This document shows positions 1 through 64,000 of a stretch of DNA of 64,000 nucleotides, piece by piece. This stretch comes from Christensenella intestinihominis (GTDB lineage Bacteria > Bacillota > Clostridia > Christensenellales > Christensenellaceae): assembly GCF_001678845.1 (NCBI RefSeq), contig NZ_MAIQ01000005.1, positions 128,925 to 192,924 on the forward strand. The letters run 5' to 3'. Both the position numbers and the translations under genes were made by a program. The notes below the pieces were generated by a model. It was not told where the DNA came from and ran no database searches. It worked only from the letters and a program-made list of their open reading frames with translations. Every line of letters begins with the position of its first letter. The first letter of the stretch is position 1.

Positions 1-411
1 GACGCCTATGTTGTGTTTGCGATACAAAGCGACGATCCTTCGCAGGAGCAGGAGCTGATGGAAGGAACGCAGCAGTGCGCCGAGACACATCACGGCAATG
101 CCCAGACGGAGTGTATGTCGGTTAGCGCGGAAACCAGGGAAGAGGCGCATCACCACGGGATGTCGCCCGGTAAATACCAGACCTTCCTTGATTTACAGGA
201 GGTTGATCCCACGGTAACAATAGAAGACAGCCACCATATGAGTATGCACGATATGAAGAGCAAGATCGATGAATGCTCGCAGGACCATGAGGCGAACCAT
301 GAGGAAGATGATCGCGAAGCGGAAGATCATGAAGTGCAAGGCCATGGAACAGAAGAGCATGGGGCGGACGATAACGAAACCCATAATCAAGGCAGCGGCC
401 ACGGGCATTAA
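1..411 (+). CDS. C-terminal fragment of a probable RsgI-family anti-sigma protein with a His-rich tail
   Basis: The frame is open at the window edge (it reads DAYVVFAIQS at base 1), so only the last 136 residues are seen. The middle part, with ETREEAHHHGMSPGKYQTFL followed by a DPTVTIED/MSMHDMKSKI helix pair, resembles the conserved end of the extracellular domain of clostridial RsgI-type anti-sigma factors (pattern R-E-x-A-x-x-x-G-[IM]-S-x-G-K). I infer the family from this pattern alone. The last 60 or so residues are low complexity, made mostly of His, Glu, Asp and Gly, ending HGH. Such a tail could bind metal. A strong terminator follows 40 bases after the stop. It could instead be an unrelated secreted protein, because the N-terminal cytoplasmic and membrane parts are outside the window. 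Confidence 0.55.
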   Translation, partial: DAYVVFAIQSDDPSQEQELMEGTQQCAETHHGNAQTECMSVSAETREEAHHHGMSPGKYQTFLDLQEVDPTVTIEDSHHMSMHDMKSKIDECSQDHEANHEEDDREAEDHEVQGHGTEEHGADDNETHNQGSGHGH

Positions 412-450
412 CGCTGGTGGCTGAATAAAGGCAATACATTCACACTGCGT

Positions 451-486
451 ATCAAAAGAGGCGGGAGCTCCCGCCTCTTTTTGATA
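451..486 (+). terminator. Rho-independent terminator of the RsgI-like gene
   Basis: A near-perfect palindrome, with arms reading GAGGCGGGA and TCCCGCCTC, is flanked by an A-run and a T-run. It lies about 40 bases after the stop and would also work on the minus strand. Confidence 0.85.
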
Positions 487-533
487 TATGAAAATTATGA
501 AGCGGGTGAGTTTTTAAAGAAGCTGCGGCAAAG

Positions 534-571
534 ATGCCGGGAACTGTAAATCGCAGTATGGTTCCCGGCAT
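534..571. repeat. 11-bp inverted repeat with a 16-base loop
   Basis: The arms ATGCCGGGAAC (534-544) and GTTCCCGGCAT (561-571) pair perfectly. No T-run follows, so it is not a classical terminator. It lies between the terminator of the RsgI-like gene and the promoter of the ROK gene. It could be an operator or a structured RNA; I see nothing else in this gap. Confidence 0.5.
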
Positions 572-612
572 AATAATTCGTGAATGTTTTTAAAACAACT
601 TACTTAAATGCC

Positions 613-641
613 TTGAAAAAATGGATTGGCTATTATAGAAT
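613..641 (+). promoter_or_regulatory. Sigma-A promoter of the ROK regulator gene
   Basis: TTGAAA (613-618), a 17-base spacer and TAGAAT (636-641), about 30 bases upstream of the TTG start at 672. Confidence 0.6.
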
Positions 642-671
642 ATTAATAATTGAAATTGGAGGGCTGGGTGC

Positions 672-1835
672 TTGAAAGTAGATCAAAGCGTTATCAAAGA
701 CATTAACAGAAGAAAAATTATGAGTTTGCTGCGGCGGAAAAAGAAAATGACGAAAAGCGAATTGGGAAAAGCGATCAATGTCAGCCTGCCTACGGTAATT
801 TCAAATGTAAATGAACTGATTGAAATCGGCGTCCTGAAGGAAGCGGGAGTCGCAAGTTCTACGGGGGGGCGGCGTCCAACCATTGTTGAATTTGTCAAGG
901 ATGCCAAATATTCGATTGGCGTGGATTTTCAGATTGGAAAGATTCGCTTCGTGCTGATTAACATGAACTATGAAATTATTTGCGACCGGCTCATAGAATT
1001 CGATATCCTTCGTGATATGGATAAAATGATGGAGGATGTCAAATGCGAAATAGATGAGATGCTGAAGATAATGAATATTGATTCTTCGCGGATTATCGGC
1101 ATGGGGATATCGCTTCCGGGTACGGTAAATGAAAAAGAAAAAATTCTTGAGTTTGCCGCCAATTTAAAGGTTGATAATATCAATTTTACCAAATATGAGA
1201 AGCTGTTTGATTTCCCGATTTATGTTGAAAACGAATCCAATGCCGCGGCGATTGCGGAGTATAAGATCGGCGTGTGCCACAACAGGAATGACATGGTTTA
1301 TATTTCCATCAATGAAGGAATTGGCGCGGGGATTATCTCGCGAAATAAGGTATATAAGGGTTACAACAAACGGGCGGGCGAATTGGGCCATATGATAATT
1401 GTGAAGGATGGGGCGGTGTGCGTCTGCGGGGACAAGGGATGCTGGAATGCTTATATTTCCGAACGCGCCCTGCTTGAATTATACTGCAAAAAATCCGGAA
1501 AGTCGGTTGCCTCGGTGCGTGCGTTTTTTGAGATGTATGACCGGAAGGACGAAACGGCAATTAAAGTATTGGATGAATATATCGAGTTTTTATGTGCCGG
1601 ACTGAAGAATATTATACTGATTTTTGATCCGCGTTATATTGTGCTTGGCGGAGATATGGCAAACTATGCAGGAAGGTTTATCGAAACGGTAAAGGTACGG
1701 ACCTTTAACGAGGAGAAGCTTTTTTCTGAAAAAGACGTCAGGATTGTCGTGTCCGAGGTGGGAATGAACGCTTCTGTTATGGGTGCTGCCATCATCCCGC
1801 TGAATCTTTTTATGGAAGTGGAAAAAGTTTATTGA
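672..1835 (+). CDS. ROK-family transcriptional repressor
   Basis: 387 residues. An N-terminal winged helix-turn-helix (about residues 12-72, with SLPTVISNVNELIEIGVL as recognition region) is followed by a ROK sugar-kinase fold. The ROK zinc site is present: H240 and the C-x-C-G-x-x-G-C motif at 250-257. The usual Glu after this motif is Asn here, and the N-terminal phosphate loop reads GVDFQIG rather than D-G-G-T. Both fit a regulator rather than an active kinase. The TTG start at 672 follows GGAGGG at 658-663 at good spacing. The gene sits directly upstream of a sugar ABC transporter operon and most likely represses it in the absence of the imported sugar, as XylR/NagC-type proteins do. The ligand is unknown. 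Confidence 0.9.
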   Translation: MKVDQSVIKDINRRKIMSLLRRKKKMTKSELGKAINVSLPTVISNVNELIEIGVLKEAGVASSTGGRRPTIVEFVKDAKYSIGVDFQIGKIRFVLINMNYEIICDRLIEFDILRDMDKMMEDVKCEIDEMLKIMNIDSSRIIGMGISLPGTVNEKEKILEFAANLKVDNINFTKYEKLFDFPIYVENESNAAAIAEYKIGVCHNRNDMVYISINEGIGAGIISRNKVYKGYNKRAGELGHMIIVKDGAVCVCGDKGCWNAYISERALLELYCKKSGKSVASVRAFFEMYDRKDETAIKVLDEYIEFLCAGLKNIILIFDPRYIVLGGDMANYAGRFIETVKVRTFNEEKLFSEKDVRIVVSEVGMNASVMGAAIIPLNLFMEVEKVY

Positions 1836-1844
1836 CTTTTTTTC

Positions 1845-1875
1845 AAATCTCCCTCCGGCGGGGAGATTTTTTTTT
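1845..1875 (+). terminator. Rho-independent terminator after the ROK gene
   Basis: Stem AAATCTCCC (1845-1853) pairs with GGGGAGATTT (1860-1869) and is followed by a long T-run. It separates the regulator transcript from the transporter operon. Confidence 0.85.
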
Positions 1876-1880
1876 GACAT

Positions 1881-2005
1881 TTAATTAAAGATACTTTAAA
1901 AAGTGACTTGACGAACTGGGAAATAGATGCTACAATTGGAAACATATTAAAAAGCATTTAAAAACATATCGAGACATTTCAAATGTATAAAATTCTTAAT
2001 TAAAG
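1881..2005 (+). promoter_or_regulatory. Promoter of the ROK-linked sugar operon, flanked by a repeated decamer
   Basis: TTGACG (1908-1913), a 17-base spacer and TACAAT (1931-1936) form a good sigma-A promoter. The decamer TTAATTAAAG occurs twice, at 1881-1890 (upstream of -35) and at 1996-2005 (in the 5' leader). It is a candidate binding site for the ROK repressor; that role is inferred from position only. Confidence 0.65.
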
Positions 2006-2022
2006 GTGGTGTGTAAATTAAA

Positions 2023-3510
2023 TTGAATAATGAATATATTTTGGAAATGACCGATATCTGCAAATCATTTCCGGGAGTAAAGGCACTTGAAAATGTGAAC
2101 CTGAAACTGAAACGCGGAACAGTCCATGCCCTGATGGGCGAGAACGGCGCGGGGAAGTCTACGCTTATGAAGGTTCTCATGGGAATGTATGTACCGGATA
2201 GCGGAAGGGTAGTCTATGACGGCAGGGAAATATCCAAATATACCCAGGGACAGGCAATCGAAATGGGAATTACCATGGTGCACCAGGAATTGTCGTACAT
2301 ACCCTACATGACAGTTGCGGAGAACATGTTCCTTGGACGGGAAATACTGAAAAATGGGGTGGTCGATAAAAACGCTATGTGCGAAAAAGCGGGGGAGCTG
2401 CTTGCGCGGGTCGGCGTTGGCCTGGACCCCAGATTGCTTATGAAGGACCTCAGCGTTTCCGAAAGGCAAATGGTCGAAATTGCAAAATGTGTTTCGTATA
2501 ACGCGCAGATTGTGATTATGGACGAACCGACCTCCGCAATAACGGATAAAGAGGTGGAACGGCTTTTTTCAGTCCTGAATGATCTCAAAGCAAAAGGAGT
2601 GGCGATCATCTATATATCCCATAAGATGGATGAAGTCTTAAAAATATCGGATGAAGTCACAATTTTGAGGGACGGGAGCTTCATAGACACCTTTTCAACA
2701 AAAAATATCGATATTGACAAGATTATCGTTGCGATGGTCGGCCGGGAATTGTCCCAGGTATATCCTGAAAAGCATAATAAAATCGGCGAACAGATTTTCG
2801 AGGTAAAAAACCTTAAACGGGATGGAGTATTCCATGATATTTCATTTTCGCTGAGGGAAGGCGAAATCCTTGGATTCGCGGGCCTGATGGGCGCGGGAAG
2901 GACGGAAATCATGCGCGCGGTTTACGGGATCGACAAGCTGGACGGGGGAGAAATTTATATTCACGGAAAGAGGACCGTTATCAGGAATCCGGGAGATGCG
3001 ATTAGGAACAGGATCGGGCTGGTGAACGAGGACCGGAAAGGAGTGGGCCTCGTACTGCCGATGTCAATCAAGAATAACCTTACCCTGTCGAACCTGAATA
3101 AATATTTCAATGGAATTGTAGTCGGAAAGAAAAAGGAAGCGGAACTCGCGGACAGGATGATAAAGCTGCTGGCCATCAAAGCGCCGTCAAAAGAACAGCT
3201 TGTCAAAAATCTTTCGGGCGGAAACCAGCAAAAGGTGGTTCTGGGCAAGCTGCTTCTCGATGAAGCGGAAATACTCATTATGGACGAACCGACGAGGGGA
3301 ATCGACGTCGGCGCGAAATCAGAAATTTATAAGCTGATCTGTGAACTGGCGGAGGATGGAAAAGCGGTTATTGTCGTTTCCTCTGAAATGCCCGAACTAC
3401 TGGGGCTGTGTGACAGGATCATCGTTTTACATGAAGGGAAAATGATGGGTGAGGTCCGGCGGGAAGACTTCGATCAGGAAACGCTCATGAAGTGGGCGTT
3501 TGCCCAGTAA
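2023..3510 (+). CDS. Ribose-type sugar ABC transporter, double ATPase subunit (RbsA-like)
   Basis: 495 residues, the normal size for CUT2-family ATPases with two fused nucleotide-binding domains. The first domain has Walker A GENGAGKST (39-47), an LSVSERQ signature and Walker B VIMDEPTSA. The second has a degenerate Walker A (GLMGAGRTE), signature LSGGNQQK and Walker B LIMDEPTRG, the asymmetry typical of RbsA/XylG/MglA. It would energise import of a monosaccharide or polyol. The TTG start at 2023 follows AAAGGTGGTGTG. It is first in an operon with permease, binding protein, ThuA-like and Gfo/Idh genes. The substrate cannot be read from the sequence. Confidence 0.93.
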   Translation: MNNEYILEMTDICKSFPGVKALENVNLKLKRGTVHALMGENGAGKSTLMKVLMGMYVPDSGRVVYDGREISKYTQGQAIEMGITMVHQELSYIPYMTVAENMFLGREILKNGVVDKNAMCEKAGELLARVGVGLDPRLLMKDLSVSERQMVEIAKCVSYNAQIVIMDEPTSAITDKEVERLFSVLNDLKAKGVAIIYISHKMDEVLKISDEVTILRDGSFIDTFSTKNIDIDKIIVAMVGRELSQVYPEKHNKIGEQIFEVKNLKRDGVFHDISFSLREGEILGFAGLMGAGRTEIMRAVYGIDKLDGGEIYIHGKRTVIRNPGDAIRNRIGLVNEDRKGVGLVLPMSIKNNLTLSNLNKYFNGIVVGKKKEAELADRMIKLLAIKAPSKEQLVKNLSGGNQQKVVLGKLLLDEAEILIMDEPTRGIDVGAKSEIYKLICELAEDGKAVIVVSSEMPELLGLCDRIIVLHEGKMMGEVRREDFDQETLMKWAFAQ

Positions 3511-3543
3511 TAAAAATCTTGTAATAAGACGAAAGGATAAAAA

Positions 3544-4539
3544 ATGTTTCAGAATTTAGATGCCAAGAGCAATATGTTGAAAAGAAATGATGCAAAAAGC
3601 CTGCTGTCAAAATATGGAATACTGATCGCGCTTGTCGTGCTTATCGTGGTTTTATCCATTGCGACGCCTAATTTTTTGCAAGTAAAGAATTTCCTGAATG
3701 TATTCAGGCAAATCTCGATTAGTGCAGTCCTGGCGATCGGGGCGACCTTCGTTGTGCTGACGGGGGGGATCGACCTTTCGCTGGGGGCGGTTGTTGCAAT
3801 TACCGGTGTATCTGCCGCAATCTTTGCGCACCCGGGCGAATATCCGACGGTTGTGCCGGTCCTGGTCGGCATCGGCGTAGGCGTTTTATTCGGACTTTTT
3901 ATTGGCGTAATTGTTGCCAAAGCAAATGTCGCCTCCTTTATTGTAACGCTGGGAGTAACGACGATTGCGCGGGGCGGAGCCCTGCTGATTGCAGACGGAC
4001 GCCCGGTTTCAAACCTTGATCCCGCGTTCAACTGGATCGGCAATGGGGAGATCGGTGGAGCCGAAGGGCAAATCGGTTTTCCGGTCATGATATTGATTAT
4101 GCTGGCGGTGTTCCTGATTGTCTGGTTCATCCTGAATAAAACGAAATACGGCAGGTACGTATACGCGATCGGCGGAAACGAAGACGCGGCATATGCGTCG
4201 GGCGTTAAGGTTGACCGTGTGAAAATGTCGGTCTATGTAATCTGCAGCGGGCTTGCAGGCCTTGCCGGCGTGATGCAGGCGGCGCGTATAGAGGTGGGCC
4301 AGCCAAGCATCGGCGTTGGCTATGAGCTGGACGCCATCGCCGCAGTAGTAATAGGCGGGACAAGCCTTTCCGGCGGGGTTGGAACTGTCGTTGGGACCTT
4401 GATTGGCGCGTTGATTATCGGCTTTATCAACAACGGGCTGGATTTGCTCAACGTATCGTCGTACTACCAGCAAATTATCAAAGGGCTGATTATTATCGGC
4501 GCGGTTTTGCTTGATGTGAAAACAAAGCAAAAAAGATAA
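3544..4539 (+). CDS. Ribose-type sugar ABC transporter permease (RbsC-like)
   Basis: 331 residues, nearly all hydrophobic, with eight to ten membrane segments. It carries the family blocks GGIDLSLGAVVAITGV near residue 80 and GGTSLSGGVGTVVGTLIGA near 275. It is the membrane channel partner of the preceding ATPase and the following lipoprotein. It begins 33 bases after the ATPase stop with ribosome binding site GAAAGGA. BPD_transp_2 family, CUT2 class. I see nothing unusual. Confidence 0.93.
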   Translation: MFQNLDAKSNMLKRNDAKSLLSKYGILIALVVLIVVLSIATPNFLQVKNFLNVFRQISISAVLAIGATFVVLTGGIDLSLGAVVAITGVSAAIFAHPGEYPTVVPVLVGIGVGVLFGLFIGVIVAKANVASFIVTLGVTTIARGGALLIADGRPVSNLDPAFNWIGNGEIGGAEGQIGFPVMILIMLAVFLIVWFILNKTKYGRYVYAIGGNEDAAYASGVKVDRVKMSVYVICSGLAGLAGVMQAARIEVGQPSIGVGYELDAIAAVVIGGTSLSGGVGTVVGTLIGALIIGFINNGLDLLNVSSYYQQIIKGLIIIGAVLLDVKTKQKR

Positions 4540-4618
4540 GTAAAAAATTAATGTTTCAAATTTATGATAAGCAATCCAAGTAGCCAAAACAACTCAATAA
4601 AAATAGTGGAGGATAATT

Positions 4619-5623
4619 ATGAAAAAAATAGTAGTGTTCATGATGGCTGTTGTATTTGCAGTAATAGGATGCGTGGCATGCGCGGCGCCCGCGGCGCAGC
4701 CGGAAACTGCAACGGAAGGCGCAGCGGCGACAGAAAGCGCCTCGGCGGAAGCGGCGGAGCCTGCCGGGGAAGCGGGGGAAGGCCTGGTGTTTGGCTTTAC
4801 GACCATAACAAATTCAAACGAGTTTATGGTAAAAATCCAGAAAGGGATTGAGGATAAATGCGCCGAGCTTGGTATCGAAGTGATTTGTAATGATCCGGAT
4901 ATGGATGCAAACAAGCAGATTTCCCAGGTGGAATCGTTTATTGCCCAGGGCGTCGACGCAATCATTATGGACCCGTGCGATGCGGATGCAAGCTCGCCTG
5001 CAATTACGAAAGCCCAGGAAGCGGGGATTCCGATCATTAATGTAAATTCGGTTACGACAACCGCGCCGGATGTATTTGTCGGATCGCGGGATGAAGAATC
5101 TTCGGAACTGGCAATTGAATTTATTGCCGAAAAACTGGGAAGCAAAGGAAATATCTGCATGATTCACGGCAATCCGGGCCAATCCGCTGAAATCAAGAGA
5201 AGCGACGGGGCTTATTCGGTGCTTGAGAAATATCCGGATATGACGCTCCTTGCCGAAGATACCGCCCATTGGTCGAGGGAAGAGGCGATGGCCCTTACGG
5301 AGAACTGGATTCAATCGTACGGGGATCAAATCAACGCTATTTTCTCGCAGAATGACGAAATGGTGATGGGCGCGCTGAAAGCCGCGGAAAACAACAATAT
5401 GAAAGAAAATATGATTATTGTAGGGGTAGACGCAATCCCTGACGCGCTCCAGGCGATAAAGGACGGCAGGCTGGACGCCACCGTATTCCAGGATGCTTAC
5501 GGCCAGGCGACAATGGCGGTTGAAATGGCGTATAAGATGGTAAACGGTGAAAAAGTCGAAGCGGAGACCTACGTTCCGTTCCAACTGGTAACCATTGATA
5601 ATGTTGACGACTATATAGAATAA
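4619..5623 (+). CDS. Sugar-binding lipoprotein of the ribose-type ABC transporter (RbsB-like)
   Basis: 334 residues. A lipoprotein signal peptide (MKKIVVFMMAVVFAVIGC, lipobox ending at Cys18 or at the nearby VAC) is followed by an Ala/Glu/Thr-rich linker to about residue 56 and then a periplasmic-binding-protein type I fold (GFTTITNSNEFMVKIQKGIE onward, with DPCDADASSP and VGVDAIPDAL). It would be anchored outside the cell and hand the sugar to the permease. Ribosome binding site GGAGG lies 7-10 bases upstream. The linker suits surface tethering. Close to the ribose/galactose/inositol group; the ligand is unknown. Confidence 0.93.
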   Translation: MKKIVVFMMAVVFAVIGCVACAAPAAQPETATEGAAATESASAEAAEPAGEAGEGLVFGFTTITNSNEFMVKIQKGIEDKCAELGIEVICNDPDMDANKQISQVESFIAQGVDAIIMDPCDADASSPAITKAQEAGIPIINVNSVTTTAPDVFVGSRDEESSELAIEFIAEKLGSKGNICMIHGNPGQSAEIKRSDGAYSVLEKYPDMTLLAEDTAHWSREEAMALTENWIQSYGDQINAIFSQNDEMVMGALKAAENNNMKENMIIVGVDAIPDALQAIKDGRLDATVFQDAYGQATMAVEMAYKMVNGEKVEAETYVPFQLVTIDNVDDYIE

Positions 5624-5626
5624 TTT

Positions 5627-5665
5627 CAGCGTAAAAATAGAATTACTTGGTTGCTTATTACGCTG
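5627..5665 (+). repeat. Intercistronic hairpin in the ROK-linked operon
   Basis: CAGCGTAA (5627-5634) and TTACGCTG (5658-5665) pair perfectly across a 23-base loop, starting 3 bases after the binding-protein stop. There is no T-run. It may stabilise the binding-protein mRNA, a common arrangement where the binding protein is needed in excess. Confidence 0.45.
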
Positions 5666-5721
5666 GAGCCTGAGAATAAAAGAACCTCAAATATTGAGCG
5701 AAACAGATAGGAGATATAAGC

Positions 5722-6480
5722 ATGAAAAAGAAAGCTTTGATCGTGTGGGGCGGCTGGGACGGCCACGATCCGCAGCAGGTTGCAAACGCATATAAGGATA
5801 TTCTTGAATCGGAGAATTTTGACGTAGAAATGGCGGATACGCTTTCCGCCTTTGAAGATGAAGAAAAACTGATGGGCCTCAGCATTATCGTTCCGTGCTG
5901 GAGCCACGGCGAGATCACGCCGCAGCAGCACGGGCCGGTTATCAAGGCCGTTGCAAGCGGCGTGGGAATTGCAGGGTGCCACGGCGGAATGTGTGATTCC
6001 TTCCATGATTGTATGGACTGGCAGCTCATGACGGGAGGCCAGTGGGTTGCCCATCCCAACGGACAGCATGTACGGTTCCAGGTGCATTATGTGGATAAAA
6101 CGCATCCGATCACACAGGGACTGGAAGATTTTGAAACGGTTTCCGAACACTACTACCTGCTTGTCGATCCGGCGGTGCATGTGCTTGCGACGACCCGGAT
6201 GCCGGTTGGCAAGGGAGCGTTCACAAATATAGGCGATACCTCCATTGATTTGGATTCGACATATGGCGTGTGGAATTTCGATGAAAATGAATTTAACGAT
6301 TCGATGGAAGCGGCCGGGCCGCATATTACAAATGGGGTGTTCGATATGCCCGTTATGTGGACGAAATATTTTGGAAAAGGCAGGGTCTTCTATAATTCGT
6401 GCGGCCATTCCATCGGCCATTTCATGGAGGAGCCGAACCTGGAGGTTACGAGAAGGGCGCTGCTTTGGGCGGCAAAATAA
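5722..6480 (+). CDS. ThuA-like domain protein
   Basis: 252 residues that match the ThuA (trehalose utilisation) family, a class I glutamine-amidotransferase-like fold. Visible marks are the opening KKALIVWGGWDGHDP, the turn IAGCHGGMCDSF near residues 88-99, and the late FGKGRVFYNSCGHSIGHF block. ThuA homologues act on 3-keto sugars made by ThuB-type Gfo/Idh dehydrogenases; that link comes from rhizobial thuAB and later work on 3-keto-glycosides. Here a Gfo/Idh gene follows 17 bases later, so the pair is conserved. Ribosome binding site TAGGAGATATAAGC. Substrate and exact reaction are unknown. Confidence 0.8.
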   Translation: MKKKALIVWGGWDGHDPQQVANAYKDILESENFDVEMADTLSAFEDEEKLMGLSIIVPCWSHGEITPQQHGPVIKAVASGVGIAGCHGGMCDSFHDCMDWQLMTGGQWVAHPNGQHVRFQVHYVDKTHPITQGLEDFETVSEHYYLLVDPAVHVLATTRMPVGKGAFTNIGDTSIDLDSTYGVWNFDENEFNDSMEAAGPHITNGVFDMPVMWTKYFGKGRVFYNSCGHSIGHFMEEPNLEVTRRALLWAAK

Positions 6481-6497
6481 TAACGAGGTAAGAAAAA

Positions 6498-7667
6498 ATG
6501 AAAAAAGTAAAGGTTGGTGTTGTCGGGTGCGGCAATATCAGCGATATCTATTTAACGAATAGCAAAAAATACGATGTGCTCGAGGTCGTCGCTGTTTGCG
6601 ACCAGCTTCGGGGGCGGGCGGAATCCCAGGCTGAAAAGTATGGAATCGGAAGGATATACGGCAATGTAGCGGATATTATGGCAGACCCGGAGGTCGAGGT
6701 CATACTCAACCTTACAAACCCGAACGCACACTATCCGGTCAATATGATGGCGCTCGAAGCCGGGAAACATGTATATACGGAAAAATCGCTTGCCATTACG
6801 ACGCAGGAAGGAAAGGAAATTGTTGCGCTGGCAAAGGAAAAAGGCCTGCGCGTCGGCGCCGCGCCCGATACGTTTCTGGGCGGAAGGCTGCAGACCTGCC
6901 GTAAATTGATCGATGAGGGATGGATCGGGAAACCGATTGCGGCGACGGCGTTTATGACCTGCCACGGCCATGAAATATGGCATCCCGGCCCGCAGTTTTA
7001 TTACAAAATTGGCGCCGGTCCGATGTTTGATATGGGACCGTATTATGTGACGGCGCTGCTTGCGTTGCTGGGGCCTGCAAAAAGGGTGTGCGGTTCTGTG
7101 CAGAAAACATTTGAGCAGAGGCGCATTACAAGCGAACCATGCTTTGGCGAGATTGTCGACGTCGAAGTGCCTACGCATATCGCCGGAACGGTGGAATTTG
7201 ATATCGGGGCAATTGCAACAATAATTACCAGCTTTGATATCTGGGATTCGCATCTTCCGCGGTTGGAAATTTACGGAACGGAAGGCACGCTTACCCTTCC
7301 GGACGCCGACCCGCTTGCAGGTCCGAATCTTTTTGAAGGCCCGATTCTCCTCAGGAGGAACGACGAAGCCGACTGGAACGACTTCCCAAGCGCCCTGCCG
7401 AGGAAAGAAGCAACCGCGTGGAGGGAAATACCAACCGCGTTTGGTTATAACGAAAACAGCCGTATCCTTGGCCTTGCGGATATGTGCGCGGCAATTGATT
7501 CGGGAAGGATGCACCGGGCCAACGGAAATATGGCCTTGCACGCGCTTGAAATTATGCAGGGAATCCATGACGCTGCCGAAAGCGGAAAGTACCATGAGAT
7601 GGAAAGCACGTTTGAAAGGCCGGAACCGATGCCGATGAATCAACCGGAATATGTATTCGGCGAATAA
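6498..7667 (+). CDS. Gfo/Idh/MocA-family NAD(P)-dependent sugar dehydrogenase (ThuB-like partner)
   Basis: 389 residues. The N-terminal Rossmann fold has VGVVGCGNISDIYL (about 5-18) and the family signature EKSLA near residue 95, where the Lys is the usual catalytic residue. The C-terminal half is the Gfo/Idh substrate domain, with GPMFDMGPYYVTALLALLGP. Expected reaction: oxidation of a sugar or polyol hydroxyl with NAD(P). It is the last gene of the ROK-linked operon, after the ThuA-like gene, and ends in a strong terminator. With its neighbours it suggests import of a glycoside or polyol followed by oxidation and ThuA-type processing. Confidence 0.88.
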   Translation: MKKVKVGVVGCGNISDIYLTNSKKYDVLEVVAVCDQLRGRAESQAEKYGIGRIYGNVADIMADPEVEVILNLTNPNAHYPVNMMALEAGKHVYTEKSLAITTQEGKEIVALAKEKGLRVGAAPDTFLGGRLQTCRKLIDEGWIGKPIAATAFMTCHGHEIWHPGPQFYYKIGAGPMFDMGPYYVTALLALLGPAKRVCGSVQKTFEQRRITSEPCFGEIVDVEVPTHIAGTVEFDIGAIATIITSFDIWDSHLPRLEIYGTEGTLTLPDADPLAGPNLFEGPILLRRNDEADWNDFPSALPRKEATAWREIPTAFGYNENSRILGLADMCAAIDSGRMHRANGNMALHALEIMQGIHDAAESGKYHEMESTFERPEPMPMNQPEYVFGE

Positions 7668-7686
7668 TCCGACCTTCTGAGACACA

Positions 7687-7730
7687 AAAAAATCCGGCCA
7701 AGCCTGACAGGGCGCGGCCGGATTTTCCAT
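7687..7730. terminator. Bidirectional terminator between the sugar operon and queH
   Basis: AAAATCCGGCC (7689-7699) pairs with GGCCGGATTTT (7716-7726) across a 16-base loop, with A- and T-runs on both sides. It serves two convergent units. Confidence 0.85.
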
Positions 7731-7733
7731 TTT

Positions 7734-8342
7734 CTATTGTTGTTTTTGTTCCCGCATGGAAAACCTGCATCCGCAGTATTCCTGGCGGTAGAGGCCGTAT
7801 TGGCGGGAAAGCTCCAGTGAACGGAGGTATCCGTTCTTTTTTTTGAAATCGGAGACCAGGTATTCCACCCCATATTCCACGGAGAGCGCGAGGCCTGTTT
7901 CATTTAATTTTGCGGCGTCCTTATGCGGGCTGATGCTGAGGGTAGTGGAAAAATAGTCGAAGCCGCCTTTGGCGGCGCATTTTGCCGCTTCCGCCAGCCT
8001 GAATTCATAACAGCGCGCGCACCGCGGCCCGCGTTCGGCATCGGCTTCATGCCCCCGGGCAATTTCGGAAAAAATGTGCGGCTCATAGGCTCCTTCAATC
8101 AGCGCTGCCGGGTGGTTCATATCCCTGAGCATGCGGCGCAATTCTTCCAGGCGGCGGTAATATTCCTGCGGCGGATAGATGTTCGGATTGAAAAAAAGGA
8201 TGGAAATATCAAAATAAGGGGAAAGGTATTCTAACACATAGCTGGAGCAGGGCGCACAGCAGGCGTGCAGCAGCAGGGAAGGCTTTGTACCCGCCTCCCG
8301 AATCGATGCAAGCGTCTGTTCCAGAATAATCTGCGCATTCAT
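7734..8342 (-). CDS. queH: Epoxyqueuosine reductase QueH (DUF208)
   Basis: 202 residues from the ATG at 8342, which has AAAAGGAAC upstream. An in-frame extension to 8480 lacks a ribosome binding site and runs through the promoter, so I reject it. The Cys pattern of QueH is complete: HACCAPCSS near the N terminus, GPRCARCYEF in the middle and EYCGCRFS at the C terminus, which in the family hold a 4Fe-4S cluster and a metal site. QueH performs the last step of queuosine synthesis in tRNA, reducing epoxyqueuosine, and is the oxygen-sensitive alternative to QueG found in anaerobes. It is monocistronic, convergent with the sugar operon. Confidence 0.9.
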   Translation of the reverse strand: MNAQIILEQTLASIREAGTKPSLLLHACCAPCSSYVLEYLSPYFDISILFFNPNIYPPQEYYRRLEELRRMLRDMNHPAALIEGAYEPHIFSEIARGHEADAERGPRCARCYEFRLAEAAKCAAKGGFDYFSTTLSISPHKDAAKLNETGLALSVEYGVEYLVSDFKKKNGYLRSLELSRQYGLYRQEYCGCRFSMREQKQQ

Positions 8343-8372
8343 AACAATAGTTCCTTTTTTCCTGATAATTGT

Positions 8373-8401
8373 ATTATACAAATCCCGGACAAAAAGCACA
8401 A
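8373..8401 (-). promoter_or_regulatory. Promoter of queH
   Basis: On the minus strand TTGTGC (8401-8396), a 17-base spacer and TATAAT (8378-8373), about 30 bases before the queH start. Confidence 0.7.
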
Positions 8402-8649
8402 TCATTATATCCCTTATAACGCCGCGGCTCATTTGTGGAAAACGAAATGTAAAATAATCCGTAGAAGGAAAGGTTTTCACCGGCGGAAAGGAAGGAAAAA
8501 TGGCGAAACGGAGGGAAAATTCATAATATATTTACATTTATAAAAATACGTATTTGAAAATTATAAGCCGGGCGGATTTATCGTGGAATGTGTGAATAAA
8601 ACAGCAAAAACGGCATTTGGACAGAGAATTCCACAACAAAAAGCATTGC
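8402..8649. other. AT-rich intergenic stretch without visible features
   Basis: The whole queH-rpiR gap (8343-8765) is 423 bases. Apart from the queH promoter at one end and the rpiR promoter at the other, I see only AT-rich sequence with a GGAAAGGAAGGAAAAATGG purine block near 8490. No convincing ORF, RNA or repeat. Confidence 0.5.
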
Positions 8650-8678
8650 TTGACAAGGGAATGCGGTTTTCCTATAAT
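8650..8678 (+). promoter_or_regulatory. Consensus sigma-A promoter of the rpiR-acoAB operon
   Basis: TTGACA (8650-8655), exactly 17 bases, TATAAT (8673-8678). It is a perfect consensus, so repression is likely needed for control. It lies about 80 bases before the RpiR start. Confidence 0.85.
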
Positions 8679-8765
8679 TACAAAAAGATGCATATGGAAA
8701 TGTAATTCAGCCTATGCGCATTTTAGAAACGCGGCTATAAAATTGAGAGGAAGGGGGGGCCGTTC

Positions 8766-9638
8766 ATGCAAATCAGTAAAAAGAGCCTGGAGATTATCCC
8801 GCATGATTGTGTCGTTCGGCTTTTTTCGGTTTACGATACGCTGAAATCAGCTGAAAAAAAGGCGGCGGACCTGCTGATCGAGGACCCGGAATTTGTCCGC
8901 ACCTCCAGCATTGTCAAGGTTGCACAGCGCGCGCAATGCAGCGAGCCCACCTTTTCGCGCCTCGCAAAAAAATTGGACTATACCGGTTTCCCTGAATTGA
9001 AGCACGAACTCGGCAAAGCGGACGGCGCGCGCGATTTTGCTTTTTACGACGGGGTCCAGAAAGGCGACTCCACGGATGAAATCATTAAAAAGGTGTTTCA
9101 TTCCGCCGCCCAGGGCCTTGAAGACACCGCGAAAACATTGAGCGGGGAAAAAATAGAAAGCGCCGCGGACGCGCTCATCGGCGCGCGCACATGCCTTGTG
9201 TACGGCGTAGGAGATTCGAGTGTGGTCGCGCGGGCGATACAATATAAATTTGCCAGGCTTGGAATTCCGATCCAGTTTGCGGAGGACGTGGCTTTTACCG
9301 CGACAATGGCGCTCCAGCTCGGCGAAAACGACATTTTTTTTGCCGTGTCCCACTCCGGAAAATCAGACCCGACGCTGCGGATGGCGCGGTACGCAAAAAC
9401 GCGCGGCGCACAGGTAATCAGTATCACAAATTTCCCGGCGTCGCCCCTTGCGCGAATATCCGATATTGTGCTTTTGACGGCGGTATTTTCAGAGTTGATT
9501 TACGGGGAAAACACATCAAAACGTACGGCCGAAATGTGTATTCTTGAAATTCTGGCCGAATGTATGGAACTGCGCGGGAAAAGCGGACTGCTTCCGCATC
9601 CGGCATGCGAAAAAACAAATGAGGATGGACAATTATGA
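8766..9638 (+). CDS. RpiR-family transcriptional regulator (HTH-SIS)
   Basis: 290 residues. The N-terminal HTH_6 domain (about 15-90, including SSIVKVAQRAQCSEPTFSRL) is followed by a SIS sugar-phosphate-binding domain (about 115-260, with VYGVGDSSVVARAIQYKFARLG and FAVSHSGKSDPTLRMA). It would bind DNA and sense a phosphosugar. Its stop overlaps the next start by four bases (ATGA), so it is co-translated with the E1 pair and probably controls its own operon. Start: ATG with GAGAGGAAGGGGGG upstream. Confidence 0.9.
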   Translation: MQISKKSLEIIPHDCVVRLFSVYDTLKSAEKKAADLLIEDPEFVRTSSIVKVAQRAQCSEPTFSRLAKKLDYTGFPELKHELGKADGARDFAFYDGVQKGDSTDEIIKKVFHSAAQGLEDTAKTLSGEKIESAADALIGARTCLVYGVGDSSVVARAIQYKFARLGIPIQFAEDVAFTATMALQLGENDIFFAVSHSGKSDPTLRMARYAKTRGAQVISITNFPASPLARISDIVLLTAVFSELIYGENTSKRTAEMCILEILAECMELRGKSGLLPHPACEKTNEDGQL

Positions 9639-10606
9639 ACCTGACCAAAGAACAAATGCAAAGGATATACTACCAAATGTTCAGTTCCAGGACGTTTGAG
9701 GAACGCGTGAACGAAATGTTTATGCAGGGAATGATACACGGGACGGCGCACTTTGCGGTCGGGGAAGAGGCGACGGCCGCCGGCGGGATCAACGCGCTGC
9801 ATCCGGACGACTATATCATGAGCTGCCATCGCGGCCATGCGCACTGCATCGCAAAAGGCGCGGATATGAAACGGATGATGTGCGAGCTTCTTGGAAAGCG
9901 GGACGGGTTCTGTAAAGGGCTTGGCGGTTCTATGCACATCGTGGATATTTCCACAGGGAATTTTGGGGCCAACGGCGTGATGGGCCCGTCCATTCCCATG
10001 GCGACGGGCGTGGCGCTTGCCATCAAAAAGGAAAAAAGCGGAAAAGTGATTCTGGATTATTTCGGGGATGGAACCTCGAATTCCGGTCTTTTCCACGAGG
10101 CGCTGAATATGGCGGCGCTGTGGAAGCTGCCCATCGTATATTTATGTGAAAATAATTTATACGGGATGTCGACCCCGGTATCGAAAAGCGTTTCCGTGCC
10201 CGATATCGCAATCCGCGCAAAGGCATACGGTATTCCGGGCGTCATTGTCGACGGGATGGACGTGCTTGCGGTCATGGAAGCGGTAGGCGAGGCGGCGGGC
10301 CGCGCGCGGCGCGGGGAGGGCCCCACGTTGATCGAGGCGAAGACGTACCGTTATCTCGGGCATTCCAAAAGCGACAAACGGGCCTACCGTACGCGGGAGG
10401 AAGAAGAGGAATGGAAGAAAAGGGATGCGATCGTTTCCTTTGCCCGATATATGATGGAACATGGTTTCGGGCGGCGGGAGATCGATGAAATCGAAGACAA
10501 GGTGAAACGGGAGTGCGAAGAAGCGGTGCGGTATGCGCAGGCGGCGGAACCGCTGACCATGGAGGAAGCAAAAGAGCTGGTGTTTGCGGCGGAGGAATGC
10601 AAATGA
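9635..10606 (+). CDS. TPP-dependent dehydrogenase E1 component, alpha subunit (AcoA/PdhA-like)
   Basis: 323 residues, full length for AcoA-type E1 alpha. The TPP motif starts with GDG at 144-146 and ends with ENN (172-174). HRGHAHCIAKG and GFCKGLGGSMH are the usual active-site blocks. With E1 beta it decarboxylates a 2-oxoacid or cleaves acetoin, passing the acyl or hydroxyethyl group to the lipoyl group of E2. Its start overlaps the rpiR stop (ATGA) and its stop overlaps the next start. No E2 or E3 gene follows. Whether it is acetoin, pyruvate or branched-chain oxoacid specific cannot be told by eye; the short form without an N-terminal extension favours the acetoin group. Confidence 0.88.
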   Translation: MNLTKEQMQRIYYQMFSSRTFEERVNEMFMQGMIHGTAHFAVGEEATAAGGINALHPDDYIMSCHRGHAHCIAKGADMKRMMCELLGKRDGFCKGLGGSMHIVDISTGNFGANGVMGPSIPMATGVALAIKKEKSGKVILDYFGDGTSNSGLFHEALNMAALWKLPIVYLCENNLYGMSTPVSKSVSVPDIAIRAKAYGIPGVIVDGMDVLAVMEAVGEAAGRARRGEGPTLIEAKTYRYLGHSKSDKRAYRTREEEEEWKKRDAIVSFARYMMEHGFGRREIDEIEDKVKRECEEAVRYAQAAEPLTMEEAKELVFAAEECK

Positions 10607-11580
10607 GTGAGATTACATATGCCCAGGCGGTTTCAGACGCATTGCGGGAAGAACTTCATCGGGACGGGAAGGTGTTCCTCCTCGGGGAAGACATGGGTGT
10701 TTACGGAGGCTGCTTTGGCGTAACGCGCGGCTTTTTGGAGGAATTCGGCCCGGAACGCATTATGGATACTCCGATTTCCGAGGGCGGATTTATGGGCGTT
10801 GCGGTGGGCGCCGCGATGGCGGGCTACCGCCCGGTTGTGGAATTAATGTATTCCGATTTTGTCACCTGCGCGATGGACCTGATCTGTAACCAGGCGGCAA
10901 AGCAGCGGTTTATGCTTGGCGGGCAGGTGAATATGCCGCTTGTGGTGCGCGCACCGGCAGGGTGCGGAACCGGGGCGGCGGCGCAGCATTCGCAAAGCCT
11001 GGAGGCGTGGTTTTGCCATGTCCCGGGGCTGAAAGTAATCATGCCCTCTACGCCATATGACGCCAAGGGGCTCCTGAAGGCGGCAATCCGGGAGAACAAT
11101 CCGATCCTGTTTTTTGAGCATAAGCTCCTCTATGCGACAGAAGGGGAAGTGCCCGACGGGGATTATGTGCTTCCGATCGGAAAAGCGGACGTAAAGCGGG
11201 AAGGGAAGGACCTGACGATCATCAGCTATTCCATGACCCTGCAAAAGGCGCTGCGCGCGGCGGAAATGCTTGAAAAAGACGGAATCGATGCGGAGGTGCT
11301 CGACCTGCGGACCCTTTCGCCGCTGGATGCGGACGCAATCATAGGCTCGGCCAAAAAGACGGGCAGGGTACTGATTGCCCACGAGAGCGTTCAAAATTTC
11401 GGCGTCGGCGCGGAGGTTGCCTCCCTTATTGCGGACAGCGAAGCGTTTTTCCGCTTAAAGGGGCCGGTCCGGCGGTTCGGCGGAGAAAATATTCCCATTC
11501 CTTATTCCCCCGGCCTGGAAGCCCAGGCCGTTCCGCAGGCAGAGACGATCTGTGAAAAAGCGAAAGAGCTGTTGAAATAG
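10603..11580 (+). CDS. TPP-dependent dehydrogenase E1 component, beta subunit (AcoB/PdhB-like)
   Basis: 325 residues from the ATG at 10603, preceded by GGAGGAATGCAA; upstream in-frame sequence lies inside the alpha gene and is not used. Typical transketolase-like pyrimidine domain (GEDMGVYGGCFGVTRG; PISEGGFMGVAVGAAMAGYRP) and C-terminal transketolase domain (EVLDLRTLSPLDADAI; AHESVQNFGVGAEVA). It forms the alpha2beta2 E1 with the preceding product. It overlaps the alpha gene by four bases and ends the operon, followed 70 bases later by a terminator. Confidence 0.9.
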   Translation: MSEITYAQAVSDALREELHRDGKVFLLGEDMGVYGGCFGVTRGFLEEFGPERIMDTPISEGGFMGVAVGAAMAGYRPVVELMYSDFVTCAMDLICNQAAKQRFMLGGQVNMPLVVRAPAGCGTGAAAQHSQSLEAWFCHVPGLKVIMPSTPYDAKGLLKAAIRENNPILFFEHKLLYATEGEVPDGDYVLPIGKADVKREGKDLTIISYSMTLQKALRAAEMLEKDGIDAEVLDLRTLSPLDADAIIGSAKKTGRVLIAHESVQNFGVGAEVASLIADSEAFFRLKGPVRRFGGENIPIPYSPGLEAQAVPQAETICEKAKELLK

Positions 11581-11650
11581 AAAGCGCCGGACAGAATGGC
11601 GGCGTCTGTCCGCGGAACACGGGAAGGCGCCCGGAATATGGAAACATCAG

Positions 11651-11677
11651 GCCTTCGGGATATCCGAAGGCTTTTTT
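11651..11677 (+). terminator. Terminator of the rpiR-acoAB operon
   Basis: GCCTTCGG (11651-11658), loop GATAT, CCGAAGGC (11664-11671), then six Ts. Confidence 0.85.
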
Positions 11678-11779
11678 GCGGAAATAATCCCATTCGGGCC
11701 TGGTTGCGGGCGGCGGGAAAGCGCTGCTTTTGTTCATTCGCAAAAAAATCCCGGAAGGCCGCAAAATGGCGCCTGTTTC

Positions 11780-11796
11780 TGGTATAATCAATAATA
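11780..11796 (+). promoter_or_regulatory. Extended -10 promoter of hflX, giving a leaderless mRNA
   Basis: TGGTATAAT (extended -10, hexamer 11783-11788) ends seven bases before the ATG at 11796. Transcription starting at the usual distance would begin at about the A of the ATG. No ribosome binding site is present. Confidence 0.6.
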
Positions 11797-13535
11797 TGGA
11801 TGAAATACATGGAAATACGGCGGGGCTGAAATCCCGCGTCGTAGAAGAATTGAAAGAGTTGTATGAAATAAAGCTTTCCCCGCAGGAATTTGTTTCGGGG
11901 GAATTGCTTGCCGGCATGGCGCGGGGAACGGAGGCCACGGGCAGGGAAATTTCCGTGTTCCTGTCGCGGAGCGGCCGGGTGCTCGACGTTTCGGTCGGCA
12001 CGGATAAAAGCGTAAAGCTGCCGTATATGCGTGTGAGACGGGGCGCCGCGGGCGTATCCGGAATCCGCGCGGTCCACACGCATCCGGGCGGAAGCCCGAT
12101 GCTTTCGGATGTGGACGTCGGCTCGCTCATTTCCAGCCGTTTTGATGCGATGGCGGCAGTTTCCGTAAAAGATGGAAAGGCAACCGCCATGTGCGTCGGA
12201 TTTATCGGCGATGCGCTCGGCGAGACGAAAATTACGGGGCCCTTCCGCCCGGGACGTATTCCGCAGCAGGCGCTTATGCATGAAATCGCTGTGGCGACGG
12301 AACGGGTCCAGAGGCTTGTGCGCATGCACGAAACGGAGGATGCGCCGGAAAAGGCTGTCCTTGTGGGCCTCAATGCCCCGCGGCAAAGCATGGAAGAGCT
12401 TGCGCGCCTTGCGGAGACGGCGGGCGCGGAGGTCGTCGGGAGCCTCACGCAAAACAGGGACCGCGACCGGGCCTATTATATCGGTAAGGGAAAGGCGCAG
12501 GAGCTTTCCCTGCAAATGTCCGCCATGGATGCGGATATCGCAATTGTGAACGACGAGCTTTCGCCGCTTGAAACCCGTAACCTCGAGGAAACGCTGGGCG
12601 TAAAGGTAGTGGACCGGACGATGCTGATCCTCGACATTTTTGCGGCGCATGCCCGCACGCGCGAGGGGCGGCTGCAGGTAGAGCTTGCCCAGCTTCAATA
12701 TACGCTTCCGCGGCTTGCGGGCGAGGGCGTGTCATTGTCGCGCCTTGGCGGCGGGATCGGCACGCGCGGCCCGGGGGAAAAAAAGATTGAAATCGACCGC
12801 CGCCGGATTCGCCGCCGGATTTTTGAATTACAGCAGGAATTGGGCAAGGTCGCGGAGCAGCGGGAGCTCCGCCGCGCGGCAAGGCGGGAAAACGACGTGA
12901 AGGAAGTCGCGCTCGTCGGGTATACCAACGCGGGAAAGTCAAGCCTGCTGAACGCCCTTACAAACGCCGGTGTGCGGGCGGAGGATAAGCTTTTTGCAAC
13001 CCTTGATCCCGTAACGCGGCGGGTCGGTTTGCCTGACGTCGGGGAAACGGTGTTTACGGATACGGTCGGCTTCATTGAAAAGCTGCCGCACGACCTTGTG
13101 AGCGCATTCCGTTCCACACTTGAAGAGGTGACCCGCGCGGATTTACTGCTCCTTGTAACGGATGCAAGCAGCCCGGATGCGGACGGGCAGATGGAGGTTG
13201 TGCGCGGGCTGCTCTCCTCCCTACACGCCAATGAAACGCCGGCAATCGTGGTAATGAACAAGATGGACAGGCTCGGCGAGGTGCCCGAAGCGGGGAAAGA
13301 CACCGTCTACATCTCCGCAAAAACGGGGGAAGGGCTTGAAACACTGCTTTCGCTTGTTACGGAGAAACTTGCGCCGCGGCTTATGACGTACCGCGGGACG
13401 CTCGGTTACGACCGCGGAGACCTCCTTGCGCTCGTGAACCGCGACGGAAAAGATATCTCCATGGATTACCGGCCGGACGGCGTATATGTAGAGGCCATGC
13501 TCCCTCTGGAGACCATCAAAAAGCTAAAAAACTAA
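11796..13535 (+). CDS. hflX: Ribosome-associated GTPase HflX with a JAMM-like N-terminal extension
   Basis: 580 residues from ATG 11796; standard HflX proteins have about 420. The C-terminal two thirds are classical: glycine-rich linker GGGIGTRGPGEKKIEIDRR, G1 GYTNAGKSS, G3 DTVGFIEKLP, G4 NKMD. HflX splits stalled 70S ribosomes in stress. Residues 1 to about 155 are an extra domain with E51 and H94-x-H96-x7-S104-x2-D107 (HTHPGGSPMLSDVD), the full spacing of a JAMM/MPN metal site. Clostridial HflX proteins often have this longer N terminus as far as I recall. In-frame sequence back to 11730 has no start signal and crosses the promoter. Transcribed alone, apparently without a 5' leader. Confidence 0.9.
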   Translation: MDEIHGNTAGLKSRVVEELKELYEIKLSPQEFVSGELLAGMARGTEATGREISVFLSRSGRVLDVSVGTDKSVKLPYMRVRRGAAGVSGIRAVHTHPGGSPMLSDVDVGSLISSRFDAMAAVSVKDGKATAMCVGFIGDALGETKITGPFRPGRIPQQALMHEIAVATERVQRLVRMHETEDAPEKAVLVGLNAPRQSMEELARLAETAGAEVVGSLTQNRDRDRAYYIGKGKAQELSLQMSAMDADIAIVNDELSPLETRNLEETLGVKVVDRTMLILDIFAAHARTREGRLQVELAQLQYTLPRLAGEGVSLSRLGGGIGTRGPGEKKIEIDRRRIRRRIFELQQELGKVAEQRELRRAARRENDVKEVALVGYTNAGKSSLLNALTNAGVRAEDKLFATLDPVTRRVGLPDVGETVFTDTVGFIEKLPHDLVSAFRSTLEEVTRADLLLLVTDASSPDADGQMEVVRGLLSSLHANETPAIVVMNKMDRLGEVPEAGKDTVYISAKTGEGLETLLSLVTEKLAPRLMTYRGTLGYDRGDLLALVNRDGKDISMDYRPDGVYVEAMLPLETIKKLKN

Positions 13536-13559
13536 GCGGCAGGGAGCCGTTTGCCCGGC

Positions 13560-13588
13560 TTGCGGAAGGGGCGGTTTTTTGATATGAT
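13560..13588 (+). promoter_or_regulatory. Promoter upstream of the small membrane protein and the yaaO-tmk block
   Basis: TTGCGG (13560-13565), 17-base spacer, TATGAT (13583-13588), about 28 bases before the ATG at 13617. Confidence 0.5.
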
Positions 13589-13616
13589 GTACGGTAGGAA
13601 TTGAAGGGAGTTTCAT

Positions 13617-14078
13617 ATGTACCGCGAAGAAATGGCCCATAAAAAAATAGGGACTCTTGCAGGAATATTCATCACGCTCGCGATTGTCGCGGCAATTTTG
13701 GCAACGATGTTTGTCCTGTCTTTTATCGGTTTTTTGCTGAACCTTCCGTGGCTGCAGCTTTTTGCCTTCGTAATCGTCGTGCTTGCGGGCTTTGTCGTGG
13801 TCAAGCGCTACATGACCGATTATGTATATATAATCGGGGAAGGCAAAATTCTTTTCGGGCGCAGGATCGGGGCGCGGGAAAAGGAACTGTCCACGATTCC
13901 GCTCCGCAATATCAGGAAGATGGGCGCCTATCCGGCGATGGAAAACGAGATTGCCGGACGGAAAAAATATAAATATACCTTCCGCAAAAAGGCGGACAGC
14001 TATGCCATCGACTGCGGGGATATTGCGATTTTGTTCAGCCCCTCGGAAGAACTGAAGGAAAAGCTGAAAGAGCGGTAA
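13617..14078 (+). CDS. Small membrane protein of unknown function
   Basis: 153 residues. Two adjacent hydrophobic helices (about 12-38 and 42-62) form a hairpin, followed by a basic cytoplasmic part of about 90 residues with short beta-like stretches (DYVYIIGEGKILFGRR; YKYTFRKKADSYAIDC). The layout resembles bacterial PH-domain membrane proteins, but I cannot assign a family. A good site, GAAGGGAG, precedes the ATG. It lies 15 bases before the yaaO-like gene and may be co-transcribed with the tmk block. Confidence 0.75.
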   Translation: MYREEMAHKKIGTLAGIFITLAIVAAILATMFVLSFIGFLLNLPWLQLFAFVIVVLAGFVVVKRYMTDYVYIIGEGKILFGRRIGAREKELSTIPLRNIRKMGAYPAMENEIAGRKKYKYTFRKKADSYAIDCGDIAILFSPSEELKEKLKER

Positions 14079-14093
14079 AAGGAGGCCGGCGCG

Positions 14094-15509
14094 ATGGAAA
14101 CACCGATCGTAGAAATGCTGGAGCGCGTTTCCCGGGAGGCGCGGTCGCGCTTTTGTATGCCCGGCCATAAGGGAAAGGCGGGCTTTTTGCCCGCGTCGGT
14201 GAACGCCCTCGATATTACGGAGCTTCCAGGCGCGGATAACCTTTATCATCCCCAAAGCGCCATCAGGGAGGCCCAGAAGCTGCACGCGGAATATACGGGC
14301 GCGCGGGAAAGCCATTTTTTGGTAAACGGAAGCTCGTGCGGCGTGCAGGCGTCGGTGCTTTCGGTCTTGGAGCCGGGAGATACGGTGATCGTTGCGCGGG
14401 ATATCCACCTTTCCGCGGTCAATGCCTTTATTATGGCGGATGTAAAGCCGGTTTTTGTCTATCCGTCCGCGCGGGAAACGGATGTGCCCGGCGTGGTGAG
14501 CGTGCAGGACATTGCCTCGGCGGTGGCGCTGCACAGGAAGGCGAAAGCGGTCTACCTGACCTACCCGAATTATTACGGGCTGTGCGCGGACCTGAACGGT
14601 ATTTGCGCGGTAGCGCACAATGCGGGAATGAAGGTGATTTGCGATGCCGCCCATGCCGCCGCCTTTGATTTTTCGGAGCTGCTGCCTACGGCGCCCGCGC
14701 ATGCAGGATGCGATATCTGGACGTGCAGCCTGCATAAGACGCTTGGCGCAATGAACCAGTGCGCCGTATTGAATGTAGGGATGGAAGCGGGCCTGCAGCC
14801 GGAGGTGGTACAGTCGCGGCTCAATATGCTCCAGACGACGAGCCCTTCCTACCTTTTGCTCGCATCGGCCGACGATGCGCTGGGATTTATGCGCGGCGAA
14901 GGGAAGCAAAAGCTTCACACGGTGATCCAGCTTGTGGAGGAAAACATGCGCCGGATCGAGGCGCTGGGGGGCTACCGGTGCGTTTTCCAGGACGTTCCGA
15001 AACAGACGGGGGCCTTTGACCGGGATATCCTGCGGCTCGTGATTGATGTGACGGACCGCGGCGTAAGCGGTTTTGGCGCGGCGCGTTTCCTGCAGGAAAA
15101 GGGAATCGCCGTGGAAACGGCGGATATTGTAAATATTGTGTTGATCTGTACTGCCGCGGATACGGCGGAGGACTTTGAACTGCTGAAGGCGGCGCTTGGG
15201 GAAATCAAGGGCTCGAACTATAAAATCCGCCGCATGATGACGGCCGAGGATTTAAAGCAGGTATACCTGCCGCAGGTTTCGGTGCCCATGCGCAAGGCCT
15301 TTTTTGCGGAACGGCGCAGTATGCCGCTTGAGGAAAGCGTCGGATGCATTGCGGCGGCGCCTGCCGGGGCCTATCCGCCCGGCGTACCCGTTATCCTGCC
15401 CGGTCAAAAAATCACGGAAGACATGGTGGATTACCTGATATTGCTGAGGAACCGGGGGTACGGACTTTTCGGCGTTTACCAGAATAATATAGAGATTGCT
15501 TGTGTTTAG
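14094..15509 (+). CDS. PLP-dependent Orn/Lys/Arg decarboxylase-family protein (YaaO-like)
   Basis: 471 residues, the short form of the family. Opening MPGHKGKAG, then LPGADNLYHP, NGSSCGVQAS, and the PLP lysine in SLHKTLGAMNQ are all family marks. It would decarboxylate a basic amino acid to a polyamine or diamine, using PLP in the cytoplasm. In Bacillus subtilis the homologue yaaO precedes tmk, and the same order is kept here, 17 bases before tmk. Ribosome binding site AAAAGGAGG. The substrate (Arg, Lys or Orn) is not readable from the sequence. Confidence 0.88.
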   Translation: METPIVEMLERVSREARSRFCMPGHKGKAGFLPASVNALDITELPGADNLYHPQSAIREAQKLHAEYTGARESHFLVNGSSCGVQASVLSVLEPGDTVIVARDIHLSAVNAFIMADVKPVFVYPSARETDVPGVVSVQDIASAVALHRKAKAVYLTYPNYYGLCADLNGICAVAHNAGMKVICDAAHAAAFDFSELLPTAPAHAGCDIWTCSLHKTLGAMNQCAVLNVGMEAGLQPEVVQSRLNMLQTTSPSYLLLASADDALGFMRGEGKQKLHTVIQLVEENMRRIEALGGYRCVFQDVPKQTGAFDRDILRLVIDVTDRGVSGFGAARFLQEKGIAVETADIVNIVLICTAADTAEDFELLKAALGEIKGSNYKIRRMMTAEDLKQVYLPQVSVPMRKAFFAERRSMPLEESVGCIAAAPAGAYPPGVPVILPGQKITEDMVDYLILLRNRGYGLFGVYQNNIEIACV

Positions 15510-15526
15510 GAAAGGACATATAAGGT

Positions 15527-16171
15527 TTGAAGGGACTGTTTATTACATTTGAAGGCGTGGACGGCTGCGGCAAAAGCACGCAGATGCGCCTTTTATCGGA
15601 ATACCTGATGGAGGAATGGGGAATCGAGCCGGTCCTCACGCGCGAGCCGGGCGGCTGCAATATCTCTGAAAAGATTCGGGACCTCGTACTCGATATTGAA
15701 AACAAAGAGATGGGCGACCGGACGGAGGCGCTCCTTTATGCCGCCGCGCGTGCGCAGCATGTGGAGGAAGTGATCGCCCCTGCCGTGCGGGAGGGGCAGG
15801 TTGTCCTGTGCGACCGTTTTATCGATTCGTCGCTTGCATACCAGGGAGTGGGCCGGGGCCTCGGCATCGAGGCTGTGATGGATATCAACCGTTTTGCCAT
15901 GGGCGACGTAATGCCGGACAAGACGTTTTTCCTCGATTTCCCGCCGCACCTCGCCTTCGAACGGATGAGCAAAAAGCGCGTGCACGACAGGCTCGAGACG
16001 CAGGAAGAAGAATTTTATATTATGCTCTATAACGGGTTTGTAAAATTTTCGGAAATGTACCCGGACCGCATTGTCCGCATTGACGCGTCGGGCGATAAAT
16101 ATACCACGCAGGATATTGTGCGTTCCCGGATGGAAGAAATTCTCAGGGAAAATGGCTTTTGCAATGAATGA
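15527..16171 (+). CDS. tmk: Thymidylate kinase
   Basis: 214 residues, normal length. P-loop FEGVDGCGKST (residues 7-17), DR(F/Y) motif CDRFIDSSLAYQG, and a LID region with a RxxxQEE-like stretch. It phosphorylates dTMP to dTDP. The TTG start at 15527 is the only one fitting the N-terminal beta strand, with AAAGGA 11 bases upstream. The gene overlaps holB by about 20 bases, so the two are translationally coupled. Confidence 0.93.
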   Translation: MKGLFITFEGVDGCGKSTQMRLLSEYLMEEWGIEPVLTREPGGCNISEKIRDLVLDIENKEMGDRTEALLYAAARAQHVEEVIAPAVREGQVVLCDRFIDSSLAYQGVGRGLGIEAVMDINRFAMGDVMPDKTFFLDFPPHLAFERMSKKRVHDRLETQEEEFYIMLYNGFVKFSEMYPDRIVRIDASGDKYTTQDIVRSRMEEILRENGFCNE

Positions 16172-17102
16172 AATACTGGAAAATGCGCTCAGGACAGGAA
16201 ATATTGCAGGGGCTTACCTGATTGCGGGATCGTCTCCCGAGGCGACGCAGGAACAGATCGACGAATTTTTGCTGCGCGTGTTCTGCAAGGACGGAACGGG
16301 CTGCAAGACCTGCCCGGGCTGCCTGAAATATCTGCACAGGAACCATGCGGACCTGTTTATTATTGAACCGGCGAAAAGCACCATCAGCATCGGCGATGTA
16401 CGCGGGATTCCGGCGGCGGTCGCCAAAAAACCGTATGAAGGCGGATACCAGGCGGTTGTGATCGCCCATGCGGATGCAATGACGCCCCAGGCCCAGAACG
16501 CGCTTTTGAAGGTGATAGAAGAGCCGCCGGCCCATACCGTGTTTATGCTGGGGGCCCAAAACACCAAAAATATATTGCCTACCATACTTTCGCGGTGTAT
16601 AATTTTAAAGACGTCATTTTCCCGCGGGGAAACGGAAAAATTGCTGCACGAAGAGCAAAATTTGCCAACGCTGCGTGCACGCGTTCTCGCCGGCGCCGCA
16701 AAAGGAGATTATCATTTGGCGGTGTCGTATCTCGAAAAAGGTTTTTTCGAGATAAGGGACGATATGATCCTCGCCTTAAACCGCCTGTTTACAGCAAAAA
16801 ATATGGCGACAAGCGCCACGCTCGAGCTTTTCACAAAGCATGACGGCGCAATCGAACTGTGCCTGCAGGCGGCGCTCCAGTACCTTGCCGACGTGCTGCT
16901 TTATAAGCATACGGGGGAGGTTTTGGTGAATGAGGATAAGCCGGGGGAGGTTGCCCGGCATGCAAAGCTGCGTGATTTTGTATTGGTAAATACGCAGCAA
17001 ATATTGTTTGACTGCATGGTAAAGCGTGCGCAGTGCGCGGGGCTCAATACAAAGCTTGCGCTCGAAAGTATGCTTTTTCATATATTGGAGGTTATTTTAT
17101 GA
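16152..17102 (+). CDS. holB: DNA polymerase III delta-prime subunit
   Basis: 316 residues from ATG 16152; a second ATG at 16164 (MNEILENALR) is equally possible because the AGGGA at 16145-16149 lies closer to 16152 but too close for ideal spacing. The Zn-knuckle of clamp-loader subunits is present (CKDGTGCKTCPGC), as are AQNALLKVIEEPP and the SRC motif in TILSRC. The Walker A region reads AYLIAGSSPE and is not functional, as usual for delta-prime. It overlaps tmk upstream and ricT downstream by four bases, the same order as in Bacillus except that yaaQ and yaaR are missing. Confidence 0.9.
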   Translation: MAFAMNEILENALRTGNIAGAYLIAGSSPEATQEQIDEFLLRVFCKDGTGCKTCPGCLKYLHRNHADLFIIEPAKSTISIGDVRGIPAAVAKKPYEGGYQAVVIAHADAMTPQAQNALLKVIEEPPAHTVFMLGAQNTKNILPTILSRCIILKTSFSRGETEKLLHEEQNLPTLRARVLAGAAKGDYHLAVSYLEKGFFEIRDDMILALNRLFTAKNMATSATLELFTKHDGAIELCLQAALQYLADVLLYKHTGEVLVNEDKPGEVARHAKLRDFVLVNTQQILFDCMVKRAQCAGLNTKLALESMLFHILEVIL

Positions 17103-17989
17103 GTTTCATTATCGGCGTAAGGTTTGCCGAAGTAGGAAAGATATATTATTTCGATCCAGGCAAGCTGGAACTACAATTAAATGATAAAGTTATCGTTGAA
17201 ACCGCACGGGGCATGGAATTTGGCGAGGTAGTCCTCGCGCCGCGCGAGGTGGAGGAGAGCCAGGTCACAAAGCCGCTCAAAAAGGTATTGCGCAAGGCGG
17301 ATGAAAAGGATATCCGGAAAATCGAGACAAACCGGCAAAAAGAGCGGGAAGCCTTCCGGACCTGCAACGAACAGATTGCAAAGCATAAGATGGATATGAA
17401 GCTGATCGACGTTGAATACACGTTTGACGGCAACAAAATCATCTTCTATTTTACCGCGGAGGGCCGGGTTGATTTCCGGGAGCTTGTGAAGGATTTGGCC
17501 TCGGTTTTCAAAACGCGGATCGAGCTCCGGCAAATCGGCGTGCGCGACGAAGCAAAGAAAATAGGCGGCCTCGGGCCGTGCGGCCGCCCGTGCTGCTGCA
17601 GCGCGTTTTTAGGGGATTTCCAGCCGGTTTCAATCAAGATGGCAAAGGAACAGGGGCTGTCCCTTTCCCCGACGAAAATCAGCGGGCTGTGCGGCAGGCT
17701 GATGTGCTGCCTTAATTACGAGCAGGAGCATTACCATGATATGTGCCGCAGGCTGCCGCGTACCGGCCATACCGTAAAAACCCCGGACGGGCAGGGCGAA
17801 GTGGCGGATACGAACGCGCTTACCGGAAAAGTAAAGGTGAAAATGCCCCTTGAAGACGGGACATTTGAATATGTAAGTTATGATTATTCCGAGATTCGCG
17901 TGAAGGACGCGGGGCCCAGAAAAGGCAAAAAGAAGGAAGGGAAAGACTCCGGCGCGAATGAGGAAATAAAATCGCCGGAAGGCAAATAA
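17099..17989 (+). CDS. ricT: PSP1-domain protein RicT (YaaT)
   Basis: 296 residues from the ATG at 17099, with GGAGG just upstream; it overlaps holB by four bases. PSP1 C-terminal domain. The clustered cysteines C161, C165-167, C198, C203 and C204 (GPCGRPCCCS; GLCGRLMCC) are those that bind a 4Fe-4S cluster in the RicAFT (Y) complex of Bacillus, which supports RNase Y-dependent mRNA maturation and phosphorelay control. I see no ricA or ricF here. The C terminus is a Lys/Glu-rich tail. A ferredoxin gene follows directly, which may or may not be functionally related. Confidence 0.9.
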   Translation: MSFIIGVRFAEVGKIYYFDPGKLELQLNDKVIVETARGMEFGEVVLAPREVEESQVTKPLKKVLRKADEKDIRKIETNRQKEREAFRTCNEQIAKHKMDMKLIDVEYTFDGNKIIFYFTAEGRVDFRELVKDLASVFKTRIELRQIGVRDEAKKIGGLGPCGRPCCCSAFLGDFQPVSIKMAKEQGLSLSPTKISGLCGRLMCCLNYEQEHYHDMCRRLPRTGHTVKTPDGQGEVADTNALTGKVKVKMPLEDGTFEYVSYDYSEIRVKDAGPRKGKKKEGKDSGANEEIKSPEGK

Positions 17990-17994
17990 AACTA

Positions 17995-18023
17995 TTGCTT
18001 TTTTATGGGTGGATAGGTAGAAT
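17995..18023 (+). promoter_or_regulatory. Promoter of the ferredoxin gene
   Basis: TTGCTT (17995-18000), 17 bases, TAGAAT (18018-18023), about 30 bases before the ATG. Confidence 0.55.
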
Positions 18024-18054
18024 AGAGTTGTATTAAGTATGGAGGTGAAAGGAC

Positions 18055-18225
18055 ATGGCATACAAAATTTCGGACGCTTGCATCTCTTGCGGAGCTTGCG
18101 CGGCAGATTGCCCGGTAAACGCGATTTCCGACGGCGGCGATCAGTATCAAATCAATGCCGATGAGTGCATCGATTGCGGCGCTTGTGCTGCTACGTGCCC
18201 TGTGGAAGCGATTTCCGAGGCGTAA
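18055..18225 (+). CDS. 2[4Fe-4S] ferredoxin, clostridial type
   Basis: 56 residues, starting MAYKISDACISCG after GGAGGTGAAAGGAC. Two C-x2-C-x2-C-x3-C-P motifs are complete (C9, C12, C15, C19 and C38, C41, C44, C48), giving two low-potential 4Fe-4S clusters. It is a cytoplasmic electron carrier for pyruvate:ferredoxin oxidoreductase, hydrogenase and radical SAM enzymes. It has its own promoter and a terminator, so it is probably a highly expressed single-gene unit. Its place between ricT and trmN6 breaks the Bacillus-like gene order, where yabA would stand. Confidence 0.96.
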   Translation: MAYKISDACISCGACAADCPVNAISDGGDQYQINADECIDCGACAATCPVEAISEA

Positions 18226-18252
18226 GCGAAAGTAGACAACACCAAATAAAAG

Positions 18253-18279
18253 AGACCTGCTTTTGCGGGTCTTTTTTTT
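18253..18279 (+). terminator. Terminator of the ferredoxin gene
   Basis: AGACCTGC (18253-18260), loop TTTT, GCGGGTCT (18265-18272), followed by a T-run. Confidence 0.9.
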
Positions 18280-18309
18280 GCGGGTTTTCCCCGGAAGGGG
18301 AAACGGGTA

Positions 18310-18325
18310 TGGTATAATACACACA
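18310..18325 (+). promoter_or_regulatory. Extended -10 promoter of trmN6, giving a leaderless mRNA
   Basis: TGGTATAAT (hexamer 18313-18318) ends six bases before the ATG at 18325. The expected start of transcription coincides with the ATG, and no ribosome binding site exists between them. Confidence 0.6.
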
Positions 18326-19047
18326 TGGAACGAATTGACGACCTTCAACTGAAAGGCCTTTCCATCATACAGGACCCGGAGCTGTTTTGCTTCGGGACGG
18401 ATGCGGTGCTGCTGGCGGATTTTGTGCGCCTGAAAAAGAATGCGCGCGTGGCCGACCTCGGCACGGGCACGGGGATTATTCCCTTGCTTTTGTACGGGCG
18501 CAGGGAGGATATTTCCGTGCAGGCGCTCGAGCTGCAGGAACCCCTTTGCGCCCTCGCGCGCCGCAGTGTGGAAAGGAACGGCCTTACGGCCCGGATCAAA
18601 ATTATCCACGGGGATATTAAGGAAGCGCGCGGCCTGCTTACGGGCGACTTTGACGCAGTGGTTTCAAACCCGCCGTACGAAAAGGAAAATGCGGGTATCG
18701 GCAGCAAAACGCAGTCCCACCGGCTTGCGCGGTTCGAAGTTGCCGTTACGTTTCCGCAGCTTTGTATTTCGGCGCGCGCGCTCCTGCGCTCGGGAGGGCG
18801 GTTTTATTGCATCCACCGGGCGTCGCGCGTGGCGGAGCTTCTTGCCGTGCTGCGCGAAAGCAGGCTGGAGCCCAAGGAACTCCGGTTTGTCCATAGCTTT
18901 GCGGATCGGCCTGCCGCCCAGGTTTTGATTTCGGCGGTAAAGGACGGAAATGAAGGAATCGAGGTTCTTCCGCCGCTGATTGTGTACGGCAGGGACGGAA
19001 GCGAGACGGAAGAAATCAGGAAAATATACCATCGGGATGGAATTTAA
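18325..19047 (+). CDS. trmN6: tRNA1(Val) (adenine-37-N6)-methyltransferase family protein (YabB-like)
   Basis: 240 residues. SAM-binding motif I ADLGTGTGIIPLLL and the N6-adenine methylase motif NPPY (VVSNPPYEKENAG) are clear. It belongs to the TrmN6/YfiC family, known to methylate A37 of tRNA-Val in Escherichia coli; yabB is the Bacillus homologue at the same place before rsmI. One base separates its stop from the rsmI start, so the two form an operon. The GIY-YIG gene yazA that lies between them in Bacillus is absent. Confidence 0.88.
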   Translation: MERIDDLQLKGLSIIQDPELFCFGTDAVLLADFVRLKKNARVADLGTGTGIIPLLLYGRREDISVQALELQEPLCALARRSVERNGLTARIKIIHGDIKEARGLLTGDFDAVVSNPPYEKENAGIGSKTQSHRLARFEVAVTFPQLCISARALLRSGGRFYCIHRASRVAELLAVLRESRLEPKELRFVHSFADRPAAQVLISAVKDGNEGIEVLPPLIVYGRDGSETEEIRKIYHRDGI

Positions 19048-19048
19048 A

Positions 19049-19894
19049 ATGAATTGTGGAAAACTGGCGCTTGTGGCGACTCCAATTGGGAACCTCGGGG
19101 ATATTACATTGCGCGCTCTCGAGGCGCTGCGGCAGGCGGACGTGATTGCGGCGGAAGACACCCGGCGGACGGTAAAGCTGCTGAACCATTACGGGATCAA
19201 AAACAAATTGGTGAGCTTTCACGAATACAGCAAAGAAGCGCGCTTTGAGGAAATTATCGGCTTTCTGACCGGGGGGAAAAATGTAGCTCTCGTTTCGGAT
19301 GCGGGAACGCCCGTTATTTCCGATCCCGGATACGAACTTGTCCGGCGGTGCATCGCAAAGGGAATTGAAGTGGAAAGTATCCCGGGGGCGTGCGCCGCGA
19401 TTACGGCGGTGACGCTTTCCGGGATGGACTGCTCGCGTTTTATGTTCTGGGGGTTCCTGAATCAAAAGCAGGCGGCTCGCCGGAGGGAATTAGAGGAAAT
19501 ACGGGAAAAAGGCGTCCCCTGCGTTGTCTATGAAAGCCCCAACCGCATCCTGAAGCTGCTTGCGGATATGTGCGATGTGTGCGGGGAAGATACGCCCGTG
19601 TGCGTATGCCGCGAACTTACGAAACTCCACGAGGAAAGCCTGCGCATGACCGCGAAGGAGGCATGGGCCGCGCTTGGGCGGCGGGAGGCCATAAAAGGGG
19701 AGTTTGCGGTGGTTTTTTATCCTCCGGCCGCCTCCGGGGAAAGCCTTTCGGAAGAACAAATCGCGCGGGAAGTGGAACAGAGGATCAAAAACGGAATGAC
19801 GAAAAAATCCGCGGCGGCGGCTGTGGCCGCGGAATATGGGCTTCCCAAAAACAAAGTTTACGGAATTGCGCTCGAAAGCGGAAAACGCGGATAA
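19049..19894 (+). CDS. rsmI: 16S rRNA (cytidine-1402-2'-O)-methyltransferase
   Basis: 281 residues. Tetrapyrrole-methylase fold with VATPIGNLGDITLRALEAL, AAEDTRRTVKLLNHYGI, SDAGTPVISDPGYELVR and IPGACAAITA, all RsmI blocks. It ribose-methylates C1402 in the 30S decoding centre. I chose ATG 19049 rather than 19037 because GGGATGG at 19034-19040 gives the right spacing and it clears the trmN6 stop. No terminator is evident after it; a 4-codon minigene-like string (19919-19933) follows. Confidence 0.93.
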   Translation: MNCGKLALVATPIGNLGDITLRALEALRQADVIAAEDTRRTVKLLNHYGIKNKLVSFHEYSKEARFEEIIGFLTGGKNVALVSDAGTPVISDPGYELVRRCIAKGIEVESIPGACAAITAVTLSGMDCSRFMFWGFLNQKQAARRRELEEIREKGVPCVVYESPNRILKLLADMCDVCGEDTPVCVCRELTKLHEESLRMTAKEAWAALGRREAIKGEFAVVFYPPAASGESLSEEQIAREVEQRIKNGMTKKSAAAAVAAEYGLPKNKVYGIALESGKRG

Positions 19895-19959
19895 ATCAGT
19901 GCGAAAGGGGTGGATTTCATGAAAATCGCATAAGAAACGCATTTTCGTGAGCAGTACAC

Positions 19960-19988
19960 TTGTATTTCACTCGAAAATATAGTAAAAT
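19960..19988 (+). promoter_or_regulatory. Promoter of the comB-like gene
   Basis: TTGTAT (19960-19965), 17 bases, TAAAAT (19983-19988), 33 bases before the ATG. Confidence 0.55.
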
Positions 19989-20020
19989 AAGGCATCATAC
20001 AACATAGGCAAGGGGTAATT

Positions 20021-20737
20021 ATGAAAGTAGTATGTTCGGCGGTCTTTCGGGACCTTCCAATCCATGAATTGCAAGACAGGACGGCTGTAATGGTAGATGC
20101 GCTTCGCGCGTCCGCGACCATCATTACGGCAATTTCAAACGGGTGTGACAGGGTGGTTCCCACCAGCGAAGCGAATGAAGCCGCCGCGATCAAAAAGATT
20201 TCGGAAGGCAACGTTCTTTTGTGCGGCGAAATTGCGGCGCAGAAGGTGGGCGGGTTTGACCTTGGAAACTCGCCGCTGGAATATACGCAGAACGTTGTAC
20301 AGGATATGGTTATCCTGTATTCCACCTCCAATGGTTCCGTTGCCGTCAAAGAATTGGCGGCTGCGTCCGATATCCTGGTCGGCACGTTTATCAACGCGCA
20401 GGCGGTTGCAAAAAAGGCGTTGTCCCTCGAAAATGATATTACCTTGGTTTGCGCGGGCACAAAACGGAAATTCTCGATGGACGACATTATTGCAATGGGC
20501 TGCATTCTCGACCGAATGCTGAAGCTCGACGATACGCTCGAGCTTGATGATATGGGAAGAGTCGCCCTGAAATTATACCACGACGCAAACCACGATATCC
20601 TCGGCGCGCTGGAGGGCAGTACGCAGTTTGAATATCTGAAACAGCTTAAGCTGTATGACGATCTGGAGTATTGCACGCGGGAGGATATGTTCGATGTCGT
20701 TCCGGTATACCAGGAAGGAGTTATCATCAAAGGGTAA
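20021..20737 (+). CDS. ComB-family protein (2-phosphosulfolactate phosphatase family)
   Basis: 238 residues that follow the ComB fold throughout: VMVDALRASATIITAISNG near residue 23, LLCGEIAAQKVGGFDLGNSP near 67-86 and LYSTSNGSVAVKEL near 100. In methanogens ComB removes phosphate from 2-phosphosulfolactate in coenzyme M synthesis. Clostridia make no coenzyme M as far as is known, so the true substrate here is open. It stands alone, with its own promoter and terminator, between rsmI and metG. Ribosome binding site AAGGGGT. Confidence 0.85.
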   Translation: MKVVCSAVFRDLPIHELQDRTAVMVDALRASATIITAISNGCDRVVPTSEANEAAAIKKISEGNVLLCGEIAAQKVGGFDLGNSPLEYTQNVVQDMVILYSTSNGSVAVKELAAASDILVGTFINAQAVAKKALSLENDITLVCAGTKRKFSMDDIIAMGCILDRMLKLDDTLELDDMGRVALKLYHDANHDILGALEGSTQFEYLKQLKLYDDLEYCTREDMFDVVPVYQEGVIIKG

Positions 20738-20759
20738 CCCGGCCGGAAGAAATTCCAGG

Positions 20760-20788
20760 GCACAGTCTGCATGGGCTGTGCCTTTTCT
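20760..20788 (+). terminator. Terminator of the comB-like gene
   Basis: GGCACAG (20760-20766) pairs with CTGTGCC (20777-20783) and is followed by TTTT. Confidence 0.75.
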
Positions 20789-20832
20789 GTTCACGGCGTG
20801 CGCTTCCGCCGCGTGAAAAGCGGGGCGCCGTA

Positions 20833-20861
20833 TTGAAAAGAATGCCGCAAAAAGCTATAAT
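20833..20861 (+). promoter_or_regulatory. Promoter of metG
   Basis: TTGAAA (20833-20838), 17 bases, TATAAT (20856-20861), about 31 bases before the metG ATG. There is no room for a T-box leader. Confidence 0.75.
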
Positions 20862-20892
20862 GAAAACTATGCTGAAAAAAGGAGCCACGGAA

Positions 20893-22824
20893 ATGAGCGA
20901 AAAATTTTATATTACCACACCGATTTATTACCCGAGCGATAAGCTGCATATCGGGCATGCATACTGCACAACGGCCGCAGACAGCATTGCGCGCTTCAAG
21001 CGCCAGACGGGTTATGACGTTATGTTCCTCACGGGGACGGACGAGCACGGCCAGAAAATTGAAAAGATTGCAACCGAAAAAGGCATGTCGCCCAAAGAAT
21101 ATGTGGACGGCGTGGTGGCGCAGATCAAGGATTTGTGGAAGCTGATGGATATCACAAACGACGATTTCATCCGCACGACGGATAAGCGCCACGAGGAATG
21201 CGTGCAGAAAATTTTCCAAAAGCTCTATGACCAGGGCGATATCTATAAAAGCGAATATGAAAGCTGGTATTGTACGCCGTGCGAGGCGTTTTGGACGGAC
21301 CGCCAGCTTGTGGACGGGAAATGCCCGGATTGCGGGCGCGAGGTCCATAAAGTAAAAGAGGAAAGCTATTTTTTCCGTGCGTCGAAATATGCGGACCGGC
21401 TGATCCGGTATATCGAGGATAACCCGGAATTTATCCAGCCCGAATCCCGTAAAAATGAAATGCTCAACAATTTCCTGCGCCCCGGGCTCGAAGACCTGTG
21501 CGTATCCCGCTCATCCTTCAAATGGGGCATCCCCGTTCCGTTTGACAAGGAGCACGTGATGTATGTCTGGATCGACGCGCTGTCCAACTATATTTCCGCG
21601 CTCGGATACCTTTCGGACGACGACAGCAAATTCCAAAAGTATTGGCCGGCGGATTTGCATTTGGTGGGGAAGGAAATCGTGCGTTTCCATACGATCACCT
21701 GGCCGACGATCCTGATGGCGCTGGGGCTGCCGCTTCCGAAGCGGGTTTACGGCCACGGATGGCTCACCCTGCAAGGCGGGAAAATGAGCAAGAGCCGCGG
21801 AAACGTGGTAGACCCGGTGGTGCTCGTAGGACGCTATGGCGTGGACGCCATTCGTTATTTCCTGATGAGGGAGGCGCCGCTCGGCAGCGACCTCATGTTC
21901 TCGAATGAGCTCCTGCTTTCGCGGATCAACGCCGATCTCGCAAACGACCTCGGCAACCTGCTCTCGCGCACGGTGGCGATGGTCGGCAAGTATTTTGGCG
22001 GGGAAGTGCCGCAGGCGGGCGGGGAAGAGCCCGAAGACAGGGAACTGGTTGGTTTTGCCGAAGCGTTGCCCGCAAAGGTGGATGGGCTCGTGAGCGAATG
22101 GAGGGTGTCCGAGGCCCTGACCGAAATCTGGCAGTATATCGGTATGCTGAATAAATACATTGATATTACAATGCCGTGGGCGCTTGCGAAGGACGAAACG
22201 AAAAAGGAGCGCCTTGGAAGCGTAATGTATCATCTGGCGGAGGGGCTTCGCATCGTAAGCGTGCTCATCGAAAGCGTTATGCCGCAGACGGCCGTGAAAA
22301 TGAGGAGGCAGCTCGGTGTGGAGGGAAGGCCGGAGCTTACGAACTGGGAAAGCGTCGGCAGCTATGGCCGGCTTCCGGCGGGAACACATGTGGAAAAGGG
22401 AGAGGCAATTTTCCCGCGGATCGATATCGAAAAAGAGCTTGCGGAGCTGGATAAGCTGATGGCTGCGGCGCAAACGGAAAAAGAGCCGGAACAGAAAGAG
22501 GAAACGCCGCAGATTACGATCGACGAGTTTAAGAAGATACAGCTGAAAACCGCTCTTGTGACGGCATGTGAAAACCTCGAGGGATCGGATAAGCTTTTAA
22601 AACTGACGGTGAAATGCGGGGAAGAGACCAGGACTATCGTTTCCGGAATCCGGGAAAGCTTTACCGCGGGGGAAATGGTCGGGAAAACGGTTGTGATTGT
22701 CGCCAACCTGAAGCCCGCAAAGCTGCGCGGCACGCTTTCGGAGGGAATGATCCTCGCCGTGGGGGATAATCCGGAGATCGCACTTGTGACGGCCGATGCA
22801 AAGGATGGAATGATCGTTGGATAA
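20893..22824 (+). CDS. metG: Methionyl-tRNA synthetase
   Basis: 643 residues from ATG 20893 with GGAG eight bases upstream; the in-frame extension back to 20671 crosses the promoter. HIGH (residues 19-22), KMSKSRGN, and the zinc pair CTPC...CPDC are all present. The C-terminal 110 residues form the EMAP/Trbp111 tRNA-binding domain (IDEFKKIQLKTALVTACENL). It charges tRNA-Met for initiation and elongation. It is the first gene of a metG-tatD-radical SAM unit, the Bacillus metS-yabD order. Confidence 0.96.
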   Translation: MSEKFYITTPIYYPSDKLHIGHAYCTTAADSIARFKRQTGYDVMFLTGTDEHGQKIEKIATEKGMSPKEYVDGVVAQIKDLWKLMDITNDDFIRTTDKRHEECVQKIFQKLYDQGDIYKSEYESWYCTPCEAFWTDRQLVDGKCPDCGREVHKVKEESYFFRASKYADRLIRYIEDNPEFIQPESRKNEMLNNFLRPGLEDLCVSRSSFKWGIPVPFDKEHVMYVWIDALSNYISALGYLSDDDSKFQKYWPADLHLVGKEIVRFHTITWPTILMALGLPLPKRVYGHGWLTLQGGKMSKSRGNVVDPVVLVGRYGVDAIRYFLMREAPLGSDLMFSNELLLSRINADLANDLGNLLSRTVAMVGKYFGGEVPQAGGEEPEDRELVGFAEALPAKVDGLVSEWRVSEALTEIWQYIGMLNKYIDITMPWALAKDETKKERLGSVMYHLAEGLRIVSVLIESVMPQTAVKMRRQLGVEGRPELTNWESVGSYGRLPAGTHVEKGEAIFPRIDIEKELAELDKLMAAAQTEKEPEQKEETPQITIDEFKKIQLKTALVTACENLEGSDKLLKLTVKCGEETRTIVSGIRESFTAGEMVGKTVVIVANLKPAKLRGTLSEGMILAVGDNPEIALVTADAKDGMIVG

Positions 22825-23593
22825 GAAGGAAATGCTTTTTGATACGCACGTCCATCTCCTGGACGAACGCTTTGACGGCGACCGGGAAGAGGTTGTCGCC
22901 CAGCTTACAGGGCACGGAGTGGGGAACGTGGTGGAAGCGTCCTCCGACCTCGAAAACAGCGTCTGCGCCGCGGCGTTCGCGCGGGAGCACGATATTGTGC
23001 ATGCGGCGGTGGGAATCCATCCGCACAGCGCCGGGGAATGGGACGGGCATACGGAAGAAGAACTGCGGACCCTGCTGCAGGAGCCCAAGGTGGTTGCGGT
23101 CGGGGAAATCGGGCTTGATTATCATTACGATTTCTCACCGCGTGAAAAGCAAAAAGAGGTATTTGAAAAGCAGATACGCCTTGCGCTGGATGTGGATATG
23201 CCCATTGTGGTGCACAGCCGCGAAGCAACGGCGGACACGCTGGAAATCCTGAAAAAATACCCGGGTGTACGGGGGGAACTGCACTGTTTTTCAGGGAGCG
23301 CGGAAACAGCCGTGGAGCTGGTGAAAATGGGCTTTTATATTGCGTTCGGCGGGGCGTTGACCTTTAAAAACGCCCGGAAAACGATTGAGGCGGCGCGGGC
23401 CGTTCCGACGGAGCGTTTGCTGGTCGAGACGGACTGCCCCTATATGACGCCCGTCCCCTTCCGGGGCAAGCGAAACGAGCCGGCCTATGTGAGGTATGCG
23501 GCGGAGAAGCTTGCGGAGGTAAAGGAAGTGCCGGTGGAAGAAATCGTTCGTGTCACAGAGGAAAACGCAAAACGGTTTTTCGGGCTTGCATAA
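22817..23593 (+). CDS. tatD: TatD-family metal-dependent nuclease (YabD-like)
   Basis: 258 residues. TIM-barrel amidohydrolase fold with FDTHVHLLD, GEIGLDYHYD, VVHSREA, HCFSGS and VETDCPYMTP, covering all metal ligands (His pair, Glu, two His, Asp). TatD proteins are 3'-5' exonucleases, linked to DNA repair and tRNA quality control. The TTG start at 22817 overlaps the metG stop by 8 bases and has AAGGA at 22801-22805; an ATG at 22832 is a weaker alternative because its purine run is too close. Confidence 0.92.
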   Translation: MDKKEMLFDTHVHLLDERFDGDREEVVAQLTGHGVGNVVEASSDLENSVCAAAFAREHDIVHAAVGIHPHSAGEWDGHTEEELRTLLQEPKVVAVGEIGLDYHYDFSPREKQKEVFEKQIRLALDVDMPIVVHSREATADTLEILKKYPGVRGELHCFSGSAETAVELVKMGFYIAFGGALTFKNARKTIEAARAVPTERLLVETDCPYMTPVPFRGKRNEPAYVRYAAEKLAEVKEVPVEEIVRVTEENAKRFFGLA

Positions 23594-23623
23594 GGTTTAT
23601 CGTAAAAAGGAAAGAAAAACAAT

Positions 23624-24244
23624 TTGCGCGTTGTGTACGTGCGGAAATGGAAAATAGTTTTGGATACGTATATTTACAAAATAGGGGACAAAAATTATAT
23701 TAACCTGACGAACCGGTGTACCAATGATTGTGAGTTCTGCGTGCGCAGGACGGAAAAAGGGGTCGCGGGATATGAACTCTGGATGGAGAAGGAGCCTACG
23801 GCGCAGGATATTATCGACCTGCTGGACAAGGACCGGACAGACGTTGTGTTTTGCGGCTATGGCGAACCGACAATCAAAATCGACGAGTTAAAAGAAATTG
23901 CCGCATATGTTAAAAATTACGGCGGACATACGCGGATCAATACGAACGGGCATGCGAGCGTCTATCACGGACGGGATATTGCAAAAGAGCTTGTGGGCCT
24001 GATTGACGAGGTGTCGATCAGCCTCAATGAAGCGGATGCAAAGAAATATGAAAAGGTTGTACACAGCCGTTATGGGGAAGACGGATTTCGCTATATGCTC
24101 AATTTTGCCAGGGATTGCGTGAAATACGGTATCAAAACCACACTTTCGGTGGTGGACGTCATCAGCCCGGAGGATATCGAAACCTGCCGTAAAATTGCGG
24201 AGGATATCGGCGCTCATTTCCGTGTCCGGCATTATATCGCTTAA
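23624..24244 (+). CDS. TatD-linked radical SAM protein
   Basis: 206 residues if started at TTG 23624; a TTG at 23660 would give a protein starting at DTYIYKIGDK, closer to homologues, so the start is uncertain. The C-x3-C-x2-C cluster motif is CTNDCEFC, followed by GYGEPTIKIDEL (the GGE-type SAM motif). It matches the small family of radical SAM proteins found next to tatD (TIGR04038), whose reaction is unknown. The gene lies 30 bases after tatD in the same operon. It has no extra C-terminal Cys cluster and ends soon after the barrel. Confidence 0.85.
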   Translation: MRVVYVRKWKIVLDTYIYKIGDKNYINLTNRCTNDCEFCVRRTEKGVAGYELWMEKEPTAQDIIDLLDKDRTDVVFCGYGEPTIKIDELKEIAAYVKNYGGHTRINTNGHASVYHGRDIAKELVGLIDEVSISLNEADAKKYEKVVHSRYGEDGFRYMLNFARDCVKYGIKTTLSVVDVISPEDIETCRKIAEDIGAHFRVRHYIA

Positions 24245-24305
24245 GCGGAACGCCTGCCGCCTTTGCCCGGTCATATTTCCGATGCCAGAAATGCGGGAAT
24301 TTAAA

Positions 24306-24440
24306 AGTATACCTTAGAATACTTGTAATATTTAATGTTTTGTTTATAATAAATCATAGGAAAACCGCTTCCTCAATGGAAACGGCAGATAGGATGACCC
24401 CCAAAAAGGCCGTACATAAAGGTATACTTTAGAATATACC
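24306..24440 (+). promoter_or_regulatory. Promoter with two copies of a palindromic motif, upstream of the GGDEF-EAL gene
   Basis: The motif GTATACCTTAGAATAC (24307-24322) abuts the promoter TTGTAA (24323-24328), 16 bases, TATAAT (24345-24350). A second copy, GTATACTTTAGAATATAC (24422-24439), lies about 65 bases into the leader; its arms GGTATA/TATACC pair perfectly around CTTTAGAA. Between them is a hairpin (about 24365-24385, CCGCTTCC/GGAAACGG). The paired copies suggest an operator with DNA looping. The regulator is unknown. Confidence 0.55.
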
Positions 24441-24534
24441 GGGAAAAATGACGGCGAAACTTTCCGGGGCAAAAATGTACTCTATGCTCCTGGAAAAAGC
24501 AGGCCTGCAGGGCATCTGGCGGAAGGGAAACCGT

Positions 24535-26637
24535 ATGTTCGATCTAATCGATGAAATTTCAGAACTGCTTTATGTCAGCGACCCCGGGACCTATGAATTG
24601 CTGTACCTGAACCAGGCGGGCAGGAAGGTGTTTGGGCTTTCCGATATTTCCGGGAAAAAATGTTATGAGGTTCTGCAGGGAAGGGATAAGCCCTGTGAAT
24701 TTTGTACCAACGGCAAGCTGTCGGAAGATGAATTTTATGTATGGGACCATTATAATCCGGTTGTGGGCAGGCATTACCTTGTGAAGGATAAGCTGATTCC
24801 GTGGCAGGGAAAAATGGCGCGTATGGAAATCGCGCTTGACGTCACGGAAAAGGAAGAGCAGCGCATCCGGCTGGAAGAAGCCCTTGAGACCGAAAACCTG
24901 ATTCTTTCGTGCGTAAAAAGCTTGCACGAAATAAAGCATGTGAACGAGGCAATCGGCTGCATCATGGAGCGGATCGGAACCGCCCTGCAGGCCGACCGCG
25001 TTTATATTTTTGAATTCGCGGGCAAAAAAATGACCAACACCTATGAATGGTGCGCGCCCCTTGTGGTTCCGCAAATAGAGAATCTCAAAAATATGCCGGT
25101 GTCGGTGGTAAGGCGCTGGATCGAGGCGTTCAAAGAGAACAAATGCATTTATATTGAGGATATTGAGGAAATCAAAAACCAATATCCGGAAGAATACGCT
25201 CCCCTGAAAGCGCAGGAAATTAAAAGCCTTGTGGTGGCGCCGCTCAATTCTAACGGGCGCCTCATGGGGTATATCGGGGTGGATAACCCGGGAGCGGAAC
25301 CCGGCAGCCGCATCGAACCGGTGCTGGGAACCCTCGGCTATTTTCTGGCCTCCAGTATAGACCGGGTTCGCGCGGATATCATGCTGGAGAAGCTGAGCTT
25401 TGAGGACGTCCTGACCGGCCTCAATAACCGGCACAGGTTTATCCGCGATATTGATAAGCTGCAGGCGCAGGAAGTTCGCTCCATGGGCGTCGTATACCTT
25501 GATATCAACGGCCTGAAAACAGTAAATGACAGGCAGGGCCACGCCGCAGGCGATGAACGGCTCAAAAAAACGGCGGAATTGATCCGCTCTGTTTTCCCGG
25601 AAGAAAACGCCTACCGCATCGGCGGGGATGAATTTGTGGTTTGCTGCCCGGACGGAAGCGAAGGGGAATTTGAACACAAAGTGTTTGAGCTTAGAAACGG
25701 ACTGCTTCTGAGCACGGAATGCAGCGCCTCGGTGGGAAGCAAGTGGGCGGAAGGCGCTGTCGACGTATGCCGCCTTATAACGGAAACCGAAGAACTCATG
25801 TATGAGAACAAAAAAAAGTATTACCACAACCAGTCCGTTGGCCGTTACCGCTGCTATACCGACGATACGCTCGAATTGAAAAAGGGCGAGGCGCTGGTTC
25901 GTGCGCTGAAAGAAAACAGGTTTATTGTCTACTTCCAGCCCAAGGTCAGCGTGGAAGACCGCAGCCTGATCGGGGCGGAAGCGCTTGTCCGGTATCTGGG
26001 CCACAGCGGAAAAATTGAAGAGCCCGACCATTTCATCCCGGTGCTTGAAAACGCACGGCTAATCAGCAATATCGATCTTTTTGTCTTGGACAAAACCTGT
26101 GAAATGGTCTCGGAATGGCTGGAAAATGGCTATCGGGTTCCGCCGGTGTCCGTCAATTTTTCGAGATATACGCTGCTCGAAAAAGATTTTGTGGGAAAAA
26201 TAAGCGAAACGTGGAAGAGGCACGCCATCTCGCAGGAAATGATTGAGATTGAAATCACGGAGAGCGTCGAGGATGTGGGCGAAGAATATATGGAATGGAT
26301 TATCCGCGAGATCAAGAAAGCGGGGTTCTCCGTTTCCATCGACGACTTTGGCGTAAAGTATGCGAATCTTGCGTTGCTTAAGAATGTGGATATCGATACG
26401 CTGAAGCTTGACCGGAGCATGCTTGTAAACATTGGGGAACAGAAAAAAACATGCAGCCTGATTGGCTCTGTGGTGCAGTTTTGCGCGGAAATGGGAATAC
26501 AGTTTATCGCGGAAGGCGTTGAAACGGAAGAACAGTTCCGGATTTTGCAGGAGTTGAAATGCACGGGGGCGCAGGGCTTCCTGTTCGGCAGGCCGATGCC
26601 GGCGGAGGAATACCGGAAATTGCTGTCCGTCAATTAA
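24535..26637 (+). CDS. PAS-GAF-GGDEF-EAL cyclic-di-GMP signalling protein
   Basis: 700 residues from ATG 24535, which has GGAAGGG seven bases upstream; an ATG at 24448 would add 29 residues but overlaps the end of the second palindrome region and has a weaker site. Order: PAS-like domain (about 1-105, with the Cys pair PCEFC), coiled linker, GAF (about 120-275), GGDEF (about 285-435, intact GGDEF at 363-367) and EAL (about 445-700, intact EAL at 482-484, DDFG, EGVETEEQ, GFLFGRP). Both active sites look complete, so it could make and break c-di-GMP. No membrane segments; cytoplasmic. Monocistronic. Confidence 0.92.
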   Translation: MFDLIDEISELLYVSDPGTYELLYLNQAGRKVFGLSDISGKKCYEVLQGRDKPCEFCTNGKLSEDEFYVWDHYNPVVGRHYLVKDKLIPWQGKMARMEIALDVTEKEEQRIRLEEALETENLILSCVKSLHEIKHVNEAIGCIMERIGTALQADRVYIFEFAGKKMTNTYEWCAPLVVPQIENLKNMPVSVVRRWIEAFKENKCIYIEDIEEIKNQYPEEYAPLKAQEIKSLVVAPLNSNGRLMGYIGVDNPGAEPGSRIEPVLGTLGYFLASSIDRVRADIMLEKLSFEDVLTGLNNRHRFIRDIDKLQAQEVRSMGVVYLDINGLKTVNDRQGHAAGDERLKKTAELIRSVFPEENAYRIGGDEFVVCCPDGSEGEFEHKVFELRNGLLLSTECSASVGSKWAEGAVDVCRLITETEELMYENKKKYYHNQSVGRYRCYTDDTLELKKGEALVRALKENRFIVYFQPKVSVEDRSLIGAEALVRYLGHSGKIEEPDHFIPVLENARLISNIDLFVLDKTCEMVSEWLENGYRVPPVSVNFSRYTLLEKDFVGKISETWKRHAISQEMIEIEITESVEDVGEEYMEWIIREIKKAGFSVSIDDFGVKYANLALLKNVDIDTLKLDRSMLVNIGEQKKTCSLIGSVVQFCAEMGIQFIAEGVETEEQFRILQELKCTGAQGFLFGRPMPAEEYRKLLSVN

Positions 26638-26640
26638 ATA

Positions 26641-26672
26641 AAAATGGCGAATGCGGTGCATTCGCCATTTTT
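26641..26672. terminator. Bidirectional terminator between the GGDEF-EAL gene and the ABC operon
   Basis: A perfect stem, AAAATGGCGAATGC with its complement, spans a GGT loop and has T-runs in both directions. It serves two convergent units. Confidence 0.92.
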
Positions 26673-26681
26673 TGTACGGTT

Positions 26682-27392
26682 TTAAGCCGCGGCCTGCTGC
26701 TGCCTGACGCCTGCGCGCCGGGTGACGAGCCAGCCGAACAGGAAGAAAAGGGCGGCGAAAACGATCCAGAAGAGGGCGGCGTTCATGAGACTGGAAGCCA
26801 TCCATATAAAGATTTGCGCAAAGGCGGAAAGTGGCATGCCGGGAACCTCGGCGGCGCTCACGGTAAAGACCGCAAGCACGATCAGCCCGGCCGGAATGCA
26901 GATAGAGACGATCCACCTCGCCGCCTTGTTCATCCTGTAATATGCCCCGGCAATGAAATATCCAAGCGCCATCAACGCCATGTTGAGCGCAAGGAAGAAC
27001 AGGAACTGCGCCCACGGGCTTTCTGTAAACAAGGGCTGCCATGTGGCGGGGGACAGACTGGGAATCGCGTCCACCGCGACGCCGAAGGCCGCTGTTACGG
27101 CGCTGGCAATCACGGAAAGAAGCAGGAAGCTGAGGAAATGCGTCCTGCGGGACACGCCGTTTGCAAAGGCGATATGCAGGTTCTCCGAAAAGGAGGAACA
27201 GCCGACGACGAAGAGGAAAAAGGCGCCGATGGCCGCGGCCCCGAAATTAAACGTACCAGTATAGCCCGACCCCGCCAGGGAGAAAAAGACGATCGTTAGG
27301 GTGACGGCCAGCGCCAGGAGAATGCCGTAAAATATCAGGAATGCGGTTGAATTTGCCTTCAATTGCCACAGGGTCATCTGTTTGAGTTTCAT
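26682..27392 (-). CDS. ABC-2 type transporter permease
   Basis: 236 residues with six predicted membrane helices and short loops. It is the last gene of a GntR-ATPase-permease operon of the YtrA type, usually induced by cell-wall or membrane-active compounds. It ends in a polar QQQAAA tail. No family-specific active residues are expected. The export substrate is unknown. Confidence 0.82.
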   Translation of the reverse strand: MKLKQMTLWQLKANSTAFLIFYGILLALAVTLTIVFFSLAGSGYTGTFNFGAAAIGAFFLFVVGCSSFSENLHIAFANGVSRRTHFLSFLLLSVIASAVTAAFGVAVDAIPSLSPATWQPLFTESPWAQFLFFLALNMALMALGYFIAGAYYRMNKAARWIVSICIPAGLIVLAVFTVSAAEVPGMPLSAFAQIFIWMASSLMNAALFWIVFAALFFLFGWLVTRRAGVRQQQAAA

Positions 27393-27410
27393 ATTGTTTT
27401 CCTCTCTTTC

Positions 27411-28250
27411 TTACGCGTTTGTCAGGTGGATGAAGAGCTGCTGCAAATCAAGCGGGGTAACCGTAAGGTTTTCCGGCACTGCACCGCGGTCGCCGAGTAT
27501 ATGCGCTAGCATCAGTCCGCCGATTTCCTGGGTGCCCAGTATGTTTTTTCCCGAAGACCAGGCAAGGACGTCCTCTTTCCTGCCGGATACCGTAAATCCC
27601 ATATCCTGGATTTCCTCGGCGGGCCGGTCAAGGAGGATCGTGCCGTCCTTGATGATGACGACATGCCCGATAAGGGCAGACACCTCTTCGATCAGATGTG
27701 TGGAGAGGATCACAGTGCAGGGCTTTTCCGCATAGCGCGCGAGAAGTTCTTCATAGAAAAGCTGCCGGTGGTTTGCATCCAGCCCCAAAACCGGTTCGTC
27801 GAACAGGAGGTATTCCGCGCCCGATGCAAGCGTCGCAACCAGCTTGGCAATGGAACGGTAACCTGTGGAAAGCTGGCCGAATTTCTTCCCGGGGTCGAGC
27901 CCGAATTTTGCCGCGAGCCCGTTTGCGTAATCCGTATCAAAACCGGGATTGAAAAGCTTCGACCATTCAAACATGCGCCGAACCCGTACGGAAGGCTCAT
28001 ACAGGGTATCTTCGCTCATGTAAGAAATGCGCCCGAGCGCCGTGTCGTTTTCCATCGCGGGCATGCCGTCCACATACAAAAAACCCTCCGACGGGATAAG
28101 GCGGTTCGTAATCAGGTTCAAAAGGGTCGATTTCCCGGCTCCGTTCCGCCCGAGGAGGCCGTAAATACGGTTTTCCCCAAAGCTTACGTTAAGCCTTTTA
28201 AGCGCGGTAACATGCCTGAATTTTTTGGTAATATTTTTTGCTTCGATCAT
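27411..28250 (-). CDS. ABC transporter ATP-binding protein
   Basis: 279 residues. Walker A GRNGAGKST (about 34-42), Walker B YLLFDEPVLGLD, His-loop STHLIEE. The signature is LSTGYRS rather than LSGGQ, which is common in this GntR-linked group. A C-terminal extension of about 70 residues follows the ATPase core. It overlaps the regulator gene by four bases and precedes the permease by 18 bases, so it energises that exporter. Confidence 0.9.
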   Translation of the reverse strand: MIEAKNITKKFRHVTALKRLNVSFGENRIYGLLGRNGAGKSTLLNLITNRLIPSEGFLYVDGMPAMENDTALGRISYMSEDTLYEPSVRVRRMFEWSKLFNPGFDTDYANGLAAKFGLDPGKKFGQLSTGYRSIAKLVATLASGAEYLLFDEPVLGLDANHRQLFYEELLARYAEKPCTVILSTHLIEEVSALIGHVVIIKDGTILLDRPAEEIQDMGFTVSGRKEDVLAWSSGKNILGTQEIGGLMLAHILGDRGAVPENLTVTPLDLQQLFIHLTNA

Positions 28251-28615
28251 TTTCCTGCTCCTTCCGTTATCATGCGTATAATCTCATCCGGGGTGATTTC
28301 CAGCTTTTTCGCTTCCGCCAAAAGTGCGCAGACGTAATCATCGAAAAAAGCCCGCCTTCTTTTGGCGCGGACTTTTTCCTTTGCGCCCTCCCTGACAAAC
28401 ATGCCGACGCCGCGCCTTTTATAAAGGATACCGCCGTCCACAAGGAGCGTCATGCCCTTCAGCACCGTCGCCGGGTTAATCTTATAAAGCGTCGAAATTT
28501 CAGTGGTGGACGGAACCTGCGTATCCTCGGGAAACACGCCCGAAAGGATAGAGTCTTCAATTTGATCCGCGATTTGAAGGTAAATGGGAATCCCGTTTTC
28601 AAAATCGAGCTTCAT
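28247..28615 (-). CDS. GntR-family regulator, YtrA subfamily
   Basis: 122 residues: an N-terminal winged helix (GIPIYLQIADQIEDSILSG; TTEISTLYKINPATVLKGMT) and a short helical tail, the size of YtrA-type repressors. It is first in the operon with the ABC ATPase. A near-perfect palindrome overlaps its promoter, so it most likely represses its own operon. Inducer unknown. Confidence 0.9.
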   Translation of the reverse strand: MKLDFENGIPIYLQIADQIEDSILSGVFPEDTQVPSTTEISTLYKINPATVLKGMTLLVDGGILYKRRGVGMFVREGAKEKVRAKRRRAFFDDYVCALLAEAKKLEITPDEIIRMITEGAGK

Positions 28616-28631
28616 GGCTGTCTCCTTAATT

Positions 28632-28681
28632 AGTTAGTTACTTATGTAATTAACTATAAAGGCGAAAACAAAATCTGTCAA
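28632..28681 (-). promoter_or_regulatory. Promoter and operator of the GntR-ABC operon
   Basis: Minus-strand TTGACA (28681-28676), 17 bases, TATAGT (28658-28653). An inverted repeat, AGTTAGTTAC-TTAT-GTAATTAACT (28632-28655, 9 of 10 positions paired), covers the -10 end and the transcription start, placed for repression by the GntR protein. Confidence 0.8.
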
Positions 28682-28740
28682 GAAGTTTTTTTTACTTAAA
28701 GCGCAAGGGGGTCAAAAGCGGGAACGCATGGAAACTGGTA

Positions 28741-28766
28741 TAAAAAAAGCCCTGCGCAGGCAGGGA
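28741..28766 (-). terminator. Terminator of the EamA gene
   Basis: On the minus strand a CCCTGC-GCAGGG stem is followed by a T-run (the A-run at 28742-28748 on the plus strand). Confidence 0.7.
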
Positions 28767-28781
28767 GGGGCTGTGTTCCGG

Positions 28782-29195
28782 TTAAAGAACCATAACAAGG
28801 GTACCCAGCGTAATCAGGATTCCGCCGATTACCGTTTTGGCGGTGACCGCTTCCTTCAGGATGATAAAAGCGAGCACCATACTGATTACAACGCTGAATT
28901 TGTCGATAGGCACAACCTTTGAAGCATCCCCAAGCTGGAGCGCCTTAAAGTAAAAAAGCCAGGAAAGGCCGGTTGCAATTCCGGACAGGATCAGGAAAAT
29001 CCAGGATTTTGCCGTAATATTTGGAATCTGGCACTGCGAACCCGTTACAAATACAATGCCCCAAGCCATTATGAGGACGACAACCGTACGGATTGCGGTG
29101 GCGAGGTTGGAATTCATATCCTGGATGCCGATTTTGGCAAGAATTGCAGTGGCGGCGGCGAAAACCGCAGAAAGGAGCGCGAATACAATCCACAT
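28782..29195 (-). CDS. Single-domain EamA/DMT-family transporter
   Basis: 137 residues from ATG 29195, with a perfect AGGAGG seven bases upstream. It has four to five membrane helices and one EamA unit, half the length of the usual ten-helix protein, so it should dimerise. Opening MWIVFALLSAVFAAATAILAKIG is typical of this small group. It probably exports or imports a small metabolite. Monocistronic, with a terminator on either side. Confidence 0.85.
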   Translation of the reverse strand: MWIVFALLSAVFAAATAILAKIGIQDMNSNLATAIRTVVVLIMAWGIVFVTGSQCQIPNITAKSWIFLILSGIATGLSWLFYFKALQLGDASKVVPIDKFSVVISMVLAFIILKEAVTAKTVIGGILITLGTLVMVL

Positions 29196-29234
29196 GTTTT
29201 TTCCTCCTCGCAATGTATTCACAAAACCACCCCA

Positions 29235-29258
29235 TTAAAAAAGCCGCATAACTGCGGC
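29235..29258 (-). terminator. Terminator of the GNAT gene
   Basis: On the minus strand GCCGCA-GTTA-TGCGGC is followed by TTTTTT. Confidence 0.8.
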
Positions 29259-29270
29259 CTTGAAAATCTG

Positions 29271-29726
29271 TTACAGTTCCTTTTGCAGCATAAGGATTTC
29301 TTCACCGTTCAGGATTTCGCTTTGCATGCTGTCGCTTGCGACGAAGCCGAGCTGCTCGCGGTAAACCTTAAGCGCGCGGTAGTTGGAAGGATCGACGTTA
29401 ACCTCCACAAGCCGGATGCCGAACGCGCGCATATCCGCAAAGGCAATATTCAGCAGGGATGTCCCGAGGTTCGGGTATGCCTGCGGATCAATGATGTTGA
29501 TGCTGTGCAGGAACACCTTGTCCGGATTGTCAAAATTGCGCATAAAATAAACCGCGCCGAGAATTTCGTCATATTCCACAGCGACATAAACGCGCGCATG
29601 GCGCAGCATCGCAATCAGGTCAAAGACGTCGAGGGCGCCGCTGTCGTAGGAAGAATTTTCGATCTGGATCAACTGTTCCACCAAATCAAAATCCCGTTCT
29701 TTTATATGAAAATATTCGATTGCCAT
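29271..29726 (-). CDS. GNAT-family N-acetyltransferase
   Basis: 151 residues with the GNAT fold: beta strands VYVAVEYDEILGAVYFMRN, an acetyl-CoA loop (PNLGTSLLNIAFADMRAFG in place of the usual Q/R-x-x-G-x-G/A) and a C-terminal NVDPSNYRALKVYREQLGF block typical of motif B. It would acetylate an amine or a protein N terminus. The substrate is not predictable. It lies between radC and the EamA gene and appears to be its own unit. Confidence 0.8.
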   Translation of the reverse strand: MAIEYFHIKERDFDLVEQLIQIENSSYDSGALDVFDLIAMLRHARVYVAVEYDEILGAVYFMRNFDNPDKVFLHSINIIDPQAYPNLGTSLLNIAFADMRAFGIRLVEVNVDPSNYRALKVYREQLGFVASDSMQSEILNGEEILMLQKEL

Positions 29727-29821
29727 TCCTTTATCCTCCGGTTGCGCAGAAAATGCACGCTAAAATTCTCTGATACAAAAGAATTATACCCAAAAACCTC
29801 GTATATTGCAAGCGCAGCGTC

Positions 29822-30577
29822 CTATTCCCCTGATTTACCCGGCAAGGGCGGCTGGGAATCCGGCGGGGGGTATTGTGCGGCATGAACCGCATCCGCGGGC
29901 GACAGCATTTTCTCCGAAAAGCTGAACGCGTCTTTTTCACCGATAATAATATGGTCGAGCAGGGTGACGGACACCGTATCCATCGCCGCCGCAACCTGCC
30001 GCGTCATGGCGATATCTTTTTTACTCGGCTGTGCGCTGCCGCCGGGATGATTGTGCGCAAGCAGGATTTTTTCGGCGCCGGTGCGCACCACGACTTCCAT
30101 AACCTGCCGGATGGAAACGGGGGCCTCGGTTGCACTACCGCGGGAAAGGCGCTCGGTGTGCCGGACGCGGAAACGCGGATCGAGGCATACGATATAAAGC
30201 TCTTCCTTCATTTTTCCCCGGAACAGGAGGCACGCATAGTCGATTGCGGCCTGGACCGAGGAAAGGGCGGCCTGCTCTTCCATATCCTTGAGCCAGTATT
30301 TCCGGGCAAGCTCCGACTGGAGCTTTATGAGCACCGCCGCGCTTTCGCCGATTCCCGCGGTTTGCGCCAAGTCCGCGGGGTCCGCGTCAAACACATTCCG
30401 CAGGCTTCCGAAACGGTCTAAAAGTTCGTGCGCGAGGGCATTGGTGTCACGGCGGGGAAGCGCATAAAAAAGCAGGAGCTCGAGCGCCTCGTGCTCCTCA
30501 AAGGAATCGAGGCCGTGCCCCAGGAACCGGTTTCTGAGCCGTTCGCGATGTCCGTCATGAATGGAAATGCCGCTCAC
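29822..30577 (-). CDS. radC: RadC-family JAMM-domain protein
   Basis: 251 residues. N-terminal helix-hairpin-helix part (about 20-95, AQTAGIGESAAVLIKL) followed by the MPN/JAMM domain with H175-x-H177-x7-S185-x2-D188 (HNHPGGSAQPSKKD). Despite the name, a repair role is doubtful; the family is often linked to natural transformation or DNA processing. The start is GTG 30577. The C terminus is Pro-rich and low complexity. It is divergent from pepV. Confidence 0.9.
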   Translation of the reverse strand: MSGISIHDGHRERLRNRFLGHGLDSFEEHEALELLLFYALPRRDTNALAHELLDRFGSLRNVFDADPADLAQTAGIGESAAVLIKLQSELARKYWLKDMEEQAALSSVQAAIDYACLLFRGKMKEELYIVCLDPRFRVRHTERLSRGSATEAPVSIRQVMEVVVRTGAEKILLAHNHPGGSAQPSKKDIAMTRQVAAAMDTVSVTLLDHIIIGEKDAFSFSEKMLSPADAVHAAQYPPPDSQPPLPGKSGE

Positions 30578-30688
30578 CTCACTGGAAAATCTTTCAAATA
30601 ATTAATTCGCCGCGGACTCCGGCGATTCCTTGTCGTGCGGCGCATACGGTTAAAAAAGAAAAAAACGGTGTATATCCGCTATAAAATC

Positions 30689-30697
30689 TGTTATAAT
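30689..30697 (+). promoter_or_regulatory. Extended -10 promoter of pepV-alaS
   Basis: TGTTATAAT (hexamer 30692-30697), about 50 bases before the pepV ATG. No good -35 is seen. Confidence 0.55.
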
Positions 30698-30747
30698 ATA
30701 TCATGTTTCTTTTTATGTTGCAAAGATAGATAAAGGAGAGGAAAACA

Positions 30748-32127
30748 ATGCTCGAGTTTTCACTGGCACCGCGCAAAGATGAAATGATAGAAGCCTTGTG
30801 CAAAATACTTTCCATTGAAAGTGTGAAAAGCGCGCCGCAGGGAAATATGCCCTACGGGAAGGGTGTGTTTGATGCGCTCATCAAAACCCTTAACATTGCG
30901 GAAAAACTCGATTTTGACAGTGTGAATTTCTACTCCCATCTTGGATATGTGGAATATGGCGACGGAGACGAGCTCTTTGGAATCGTGACGCACCTCGACG
31001 TCGTGCCCGCGGGGGACGGATGGACTTTCCCGCCCTTTGAGGGAACGGTAAAGGACGGCCGCATCTACGGACGCGGGGCAATTGACGACAAAGGCCCGGC
31101 GATTGCCGCGCTGTTTGCGCTTTCCGCGATAAAAGAAAATTGTATCAGCCTCAATAAACGCGTACGCATTATTTTCGGGTGCGATGAGGAAAGCGGCTGG
31201 TCGGATATGGATTTTTATAAGGCGAACGGAGGCGAAATTCCCAATATGGCGATTTCGCCGGATGCGGAATTCCCCATTATCAATGCCGAAAAGGGGCTGC
31301 TGCAGCTTAAGGCGGTAAAGAAGGCATATCACGGGGAGGGAGACGGCCTTGCCGTGGAATCCCTGCAGGCAGGCGAGCGCGTGAACGTCGTGCCCGCGGT
31401 ATGCACCTGCAAAATCACAGGCAATACCAAAGCGGTCCGGCAAATGATGGACCTGTTCAATGAAGATTCCCCCGTAAAGATCGCTGCGGAGGAAGCGGCA
31501 GATGGCCTGCTCCTGACCGCGCACGGCGTTTCCGCACACGGCTCAAAGCCGGAGGACGGGAAAAATGCGCTTGCGTTTATGATCCTGTTTCTGAATACGC
31601 TGCCCCTCAAAAAGAACGCGGTTTCCGATGCGGTTTACGAGCTGGCGGAGTATATCGGGATGCAAACGGACGGCACGCACCTTGGAATTGCCGCAAAGGA
31701 TGAATCCGGCGCGCTTTCGCTGAATCTCGGTTATTTCAAGACAACGGAGGAAGGCGTTGAAGCGGGAATCGATATCCGCTATCCGATCCATACGAAAAAG
31801 GAAACGGTTATGGATGCGATTCGCAGCCGGATGAAAGAGCTTTCGGTGGAAGAGGTTTTTTCACGTCCGCCGCATTATGTGCCCGAGGATTCGCCGCTTG
31901 TCGCAGGGCTCAAGCAGGCGTACGAGGAAGTGACGGGCGAGAAAGCCTATTGCATGACGATGGGCGGGGCGACCTATGCGCGCGCCTTTCCGAATTCCGT
32001 CGCCTTCGGGGCGCTGTTCCCGGGACAGCAGGGGACGGAGCACCAGGCCGACGAATATATTGAAATCGATTCGCTGCTGAAAACGGCGGATATCATTGCC
32101 AACGCCATTTTGGTGCTGTGCAAATAG
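30748..32127 (+). CDS. pepV: M20-family dipeptidase PepV
   Basis: 459 residues. The two-zinc aminopeptidase core has THLDVVPAGDGW, GRGAIDDKGP and GCDEESGWSDM (metal and catalytic His, Asp, Glu), then a lid domain, and HQADEYIE near the C terminus. PepV trims dipeptides with broad specificity in the cytoplasm. Ribosome binding site AAGGAGAGGAAAACA. It lies 24 bases before alaS and shares its transcript. Confidence 0.92.
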   Translation: MLEFSLAPRKDEMIEALCKILSIESVKSAPQGNMPYGKGVFDALIKTLNIAEKLDFDSVNFYSHLGYVEYGDGDELFGIVTHLDVVPAGDGWTFPPFEGTVKDGRIYGRGAIDDKGPAIAALFALSAIKENCISLNKRVRIIFGCDEESGWSDMDFYKANGGEIPNMAISPDAEFPIINAEKGLLQLKAVKKAYHGEGDGLAVESLQAGERVNVVPAVCTCKITGNTKAVRQMMDLFNEDSPVKIAAEEAADGLLLTAHGVSAHGSKPEDGKNALAFMILFLNTLPLKKNAVSDAVYELAEYIGMQTDGTHLGIAAKDESGALSLNLGYFKTTEEGVEAGIDIRYPIHTKKETVMDAIRSRMKELSVEEVFSRPPHYVPEDSPLVAGLKQAYEEVTGEKAYCMTMGGATYARAFPNSVAFGALFPGQQGTEHQADEYIEIDSLLKTADIIANAILVLCK

Positions 32128-32151
32128 AAATGACGACAGGGGAGTTTTTGG

Positions 32152-33942
32152 ATGAAGTGCTTGACAAGTGACGAACTGAGACAAATGTATCTGGATTTTT
32201 TCAAGAGCAAGGGGCATGCGGTAATTAAAAGCGCGTCCCTGATCCCGGAGAACGATCCGACGGTGCTCTTTACAACGGCGGGAATGCATCCGCTCGTTCC
32301 ATACCTGCTGGGGGAGACCCATCCGGCGGGAACGCGGCTTACAGACGTACAAAAGTGCGTGCGTACCGGCGATATTGATGAAGTGGGCGACGAAAGCCAC
32401 TGCACGTTTTTTGAAATGCTGGGCAACTGGTCGCTCGGGGACTATTTTAAAAAAGAGGCGATCACGTGGAGCTTTGAATTCCTGACGGATGAAAAGTATC
32501 TTGGGATCGATAAGGATAAACTGTATTTCAGCTGCTTTGCCGGGGACGGCGACGCCCCGCGCGATACGGTGGCATATGATACGTGGCGTTCCCTTGGCGT
32601 TGCGGAAGACCACATTTTTTTCCTGCCCAAGGAAAATAACTGGTGGGGGCCGGCAGGCATCACCGGGCCGTGCGGACCGGATACCGAAATGTTTATCGAT
32701 ACGGGGAAACCGGCTTGCGGGCCGGATTGCAGCCCGGCGTGCGATTGCGGGAAATATCTCGAAATCTGGAACGACGTATTCATGGAATATAACAAACAGG
32801 CGGATGGGACTTATGTGCCCCTCGAGCAGAAGAACGTGGATACGGGCATGGGGCTCGACCGTACGATTGCAATTTTGCAGGGAAAAGGCTCCGTTTATGA
32901 GACGGATGTCTTTGCTCCCATCATTGCTAAAATCGAGGAACTTTCCGGCAAAAAATACGAGGGCGCGGACGAAGACACAAGGAAAGCGTTCCGCATTGTT
33001 GCGGACCATATGCGCTGCGCAACCTTCATGATCGGCGACGAGCGGGGAATTACCCCTTCCAATGTAGACCAGGGCTATGTATTGCGGCGGCTCCTGCGCC
33101 GGGCGATCCGGTTTTCCGGAAAGCTGGGGATTGCGGAAGGCAGCCTGCCCGAAATCGCAAAGGTCGTTATCGAAAAGTATGCGCATGCATACGGGGAACT
33201 GAAAACCAATGAAAATAAGATACTGACGGAGATTGCCAAGGAAGAGGAACGCTTCCAAAAGACGATCACGCAGGGCCTGAAGGAGTTTGAAAAGACGGTT
33301 GAACGCCTTGAAGGCGACACCATAGACGGGAAAAGCGCCTTCCGGCTGTACGATACGTTTGGATTCCCGATTGAGTTCACGCTCGAGCTTGCCGCGGAAC
33401 GCGGCCTCAAGGTGGATAAGGAAGGCTTCGACAAGGCTTTCGAGCATCACCAGGAACTTTCCCATGCAGGGGCGGAACAGCGCTTTAAAGGCGGCCTTGC
33501 AGACACCAGCGAGCAGACGGCGCGCCTGCACACGGCGACCCACCTTCTCAATGCGGCGCTGCGCAAAATCCTGAGCGAAGATATCGTGCAGAAGGGCTCC
33601 AATATCACGGCGGAGCGCTTGCGGTTTGATTTCAACTTCCCGCGCAAGGTGGAGCGCGATGAGCTCGACCAGCTGGAAGCATACGTGAACGAGGCGATCG
33701 ACGCCGGGCTCGATGTGATCGAGGAGGAAATGTCCGTGGAGGAAGCGAAAAAGCAGGGAGCAATGGGCGTGTTTGATTCCAAATACGGCGACCTTGTAAA
33801 GGTATATACGATTCCGGGATATTCCAAGGAAATCTGCGGCGGTCCGCACGCAAAGAATACGTCGGAGCTGGGGCATTTCAAGATCAAGAAGGAACAGAGC
33901 AGCAGCGCGGGCGTGCGCAGGATCAAAGCCGTGCTGGATTAA
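32152..33942 (+). CDS. alaS: Alanyl-tRNA synthetase, short form lacking the C-Ala domain
   Basis: 596 residues against about 875 for standard AlaRS. The class II catalytic core (1 to about 320) and the editing domain with zinc ligands H460, H464, C562 and H566 (HTATH; CGGPH) are complete. A Cys cluster (C189, C193, C197, C199) inserted before EIWNDVFMEY suggests an extra zinc knuckle. The protein stops right after the editing domain, so the oligomerisation/tRNA-elbow domain (DHHA1-type) is missing. The stop is clean and a terminator follows, so this is not a frameshift. Whether a second AlaRS exists elsewhere cannot be seen here. Confidence 0.9.
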   Translation: MKCLTSDELRQMYLDFFKSKGHAVIKSASLIPENDPTVLFTTAGMHPLVPYLLGETHPAGTRLTDVQKCVRTGDIDEVGDESHCTFFEMLGNWSLGDYFKKEAITWSFEFLTDEKYLGIDKDKLYFSCFAGDGDAPRDTVAYDTWRSLGVAEDHIFFLPKENNWWGPAGITGPCGPDTEMFIDTGKPACGPDCSPACDCGKYLEIWNDVFMEYNKQADGTYVPLEQKNVDTGMGLDRTIAILQGKGSVYETDVFAPIIAKIEELSGKKYEGADEDTRKAFRIVADHMRCATFMIGDERGITPSNVDQGYVLRRLLRRAIRFSGKLGIAEGSLPEIAKVVIEKYAHAYGELKTNENKILTEIAKEEERFQKTITQGLKEFEKTVERLEGDTIDGKSAFRLYDTFGFPIEFTLELAAERGLKVDKEGFDKAFEHHQELSHAGAEQRFKGGLADTSEQTARLHTATHLLNAALRKILSEDIVQKGSNITAERLRFDFNFPRKVERDELDQLEAYVNEAIDAGLDVIEEEMSVEEAKKQGAMGVFDSKYGDLVKVYTIPGYSKEICGGPHAKNTSELGHFKIKKEQSSSAGVRRIKAVLD

Positions 33943-33971
33943 GGACAGACAGAATACTTTAAAACAGCCAA

Positions 33972-34010
33972 AGGCCGGTTTCACCGAAATGTGTGAAGCC
34001 GGTCCTTTTT
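33972..34010 (+). terminator. Terminator of pepV-alaS
   Basis: GGCCGGTTTCAC pairs, with one bulge, with GTGAAGCCGGTCC and is followed by five Ts. The remaining gap to 34121 holds only AT-rich sequence. Confidence 0.8.
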
Positions 34011-34121
34011 ATGTACGCGGACCCTTGCACAGGTGTGCGGGCGCCATCACCGCAAAGCATAAGGCAGTTTAGCGGAAGGAAAAGAAAAATTTGAAAAACG
34101 GCTTTTTTTTTGAAAAAGCTA

Positions 34122-34177
34122 TTGACAGATGAAACATGAGGTGGTAAGTTAGATACAAAGATACCCACGAGTGCAAA
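34122..34177 (+). promoter_or_regulatory. Promoter of lacI-type gene with a half operator
   Basis: TTGACA (34122-34127) with a poor -10 (TAAGTT at 34145, 17-base spacing). CGAGTGCAAA (34168-34177) repeats one half of the perfect palindrome found before the transporter genes at 35307-35320, suggesting weak autoregulation. Confidence 0.5.
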
Positions 34178-34208
34178 TTGAATAAACTGAAGTAATGGAT
34201 GGCCAGAT

Positions 34209-35261
34209 ATGAGTGAAATGAGCAAGCCTGCCGCAACGCTTAAGGATGTTGCACTTCGTTCCGGTTACGCGTTGAGAACGGTAAAAAAAGTAATGAACGG
34301 CGACACAAGCGTCCGGGAGAAAACCCGTGAGGCCGTACTCCGGGCCGCAAACGAGCTGAATTACAAAAAGAACCGCCTGGCAAGCGCGCTGGCACAGCAA
34401 AAAAGCGTAAAGGTCGCTATCGTTTATTCAAAGGTGACAAAGACATATTTCCCGGAAATCAAGGAAGGTTTTTTACAGTTTACGGAAGAGTTTAAAGACT
34501 TTGGGTTATCGATAGAAATATCTGAGATTCCTGTGAAGGGATGGCAATACCAATACCAGGTATTGGAGAAACTGCTTTGCAGGGAGGATATCGACGGGGT
34601 TATCCTGCAGCCGACCAACACGACAAAGCTCAACGACATCATCCACGAGCTTACCGCCAATGGCAAGCCTGTAATTACCTTCGGGGCGGACGCCCCGGCG
34701 AGCGACCGCATCTGTTATGTGGGGCCGGACGCTTACCGGGCCGGGCGCATCGGCGGGCAGCTGCTTGCGAATTACATCGGGAAAAAGGGAAACGTATGCG
34801 TGGTGATGCAGACAATCGAGCATATGCAGACGATCTACCGCAAGCATGGCTTTACCGATTACCTGCAGGAGCATTGCCCCAAAATCAGTATATCCGAGCT
34901 TACGATAGCGGACGATTCCGGCCTTTATGTGGATACAGTCCACAATTTTTTAAAGGAAAACGATGATTTTTCCGGAATCTTTTGTACAGACGCGAATACA
35001 TACCTGATCGGCGAAATGATACGCGAGACAAGGAAAAAGGACGTAAAGCTGGTCGGCTTCGACCTTTCAGCGGAGGCGATCGAGCTGATGAAACAGGAAT
35101 ATATCGACGTAATCATAGACCAGAAGCCAAAACTTTTTTCGTATGCGGCCCTGGAAACGATGTTCCGGTATCTCTATAACAACGAACAGCCGGTGAAAAA
35201 AATCATTCATACGGATTTGTCAATTCTCACAAGCGAATGCTTTAACGGACTCTCTCTATAA
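34209..35261 (+). CDS. LacI-family transcriptional regulator
   Basis: 350 residues. The LacI helix-turn-helix (ATLKDVALRSGYALRTVKKV, residues about 9-28) and hinge (NELNYKKNRLASALA) precede a periplasmic-binding-protein type I domain. The recognition helix differs from most LacI proteins (ALRTVKKVMN in place of S-x-x-T-V-S-R-V-L-N), so its operator may be unusual. It sits upstream of a ribose-type transporter operon and probably represses it until a sugar binds. Ribosome binding region is poor (GATGGCCAGAT). Confidence 0.9.
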   Translation: MSEMSKPAATLKDVALRSGYALRTVKKVMNGDTSVREKTREAVLRAANELNYKKNRLASALAQQKSVKVAIVYSKVTKTYFPEIKEGFLQFTEEFKDFGLSIEISEIPVKGWQYQYQVLEKLLCREDIDGVILQPTNTTKLNDIIHELTANGKPVITFGADAPASDRICYVGPDAYRAGRIGGQLLANYIGKKGNVCVVMQTIEHMQTIYRKHGFTDYLQEHCPKISISELTIADDSGLYVDTVHNFLKENDDFSGIFCTDANTYLIGEMIRETRKKDVKLVGFDLSAEAIELMKQEYIDVIIDQKPKLFSYAALETMFRYLYNNEQPVKKIIHTDLSILTSECFNGLSL

Positions 35262-35295
35262 TTAAAAAAAGTAATGCGTTCGGGGGCGTGTTTTT

Positions 35296-35325
35296 TTGAT
35301 AAAAAATGCACTCGAGTGCAAAAAT
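35296..35325 (+). promoter_or_regulatory. LacI-type operator inside the transporter promoter
   Basis: TGCACTCGAGTGCA (35307-35320) is a perfect 14-base palindrome with the central CG typical of LacI-family sites. It lies between a TTGATA (35296-35301) and a weak -10 (AAAAAT, 35320-35325, 18-base spacing), so binding would block transcription. Confidence 0.7.
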
Positions 35326-35416
35326 AAAGTTTCTGCGGGCGGTACAAGTTCAGGCTGCCTAAATAATAAGAAAGGGGAATATGGCACAGGACCGGTAGCC
35401 ATATAAAAAAGGAAAC

Positions 35417-36421
35417 ATGAGCAGGCAAGGAGCAGAAAACACATTACAGATCAAAAAAAGCGGTTTTAAAAAATGCATGGAGGCAAGGGAATTCACGCTG
35501 GCGGTTTTATTACTGGCGATTATCGTATTGCTCTCGGTTACAACAAAGGATTTTGCCAATCCGGCAAACGTCAGGGTGCTGCTTCTGGGAATGACGTCCG
35601 ACCTCATCATCGCCGTGCCGATGGGCATATCGCTGATCGCGGGGAACATCGACTTCTCTGTCGGCTCCACAATGGGGCTGGCCAGCGTGCTTGGCGGCAT
35701 GATTATCAACGCAACGGGAAACGCGGTGGCCGGGATCGTGGCGGCGCTCCTCATAGGCGCGGTGTTGGGCATCATCAATGCGGTCATGATCTGCCACCTT
35801 CATGTCACCCCCCTCGTGGCTACGCTTGGCACGTGGATGGCATATAAAGGACTGCAAAAGGTTATTGCGGCAAATGCCATTGCAAATTTCCCGTCAGACT
35901 TTTTTGCGCTCGGCCGCACGGAATTCAATTTCTTTGGCGTAAGCGTGCCGATCAGCATCATTTATATGCTCGCGGTGTTCGTCGTGGGAATATTCGTGCT
36001 GAAAAAGGTCAATTTCTTCCATAACGCCTACTTCATCGGCAGCAATAAAGATTCCGCACGGCTCGCGGGCATCAACATCACGAAGTTCACTTACGTCTCC
36101 TACATGATTACGGGTATCCTGGCGGCGTTCGCAGGGATGGTGCTGGTTTCAAGGCTTGGCACCGCAAGCCAGACGATCGGCTCGGGCCTCGAGTTCCGCA
36201 TCGTGGTTGCGCTCCTCGTGGGCGGCCTTTCGATGGACGGCGGCGAAGGTTCGATGATCGGGATCGGCATGGGCGTCTTGCTGATGCAAATCATAAGCAA
36301 CGCGCTGGTGCTGACGGGGATCAATCCGAACTATTCGGAGGTTATCATCGGCGCGATTCTGGTCCTGTCGGTCGGTATCGACCAGATCAACAAGCGGCGG
36401 CGTGCAAAGGCGCGCGCATAG
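35417..36421 (+). CDS. Ribose-type sugar ABC transporter permease (second system)
   Basis: 334 residues, hydrophobic, CUT2 permease family, with AGNIDFSVGSTMGLASVLGG and GGLSMDGGEGSMIGIGMGVL as family blocks. In this operon the permease comes first, then ATPase, then binding protein, the reverse of the first system. The ATG at 35417 has no strong site directly upstream (AAAAAGGAAACATGAG). Confidence 0.9.
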   Translation: MSRQGAENTLQIKKSGFKKCMEAREFTLAVLLLAIIVLLSVTTKDFANPANVRVLLLGMTSDLIIAVPMGISLIAGNIDFSVGSTMGLASVLGGMIINATGNAVAGIVAALLIGAVLGIINAVMICHLHVTPLVATLGTWMAYKGLQKVIAANAIANFPSDFFALGRTEFNFFGVSVPISIIYMLAVFVVGIFVLKKVNFFHNAYFIGSNKDSARLAGINITKFTYVSYMITGILAAFAGMVLVSRLGTASQTIGSGLEFRIVVALLVGGLSMDGGEGSMIGIGMGVLLMQIISNALVLTGINPNYSEVIIGAILVLSVGIDQINKRRRAKARA

Positions 36422-36433
36422 GGTGGTGATACT

Positions 36434-37924
<1,491 letters not shown>

Positions 37925-37966
37925 GAATAAGAACTATTTTCCTAAGATATAAAAAATAAGGAGGAA

Positions 37967-39031
37967 ATGATTATGAAACGGAAAAAGACAATGGGCCTGG
38001 TCGCAATGTGCCTTATCATGGCAATGCTGGTCCTGGTGGGCTGTGCAAACGGCGGAGCCGCCACACCCAGCGAGGGCACGGGCGAGAGCGGCGCAGCGGC
38101 ATCGGCCGGCGGCGCGGCGAGCGGGGCGGACGAGGAATATGCCGTCATCATGAGCCTCAACCAGCTCGAGTTCTTTGATGCTCTTAAGGCCGGCGTGAAC
38201 GACGCGTGTGCGGAAACGGGCGCAAAGTGGTACTTTGCAGGGCCGCAGGAGGCGCAGCCGGATAAAACGGCGGAAGCGATCGACCAGGCGGTTGCCAAGG
38301 GTGTTACGGGCATTATCCTGCACGGACAGTTTGAAGAAACCGGCCCCTCGGTGGACGCGGCGATTGCGGCGGGCGTGCCCGTGATTATCGTCAATTCCGA
38401 CGTAACGTCAAACCGGCTTTCCTTCATTGGCTGCGAACCGTATAACAACGGTTACAACATGGGCAAGGAACTCGCCGAGCGCGTCGGCGGAAAAGGAACG
38501 GTAATCGTTGCGAACTCGCTTTCCCTCGGACAGAAATCCGCGGAAGACAACCAGGACGGCTGCCTTGCGGCGCTGGCTGAATACCCGGACATCAAGGTTG
38601 TGGAAGTAGACGATAAGGCAGACTCGACAATCGCACCGACGGCGATCGGCACGGCGCTGCAGGCAAATCCCGACGCAGTGGGCATCGTAGGCGTAGATGC
38701 GGTATCCGGCGTAGGCGCGGCGACAGCCGTACGCGAAGCGGGGCTCAGCGGCAAGGTGACAATCGTGTGCAGGGACAGGGACGCGGCGACCTTGGAACTG
38801 ATTAAGAACGGGGAAATCGCGGCTTCCTTTGCACAGAATTCCTATGTGGAAGGCTACATTGCAACCAAATGGCTGCACGACTATGTGAACGGGAACTTCA
38901 AGGTCGTGGAAGATTACCTCGGCGCGGGGATCAATCCGATTCCGCCGAATGTGGACTCCGGGTCGATCATCATCACGCAGGACAATGTAGAACAGTTTGA
39001 AAAGAAATACGAATACCAGACGACGGCTTAA
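37967..39031 (+). CDS. Sugar-binding lipoprotein (second system)
   Basis: 354 residues. Lipoprotein signal with lipobox LVGC (Cys about residue 26), then a Gly/Ala/Ser linker and a type I periplasmic-binding fold (YAVIMSLNQLEFFDALKAGV; SLGQKSAEDNQDGC; VGVDAVSGVG). Unlike the first system it has an unusually Ala-rich body. Ribosome binding site AAGGAGGAAATGATT. The ligand is likely the sugar used by the isomerase and kinase downstream. Confidence 0.92.
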   Translation: MIMKRKKTMGLVAMCLIMAMLVLVGCANGGAATPSEGTGESGAAASAGGAASGADEEYAVIMSLNQLEFFDALKAGVNDACAETGAKWYFAGPQEAQPDKTAEAIDQAVAKGVTGIILHGQFEETGPSVDAAIAAGVPVIIVNSDVTSNRLSFIGCEPYNNGYNMGKELAERVGGKGTVIVANSLSLGQKSAEDNQDGCLAALAEYPDIKVVEVDDKADSTIAPTAIGTALQANPDAVGIVGVDAVSGVGAATAVREAGLSGKVTIVCRDRDAATLELIKNGEIAASFAQNSYVEGYIATKWLHDYVNGNFKVVEDYLGAGINPIPPNVDSGSIIITQDNVEQFEKKYEYQTTA

Positions 39032-39099
39032 CACAAAATTTGTATGGGATGGCGCGGGCATACGGGAAACGGGCCGTATGCCCGCAATGAGGAAACGTT

Positions 39100-40494
39100 A
39101 TGAGGGATACCAGAATAGGGCTGCTGCCGCTTTACGTGGAGCTGTACGACAAGACGGTGCCGCAGGTGCGCCCGCAGATCGACGAATTCCACCAAAAAGT
39201 GGTCAGGGCGCTTAAGGGCGCGCAGCTTACCGTGCACACAAGCAGTGTGTGCAGGACGAAAAAAGAATTTCAAAGCGCGGTACAGGCATTTGCCGATGCG
39301 GACGTAGACGCGATCGTCACGCTGCACCTTGCCTATTCCCCGTCGCTGGAATCGGAGGACGCGCTGAAAAACGTGGACTGTCCGATCTTGATATTGGATA
39401 CGACGCCGAGCTATTGCTTCGACCAGTCTACGGACGAAGCCCAGATCATGCTCAATCACGGCATACACGGCGTACAGGATATGTGCAATCTTTTGAAACG
39501 CAATAATAAGGTATATTCGGTGTTCGCGGGGCATATCGAACATTCGGACGTGATCGCCCGCATCAAAAAAGCGGCGGATATGGCAAAAGCGGCCAAAAGG
39601 TTTAAAACGGCGCGGGTGGGCATCATCGGAGAACCGTTTGAAGGCATGGGGGATTTCCAGGTGCAGGAGCGCGAGATGCGCGACCATTTGGGAATCGAGG
39701 CCGTGCGGTACGACTGGGAACAGGGCGCGAAGCGCATGCGGGAAGTATCCCAGGAGCAGATCGACGAAGAATTTGAGAAAGACGTGCAGGACTTTGAGGT
39801 CGATAAGGGCCTTAAAAAGGAGGTTTACGACCGCTCGGCGCGAACGGGGCTTGGCGTGCGCGAATGGGTACGCGACGAGGAACTTTCGGCATTTACGATC
39901 AACTTCCTTGCAACCGCAGGCTCGCGGCCGGGGCTTCCGGTCATGCCGTTTGTGGAGTGCTGCAAGGCGATGACTGCGGGAATCGGCTACGCCGGGGAAG
40001 GCGACGTGATTACAGCGGGGCTGGTGGGCGCGCTCCTCAGCGCGAATCCCTGCGTGACCTTCTCGGAAATGTTCTGCCCGGACTGGAAAAACGGCAGCGT
40101 ATTCATGAGCCATATGGGCGAATTCAATTATAACGTCGCTTCCGGGAAACCCTTCCTGACAGAAAAGGAATTTGAATTTACGGATGCGGAAAACCCGACC
40201 GTAGCCTACAGCACCATGAAGGGCGGCAAGGCGGTCCTTGTGAACCTAGCGCCGCTTGAAAACGGAAGGTTCCTGCTTCTCATCAAAACGGGGGAAATGA
40301 TTCGTATCGACGGGGAAAACAAGCTGGGCGAAGCTGTAAACGGCTGGTTCAAACCGGAAGGCGGGCTCGGGAATTTCCTGGAAGAGTACAGCAAAAACGG
40401 CGGCACGCACCATAATGTGATCGTGTATGGCGAAACGCCGGAGGCCCTTGAATATTTTGCGGAATACTGCGGAATGGAAGCAATTATACTGTAA
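39100..40494 (+). CDS. L-arabinose/L-fucose isomerase-like protein
   Basis: 464 residues. The fold of AraA is visible, with metal ligands in order: E300 (GYAGEGDVITA), E323 (CVTFSEMF), H338 (FMSHMGE) and H437/H438 (GTHHNVIVYG). These match the four metal ligands E306, E333, H350 and H450 of AraA from Escherichia coli. It should interconvert an aldose and a ketose. The overall sequence is not a standard AraA or FucI, so the sugar is open. It precedes an FGGY kinase, the expected isomerase-kinase order. Confidence 0.8.
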   Translation: MRDTRIGLLPLYVELYDKTVPQVRPQIDEFHQKVVRALKGAQLTVHTSSVCRTKKEFQSAVQAFADADVDAIVTLHLAYSPSLESEDALKNVDCPILILDTTPSYCFDQSTDEAQIMLNHGIHGVQDMCNLLKRNNKVYSVFAGHIEHSDVIARIKKAADMAKAAKRFKTARVGIIGEPFEGMGDFQVQEREMRDHLGIEAVRYDWEQGAKRMREVSQEQIDEEFEKDVQDFEVDKGLKKEVYDRSARTGLGVREWVRDEELSAFTINFLATAGSRPGLPVMPFVECCKAMTAGIGYAGEGDVITAGLVGALLSANPCVTFSEMFCPDWKNGSVFMSHMGEFNYNVASGKPFLTEKEFEFTDAENPTVAYSTMKGGKAVLVNLAPLENGRFLLLIKTGEMIRIDGENKLGEAVNGWFKPEGGLGNFLEEYSKNGGTHHNVIVYGETPEALEYFAEYCGMEAIIL

Positions 40495-40539
40495 AGGGAA
40501 AAGGCGGATGCCTTGGCTTACAACGAAGGGGGATTGGAA

Positions 40540-41988
40540 ATGCCTGTCATTGGAATCGATGTCGGGACAACAGGGACAAAGGCCATAGCGGTTTCCGGGG
40601 ACGGGACAATTCTCGCAAAAGGCTACAGCGGCTATGCGCTTCTTGGGGAAGGGCGGCAGGTGGAGCAGGACGCGGACGAGTGGGTCCGGGCGAGCGCCTT
40701 CGCGGTGAAGGAATGCGTCCGCGCCCTTGGGGAAGCGCCGGTGGAGGCAATCTCCCTTTCCACACAGGGCGGCAGTACAGTCGCCGTGGACGGGCGGTTC
40801 CGCCCGCTTGGCATGGCATGGACGTGGATGGACGGACGTGCGCAGGAAGAAGCGAAACGGCTGGGAGACCAGCTTGGAGAGACGTATTTCTACCAGACGA
40901 CCGGCTGGAAGCTGAATCCTGCGCTTGACGCGGCAAAGGTGCCGCGCATGAAAAAAGAGAGGCAGGCAGGCGAAAAATACCTGACGACCCTCGAATATGT
41001 GAATTATTTCCTGACCGGACGGGCGGCGGTTGATCCGACGAACGCCGCAATGCGCCAGTTGTTCAACATTCGGCAAAACGATTGGGACGATACGATTTTG
41101 CAGGCGGCGGGCATACGGCGAAGCGAGCTTCCGGAAATACTTCCCACAGGGGCCTTCCTCGGCGGACTGCGGCGCAGGGCCGCGGAGGAAATGGGGCTTC
41201 CCGAAGGTACGCCCGTTTACAACGGCGGGCACGACCAATACTGCGCGTCGATCGGCGCGGGCGCAACCAGCGCCGGGGATATGCTGCTTTCCACCGGGAC
41301 CACATGGGTTGTGATGGGCATCGCGCACAGGCCGCTTTTTACGGATACCTTCATCGCGCCGGGCATACATCCCATAAAAGGGCTGTATGGTTCGATTGCG
41401 TCGCTGGCGTGCTCGGGCGCGTCGCTGCAATGGTACAAAAACCGCTTCCTTGACGAGGATTTCGATGCGGTCAACCGGGGCGTGGAAGAGCGTTACGCGG
41501 AGAAAAGCGACCTGTTTTTCTATCCCTACCTTGCCGGGGCAAACTATCCTGTCTGGCAACCGTCGGCGAAGGGAACCTTCACCGGCTTTGACCTTTCAAG
41601 CGGGAAGTTCGATTTTGCAAAAGCAATCATGGAAGGCGTTTCGTTTGGGTTGAAACGAACGCTTGCCGATTTTGAACGGAACGGCTGTCCGGTACGCAGC
41701 CTTAAAATTATGGGCGGCGCGGCCAAAAGCGGGATATGGAAAAGGATCATCGCCGCGGTGACGGATATTCCCATCACGCAGATGCGCGAGCCGGACACCT
41801 GCGCGCTTGGGGCGGCGATGATCGCCGCGGTGGGCGCGGGCGTCTATCCGGACTATAAAACGGCGGCAGCGGCAATGGTGCGCGCGGACCGGGTGGAACC
41901 GGCTGCCGCGAAAGAAGCCGCGTATTACAGCGGAAAATATGACAGGTATATGAAAATGTGGGATTGCATCGAGCGTTTTTACCGATAG
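40540..41988 (+). CDS. FGGY-family carbohydrate kinase (xylulokinase-like)
   Basis: 482 residues from ATG 40540, with AAGGGGGA seven bases upstream; an in-frame TTG at 40513 lacks a site. N-terminal phosphate loop IGIDVGTTGTKAIAV, middle GGHDQYCASIGAG, C-terminal GGAAKSGIWKRIIAA and CALGAAMIAA. It would phosphorylate the ketose from the preceding isomerase. Closest by eye to xylulokinase, but the substrate may be another ketopentose or a deoxy sugar. It ends 9 bases before the amidohydrolase. Confidence 0.88.
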   Translation: MPVIGIDVGTTGTKAIAVSGDGTILAKGYSGYALLGEGRQVEQDADEWVRASAFAVKECVRALGEAPVEAISLSTQGGSTVAVDGRFRPLGMAWTWMDGRAQEEAKRLGDQLGETYFYQTTGWKLNPALDAAKVPRMKKERQAGEKYLTTLEYVNYFLTGRAAVDPTNAAMRQLFNIRQNDWDDTILQAAGIRRSELPEILPTGAFLGGLRRRAAEEMGLPEGTPVYNGGHDQYCASIGAGATSAGDMLLSTGTTWVVMGIAHRPLFTDTFIAPGIHPIKGLYGSIASLACSGASLQWYKNRFLDEDFDAVNRGVEERYAEKSDLFFYPYLAGANYPVWQPSAKGTFTGFDLSSGKFDFAKAIMEGVSFGLKRTLADFERNGCPVRSLKIMGGAAKSGIWKRIIAAVTDIPITQMREPDTCALGAAMIAAVGAGVYPDYKTAAAAMVRADRVEPAAAKEAAYYSGKYDRYMKMWDCIERFYR

Positions 41989-41997
41989 GAGGATTGC

Positions 41998-43023
41998 ATG
42001 GGCTGCGAATATTTTGAAAAGACCGCTCTGGATGAGGCGTTTTACGGGGAAAAACTTCTCCCGCGCCTGCCGCAAGAGATATTTGACGTACATACGCACG
42101 TTAATCTATGGGAGCATGTAAAAGACGTCCCCAAGGAACGTATCATGGACGACTGGGCGTTCCAGTGCGGCTATGTGATGAGCGCGCAGGACGCGCGGCA
42201 TTATTTCGATACGATGTTCCCGGGGATCAAATATGAGATCAACGCTTTTCCGTTCCCGATCAGGGAAGCGGATATTGAAGCGTCAAACGAATATGTCGCG
42301 CAATGCGTCCGCACACAGGCGGTACGCAGCGGCTTTATGTGCATCAAGCCGGAATACAGCGTGGATTATATGGAGGAAATGCTGACGAAGCATGGCTTTT
42401 CCGGCGTGAAGCCCTACCCGGATATGGTGTCCGGGAAAAAAGGCGCAGAGGTCGGCATTTTCGACTTTATGACGCGCGAACAATTTGCATTGGCGGAAAA
42501 GCTTGGCATGGTGGTGATGATGCACCTGCCGCGCGCGGGCCGCATGCCGGACGACCGCAACATCGCCGAGCTTAAGGAGATACGGAACGAGTTTCCAAAG
42601 CTTAAATTGTGTATCGCGCATTTCGGGCGCTGTTTTACGCCTTATCATTTCAGCCAGGCAATTGAAAAAATGGGAGAAGATATCCATTGGCTGTATTTCG
42701 ATACGGCGGCGGTGCTCAACCCCGGGGTTTACGAGCTTGCGCTCACAACGCTGTCCCCCGGGCGTATCCTTTTCGGGACGGACGAACCGATCTTCCTGTG
42801 GCACGGAAAACGGACGTGGACAAAGACGGGTTACCAAAACCTTGCGCGCGAGGATTTTGCGTGGAACACGCACCGCGAAGGCAGGGAAGCGGAGGCGGGA
42901 TATACGTTTTACGTGTACGAACAGGTGAACAACATCCTGGATACCATCGACAAGCTGGGACTTGGCGCGGAAGTAGCCGGACAAATTTTCGGCGGGAACG
43001 CAAAAAAGCTCCTCGGCAAATGA
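41998..43023 (+). CDS. Amidohydrolase-family protein (TIM-barrel hydrolase)
   Basis: 341 residues, amidohydrolase 2 group. Metal ligands: DVHTHV (H32, H34), MMHLPR, IAHFGR and FGTDEP. Members include lactonases, decarboxylases and sugar-lactone hydrolases. In a sugar operon a lactonase role is plausible, so the imported compound may be a lactone or arrive as a mixture. Ribosome binding site AGGAGGATTGC. No matching dehydrogenase is present in the operon, which leaves its role open. Confidence 0.82.
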   Translation: MGCEYFEKTALDEAFYGEKLLPRLPQEIFDVHTHVNLWEHVKDVPKERIMDDWAFQCGYVMSAQDARHYFDTMFPGIKYEINAFPFPIREADIEASNEYVAQCVRTQAVRSGFMCIKPEYSVDYMEEMLTKHGFSGVKPYPDMVSGKKGAEVGIFDFMTREQFALAEKLGMVVMMHLPRAGRMPDDRNIAELKEIRNEFPKLKLCIAHFGRCFTPYHFSQAIEKMGEDIHWLYFDTAAVLNPGVYELALTTLSPGRILFGTDEPIFLWHGKRTWTKTGYQNLAREDFAWNTHREGREAEAGYTFYVYEQVNNILDTIDKLGLGAEVAGQIFGGNAKKLLGK

Positions 43024-43038
43024 AACGGGAGGGAAAAA

Positions 43039-44073
43039 GTGCTTGAGCAGGAAGCGCGTACGCGCAATTATGGATGCCGCATCCGGCGCTATATACAAAA
43101 CGGCGTTGAGATGGCGTCGCTTGAAAACAACAGGATAAAGCTGGTAATCGCACTCGGGAAGGGCGCGGACATCGTGGAAATACTGCATAAGGAAAAGGAT
43201 ATCGACTGCATGTGGCATTCCTTCAACGAGCTGCGGCCCGCGGGATATCCGAAAACGAAGGCGGCGGAAGGCGGAAGCTTTATCGACGCCTATGCGGGGG
43301 GCTGGCAGGAGCTTTTCCCGACCTACGGTGCGCCCGCGGATTACTACGGGGCGCAGATCGGCATCCACGGAGAGGCGTGCATCTATCCGTGGGAGTGCAG
43401 CGTACTGGAAGACAGCGTGCGGAAGGTCAGCATCGTCTGCACGGCGGAAATGATGCGCTCGCCGTTTCGCCTGGAAAAGATTTTTTCCCTCGAGATGGAT
43501 TCCTATGGTTTTTCGATCAGCCAAAGCGTGACCAACACCGGGTCGCTGCCGCTCGAATTCATGTGGGGGCATCATCCGGCCTTCGGGTTTCCGTTCATTG
43601 AAAAAGGCGTCACGGTTGAGCTTGCGGGAACGCCGGATGTAAGCGTGCCGCAGGAGACGATTGGCGAAAACTGCCCGTTCGACAGGGCGGTAAGCGGTAA
43701 ATGGCCGCTGCTCGCCGGAAAAAACGGGGAACCGGTGGATGTGAGCAGGGCGGCAGGGATGCAGGAAAAGGTATATTTTGAGTGTGTGGCCAGCGGGCTT
43801 GCCGAGGGCGAATACAGGATATTCAACCCGCGGAAAAATATCGGGGTCCGTATGAACTGGGATAAAGAGGTTTTTCCTTACCTGTGGATATGGGGAATGT
43901 ACGGCGGCCATCAAAGCGCGCCGTGGTTCGGCAGGGCATATACCCTTGCGGTGGAGCCGTGGTCCAGCCTGCCCGGGGATTTCAAGGCTGCGCAAGAGGC
44001 CGGGCAGACCCTCGTGATCGGCGCAGGGGAACGCAGGGAAACACAGGTCCGGTTTTCCTATTACAGCAAATAA
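43039..44073 (+). CDS. Aldose 1-epimerase-like protein (galactose mutarotase fold)
   Basis: 344 residues from GTG 43039 with GGGAGG upstream. It has the supersandwich marks YAGGWQELFPTYG, IHGEACIYPWEC and EFMWGHHPAFGFPF. These hold the catalytic His and Glu of mutarotases in this group. It would equilibrate sugar anomers for the isomerase. It is the last gene of the LacI-controlled operon and is followed by a terminator. Confidence 0.83.
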   Translation: MLEQEARTRNYGCRIRRYIQNGVEMASLENNRIKLVIALGKGADIVEILHKEKDIDCMWHSFNELRPAGYPKTKAAEGGSFIDAYAGGWQELFPTYGAPADYYGAQIGIHGEACIYPWECSVLEDSVRKVSIVCTAEMMRSPFRLEKIFSLEMDSYGFSISQSVTNTGSLPLEFMWGHHPAFGFPFIEKGVTVELAGTPDVSVPQETIGENCPFDRAVSGKWPLLAGKNGEPVDVSRAAGMQEKVYFECVASGLAEGEYRIFNPRKNIGVRMNWDKEVFPYLWIWGMYGGHQSAPWFGRAYTLAVEPWSSLPGDFKAAQEAGQTLVIGAGERRETQVRFSYYSK

Positions 44074-44092
44074 GGCTGCGAAAACGAAAACG

Positions 44093-44137
44093 GAAGCATG
44101 GGCAGAGATAAACCTTTTCCCGTGCTTCTGTTTTTTT
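44093..44137. terminator. Terminator at the end of the LacI-controlled sugar operon
   Basis: GAAGCATGGG (44093-44102) pairs with CCCGTGCTTC (44119-44128), followed by seven Ts. Convergent HAD gene lies beyond it; the T-rich side on the minus strand is weaker. Confidence 0.85.
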
Positions 44138-44142
44138 AGTTT

Positions 44143-44802
44143 TTAAAACAGGGAAAGCATCGGATAAAAATCCGGGATCACATGGTCGGCATAGGTAAGG
44201 TCGCCGAAGGCTCCCGGTGTTTTTTCGATGGCGAACACCTCAGGGACGCCCGCCCTTTTTGCGGATTCCGCGCCAAGGGGCGAGTCCTCGACCACAATGC
44301 AGTCCCCGGGGGCAACGCCTATATTTTGCGCGGCCTTCAGGTAGAGGTCCGGCGCGGGCTTGCCGCGCACCGTTCCGTCGATATATGTAATTTTATCTAC
44401 GTCAAACCAATTGGCAAGGTGAAATTCGCGGATATAAAAATCGAGGTTGGACCATTCGGAAGCAGTCGCAATATTCCGCGGGATTTCACGCTCCTTCAAG
44501 CGGTCAAGAAAATCGGTGAGGCCGTCCACAAAGTGGAAGGAATCGCGGTCGGCAAGGCAGAGTCCGCGGTAAATCCTTTCCTTTTCCTCGGACAACTCAT
44601 ACAGCCTTTGCGCGGAAAGGCCGTCGCCCAAATAGTGCCTGATGATCGATTCGTTGCTGCGTCCGTGCGGGTTATATTCCAATAATGCTTCCAGCGAAAC
44701 GTCGCTCCTGCCGAATTTTGGCAAAAACGTCTGCCATGCCCGGTCATGCTTGTCCGAGTCGAAGAACATGGTGCCGTTAAAATCGAATAAAATTGCTTTC
44801 AT
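44143..44802 (-). CDS. HAD-superfamily phosphatase (beta-phosphoglucomutase-like)
   Basis: 219 residues from ATG 44802, with GGAGAGG upstream. Motif I is FDFNGTMF: the first Asp is present, but the second position, usually Asp and the general acid, is Asn. This variant occurs in a HAD_2 subgroup, so activity is likely but may be slow or altered. Motif II is TASEW, motif III RGKPAPD, motif IV VVEDSPLG. The cap is helical, C1 type. It probably dephosphorylates a sugar phosphate. Not part of the neighbouring sugar operon, which points the other way. Confidence 0.85.
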   Translation of the reverse strand: MKAILFDFNGTMFFDSDKHDRAWQTFLPKFGRSDVSLEALLEYNPHGRSNESIIRHYLGDGLSAQRLYELSEEKERIYRGLCLADRDSFHFVDGLTDFLDRLKEREIPRNIATASEWSNLDFYIREFHLANWFDVDKITYIDGTVRGKPAPDLYLKAAQNIGVAPGDCIVVEDSPLGAESAKRAGVPEVFAIEKTPGAFGDLTYADHVIPDFYPMLSLF

Positions 44803-44840
44803 GGCCTCTCCAATCCAAAAAAATGAACGCGGGTTCAAAT

Positions 44841-44879
44841 AAAAAAGCGTGGTACCCGAAAAGCAGGCCGCGCTTTTTT
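44841..44879. terminator. Bidirectional terminator between signal peptidase and HAD genes
   Basis: AAAAAAGCGTGG pairs with CCGCGCTTTTTT (one mismatch near the top) and gives T-runs in both directions. Confidence 0.7.
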
Positions 44880-44898
44880 ATGCCGCCGCAATCCGCCC

Positions 44899-45855
44899 TT
44901 ATTGCACGGAATGAATGTTATCCAGCGGCCAGATTACATATGTCGCGTGCCCGACGATTTCAGACCGGGCAATCGGCCCGATATAGGACGTACGGCTGTC
45001 CAGGGAATGCGCACGATTATCCCCCATTACAAAGACGGTGTCCTCGGGAACCGTTACGGGGGCCATATCGATATAGGGTTCTTCGCTGTTGATATACGGC
45101 TCGGATAAAGGCTCGCCGTTCAGGTAAACGGTGCTGTCCTTTACTTCAACGGTTTCGCCCGGCAGGGCAATGACACGCTTCACATAGGTCCCGCTCATGT
45201 TGGGGTAATGCACAATAATGATATCCCCGTGCTCGGGCAGGTTAAAATAACGGCTGACCTTTTCCACCGCCAGCTTTTCATCCGATTGCAGGGTCGGGAG
45301 CATGGATTCGCCGTCCACCATGATAATTTCAAAAAAGAAGGTGCGGACGATAAAAGCGATGGCCACCGCCGCAATGATGGAAATAACCCAGCCCCAGATG
45401 GCGCGGGATTTTGTCATCAGTTTTTCTTCGTGGATACGCTTTTTCTTGCGCTTGCGCCCGAATTCGTCATAGGTCACAAGGTCGTCGTCCAAAGGCTCGA
45501 TTTCCGGGAACGGATTCCGGCGCGCCTTATTGGGATTAAAATATTCTTCCGGTTCGTCATATGGCTCCGGTATCGAATCGTCTTCATAATAAGGCTCTTC
45601 AAAGGGCGCCTCAGGCTCGAAATGGGCGCTTAAGGGCTCCTGGAGCTCGTCTTCATACTGCGGCTGTGCGTTTGTATGGGGATGGAAAATATGACGGCCC
45701 GTTCCCGAAGCCAGCGCATCGGAATCGGATTCGTATTCGCGGGGCTCCGCATAGGGATTGCTGAGCTTGCGCCCATATTTTCTAGGAGCGTCCGCATGCG
45801 GAATATTCCGCTGCCCCACCCGGCGCGGCCCGTTATAGTCTTTGTTATTGTTCAT
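44899..45855 (-). CDS. lepB: Signal peptidase I with a long acidic N-terminal extension
   Basis: 318 residues. One membrane helix (about 153-173), then the serine protease domain with nucleophile S184 (GESMLPTL) and general base K226 (TYVKRVIALPG), plus GDNRAHSLDSR. It removes signal peptides on the outer face of the membrane. Gram-positive enzymes usually start about 10-20 residues before the helix. Here about 150 residues precede it, rich in Glu, Pro, Tyr and Asp and ending in a basic KRKKKR stretch, so a disordered cytoplasmic domain is present. Its start overlaps the DUF951 gene by 11 bases. Confidence 0.92.
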   Translation of the reverse strand: MNNNKDYNGPRRVGQRNIPHADAPRKYGRKLSNPYAEPREYESDSDALASGTGRHIFHPHTNAQPQYEDELQEPLSAHFEPEAPFEEPYYEDDSIPEPYDEPEEYFNPNKARRNPFPEIEPLDDDLVTYDEFGRKRKKKRIHEEKLMTKSRAIWGWVISIIAAVAIAFIVRTFFFEIIMVDGESMLPTLQSDEKLAVEKVSRYFNLPEHGDIIIVHYPNMSGTYVKRVIALPGETVEVKDSTVYLNGEPLSEPYINSEEPYIDMAPVTVPEDTVFVMGDNRAHSLDSRTSYIGPIARSEIVGHATYVIWPLDNIHSVQ

Positions 45856-46036
45856 CTATTAAAACCTTTTTCACTCGTTTTATAAATGCCGCGTAATCGA
45901 GCATCACAATATGCCCGCAGCCAAGGCATTTCAATTTGATATCGGCGCCGGTCCGCAAAACCTGCCACCTGTCGCTTCCGCAAGGATGTTTTTTCTGCAT
46001 GACGACAATATCGCCGCACGAAATTTTCTCCGCCAT
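45845..46036 (-). CDS. DUF951 family small zinc-ribbon-like protein
   Basis: 63 residues. HPCGSDRW and the C-L-G-C-G motif (C19, C37, C40) match DUF951, found across Bacillota. The function is unknown; the Cys residues probably bind zinc. It is the first gene of a two-gene unit with signal peptidase I. Confidence 0.88.
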   Translation of the reverse strand: MAEKISCGDIVVMQKKHPCGSDRWQVLRTGADIKLKCLGCGHIVMLDYAAFIKRVKKVLIDEQ

Positions 46037-46073
46037 TTTGCCATACCGGTCCGTTCCATTCTCAATCCAATCT

Positions 46074-46079
46074 ATTATA
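46074..46079 (-). promoter_or_regulatory. -10 box of the DUF951-lepB unit
   Basis: Minus-strand TATAAT (46079-46074), about 38 bases before the DUF951 start. No convincing -35. Confidence 0.5.
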
Positions 46080-46135
46080 CTATACGGCGGGGGAAAATCC
46101 TAGAGGAATTTCATACAAAGTCTGCAAAATGAGGC

Positions 46136-46164
46136 TTGCACAAGCCGCTGGCAAGGGCTATAAT
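46136..46164 (+). promoter_or_regulatory. Promoter of the corA leader and corA
   Basis: TTGCAC (46136-46141), 17 bases, TATAAT (46159-46164). Transcription would begin near 46171, giving about 150 bases of leader before corA. Confidence 0.8.
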
Positions 46165-46211
46165 GATAAACGGACGGTTAGTGTTATCAACTCACAGGAG
46201 GTGAGAAATAA

Positions 46212-46286
46212 GTGGACGCAGACCCTAAACGAACGAACTTAAAATACACGGACAGCGGGATGCGTGCAGTATTTCTACGCCGTTAA
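46212..46286 (+). CDS. Leader peptide of corA, candidate Mg2+ sensor (MgtL-like start)
   Basis: 24 codons from GTG 46212, with a strong AGGAGGTGAG ribosome binding site six bases upstream. The peptide starts MDADPKR and ends FLRR. The start resembles MgtL of enteric bacteria (MEPDP...), where acidic residues and Pro right after the start make the ribosome fall off at low Mg2+ and so switch on mgtA. The ORF lies wholly in the 5' leader of a Mg2+ transporter gene and ends 7 bases before a hairpin that covers its ribosome binding site. The sensing role is inference; the ORF and its signals are seen directly. Confidence 0.65.
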   Translation: MDADPKRTNLKYTDSGMRAVFLRR

Positions 46287-46292
46287 CCGCTG

Positions 46293-46310
46293 CCTGCTTT
46301 TGGAAGTAGG
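46293..46310 (+). promoter_or_regulatory. Hairpin sequestering the corA ribosome binding site
   Basis: CCTGCTT (46293-46299), loop TTGG, AAGTAGG (46304-46310). The 3' arm contains the purine-rich AAGTAGGTG that would serve the corA TTG start at 46319. A ribosome ending at the leader stop (46284-46286) would cover or melt it, so leader translation and corA translation should be coupled. Confidence 0.6.
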
Positions 46311-46318
46311 TGAAGCAT

Positions 46319-47260
46319 TTGATTAGAATTTTCAGCTCTGCGGAAAACAATAATTTTAAAGAGATCGACAAACTGGAGCCCGGCGCGTGGGTGCATCTTC
46401 TTGACCCCACGGAGGAAGAACTCGTACAGGTGCGGGACACCCTGCACATTGAAGACGAGTTTATTCGTGCCGCGCTGGACGAGGAAGAAACGGTGCGTAT
46501 CGACGCGGAAGACGACCAGACGCTGGTGCTGGTGGATATCCCGGTTGTCAGTGCGGAGCGCAATTCGTTTATGTATACGACGCTCCCGATGGGCATCATC
46601 ATTACGGCGGATAATATTGTCACGGTCTGCCTGGAAGAAACCTCGATCCTGGAGGACTTCTGGAACAAAAATGTGCGGGGAGGGTTTGACACCTGCAAAA
46701 AAACCCGCTTCCTGCTGCAAATCCTGTATAAAAACGCGGGGAAATATTTGCAATACCTGAAACAGATCGACAAGGCCTCCACGCAGGTGGAAAATGCGCT
46801 GCACAAATCGATGAAAAACAGCGAGCTCATCCAGATGCTCCGGCTTGAGAAGTCGCTCGTTTATTTTTCAACTTCCCTGAAATCGAATGAAATTGTGCTG
46901 GAAAAGATGCTGAAATCAAAAGTAATCCAGCGCTACCCGGACGACCTCGACCTGCTCGAGGACGTAATTATCGAAAATAAACAGGCGATTGAAATGGGAA
47001 CGATCTACAGGGACATCCTTTCGGGAACGATGGACGCGTTTGCCAGCGTGATCTCGAACAACCTGAATATTGTCATGAAAATCCTGACCTCACTGACAAT
47101 CATACTTGCTATCCCGACGGTATTTGCAAGCCTGTGGGGAATGAACGTCGGGGGAATTCCGTTTGCCGACAATCCGTTTGGTTTCCTGTGGGTAACGGTC
47201 ATCGCGCTCGGCGGAACGGGCGTGGCGACCTGGTTTTTATGGAGGAAGAAGATGTTTTAG
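46319..47260 (+). CDS. corA: CorA-family Mg2+/Co2+ transporter
   Basis: 313 residues from TTG 46319 (MIRIFSSAEN), the start that fits homologues and the AGGTG six bases upstream; a GTG at 46310 is too near its site. Large cytoplasmic N-terminal domain, long stalk helix and two C-terminal membrane helices joined by the signature GMN (WGMNVGG). It forms a pentameric channel for Mg2+ uptake. It has a dedicated leader with a small ORF. Confidence 0.93.
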   Translation: MIRIFSSAENNNFKEIDKLEPGAWVHLLDPTEEELVQVRDTLHIEDEFIRAALDEEETVRIDAEDDQTLVLVDIPVVSAERNSFMYTTLPMGIIITADNIVTVCLEETSILEDFWNKNVRGGFDTCKKTRFLLQILYKNAGKYLQYLKQIDKASTQVENALHKSMKNSELIQMLRLEKSLVYFSTSLKSNEIVLEKMLKSKVIQRYPDDLDLLEDVIIENKQAIEMGTIYRDILSGTMDAFASVISNNLNIVMKILTSLTIILAIPTVFASLWGMNVGGIPFADNPFGFLWVTVIALGGTGVATWFLWRKKMF

Positions 47261-47280
47261 CAGGCGAAAAATAAAATTTC

Positions 47281-47314
47281 GCGCAGCCGCGGGGCTTCCC
47301 GGCTGCGCCTTTTG
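47281..47314 (+). terminator. Terminator of corA
   Basis: GCGCAGCC (47281-47288) pairs with GGCTGCGC (47301-47308), followed by CTTTTG. Confidence 0.75.
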
Positions 47315-47376
47315 TTTGCGGGAACAGCTATGCACAGCGAATCACGAAGGCCGCGTCCCAATGCCGGAAAGCCTGC

Positions 47377-47405
47377 TTGAAAAAATCGGCGCCGGATGGT
47401 AAAAT
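47377..47405 (+). promoter_or_regulatory. Promoter of murA
   Basis: TTGAAA (47377-47382), 17 bases, TAAAAT (47400-47405) with an upstream TGG (extended -10). Confidence 0.75.
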
Positions 47406-47458
47406 GGAAAACAAAAACAGCAATCAGAAATTGTGAAATAAAGGAAGTATCCAATTTT

Positions 47459-48745
47459 ATGACAGAGAAAATTGTGATCAACGGCGGGGTACCGCTTAAA
47501 GGCACGATTGAAGTAACGGGTGCCAAAAACGCAGCGGTAGCGATTCTGCCTGCCACGATTCTTGCGCGCGGGATGTGCGTGATCGAGAATCTTCCAAATA
47601 TTGCGGACGTGCTGATTATCAAGCGTATCCTGGCGGAAATCGGCGCGGAAGTAGAGTTTGAAAACGGGACAATGACGGTGGACACCACCAATATCAATAC
47701 CAGCAAGGTAACGATGAACCTTGTTAAGAAAATGCGCGCCTCCTACTACCTGCTGGGCGCGCTGCTTTCGCGTTTCAACGACGCGGAAATCAACCTGCCG
47801 GGCGGCTGCACCATCGGCGAACGTCCGATAGACCTGCATATCAAAGGAATGCAGGCGCTTGGCGCAAACGTCAAAACGGAATACGGGCGGGTAATCGCGA
47901 CTGCTCCGGACGGGCTTCACGGTTGCGATATCTATATGGATAAGGTTTCCGTGGGCGCTACGATCAATGTGATGCTTGCGGCAGTATGCGCGGAGGGGCA
48001 GACGTCCATCATCAACGCGGCAAAAGAGCCGCATGTTGTGGATGTGGCCAACTTCCTGGTGTGCATGGGCGCGAAAATCAAGGGCGCGGGCACGGATGTA
48101 ATCCGCATTACCGGCGTGGAAAAATTGCATGGGTGCAACTATTCGATCATTCCCGACCAGATTGAGACGGGAACCTTCATGATTGCGGCTGCGGCGACGC
48201 GCGGCGACGTGACGATCAAGAACGTGATCCCGACACATATGGAGGCCCTCACGGCCAAGCTTGAGGAAATGGGCGTCACCATCCAGGAAGGCGCGGATTT
48301 TATCCGCGTAACCTGCGACAAGAGGCCAAAGGCGGTTAAAATCAATACGATGCCGTACCCGGGGTTCCCGACGGACCTGCAGCAGCCTGCGACGGTGCTT
48401 CTTTCCACGGCCAAGGGCACCAGCATGATTACGGAAACCATTTTTGAATCGCGCTTTAAGCACATCAAAGAAATCCGCCGCATGGGCGCGCAGATCACGA
48501 CGGAAGACCGCGTCGCGGTTGTGGAAGGCGTGGAACGCCTTACCGGCGCGCCGGTAAGCGCTTCCGATCTACGTGCGGGGGCGGCCCTTATCGTCGCCGG
48601 GCTGATGGCGGACGGGACGACGGAAATCCAGAATGTAAAGTATATTGACCGCGGTTACGACCACATCGAGGACAAAATGCGGAAGCTGGGGGCGGATATC
48701 CGGCGCGAGGAAGTCGTGCATACGGAGGACGACGACCTGTATTAA
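47459..48745 (+). CDS. murA: UDP-N-acetylglucosamine 1-carboxyvinyltransferase
   Basis: 428 residues from ATG 47459; an in-frame ATG-less extension upstream crosses the promoter. EPSP-synthase-like double fold. GAKNAA (K23-N24) and the active-site loop [10 protein letters not shown] with C117 are intact, so it should be fosfomycin-sensitive. It transfers enolpyruvate to UDP-GlcNAc, the first committed step of peptidoglycan synthesis. A site AAGGAAG lies 12 bases upstream, slightly far. The C terminus is acidic (HTEDDDLY). Single gene. Confidence 0.95.
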
Positions 48746-48760
48746 GCTGTACGGTTTTGG

Positions 48761-48790
48761 AACCGGGGCGCCCTGTGCCCCGGTTTTTTT
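48761..48790 (+). terminator. Terminator of murA
   Basis: AACCGGGGC (48761-48769), loop GCCCTGT, GCCCCGGTT (48777-48785), then Ts. Confidence 0.9.
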
Positions 48791-48825
48791 GTTTAGAAAG
48801 TGTTTATATGAAGAAGCAGGACTTG

Positions 48826-48834
48826 TGGTATAAT
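48826..48834 (+). promoter_or_regulatory. Extended -10 promoter of the CNNM/CBS gene
   Basis: TGGTATAAT (hexamer 48829-48834), about 48 bases before the TTG start; no clear -35. Confidence 0.55.
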
Positions 48835-48881
48835 ATCGTTAATTATAAATCAATGTTTTCTTGATAAGGAGGATGTTTTCT

Positions 48882-50228
48882 TTGGACGACCCTTTAATAT
48901 GGCAGCTTCTTTTGCAGGTGGTTTTGATTGCGGTCAACGCCTTTTTCGCGTCCACCGAAATCGCGGTAATTTCCCTTAACGCAAACAAGGTGCGCCGCAT
49001 GGCGGAGGAAGGGGATAAAAAAGCGAAGCAGATGCTGAAGATGGTGGAGGTGCCCGCGGGCTTCCTCTCCACGATACAGGTTGGCATTACGCTCGCCGGT
49101 TTCCTCGGGAGCGCGTTTGCGGCGGATAACTTTGCCGGCAGGCTGACCGACTGGATGGTCAACGTACAGAAGGTTACGATCCCGCCGGATACGCTCAATA
49201 CCATTGCGGTTATCCTGATTACCCTGATCCTGTCCTACTTCACCCTTGTGTTCGGGGAGTTGGTGCCAAAGCGTATCGCCATGCAGAAACCGGACAAGGT
49301 GGCGCGTGCGTCCGCGGGAGTCATAACGGTTCTTTCCATCGTCATGAGGCCGGTTATCTGGCTGCTTTCAGCCTCGACTAATGGTGTCATGCGCCTTTTG
49401 CGCATGAATCCGAACGAAGAAGAGGAAGCTGTTACGGAAGAGGAAATCCGGTTGATGGTAGACATCGGCGAGGAGAAAGGAGCGATCGAGCCTGCGGAAA
49501 AGGAAATGATCGAAAATATCTTTGAATTTAACAATACCACGGCCAGGGACGTGATGATGCACCGCACGAATGTGACGGCGATCAGGAAAGACGAAACGCC
49601 GGAGGAAATCCTGAAAGTGATCCGTGAAAGCGGGTTATCCCGCTTCCCGGTCTACGGCGAAGATATAGACGATATCGTCGGCATACTGTCTACGCGCGCC
49701 TATCTGCTCAATGAAAAGAGCGACCGGCCAAAGCCGCTCGAGGAAATCATCTATCCGGCCTATTGCGTGCCCGAATCGGTCCATACGGACGTGCTGTTCC
49801 GCGAGATGCAGCGGCAGAAAATCCATATTGCCGTCGTGGTGGATGAATACGGCGGGATGAGCGGTATCGTAACGATGGAAGACCTCCTGGAGGAGATCGT
49901 CGGGAATATTTACGACGAGTTTGACCCGCAGGACGAGCAGGACATTACCGAAGCAAAACCCGGATTGTGGCGCATCTCCGGCGCGGCGGAGATCGACCGC
50001 ATTGCGGAGGCGCTCGATGTAAAGCTGCCGGAGGATGAAGATTTCGATACGCTGGGCGGCCTTGTATACAGCCGTTTGAGCACGATTCCCGTGGATGGCA
50101 GCCATCCCGTGGTGGAGGCGTACGGACTCCATATCCGCGTTGAAAAGCTGGAAGACAGGCGGGTGGAATGGGCGCTTGTTTCCAAAACGGAAGCCAAACC
50201 AAAGCCGGAAAATTCAGGAAAGCAATAG
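48882..50228 (+). CDS. CNNM-CBS-CorC family transporter (hemolysin-like)
   Basis: 448 residues from TTG 48882, nine bases after a perfect AAGGAGG; starts further up overlap that site. N-terminal CNNM (DUF21) membrane domain with four helices (about 1-180), two CBS domains (about 205-325, ending [22 protein letters not shown]) and a C-terminal CorC_HlyC domain. Related proteins export Mg2+ or Co2+; the name hemolysin is historical. It lies two genes downstream of corA but has its own promoter. Confidence 0.92.
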
Positions 50229-50302
50229 AATCCTGTCACATTCCTGTCACATACGGAAGATATTATAAAAAATAGTAATCTTCTTTCCTTTGTTTTCTAA
50301 AC

Positions 50303-50340
50303 CGAACGGGCCGTAGGAATTTCCTTACGGCCCGTTCGCA
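50303..50340. terminator. Terminator shared by the CNNM gene and the MATE-marR operon
   Basis: A 13-base perfect stem (50303-50315 with 50326-50338). The T-rich side is on the minus strand. The stem includes the last codons and the stop of marR (TTA at 50325-50327 on the plus strand). Confidence 0.75.
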
Positions 50341-50789
50341 TCCCCGGAAAAACTTTTTGAAATTGCTTCCGCAAACGAACGAAGCCCCTCGGTGACGCTG
50401 CGCCGCTCTTCGGCCGTCATGCCAAGGAAGGCGCGGGCCTCCGCATGGCTAAGCTCCGCGAGAAGCGCCTGCGCGTATTCCCGGCCTTCTTCCGTAAAAG
50501 ATACCAGCTTGTTGCGCCGGTCCCCCGGGCTTTCACCGCGCCGGATATAGCCCTGTTTTTCCAGCTTGGCAAGAAGGAAGGAGACCGTCTGCTTGGGAAG
50601 GAAAAGCTTCCGGCAGAGCTGTTGCTGGGTGCATCCCCCCTCCGAAGAATCAATTTCATACAAGGCAAAAATAATATTCTCCGTTGTCCCGCGCTGCTGG
50701 GCCCATACGGAGTAAGCCTGGTTAATACGGAACCAGCTTTCGTAGTAGGCGTCGATATCCTTTTTAACTGCCGTGATATCTTCTTTCAT
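50325..50789 (-). CDS. MarR-family transcriptional regulator
   Basis: 154 residues from ATG 50789, with GGAGG upstream; it overlaps the MATE stop by four bases. Winged helix-turn-helix with TQQQLCRKLFLPKQTVSFLLAKL and wing GDRRNKLVSFTEEG. It is likely the repressor of the operon, binding the two palindromes upstream of the MATE gene. Being second in the operon, it is made together with the pump. Confidence 0.9.
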   Translation of the reverse strand: MKEDITAVKKDIDAYYESWFRINQAYSVWAQQRGTTENIIFALYEIDSSEGGCTQQQLCRKLFLPKQTVSFLLAKLEKQGYIRRGESPGDRRNKLVSFTEEGREYAQALLAELSHAEARAFLGMTAEERRSVTEGLRSFAEAISKSFSGDANGP

Positions 50790-52138
50790 CCGATTATACC
50801 TCCGTTGTGTTGATCGTCCGGAACCATTTTGCGGTGCCTGCGGAAATAAACTGCCAGCAGGATTCCCGCCGCCCCCGCCAATACGCCCTGCGCGGCAGGA
50901 ATGGAAAGCCATATGCCCGTTACGCCGAAGTTAAGGGGAAGCAGGTACAGGAACAGCGGCGTAAGAACGAGCGGGTCGGCATAAATGATAAAAGCGGAAT
51001 CGCGCGTTTTTTGCACCGCATAGAAAAAGGAAGACGCAAGCCGCGTGATTCCCGTCATGGGAAAAGAAAATGCGGCAATCAGGAGCGCGCCGGAAACAAG
51101 CGCGGCGGTCTCGCCGGACGAGCCGAAAATTGCGGGAATCGTATCGCGGAAAACGATTGCGGCCGCGCATAAAATTCCGCTGAGGGCAAGCACGAGGACA
51201 AATGATTTCCGCAGCAGGCGGTGAACGCTCCCGGGCTTCCCGGCGCCGCTGAAATAGCTCAAAAGCGGCTGGACGCCCTCGCCGACGCCCTGGAGGAGCA
51301 GCTGTACGGACGCAACGAAATACATCAGGACTGCGTAAGCAGCCACCACGCGGTTTCCGCCGTATGCAAGGCATTGCCAATTGGCGAGGATAATGATAAC
51401 AGACGGCGCAAACGTCATACCAAAAGGCGACAGGCCGATTTTCACGAGCCTGGCAATGGTTTTGCCATGGGGCAAGAGGTCTCGCCTGCCGAGGCGGTCC
51501 TCCTTTTTGCGGAACAGCATGAAAAGGCTTAAAACAGCAACCAGCGCCTGTGCCGTTACGGTTGCGAATGCCGCGCCGAACATTCCCCAATGGAATACCA
51601 TCATAAACAGGGCGTCCAGGATAATGTTGGTCACGAGGCCGCATACCATGGCCGCCATGGCGGAAATCGTTCTCCCCTTGTTGCGCAGCAGGGGAACAAG
51701 ACCCGTTCCGAGAATCTGGCAGGCGCTTCCAAGGGCCACAATCCGAGTGTATTCGGCGGCCGCCGAAAGAAGCTCGCCTTCCGCGCCAAGGAATTGCAGG
51801 ATTGGCCTGTAAAATAAGAGAAGGCAAACCGTCATGACGGCGCTGAAAACAATCAGGACAAAAAGCGTGTTGCCGAGCGCCTGCCGGGATTTTCCGGGCT
51901 TTCCCTCCCCGAGGCGCGTGGTCATCACCACAGACCCTCCCGCGCCGATTCCCGTTCCGGAAGCCAGCAGGAAAGAGGCGATGGGCCATGCGATGTTAAT
52001 CGCCGCAAGCCCCGTGTCGCCGAGGGTATGGCCTACGAAAAAACCGTCGACAATTGCGTAAAAACCGCTTAAAAGCATCGCCAGCATAGACGGAAGCACG
52101 TACCGCAGGAACTGGTTTTCACTGGGATTCCCCTGCAT
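50786..52138 (-). CDS. MATE-family multidrug efflux transporter
   Basis: 450 residues from ATG 52138 with GTGAGGTG upstream; the in-frame extension to 52174 runs into the operator. Twelve membrane helices in two homologous halves (LRYVLPSMLAMLLSGFYAIV opening). It would export cationic drugs in exchange for Na+ or H+. It is first in an operon with a MarR regulator. Confidence 0.92.
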   Translation of the reverse strand: MQGNPSENQFLRYVLPSMLAMLLSGFYAIVDGFFVGHTLGDTGLAAINIAWPIASFLLASGTGIGAGGSVVMTTRLGEGKPGKSRQALGNTLFVLIVFSAVMTVCLLLFYRPILQFLGAEGELLSAAAEYTRIVALGSACQILGTGLVPLLRNKGRTISAMAAMVCGLVTNIILDALFMMVFHWGMFGAAFATVTAQALVAVLSLFMLFRKKEDRLGRRDLLPHGKTIARLVKIGLSPFGMTFAPSVIIILANWQCLAYGGNRVVAAYAVLMYFVASVQLLLQGVGEGVQPLLSYFSGAGKPGSVHRLLRKSFVLVLALSGILCAAAIVFRDTIPAIFGSSGETAALVSGALLIAAFSFPMTGITRLASSFFYAVQKTRDSAFIIYADPLVLTPLFLYLLPLNFGVTGIWLSIPAAQGVLAGAAGILLAVYFRRHRKMVPDDQHNGGIIG

Positions 52139-52156
52139 TTCACACCTCACATAAAT

Positions 52157-52220
52157 GGTACAATGTCGTACCAATTAGTACAATATTGTACAGTTTAACA
52201 GAGGCTTTTTTTATTGTCAA
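52157..52220 (-). promoter_or_regulatory. Promoter with two MarR-type operators before the MATE-marR operon
   Basis: Minus-strand TTGACA (52220-52215), 17 bases, TAAACT (52197-52192). GTACAATATTGTAC (52178-52191) is a perfect palindrome at the transcription start, and GGTACAATGTCGTACC (52157-52172), with the same GTAC arms, lies just downstream. Both are well placed for repression. Confidence 0.8.
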
Positions 52221-52223
52221 GCA

Positions 52224-53609
52224 TTAAAACCACGCAGAGCAAAGCAGTCCGGCGGCTTCGCGCAGCTCTTCCGCGTGATATCCGGAATAGCCCGCAACCA
52301 CAGCCGCGGAAGGTGCCCTGCCATTCGTATAGTAAGAGGAAAGCGGGGTAAGCCGCACGCTTTTTTTCTCCGCCGCCCGAATCAAATCCCGTTCGGGCAT
52401 GCCGTTTTTTACGGTCAGCAAAAGATGGGGACCGGAATCGATTCCCGAAATTTCCAGTTTATCGAGGTGGCTGCGGAATCCGTCTATAAAAGCGTCGCGC
52501 CGTGATTTGTAAATTTTCCGCATGCGGTGCAGGTGGCGCTCAAAATGCCCGCGGCCGAGAAACAGGGCAAGGGTGTGCTGCTCAAAGCTCGGGATCGTAC
52601 AGGAATAGAAGAGCAGGGTCTCCCGGTACCTTTGAAGCAGGTGCGGGGGCAGGACCATATAGCTGATCCGCAGGGAAGGAGCGAGCGTCTTGGCAAATGT
52701 ATTCAGGTAAATTACCCGTTCCCGCATATCGAGGCTTTGCAGGGCGGGAATCGGCCTTCCCGAAAAACGGAATTCACTGTCGTAGTCGTCTTCAATGATG
52801 TAGCGGTTTCCGCGCGCCGCCCACGAAAGCAGCGTTTGCCGCCTGCCAACGGGCATTACGATACCGAGGGGAAAGTGGTGGGAGGGCGTAACGTGCGCCA
52901 CATCCGCGCACGACGCTTCCAAAGCGTCCGCGTCCATGCCGGCGGCGTTGAGCGGCACGGGAACGGTGCGGATGCCGTTTGCGTGGAGGATATGCTCCGT
53001 CTTCCGGTAGCCGGGGTCTTCGAGGGCATACAGGCCCTCCCGGGGCAGGAGCTGCGTAATAAGGCTGAGCAGGTATTCCGAGCCCGCGCCCAGAACAATT
53101 TGCTCCGGCTCCGCTTCGATTCCGCGGAAATCGTGCAGGTAACGGACAATGCCCGCGCGCAGGGAAGGATCGCCCTGCGGGTCCACCGGACGCAGCAGGT
53201 GGCCGCTCTCCATGCTCAACACCTCGCGCATGAGCTTCGCCCACGTTGAAAACGGGAAATGCTCCGTATCCACACGCCCGGTCGAAAGGATGAACCGAAA
53301 ATCGTTTTCCATGGGGGCGGGAACCGCCGAAACAGCCTTTTTTTCACGGTGGAGCAGGGAGCCCTGCTCCACGGCGTTTACATAATAACCCCGTTTTTCC
53401 ATGGAATAGATATAGCCCTCCGCCAAAAGCTGGGAATAGGCGGTTTCCACCGTTCCCTGGCTGATTTTCAGGTGTGCGGAAAATTTCCGCTTGGATGGCA
53501 GGCGGATTCCTTCGGACAGCCTGCCCGTTTCGATTTCCGTGCGAAGATACCGGTAGAGCTGTTCATAAATAGGGGCTTTGCTGTTTGTATCTAAAATCGG
53601 CGTAAGCAT
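52224..53609 (-). CDS. pdxR: PdxR-type MocR regulator (GntR HTH fused to aminotransferase fold)
   Basis: 461 residues from ATG 53609, six bases after GGAGG; upstream in-frame sequence covers the intergenic operators. GntR winged helix (about 8-85) is joined to a class I aminotransferase-like domain with the PLP lysine in NTFAKTLAPSLRISY. MocR proteins of this kind sense PLP and control pdxST. It is divergent from pdxS, the standard arrangement. Its stop is a few bases before the MATE promoter. Confidence 0.92.
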   Translation of the reverse strand: MLTPILDTNSKAPIYEQLYRYLRTEIETGRLSEGIRLPSKRKFSAHLKISQGTVETAYSQLLAEGYIYSMEKRGYYVNAVEQGSLLHREKKAVSAVPAPMENDFRFILSTGRVDTEHFPFSTWAKLMREVLSMESGHLLRPVDPQGDPSLRAGIVRYLHDFRGIEAEPEQIVLGAGSEYLLSLITQLLPREGLYALEDPGYRKTEHILHANGIRTVPVPLNAAGMDADALEASCADVAHVTPSHHFPLGIVMPVGRRQTLLSWAARGNRYIIEDDYDSEFRFSGRPIPALQSLDMRERVIYLNTFAKTLAPSLRISYMVLPPHLLQRYRETLLFYSCTIPSFEQHTLALFLGRGHFERHLHRMRKIYKSRRDAFIDGFRSHLDKLEISGIDSGPHLLLTVKNGMPERDLIRAAEKKSVRLTPLSSYYTNGRAPSAAVVAGYSGYHAEELREAAGLLCSAWF

Positions 53610-53625
53610 TTTTTCCTCCAAGGCT

Positions 53626-53686
53626 AAACTGGCATTGTTAAAAAAGCGAAAACTGGCCGTTGAAACAAGATCAGTTTTGTTTATAA
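53626..53686 (+). promoter_or_regulatory. pdxR-pdxS divergent regulatory region
   Basis: Direct repeats AAACTGGC at 53626-53633 and 53649-53656, 23 bases apart, and a related inverted copy (CAGTTTTG at about 53671-53678). The pdxS promoter is TTGAAA (53659-53664), 16 bases, TATAAT (53681-53686). Repeated, spaced boxes are typical of MocR/PdxR sites. Confidence 0.7.
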
Positions 53687-53732
53687 TCATATCTGTAATT
53701 CAAGTGGCTGTCAATGAAAGGAAGGTTTGAAA

Positions 53733-54608
53733 ATGACACAGGAAAGATATGAATTGAACAAAAACCTGGCGCAGATGCTCAAGGGCGGAGTCATCATGGA
53801 TGTCACCACCCCCGAGCAGGCGAAAATTGCGGAGGGCGCGGGCGCATGCGCAGTCATGGCGCTTGAACGGATTCCGGCGGATATCCGCGCGGCGGGCGGC
53901 GTATCGCGCATGAGCGACCCTAAGATGATTCGCGGAATCCAGCAGGCGGTGAGTATTCCCGTCATGGCCAAGGTACGGATCGGCCATTTTGCGGAAGCGC
54001 AGATTTTGCAGGCAATCGAAATCGATTATATCGATGAAAGCGAGGTGCTGTCCCCGGCGGACGACGTTTACCATATCGATAAAACAAAATTTGACGTTCC
54101 CTTTGTCTGCGGCGCCAAAGACCTCGGGGAAGCGCTGCGGCGAATCGGCGAAGGCGCTTCCATGATCCGCACGAAGGGCGAACCGGGCACGGGGGACGTC
54201 GTGCAAGCCGTGCGCCATATGCGGATGATGGCAAGCGAGATGCGCAGGGTCGCGGGCCTCGCCGGGGACGAGCTCTACGAGGCGGCAAAGCAAATGCGGG
54301 TGCCGCTCGGCCTGCTGGAATATGTGCACGAAAACGGACGGCTTCCCGTGGTGAATTTCGCGGCGGGCGGGGTGGCAACGCCTGCCGATGCCGCGCTTAT
54401 GATGCAGCTTGGCGCGGAGGGGGTGTTTGTTGGCTCCGGAATTTTCAAATCCGGCAACCCGGCAAAACGCGCTGCGGCGATCGTGCAGGCCGTAACCAAC
54501 TATAACGATGCACAGCTTCTTGCCGAACTTTCGGAGGACCTTGGGGAAGCAATGGTGGGCGTCAACGAACAGGAAATAGAACTTTTGATGGCGGAGCGGG
54601 GAAAATGA
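53733..54608 (+). CDS. pdxS: Pyridoxal 5'-phosphate synthase, synthase subunit PdxS
   Basis: 291 residues from ATG 53733, seven bases after AAAGGAAGG (a TTG at 53727 is less well spaced). TIM barrel with [36 protein letters not shown] (catalytic Lys) and [13 protein letters not shown]. It condenses ribose 5-phosphate, glyceraldehyde 3-phosphate and ammonia into PLP, in a dodecamer with PdxT. Overlaps pdxT by four bases. Confidence 0.96.
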
Positions 54609-55210
54609 GGATCGGAATCCTGGCATTGCAGGGCGCGTTTGCGGAACATGCGGCAATGCTGCAAAGAATTGGAGCAGAGTGCTTTGAGATACGCAAAGTG
54701 GCCGATCTCGACGGGCAGGAGATGGACGGACTTGTGGTTCCCGGCGGCGAAAGCACGGTGATGACCAAGCTGCTGCATGGCCTTAAATTGTTTGAACCTT
54801 TGCGCAGGGAAATTACAGGCGGCCTTCCCGTGCTGGGAACGTGCGCGGGGCTGATCCTGCTCGCCGGGAGGGTGGAAGGCGGCAGGCCGTGCTTCGCCTG
54901 CATGGATATTACGGCCAAACGGAACGCCTACGGGCGGCAGCTCGGCAGCTTTGAAACGGAGGCGCCGTTTGCCGGGCTCGGAACGGTTCCGATGGTGTTT
55001 GTCCGCGGGCCGTATATCGAAAGCGCAGGGAAGAACGTGCGGGTCCTTGCCCGCGTGGACGGGCATATCGTCGCGGCGCGGCAGGGAAATATGCTGGTAA
55101 CGGCGTTCCACCCCGAGCTTTCCCGGGATGAACGGATTCACCGCTATTTCCTCAAAATGGCGGAAGGGTACGGACGGGAAAAAAGCGCTGTGGAAACCCA
55201 TTGCGGTTGA
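54605..55210 (+). CDS. pdxT: Pyridoxal 5'-phosphate synthase, glutaminase subunit PdxT
   Basis: 201 residues. Class I glutamine amidotransferase: PGGEST, GTCAG with nucleophile C80, and [14 protein letters not shown] with the catalytic His and Glu. It supplies ammonia to PdxS. Its stop (TGA, 55208-55210) lies inside the TTGACA of the next promoter. Confidence 0.95.
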
Positions 55211-55234
55211 CAAGGCCGCGTTTCCTGTTATAAT
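55207..55234 (+). promoter_or_regulatory. Promoter of the methyltransferase attenuator leader
   Basis: TTGACA (55207-55212), 16 bases, TATAAT (55229-55234), with a TG one base before the hexamer (extended -10). Strong promoter. It gives about 215 bases of leader before the coding region. Confidence 0.8.
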
Positions 55235-55264
55235 CATTGTAATAAAACGGAAGGTGGTGTCTTT

Positions 55265-55282
55265 TTGGCGATTGTCCTGTAA
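55265..55282 (+). CDS. Five-codon leader ORF (MAIVL), candidate attenuator peptide
   Basis: TTG-GCG-ATT-GTC-CTG-TAA, with AAGGTGG (55251-55257) seven bases upstream. A good site and a very short ORF at the start of a leader with a terminator is the layout of ribosome-controlled attenuators. Translation is not proven. Confidence 0.45.
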   Translation: MAIVL

Positions 55283-55337
55283 GGTATGGAGTGTGCGGCA
55301 ACATATGCCGTATGTTTTGGTTTGCCTTGCGGAAAAC

Positions 55338-55400
55338 GCCGGACAGATACCGGACTTGGGCTGGTCCGGCAGATTGCGTTTTTGCGCAGTCTGCTTTTTT
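55338..55400 (+). terminator. Leader terminator and competing stem upstream of the methyltransferase gene
   Basis: GCAGATTGCG (55369-55378) pairs over ten positions with CGCAGTCTGC (55385-55394), followed by six Ts: a rho-independent terminator 55 bases before the coding start. GCCGGAC (55338-55344) can instead pair with GTCCGGC (55364-55370), overlapping the terminator stem by two bases. A smaller hairpin, CGGCA-ACATA-TGCCG (55296-55310), lies nearer the leader ORF. Confidence 0.65.
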
Positions 55401-55454
55401 GTAAGCAAAAAGGTAATTTCCGCGGGGGATTGGTCTTGAGGGAAAGGATAAAAA

Positions 55455-56147
55455 ATGGAATTTGATTATAACAGTGAATTTTTCAGGGGCGCGATGATGG
55501 GGCCGAACGCAGTCAGGATACTTGCGGAGCTTGGCGCGACGCTCCGGCTTGAACCCGGCAGCCGTGTGCTCGACCTTGGATGCGGAATGGGGCTTACGTC
55601 AATGTATCTCGCGCAGACATTCGACGTGCAGGTGTTCGCCACCGACCTGTGGATTTCCGCTACGGATAATTTTGAACGCTTTCGCGCGTGCGGGCTCGGG
55701 GAGAAGGTGGTTCCCATCCATGCGGACGCCGTCGCCCTGCCGTATGCGGACGGCTTTTTCGACGCGGTTGTCAGCGTCGATTCCTACCATTATTTTGGGG
55801 CGGGAGAAGGATTCCTCGATGCGCATATCGCACCGCTGGTAAAGGAAGGGGGGACGCTTGCGATTGCGGTCCCCGGACTCCGGCATGAACTGGAAACCGT
55901 GCCGGAGGAAATGGAACCGTTCTGGACGGGCGATATGAATTTCCACGACTGTGCATGGTGGAAATCATTGTGGCAGAAATCAAACATGGTAAAGGACGTT
56001 CGCAGCTTTTCCCTGGAGTCCCATGCCGCGGCATGGGCAGACTGGCTGGCGTGCGACGAACCCCATGCGAAGCACGATGTGGAAATGATGCGGATCGAAA
56101 ACGGAAATTATTTTGCTACGGTCGGAATTACGGCGCGGAAGAAATAA
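55455..56147 (+). CDS. Class I SAM-dependent methyltransferase
   Basis: 230 residues. Motif I VLDLGCGMGLTSMYLA (about 35-50), motif II region VFATDLW, and DAVVSVDSYHYFG near residue 105. A broad small-molecule methyltransferase group, often annotated as cyclopropane-synthase-like without evidence. The substrate is unknown. Its promoter, leader ORF and leader terminator suggest it is switched on by a condition that changes translation or transcription of the leader, as with some antibiotic-inducible genes. Ribosome binding site GAGGGAAAGG. Confidence 0.85.
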   Translation: MEFDYNSEFFRGAMMGPNAVRILAELGATLRLEPGSRVLDLGCGMGLTSMYLAQTFDVQVFATDLWISATDNFERFRACGLGEKVVPIHADAVALPYADGFFDAVVSVDSYHYFGAGEGFLDAHIAPLVKEGGTLAIAVPGLRHELETVPEEMEPFWTGDMNFHDCAWWKSLWQKSNMVKDVRSFSLESHAAAWADWLACDEPHAKHDVEMMRIENGNYFATVGITARKK

Positions 56148-56151
56148 AATC

Positions 56152-56187
56152 AAAAAAAGCGGACGCTGTTTTCACCGCAGCGTCCGC
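56152..56187 (-). terminator. Terminator of cysE
   Basis: GCGGACGCTG (56159-56168) pairs with CAGCGTCCGC (56178-56187); the A-run at 56152-56158 gives the T-run for the minus strand. Confidence 0.85.
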
Positions 56188-56199
56188 GTTCAATTTTGT

Positions 56200-57111
56200 C
56201 TACTTTGAAATAATCGGCGAAGGCGTGGAGTTATAGACCGTGGTATGCGGTTCTATGGAATGGGTAAGCCATACATTTCCGCCGATTACCGAGCCCTCGC
56301 CGACCACGGTATCGCCGCCAAGAATCGTCGCCCCCGAATAAATGACGACGTTATCCCCGATATCGGGATGGCGCTTCACGCCCTTTATGGGGTTCCCGTT
56401 GTCGTCCAGCTCAAAGCTCTTTGCGCCCAGCGTCACACCCTGGTAGATTTTCACGTGCTTGCCGATGGTGCACGTCTCCCCGATCACTACGCCTGTGCCG
56501 TGGTCGATGAAAAAATATTCGCCGATGTGCGCGCCCGGATGGATGTCGATGCCCGTGGCGCTGTGCGCCTGCTCCGTCATAATGCGGGGCAAGAGCGGGA
56601 TATGCCTCTCGTATAACGCGTGCGCCAGCCGGTAAATGCTCACCGCCTCAAACCCGGGGTAAGATAGAAGGATTTCCTCGTTGGAAACTGCCGCCGGGTC
56701 CCCGCAATAAGCCGCCTCGATATCTGTGTTCAGGAGGCAGGCAATATCCGGAAGCTGTTTCATAAAATGAAGGGTAATCCTGCGGGCGTTCTCCCTGCAT
56801 TTGTCGCAATCCGTGCGTTCGCGCTTTTGCAGGTGGCACTGGTTGACCATAACCTCCGCCACAATGCAGTCGAGGAGGACCGCCGCCTCTTGGAGCCGCT
56901 TTTCCACAATTTTTTCAAGGTCCGCTTCCTTCACAATCATATTGTCGTAAATATTGGGAAACATTGCGCTGCGCGTGAGCTTGATAAACGCCGCGACCTT
57001 TTGTTTCATCCCGAATCCGCTGATCGTTTCCCCGGTAATGTTGTGCGCATTGATGGAAATGATTTCGCGGGCAAGCTCTCCCGCGGCCAGTTCGTTTAAG
57101 TCCTTGAGCAT
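56200..57111 (-). CDS. cysE: Serine O-acetyltransferase, EpsC type
   Basis: 303 residues from ATG 57111 with GGAGGGG upstream. Helical N-terminal half and a C-terminal left-handed beta-helix of hexapeptide repeats ([33 protein letters not shown]). The catalytic His lies in the IDHGTG stretch. It makes O-acetylserine from serine and acetyl-CoA, feeding cysteine synthase. The long N terminus is typical of EpsC. It is divergent from metA-cysK, so both units share a control region. Confidence 0.9.
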
Positions 57112-57203
57112 TTTCCCCTCCATATGTGGAACACCGGGCCTTCCGGCATCGGCAAAAGAGATTACATTTTCATAAAAAAGTGTATTTATAGTATAAGGTG
57201 TTG

Positions 57204-57209
57204 TATAAT
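57204..57209 (+). promoter_or_regulatory. -10 box of metA-cysK
   Basis: TATAAT (57204-57209) about 48 bases before the metA ATG; the -35 is unclear. The cysE-metA gap is only 145 bases and shows no SAM riboswitch or T-box. Confidence 0.5.
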
Positions 57210-57256
57210 AGATGTCAAAAGACTTTTCCAAACCGTAAAGAAGGAGGTATGCGGAT

Positions 57257-58183
57257 ATGCCTATTAATATCAATAGTCAGCTGCCCGCGGCAAAAATATT
57301 GGCGCAGGAGGGCATATTCACGATGCCCTTCGAACGTGCGGAAACACAGGACATTCGTCCGCTGAGGATTGCGATCCTGAACATTATGCCCACCAAGGAA
57401 CAAACGGAGACGCAGCTGATGCGCCTGCTTGCGAATTCGCCGCTGCAGATTGAGGTGGTGCTGCTGCACCCGGCGACCCATGTGCCCAAAAATACGCCGA
57501 TCGAACATATGAATGCGTTCTACCAAACGTTTGAGGATGTAAAGGACCAGAAATTCGACGGCCTGATTATCACCGGGGCCCCGGTGGAGCAAATTCCGTT
57601 TGAACAGGTAACCTATTGGGACGAGCTCAAGGAAATCATGGACTGGAGCCGCAAAAACGTTTATTCCACAATGCATATCTGCTGGGCGGCGCAGGCCGGC
57701 CTCTACTATTATTACGGAATACCGAAGCATCCCCTCGAGCAAAAGCTTTCGGGGATTTACCTGCATAAGCGGACGGACAACAACAGCCCGCTCATGCGCG
57801 GGTTTGACGATGTGTTCTGGGCGCCGCATTCCCGCCACAGCTACGTGAAGATGTCAAATGTAAAAGAGCATCCCGAGCTGAGCATATTATGTGAATTCGG
57901 GGAAAACGGGCTTTATCTTGTTTCCGCCAGGAAGGGGCGGCAGATTTTTGTGACCGGGCATCCGGAATACGACGCGAATACGCTGAAGACGGAATATGTG
58001 CGCGACCTGGCAAAAGGCCTGGATGTCCCCATGCCCGCCAACTATTTCACGGACAACGACCCGAAAAAGCCGCCGCTTGTGCGCTGGCGCGGGCACGCCA
58101 ACCTGCTGTTCAATAATTGGCTGAATTATTATGTATATCAGGAGACGCCATATGATCTCCAGGCAATTCAAAACGAGGAGTGA
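57257..58183 (+). CDS. metA: Homoserine O-acyltransferase MetA, predicted acetyl-CoA specific
   Basis: 308 residues, MetA/HTS family. Catalytic C142 ([10 protein letters not shown]), the His-Glu pair in TGHPEYD. Residue 111 is Glu (GAPVEQIPF). In this family Glu111 goes with acetyl-CoA and Gly111 with succinyl-CoA, so the product should be O-acetylhomoserine. First step from homoserine to methionine. Ribosome binding site AAGGAGG. It lies seven bases before cysK. Confidence 0.94.
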
Positions 58184-58189
58184 TTACAC

Positions 58190-59101
58190 ATGAAATTGGC
58201 AAAACAACTCACAGAACTGATTGGGGATACGCCGCTTTTGCAGCTGAATCATGTCAACCCGGCGATCTGGGCAAAGCTTGAAGCTTTCAACCCGCAGGGA
58301 AGCGTGAAAGACCGCGCCGCCTATTATATGATAAAAGACGGAATGGAAAAAGGGCTGATCCGGGAAGATACGGTAATTGTGGAATCCACGAGCGGAAACA
58401 CGGGCATTGCGCTTGCGTATATCTGCACGTGCATGGGCCTGCGGCTGATTATCACCATGCCCGAATCCATGAGCGTAGAGCGCAGGAACCTGCTTGCGGC
58501 GCTGGGTGCGGAGCTCGTGCTTACGCCCGCCGCGGAAGGAATGCGCGGCGCGATCAAAAAAGCCAGGGAAATTTGCGAAAAAGAAAACGGCTATATGGTC
58601 GGCCAGTTCGAGAACCCGGCCAACCCGCAGGCGCACCGCGAAACCACGGCTGTCGAAATTATGCGCGACCTGGTGGACGACGTCGATATTTTTGTAGCGG
58701 GCGTCGGTACCGGCGGGACGATTACGGGCTGCGCGGAAGTATTTAAGGAAAAACTGTCGGATGTAAAAATTGTGGCGGTTGAACCGGCGGAAAGCCCCGT
58801 GCTTTCCGGTGGGAAGGCCGCGCCCCATAAAATCCAGGGAATTGGCGCGGGCTTTGTCCCCAAAATCCTGAAGCGCGAGCTGATTGACGAAGTAATGCAG
58901 GTAAGCGCGGAAGAGGCGTATGAAACGGCCCGTATGCTTGCCAAAAAGGAAGGCGTGCTGTGCGGCGTATCATCGGGCGCGGCGCTCGCCGCGGCAATAA
59001 GGCTTGCCGGACGCCCGGAAAATGCGGGAAAGAAGATTGTGGTCATCCTTCCGGATACCGGGGAACGCTATCTTTCCACCGACCTGTTCGCAGGAAAATG
59101 A
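58190..59101 (+). CDS. cysK: O-acetylserine sulfhydrylase (cysteine synthase)
   Basis: 303 residues. PLP lysine K40 (GSVKDRAA), substrate loop [17 protein letters not shown] and [12 protein letters not shown] match cysteine synthases. It forms cysteine from O-acetylserine and sulfide. Paired with metA and divergent from cysE, it could also act on O-acetylhomoserine in this setting. CysK and CysM types are hard to tell apart by eye. Confidence 0.92.
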
Positions 59102-59148
59102 AACATTTACCTCAAAATAAAGAAAATTAAAAAAGGAGTGTTGTTATC

Positions 59149-59583
59149 ATGTTGAAGAATATTCCGGATATTATTTCACCAGAGCTTATGTATGCGCTCA
59201 TGAGTATGGGTCACGGCGATGAAATCTGTTTTGGCGATGCAAATTTCCCGGCAGATTCCATGGGCCAGCGGGTCATCCGCGCGGACGGCCATAAAATCAC
59301 GGAGCTGCTGGACGCGGTGCTGCAGCTTTTTCCGCTGGATGCCTTTGTGCAGAAGCCGTGCGTGCTGATGGACGCCCCGGTCGGGAACGAACCGGCGGTA
59401 TGGGGAAAATATGAAAAAATTATTCGCGAAAACGATTTTGCAGGCGGTTTTAAGCACGGATTTGAAAAAATGGAGCGCTTTGATTTTTACGACCGCGCCA
59501 AGGAATGCTATGCAATCGTCGCAACGGGCGAATACGAGGGGTATTCAAATATTATTTTGAAAAAAGGCGTGATATTCAAATAA
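59149..59583 (+). CDS. RbsD/FucU-family sugar mutarotase
   Basis: 144 residues. The family marks MSMGHGDEICFGDANFPAD and the C-terminal YSNIILKKGVI are clear; the length favours FucU (fucose mutarotase) over RbsD (about 130). It would equilibrate anomers of L-fucose or a related sugar. Followed 23 bases later by an iron alcohol dehydrogenase, a pair that recalls fucU and fucO. No other fucose gene is nearby. Ribosome binding site AAAGGAG. Confidence 0.85.
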   Translation: MLKNIPDIISPELMYALMSMGHGDEICFGDANFPADSMGQRVIRADGHKITELLDAVLQLFPLDAFVQKPCVLMDAPVGNEPAVWGKYEKIIRENDFAGGFKHGFEKMERFDFYDRAKECYAIVATGEYEGYSNIILKKGVIFK

Positions 59584-59605
59584 GTCCGGCAGGGAGGAAA
59601 GCGTA

Positions 59606-60691
59606 ATGGAATTCCAATTGCAGGTTCCTACAAAAGTGATCGTGGGAAAGGATTGCGTCGGCAGGAATGGCGCTTTGTTTTCGTCGTTTGGAAAACGTGC
59701 GGCAATTATCAAGTCGGGATCGGCGGGAAAAAACGGCGCGCTGAGTGATGTTGTAAAGGCGCTCGAAGGACAAGGAATTTCCTACCATGTGTGCGGTAAC
59801 GTGCCGCCGAATCCTTCGCCGGAGGATGTCGCGGCGCTGCTTGGCTATGCGCCGGGCTTTGATTTTATCATAGCGGTCGGCGGGGGCAGCGCGATGGATG
59901 CGGCAAAAGGGGTGGCCGTCCTTGCGGTAAACGACCTCCCGCCTATGGGCCTGTTTGATAAAAGCTATGCGGTAAAGCCGCTCCCGGTTGTTGCGGTTCC
60001 CACAACATGCGGCACGGGAAGCGAGGTTACGGCGATATCCGTGCTCGAGGTTGGCGATACCAAGAAATCCTTCCTCAGCCCCGACCTGTTTCCTGCGGCG
60101 GCTTTGCTCGATGCGAAATATTTAGAAACACTGCCCGCGCAAGTCGCGGTAGATACGGCGCTTGATGCGCTTTCGCATTGCGTGGAGGGCTACCTGATCC
60201 AGGATTCCTGGGCGACGGAGCTGTTCGCGGAACGTGCGTTCGCCAATTTTGCAGCTTACAAAGACGCGCTTTACAAACGTGCCTTCTCCGGGGACGAACT
60301 CGAGCTGATGCTTTTCACGGCGACGCTCGGCGGCATCGTCATCAGCATGGCGGGTACGTCCGCCGTCCATACCATCGGCTATCCGCTTACCGTCCGGAAG
60401 GGCATCCCGCATGGCCGTGCCTGCGCGTTTACGCTCGGGGAGTATGTGGCGTTTTCTTACGATACGAAAAAAGAGAAGATCGACCGGATGTGCACGCTTC
60501 TCAAAGTCAATGGAGTAGAGGGCTTCCAGGAAATGATACGCGGCCTGCTGCCCGGAAAACTGGAAATCAGCAGGGAAGAGCTCGAACAATATACCGATAT
60601 TTCCGCACAGGCTGCAATCGGGAAAAAGAATACAAAGCCGATCACAAAAGGCGATATTTTGAATATTTATCTTGCCTCGCTGCTTGGCTGA
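59606..60691 (+). CDS. Iron-containing alcohol dehydrogenase family protein
   Basis: 361 residues. NAD-binding GGGSAMDAAK; metal ligands D-x3-H (DALSHC), HTIGYPL and HGRACAF. It probably reduces an aldehyde such as lactaldehyde to an alcohol, or the reverse. Ribosome binding site GGGAGG. In a unit with the FucU-like gene and a membrane protein. It is not closely similar to the second dehydrogenase at 61.8 kb, which has a different N terminus. Confidence 0.9.
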   Translation: MEFQLQVPTKVIVGKDCVGRNGALFSSFGKRAAIIKSGSAGKNGALSDVVKALEGQGISYHVCGNVPPNPSPEDVAALLGYAPGFDFIIAVGGGSAMDAAKGVAVLAVNDLPPMGLFDKSYAVKPLPVVAVPTTCGTGSEVTAISVLEVGDTKKSFLSPDLFPAAALLDAKYLETLPAQVAVDTALDALSHCVEGYLIQDSWATELFAERAFANFAAYKDALYKRAFSGDELELMLFTATLGGIVISMAGTSAVHTIGYPLTVRKGIPHGRACAFTLGEYVAFSYDTKKEKIDRMCTLLKVNGVEGFQEMIRGLLPGKLEISREELEQYTDISAQAAIGKKNTKPITKGDILNIYLASLLG

Positions 60692-60709
60692 TCTTGAAAA
60701 GGGGAAACC

Positions 60710-61723
60710 ATGAACAAATCGTTAGGAGAAGTGTTCCGCTCGGCGTGGAGCACAACAAAAAATAATTTTGTACCGCTGCTTGTGGGAATTCTGGTTTATA
60801 CGGTTCCGACGATGGTGCTGTCGCTGATTGCGACGTCGCTCCCGCCGGTGGCGGCCGGCGCGGGCCTTGCGGTGGGGCTGGAACTATGCGTGCTTTTGTA
60901 TGTGATTTTTATTTCCCCGCTTTATATGGGATATATCACATCCGTCCTGCGCACATGGCACCTTACGGGTACGCCCGCCAAAATGCCTACCGCGTGGGCG
61001 GCGGCAAAGGCCAATTACGGGCGGTACATGACGACCCTGCTCGCGACCGTGGTCATCTCGTTCGCGGCGATTTTAATCATTGCGCTCATTTCGTCCGTTG
61101 CAATTGTCGGCTCCGTGTTTTCATCCGCGGGAAACTTTTACGGCAGTTCTATGGCCCCCCTTATGGTGCTTTCGGCCATGATGCCCGCACTGGTCGTAAT
61201 GGTTGTGCTGATCCTGTTCTACACGTTCTGCCTCAGCTTTGTCCAGTTTATCCCCGGCATGGAATTCCCCAGCGGCTTCCAGGCGGTGTTTAAGTCCTTC
61301 CGTTATATTTTCCGGGGGAATTTCTGGAAGAACCTCGGGCATACGCTTATCATCGGGCTGATTACCGTAGGAATTGAAATGGCGGTTATCCTGCCGTTCT
61401 ATATTCCTTATTTTTCGGCCATTCTGGCCCCGGGTGCGACGCTTTCGGATATTACGTATGCAAGCACGCTGCTGACGGCAATAATGCCGCTTTATACGCT
61501 GCTGATTACAGTTCTCGGGATTTTCCTGCAAACCTTCACTACCCCGTATATGTTCGAGGTTTACGTAAACGCCAAAAATGTATGCGACGGGAAGGATTCG
61601 CAGCAAATGCAGCGGACCTATGGCGACCCGTATACCAATTTTACGCAGCAAAACGGCAACATGCAGCCGCCTTACGGCGGGGGGCAGAATCCGCCGCAGA
61701 TTCCGCCGGATAACAGGAGATAA
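60710..61723 (+). CDS. Multi-pass membrane protein with a Gln/Pro/Gly-rich tail, function unknown
   Basis: 337 residues with about six membrane helices and an opening SLGEVFRSAWSTTKNNFVPL reminiscent of DUF975/YciC-like proteins. The last 40 residues are disordered (Gln, Asn, Pro, Gly). It starts 18 bases after the dehydrogenase with AAAAGGGG. It may form a membrane partner or a stress protein; no function can be assigned. Confidence 0.8.
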   Translation: MNKSLGEVFRSAWSTTKNNFVPLLVGILVYTVPTMVLSLIATSLPPVAAGAGLAVGLELCVLLYVIFISPLYMGYITSVLRTWHLTGTPAKMPTAWAAAKANYGRYMTTLLATVVISFAAILIIALISSVAIVGSVFSSAGNFYGSSMAPLMVLSAMMPALVVMVVLILFYTFCLSFVQFIPGMEFPSGFQAVFKSFRYIFRGNFWKNLGHTLIIGLITVGIEMAVILPFYIPYFSAILAPGATLSDITYASTLLTAIMPLYTLLITVLGIFLQTFTTPYMFEVYVNAKNVCDGKDSQQMQRTYGDPYTNFTQQNGNMQPPYGGGQNPPQIPPDNRR

Positions 61724-61725
61724 TC

Positions 61726-61753
61726 AAAAACGCCCCTTTAAGGGGCGTTTTTT
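61726..61753 (+). terminator. Terminator of the fucU-adh-membrane protein unit
   Basis: AAAAACGCCCCTT and AAGGGGCGTTTTTT form a perfect hairpin around TA, ending in a T-run, right after the stop. Confidence 0.92.
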
Positions 61754-61763
61754 CAGCCGGACA

Positions 61764-61805
61764 AGTGAAAAAATACCCTGCCATAATCCGGCAGGGTATT
61801 TCTCT
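61764..61805 (-). terminator. Terminator of the minus-strand alcohol dehydrogenase
   Basis: AAATACCCTGCC (61771-61782) pairs with GGCAGGGTATTT (61790-61801); on the minus strand it ends in a T-run. Confidence 0.85.
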
Positions 61806-61808
61806 TTT

Positions 61809-62978
61809 TTAGAATTCCACGTCGTTTCCATAGAAAGCGCAGTCGAGAACCTTGCGCATTGCGGCGACGTCCGTTTCGCGCGGGTTGCTGCCCGTGCACG
61901 GGTCGGTCGTTGCGTTTTCGGCAATAAAGTCCGCGACCTTCCTGTAGTCCTCCTCGGTCACTCCGTTCTCCTGGTACGACTGCCTGATTCCCAGCTTTGC
62001 ATTCAGGGCTTTGATTGCGTCCACGAGGGAATTGATAAGCTGGCGGTCCGTTGCTCCCGGCAGGCCGAGCGCCCTTGCGATGTCCGCAAAGCGTTCCGGA
62101 ACAGCCTTTGCGTTATATTCGATTACGAAAGGCAGCAGGATTGCATTGCAGCGGCCGTGCGGGATTTCAAATTGCGCGCCCGTTTTATGGGCAAGGGAAT
62201 GACAAATTCCCAGAAGCGCGTTCGAGAACGCCATACCGGCCATGCATTGCGCAATATGCATTTCACCGCGGGCCTCCTCGTCGCCGTTTACAGATGAAAT
62301 AATGTTTTCATAAATCATCTGGATCGCCTTTAAAGCCAGAGCGTCGGAAATGGGGCTGTGCAGCGCGGCGACATAAGCCTCGATTGCGTGCGTAAGCGCA
62401 TCCATGCCCGTATCGGCCGTCAATGATTTCGGCATGGTGAGCGGGATGCTGCTGTCGAGGATGGCGATATCCGGCGTAATCTCAAAATCCGCCAGGGGAT
62501 ATTTAATTAATGTTTTATAATCCGTAATGACGGAGAACGCGGTCACCTCCGTCGCAGTGCCCGAGGTGGAAGGGATGGCGACGAAAATTGCCTTTTGGCG
62601 CAGCTTGGGCATTGTGAACGGGTCCTTAATATCGTCAAACGTTTTTTCCGGATGCTCATAGAACACCCACATTGCCTTTGCCGCGTCGATGGGGGAGCCG
62701 CCGCCGATGGCGACAATTACATCCGGCTCGAATTCCCGCATCGCTTCCGCGCCGCGGTAAACGGTTTCTACGGACGGATCGGGCTCGACGCCCTCAAAGA
62801 GCTTTGTCTTGAGTCCGGTGTCGTGCAGGATGTCTTGCAGCTTATCGAGAAACCCGAATTTTTGCATCGAGCTTCCCCCCGTTACGATAATCGCCTTCTT
62901 GCAGCCCTTAAGGCAGGAAAGCTCGCTTATTGCGTCGGGTCCAAAATAAAGGTCGCGTGGGAGTGTAAATCTTGCCAT
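61809..62978 (-). CDS. Iron-containing alcohol dehydrogenase (AdhE C-domain/Bdh-like)
   Basis: 389 residues, full length. GGGSPIDAAKAMW, IPSTSGTATEVTAFSVITD, the metal ligands D-x3-H (DALTHAIEAY), H (CHSLAHKTGA) and H (IPHGRCNA) all match the AdhE-like iron dehydrogenases. It probably reduces acetaldehyde or butyraldehyde in fermentation. Ribosome binding site AGGAAG. It has its own promoter and a palindrome in its leader. Confidence 0.92.
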   Translation of the reverse strand: MARFTLPRDLYFGPDAISELSCLKGCKKAIIVTGGSSMQKFGFLDKLQDILHDTGLKTKLFEGVEPDPSVETVYRGAEAMREFEPDVIVAIGGGSPIDAAKAMWVFYEHPEKTFDDIKDPFTMPKLRQKAIFVAIPSTSGTATEVTAFSVITDYKTLIKYPLADFEITPDIAILDSSIPLTMPKSLTADTGMDALTHAIEAYVAALHSPISDALALKAIQMIYENIISSVNGDEEARGEMHIAQCMAGMAFSNALLGICHSLAHKTGAQFEIPHGRCNAILLPFVIEYNAKAVPERFADIARALGLPGATDRQLINSLVDAIKALNAKLGIRQSYQENGVTEEDYRKVADFIAENATTDPCTGSNPRETDVAAMRKVLDCAFYGNDVEF

Positions 62979-63015
62979 AATAAATTACTTCCTTTCTATA
63001 CTTTGTAAATTCTTA

Positions 63016-63036
63016 CCGTGGTATTGGTAACCACGG
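63016..63036 (-). promoter_or_regulatory. Inverted repeat in the leader of the alcohol dehydrogenase gene
   Basis: CCGTGGT (63016-63022) and ACCACGG (63030-63036) pair across seven bases, and the flanks nearly extend the match. It starts about 17 bases inside the mRNA on the minus strand. It could be an operator for a redox or aldehyde sensor, or an RNA hairpin. Confidence 0.55.
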
Positions 63037-63059
63037 AATACATTTTTCTCACAATTTTC

Positions 63060-63087
63060 ATTGTACTATTTGTTAAATAAATATCAA
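63060..63087 (-). promoter_or_regulatory. Promoter of the minus-strand alcohol dehydrogenase
   Basis: Minus-strand TTGATA (63087-63082), 16 bases, TACAAT (63065-63060). Confidence 0.6.
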
Positions 63088-63168
63088 TCTTTGTTTTGCA
63101 GACCTCAAACAGGGCGTTGCGCATTGGTTATATTTAATATGGTAAAAAGCGGAAGCGGAAGAAAAATG

Positions 63169-63196
63169 TTACAAGGTATGCATTTTGTGCTAATAT
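63169..63196 (+). promoter_or_regulatory. Promoter of the ABC exporter gene
   Basis: TTACAA (63169-63174), 16 bases, TAATAT (63191-63196), with TG one base before the -10 (extended -10). Confidence 0.55.
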
Positions 63197-63227
63197 AGTA
63201 TTGTTTGAAAAAAGTAAGGAAATGCCT

Positions 63228-64000
63228 ATGTGGAAGCTTGCCAAATATCTGAAACATTACAAAAAAGAAGTGATTCTGGGACCGGCCTTTAAGCTTACGG
63301 AGGCCATCCTGGAATTGATCGCGCCCCTTATTATGGCAAATATTATCGATGTGGGAATCAGGAATTCCGATTCGGATTATATCCTGCGGATGGGCGGGCT
63401 GATGATCCTGATTGCAGCGGTCGGGCTTTGCTGCGCGCTCATATGCCAATATTTCGCGGCCAAAGCGTCGCAGGGCTTCGGCACTAATCTGCGCAACGAG
63501 ATGTTTTCCCATATTGCTTCGCTTTCGCATGCGGAAATCGATACCCTGGGCACGCCGTCGCTGATTACGCGCATCACCAATGACGTGAACCAGCTGCAGG
63601 TGGCGGTGGCAATGCTGATCCGCCTTGTAATCCGTGCGCCCTTCCTCGTGATCGGCGCCACCGTGATGGCCATGATGATTGATTTCCAGATGTCGCTTAT
63701 CTTTGTCGCCGCCGCGGCCGGGATTGCCGTAGTGCTGTACCTGGTTATGTCGCGGTCCGTGCCGTTTTACCGGGCGATCCAGAAGCTGCTGGACCGTATT
63801 TCGCTGGTTACGCGGGAAAATTTGGCGGGGGTGCGGGTCATCCGCGCATTTTCCAAACAGGAAAAGGAGCAGGAGCGTTTTGACGAGGGAACGGACGAAC
63901 TGAAAAAGGCGTCGGTGCGCGTGGGAAAAATTTCCGCCCTGCTGAATCCGTTTACCTACCTGATCGTTAATGCCGGCATTATTGCGATCATCTGGTTCGG
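63228..64000 (+). CDS. ABC exporter, membrane half (partial, runs off the window)
   Basis: About 257 residues to the window edge from ATG 63228; an ATG at 63222 is too close to its AAGGA. Several membrane helices with the linker motifs of type IV ABC exporters (IIDVGIRNSDSDYILRMG; LITRITNDVNQLQ; VRVIRAFSKQEKE). The ATPase domain should follow outside. Probably half of a homo- or heterodimeric multidrug exporter, like BmrA or YheI/YheH. Open to the end of the window. Confidence 0.9.
   Translation, partial: MWKLAKYLKHYKKEVILGPAFKLTEAILELIAPLIMANIIDVGIRNSDSDYILRMGGLMILIAAVGLCCALICQYFAAKASQGFGTNLRNEMFSHIASLSHAEIDTLGTPSLITRITNDVNQLQVAVAMLIRLVIRAPFLVIGATVMAMMIDFQMSLIFVAAAAGIAVVLYLVMSRSVPFYRAIQKLLDRISLVTRENLAGVRVIRAFSKQEKEQERFDEGTDELKKASVRVGKISALLNPFTYLIVNAGIIAIIWF

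Follow-up and report, generated by a model that had tools for sequence, protein, structure and literature searches.

A predicted short ORF in the 5' leader of the Mg2+ importer gene corA of Christensenella, with an acidic-proline start like that of MgtL

The mgtA genes of Escherichia coli and Salmonella are preceded by the leader peptide MgtL, which starts with MEPDP. The accessible part of one account describes ribosome drop-off at EPDP under low Mg2+, which turns mgtA on, and a general rule for E. coli in which the near-start acidic residues are adjacent or one apart (PMC11282234). Two other upstream ORFs (uORFs) are described in the available portions of further papers. MgtQ precedes mgtB in Salmonella, and abortion of its translation frees a masked ribosome binding site through an alternative stem (PMC8092293). 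CorL precedes corA in E. coli and Salmonella, is inversely related to corA expression and responds to Mg2+ (PMC11552253). The corA RNA motif, in the excerpt available, is reported from Gammaproteobacteria only (PMC6429828). The M-box (ykoK, RF00380) is presented, again in partial text, as a Mg2+-sensing element before corA, mgtE, mgtA and NrmT genes (PMC4072509). A short conserved ORF of mycobacteria, uORF2 (Rv1805A), lies 3' of an M-box and has an invariant proline near its start, according to the part of the paper at hand (PMC12810186). In the literature compared, so far as its text was available, Mg2+-sensing abort leaders have been those of single genes of enteric bacteria.

We found a predicted short ORF, led by a Shine-Dalgarno (SD) sequence, in the 5' leader of the Mg2+ importer gene corA of Christensenella intestinihominis (Table 1). 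It lies in the window, that is, the whole stretch of DNA that was analysed, 64,000 nucleotides in length. An earlier note on this DNA had described a 24-codon ORF with a strong SD sequence and a peptide starting MDADP, and the sequence and its translation bear this out. Like MgtL, as portrayed in the partial account, it is a short ORF before a Mg2+ importer gene with acidic residues at positions 2 and 4 and proline at position 5 (Pro5). The earlier note had drawn this likeness and proposed that an acidic-proline start serves in the leader of a Mg2+ importer, and the comparative evidence given below supports both points.

The differences from the described systems, within the text available on each, are as follows. 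The target of MgtL is a P-type ATPase and its output is Rho-dependent termination, whereas the leaders described here precede genes for CorA, MgtE and MgtE_N-Nramp transporters, have an output that resembles SD masking or an intrinsic terminator, and occur in a different phylum. MgtQ is similar in its acidic codons 2 and 5, close to the start, in the abort and in the release of the ribosome binding site of a Mg2+ transporter gene, but it has 8 codons, lies inside an operon and has a P-type ATPase as target, and its proline codon works by RNA pairing rather than as a residue. CorL is also a uORF within a corA leader, but it starts with UUG, has fewer acidic and proline residues and is Rho-dependent. 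The M-box, unlike the leaders, is an RNA aptamer without an ORF; it is absent from the window, yet it lies upstream of six of the leaders that were scanned. The mycobacterial uORF2 differs in having its proline at position 7, in being restricted to mycobacteria and in preceding pe20 (PMC12810186). We found no report of such a leader in Clostridia or Bacillota in the literature searched, which was mostly outside subscription journals. The working principle is known. In the accessible text of the literature compared we did not find this phylum, these transporter families, the fixed Pro5 spacing or the tandem with an M-box.

Table 1. Features of the corA leader region (window coordinates)
Feature	Coordinates	Strand	Description and basis
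Promoter	46136..46164	+	TTGCAC, 17-nt spacer, TATAAT (from sequence); one-base-shifted version matches 10/12
Leader SD sequence	46196..46205	+	AGGAGGTGAG (from sequence); GGAGGTG identical in 6 genus members
Leader ORF	46212..46286	+	MDADPKRTNLKYTDSGMRAVFLRR, 24 residues, GTG start, TAA stop 46284-46286 (translation)
Codons 2-5	46215..46226	+	D-A-D-P, conserved acidic-Pro motif; proposed ribosome drop-off site
Region 2	46250..46258	+	GGACAGCGG, within leader ORF; able to pair with 46287-46294
Region 3	46287..46299	+	CCGCTGCCTGCTT; partner is region 2, or the corA SD via CCTGCTT
SD-sequestering hairpin	46293..46310	+	7 pairs, loop TTGG (from sequence)
corA SD sequence and start	46308..46321	+	SD AGGTGA 46308-46313, start TTG 46319-46321 (sequence, genus alignment)
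corA, Mg2+ transporter	46319..47260	+	PF01544, E 1.2e-53; ORF list begins at GTG 46310

Transcription would start near 46171, and TTGC...TATAAT is recognisable upstream of corA in all six Christensenella genomes that we compared. The earlier note had placed a perfect hairpin over the corA SD. The hairpin is present, beginning at the seventh base after the leader stop with arms CCTGCTT (46293-46299) and AAGTAGG (46304-46310), and the AGG of the corA SD lies within it; it is not perfect, as one of its pairs is G.U. The most likely start of corA is the TTG at 46319, and at this position three of the six genus members have TTG and three have ATG. CorA matches from the same genus are 85-96% identical. 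No Rfam family, including the M-box RF00380, was found at gathering score within the window, in agreement with the earlier note, which saw no M-box. The fold of 46160-46345 as a whole is unexceptional (z -1.26; 24 of 200 shuffles equally stable).

Conservation among related leaders was a point that the earlier note had raised, and the N-terminus MDADPKRT is kept in all six genus members. All six share the core of the leader SD and the exact DNA sequence of codons 1-8, and the middle of the ORF is variable. Conservation resumes downstream, in the region 2 core GCGG, still within the ORF, and in region 3 with the corA SD (GCCTGC ... AGGTGA); GCGG and GCCTGC are invariant in the six. All seven positions of the SD hairpin are standard pairs in five of the six members (5/7 in L006). 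The leader ORF ends just 5' of region 3 in five members, and in the sister species L003 it extends beyond the corA start. The duplex between region 2 and 46287-46294 was -15.2 kcal/mol, and 6.7% of mononucleotide shuffles were as good. Because the register of the stem between regions 2 and 3 shifts between genus members, it was scored sequence by sequence as a duplex instead of by a formal count of covariation; these duplexes are modest, with 1.0 to 9.7% of mononucleotide shuffles equally good.

We then compared corA upstreams more widely, using 30 loci, the best 80 of 575 and later additions. There were 145 loci with a CorA match at E 1e-20 and at least 150 nt upstream, and 130 after identical upstreams were dropped; these loci are nearest homologues and related by descent. 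A leader was defined as an SD-preceded ORF of 7-60 residues beginning with M[DE]xxP or M[DE]x[DE]P. The occurrence of an ORF in related corA leaders, on which the earlier note's reading leaned, holds in part: an M[DE]xxP leader is present in 70 of the 130 non-redundant upstreams, 46 of the 130 have M[DE]x[DE]P, and the other 60 have neither motif. In 60 dinucleotide-shuffled sets, the mean number of M[DE]xxP leaders was 0.28 (maximum 2) and that of M[DE]x[DE]P leaders 0.03. Upstream of other ORFs of at least 100 amino acids in the same loci, a motif ORF occurred in 1 of 380, these controls being taken mechanically from both strands and many of them not being genes. The shuffles and the other-ORF control rule out a chance ORF.

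With M[DE] fixed, 70 loci had proline at position 5, and no other position from 3 to 11 had it in more than 7. With Pro5 fixed, residue 2 was D in 60 and E in 10, and each other residue was found at most twice. Residue 4 was D in 42, G in 13, E in 4, V in 4, I in 3, L in 2 and S in 2. Residue 4 is thus not acidic in 24 of the 70 leaders, and the rule of an acidic pair is not strict. Pro5 is the only invariant residue besides the initiating Met.

The motif is not restricted to corA. We searched 291 genomes of the class for a broad pattern (GGAGG, 4-10 nt, a start codon and M[DE]x[DE]P) and found 96 places, against about 53 for a reversed control pattern, indicating that many of the 96 are due to chance. 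At least 15 of the 96 are directly upstream of corA on the same strand, as judged from coordinates, and in the C. intestinihominis genome the corA leader is the only such place. We inspected 36 of the 96. Besides corA, these included three mgtE genes (L127, L135 and L178; PF01769), an MgtE_N/CBS/PRC gene followed by an Nramp gene (L128 and L281, respectively) and two CNNM-type exporter genes with the motif at the start of their own protein (L129 by Pfam, L181 by eye); many others were starts or interiors of unrelated coding frames. A stricter pattern (SD followed by M-D-small-D-P) gave 21 places in 299 genomes of the phylum, versus 5 for the reversed pattern. Thirteen of the 21 precede Mg2+ importer genes: five CorA, six MgtE (one of them, L268, cut by a contig end) and two MgtE_N-CBS with Nramp. 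At L263 the leader resembles that of L264 and the contig ends; the remaining seven were other or coding frames. Six proteins of the strict scan and the Nramp partners in L281 and L282 were checked with Pfam, and the other names were given by eye. As a raw count, 13 of 30 mgtE loci had an M[DE]xxP leader upstream. The MgtE_N-CBS plus Nramp operons L281, L282 and L283 carry an MDxDP leader. Nramp proteins encoded next to an MgtE_N protein are described, in the available part of one paper, as NrmT Mg2+ transporters, one of which seems to carry manganese (PMC4072509), and the products of the operons found here are predicted Mg2+ importers. The earlier note had treated the locus as a single convergent case. 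This no longer holds, as the motif occurs widely in the phylum and is associated with CorA, MgtE and MgtE_N-Nramp genes; five residues are too few to separate common descent from convergence.

Some of the leaders stand in tandem with an M-box. An M-box was upstream of the leader in 4 of 20 chosen leader-positive corA loci (L014, L035, L048 and L066) and in 2 of 15 leader-positive mgtE loci (L203 and L135). Among leader-negative loci, 1 of 20 for corA and 2 of 17 for mgtE had an M-box. The two elements are therefore neither mutually exclusive nor dependent on each other. Mg2+ is suggested as the signal by the targets that the leaders have in common and by the tandem M-box. The only M-box match in the C. 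intestinihominis genome is on another contig (L228, contig C26, 110600-114600), before a P-type ATPase gene that looks, by eye, like mgtA. The Mg2+ sensors of mgtA and corA thus seem to differ within one cell. Another RNA, RAGATH-18, gave a match near a Clostridium corA locus (L080:857-924).

Based on these results, we infer that the leader ORF probably encodes a cis-acting peptide, the stability of its translating ribosome being the readout of cytoplasmic Mg2+. With sufficient Mg2+, the ribosome would pass the acidic-proline start and complete the ORF, and the distal ORF RNA would be barred from pairing. Importer expression would then be kept low by the formation of an SD-sequestering hairpin, as here, or of an intrinsic terminator, as in some relatives. 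At low Mg2+, the ribosome would fall off near codons 2-5, a site proposed by analogy with MgtL, and free the distal ORF RNA (region 2), which could pair with region 3 (the anti-SD or terminator arm) so that the importer is made.

We compared predicted folds of the leaders (ViennaRNA) in an aborted state, in which the RNA from codon 6 is free, and a full state, in which only the RNA past the stop is free. Relative to a shuffled ORF, the aborted state gave a more accessible corA SD in 40 of 55 cluster representatives (means 0.35 vs 0.25; Wilcoxon p 3e-4, which, being taken over related sequences, is not a strict probability; 55 of the 58 representatives entered). The other 15 do not show this trend. 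Strong cases are L055, L092, L123, L046, L060 and L150. In the window, accessibility was 0.16 aborted, 0.19 full and 0.26 shuffled; that is, a switch is not evident, and the best SD-free fold is 7.9 kcal/mol worse. In L005 and L006 a long stem between regions 2 and 3 takes up the anti-SD arm, and in L001 (the window), L002 and L004 this stem reaches the arm by about two pairs. These predicted folds support a possible SD switch for the leader family, and the window's own sequence gives no clear sign of one.

Under permissive criteria, 13 of the 58 corA representatives showed terminator-like hairpins, some of which overlap the SD. L282 and L283 have a terminator, AAATCCCTCC ... GGAGGGATTT, and a stretch like its 3' arm lies upstream, inside the leader ORF. 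The aborted state of L282 folds into an antiterminator, and in L283 the terminator persists in the best aborted fold. L281 is without such a terminator, and its downstream SD is paired in the aborted fold, contrary to the model. The earlier note had held that leader translation sets corA translation without specifying the sign; the folds of relatives favour the logic of MgtL and MgtQ, in which early abort turns the importer on.

The hairpin also invites a reading by translational coupling, in which a ribosome at the leader stop would cover the 5' arm and open the corA SD, so that output would rise with Mg2+. The leader stop is only 6 nt before the hairpin, and the window's own RNA has a weak alternative fold, as coupling would have it. 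However, with simple coupling of this kind corA would go up at high Mg2+, which is the wrong direction for an importer. The spacing between leader stop and corA is widely variable: the two overlap in L003 and are over 100 nt apart in L038, L052, L057 and L162. Some relatives have terminator-like hairpins instead, clearly so in L282 and L283. We consider coupling unlikely. It is also conceivable that a slow Asp-Pro or Gly-Pro bond reports another signal, such as prolyl-tRNA, EF-P, the state of the ribosome or a divalent metal other than Mg2+. Pro5 is invariant while residue 4 may be G, V, I, L or S, and CorA and Nramp proteins can transport other metals, both of which count for such a signal. 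The targets share Mg2+ import, however, and an M-box accompanies 6 of the 35 leader-positive loci scanned, which makes another signal quite improbable.

Two further readings place the constraint elsewhere. If the conserved element were RNA or DNA (a protein site or a riboswitch) and the frame a by-product, the identity of codons 1-8 as DNA across the genus would follow. Among the 58 cluster representatives, however, the codon for Asp2 is GAT in 25 and GAC in 24, and Pro5 is encoded by all four of its codons. Residues 2 and 5 stay the same despite variation at third codon positions, indicating that the first residues are constrained as peptide, and the window has no Rfam match. This codon variation rules out a conserved nucleic-acid site in place of a peptide, and we find the RNA or DNA reading scarcely credible. 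The strong SD and the constraint on the ORF at the peptide level would also fit a small functional protein that acts on the transporter, with its leader position incidental. Against this, conservation covers only about five residues and fades past about residue 9, the peptides range from 11 to 49 residues in length and differ in the remainder, and one start serves CorA, MgtE and Nramp-type transporters. A functional protein is, in our judgement, very unlikely.

A cis-acting leader peptide of the kind that we prefer would have wider implications. The look-alikes before three unrelated kinds of importer across the phylum suggest that Mg2+ sensing by ribosome drop-off is widespread. If true, a phylum-wide family would make drop-off at acidic-proline starts a general sensor of Mg2+, and Mg2+-regulated genes could be predicted by a simple rule. 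Where an M-box and a leader stand in tandem, two sensors of one ion could be compared on one message.

Exporters may use the same motif in the opposite sense. A CNNM/CorC-type gene (by Pfam) lies two genes downstream of corA, with a TTG start at 48882 and the N-terminus MDDPLIW, behind AAGGAGGATG (window 48864-48905). Mg2+ efflux is the role described for CNNM-CBS-CorC proteins, CorB among them, and enteric CorC (YbeX) reportedly destabilises ribosomes with its N-terminus, in the accessible part of one paper (PMC12421838). [DE]P occurs within the first six residues of 17 of 30 CNNM homologues versus 16 of 398 SD-started control ORFs, a comparison in which starts were picked by SD score, many sequences are closely related and the control still includes CNNM genes. 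Mg2+-dependent self-abort of the exporter, a mirror of the leader, is possible. More broadly, M-[D/E]-x-[D/E]-P could be a portable, ribosome-read Mg2+ sensor with one sign in the leader ORFs of CorA, MgtE and MgtE_N-Nramp genes and the opposite sign in the coding starts of CNNM/CorC exporters (MDDP, MEIDP and MDADP), where low Mg2+ would abort the exporter. We put this forward tentatively and lean slightly against it; if true, import and export would both be set by a single ribosomal property, working alongside the M-box or in tandem with it.

The natural variation in the residue before Pro5 (D, E, G, V, I, L and S) could reveal which residues set the threshold. Upstream of four mgtE genes (L213, L217, L209 and L225) there are two leaders starting MEVP and two starting MDV without an early proline, and these are possible further variants. 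The corA upstreams of L077 and L025 have SD-led short ORFs with an acidic start and no Pro5 (MDNDSGG and MEDGHSP), perhaps decayed or divergent forms of the leader.
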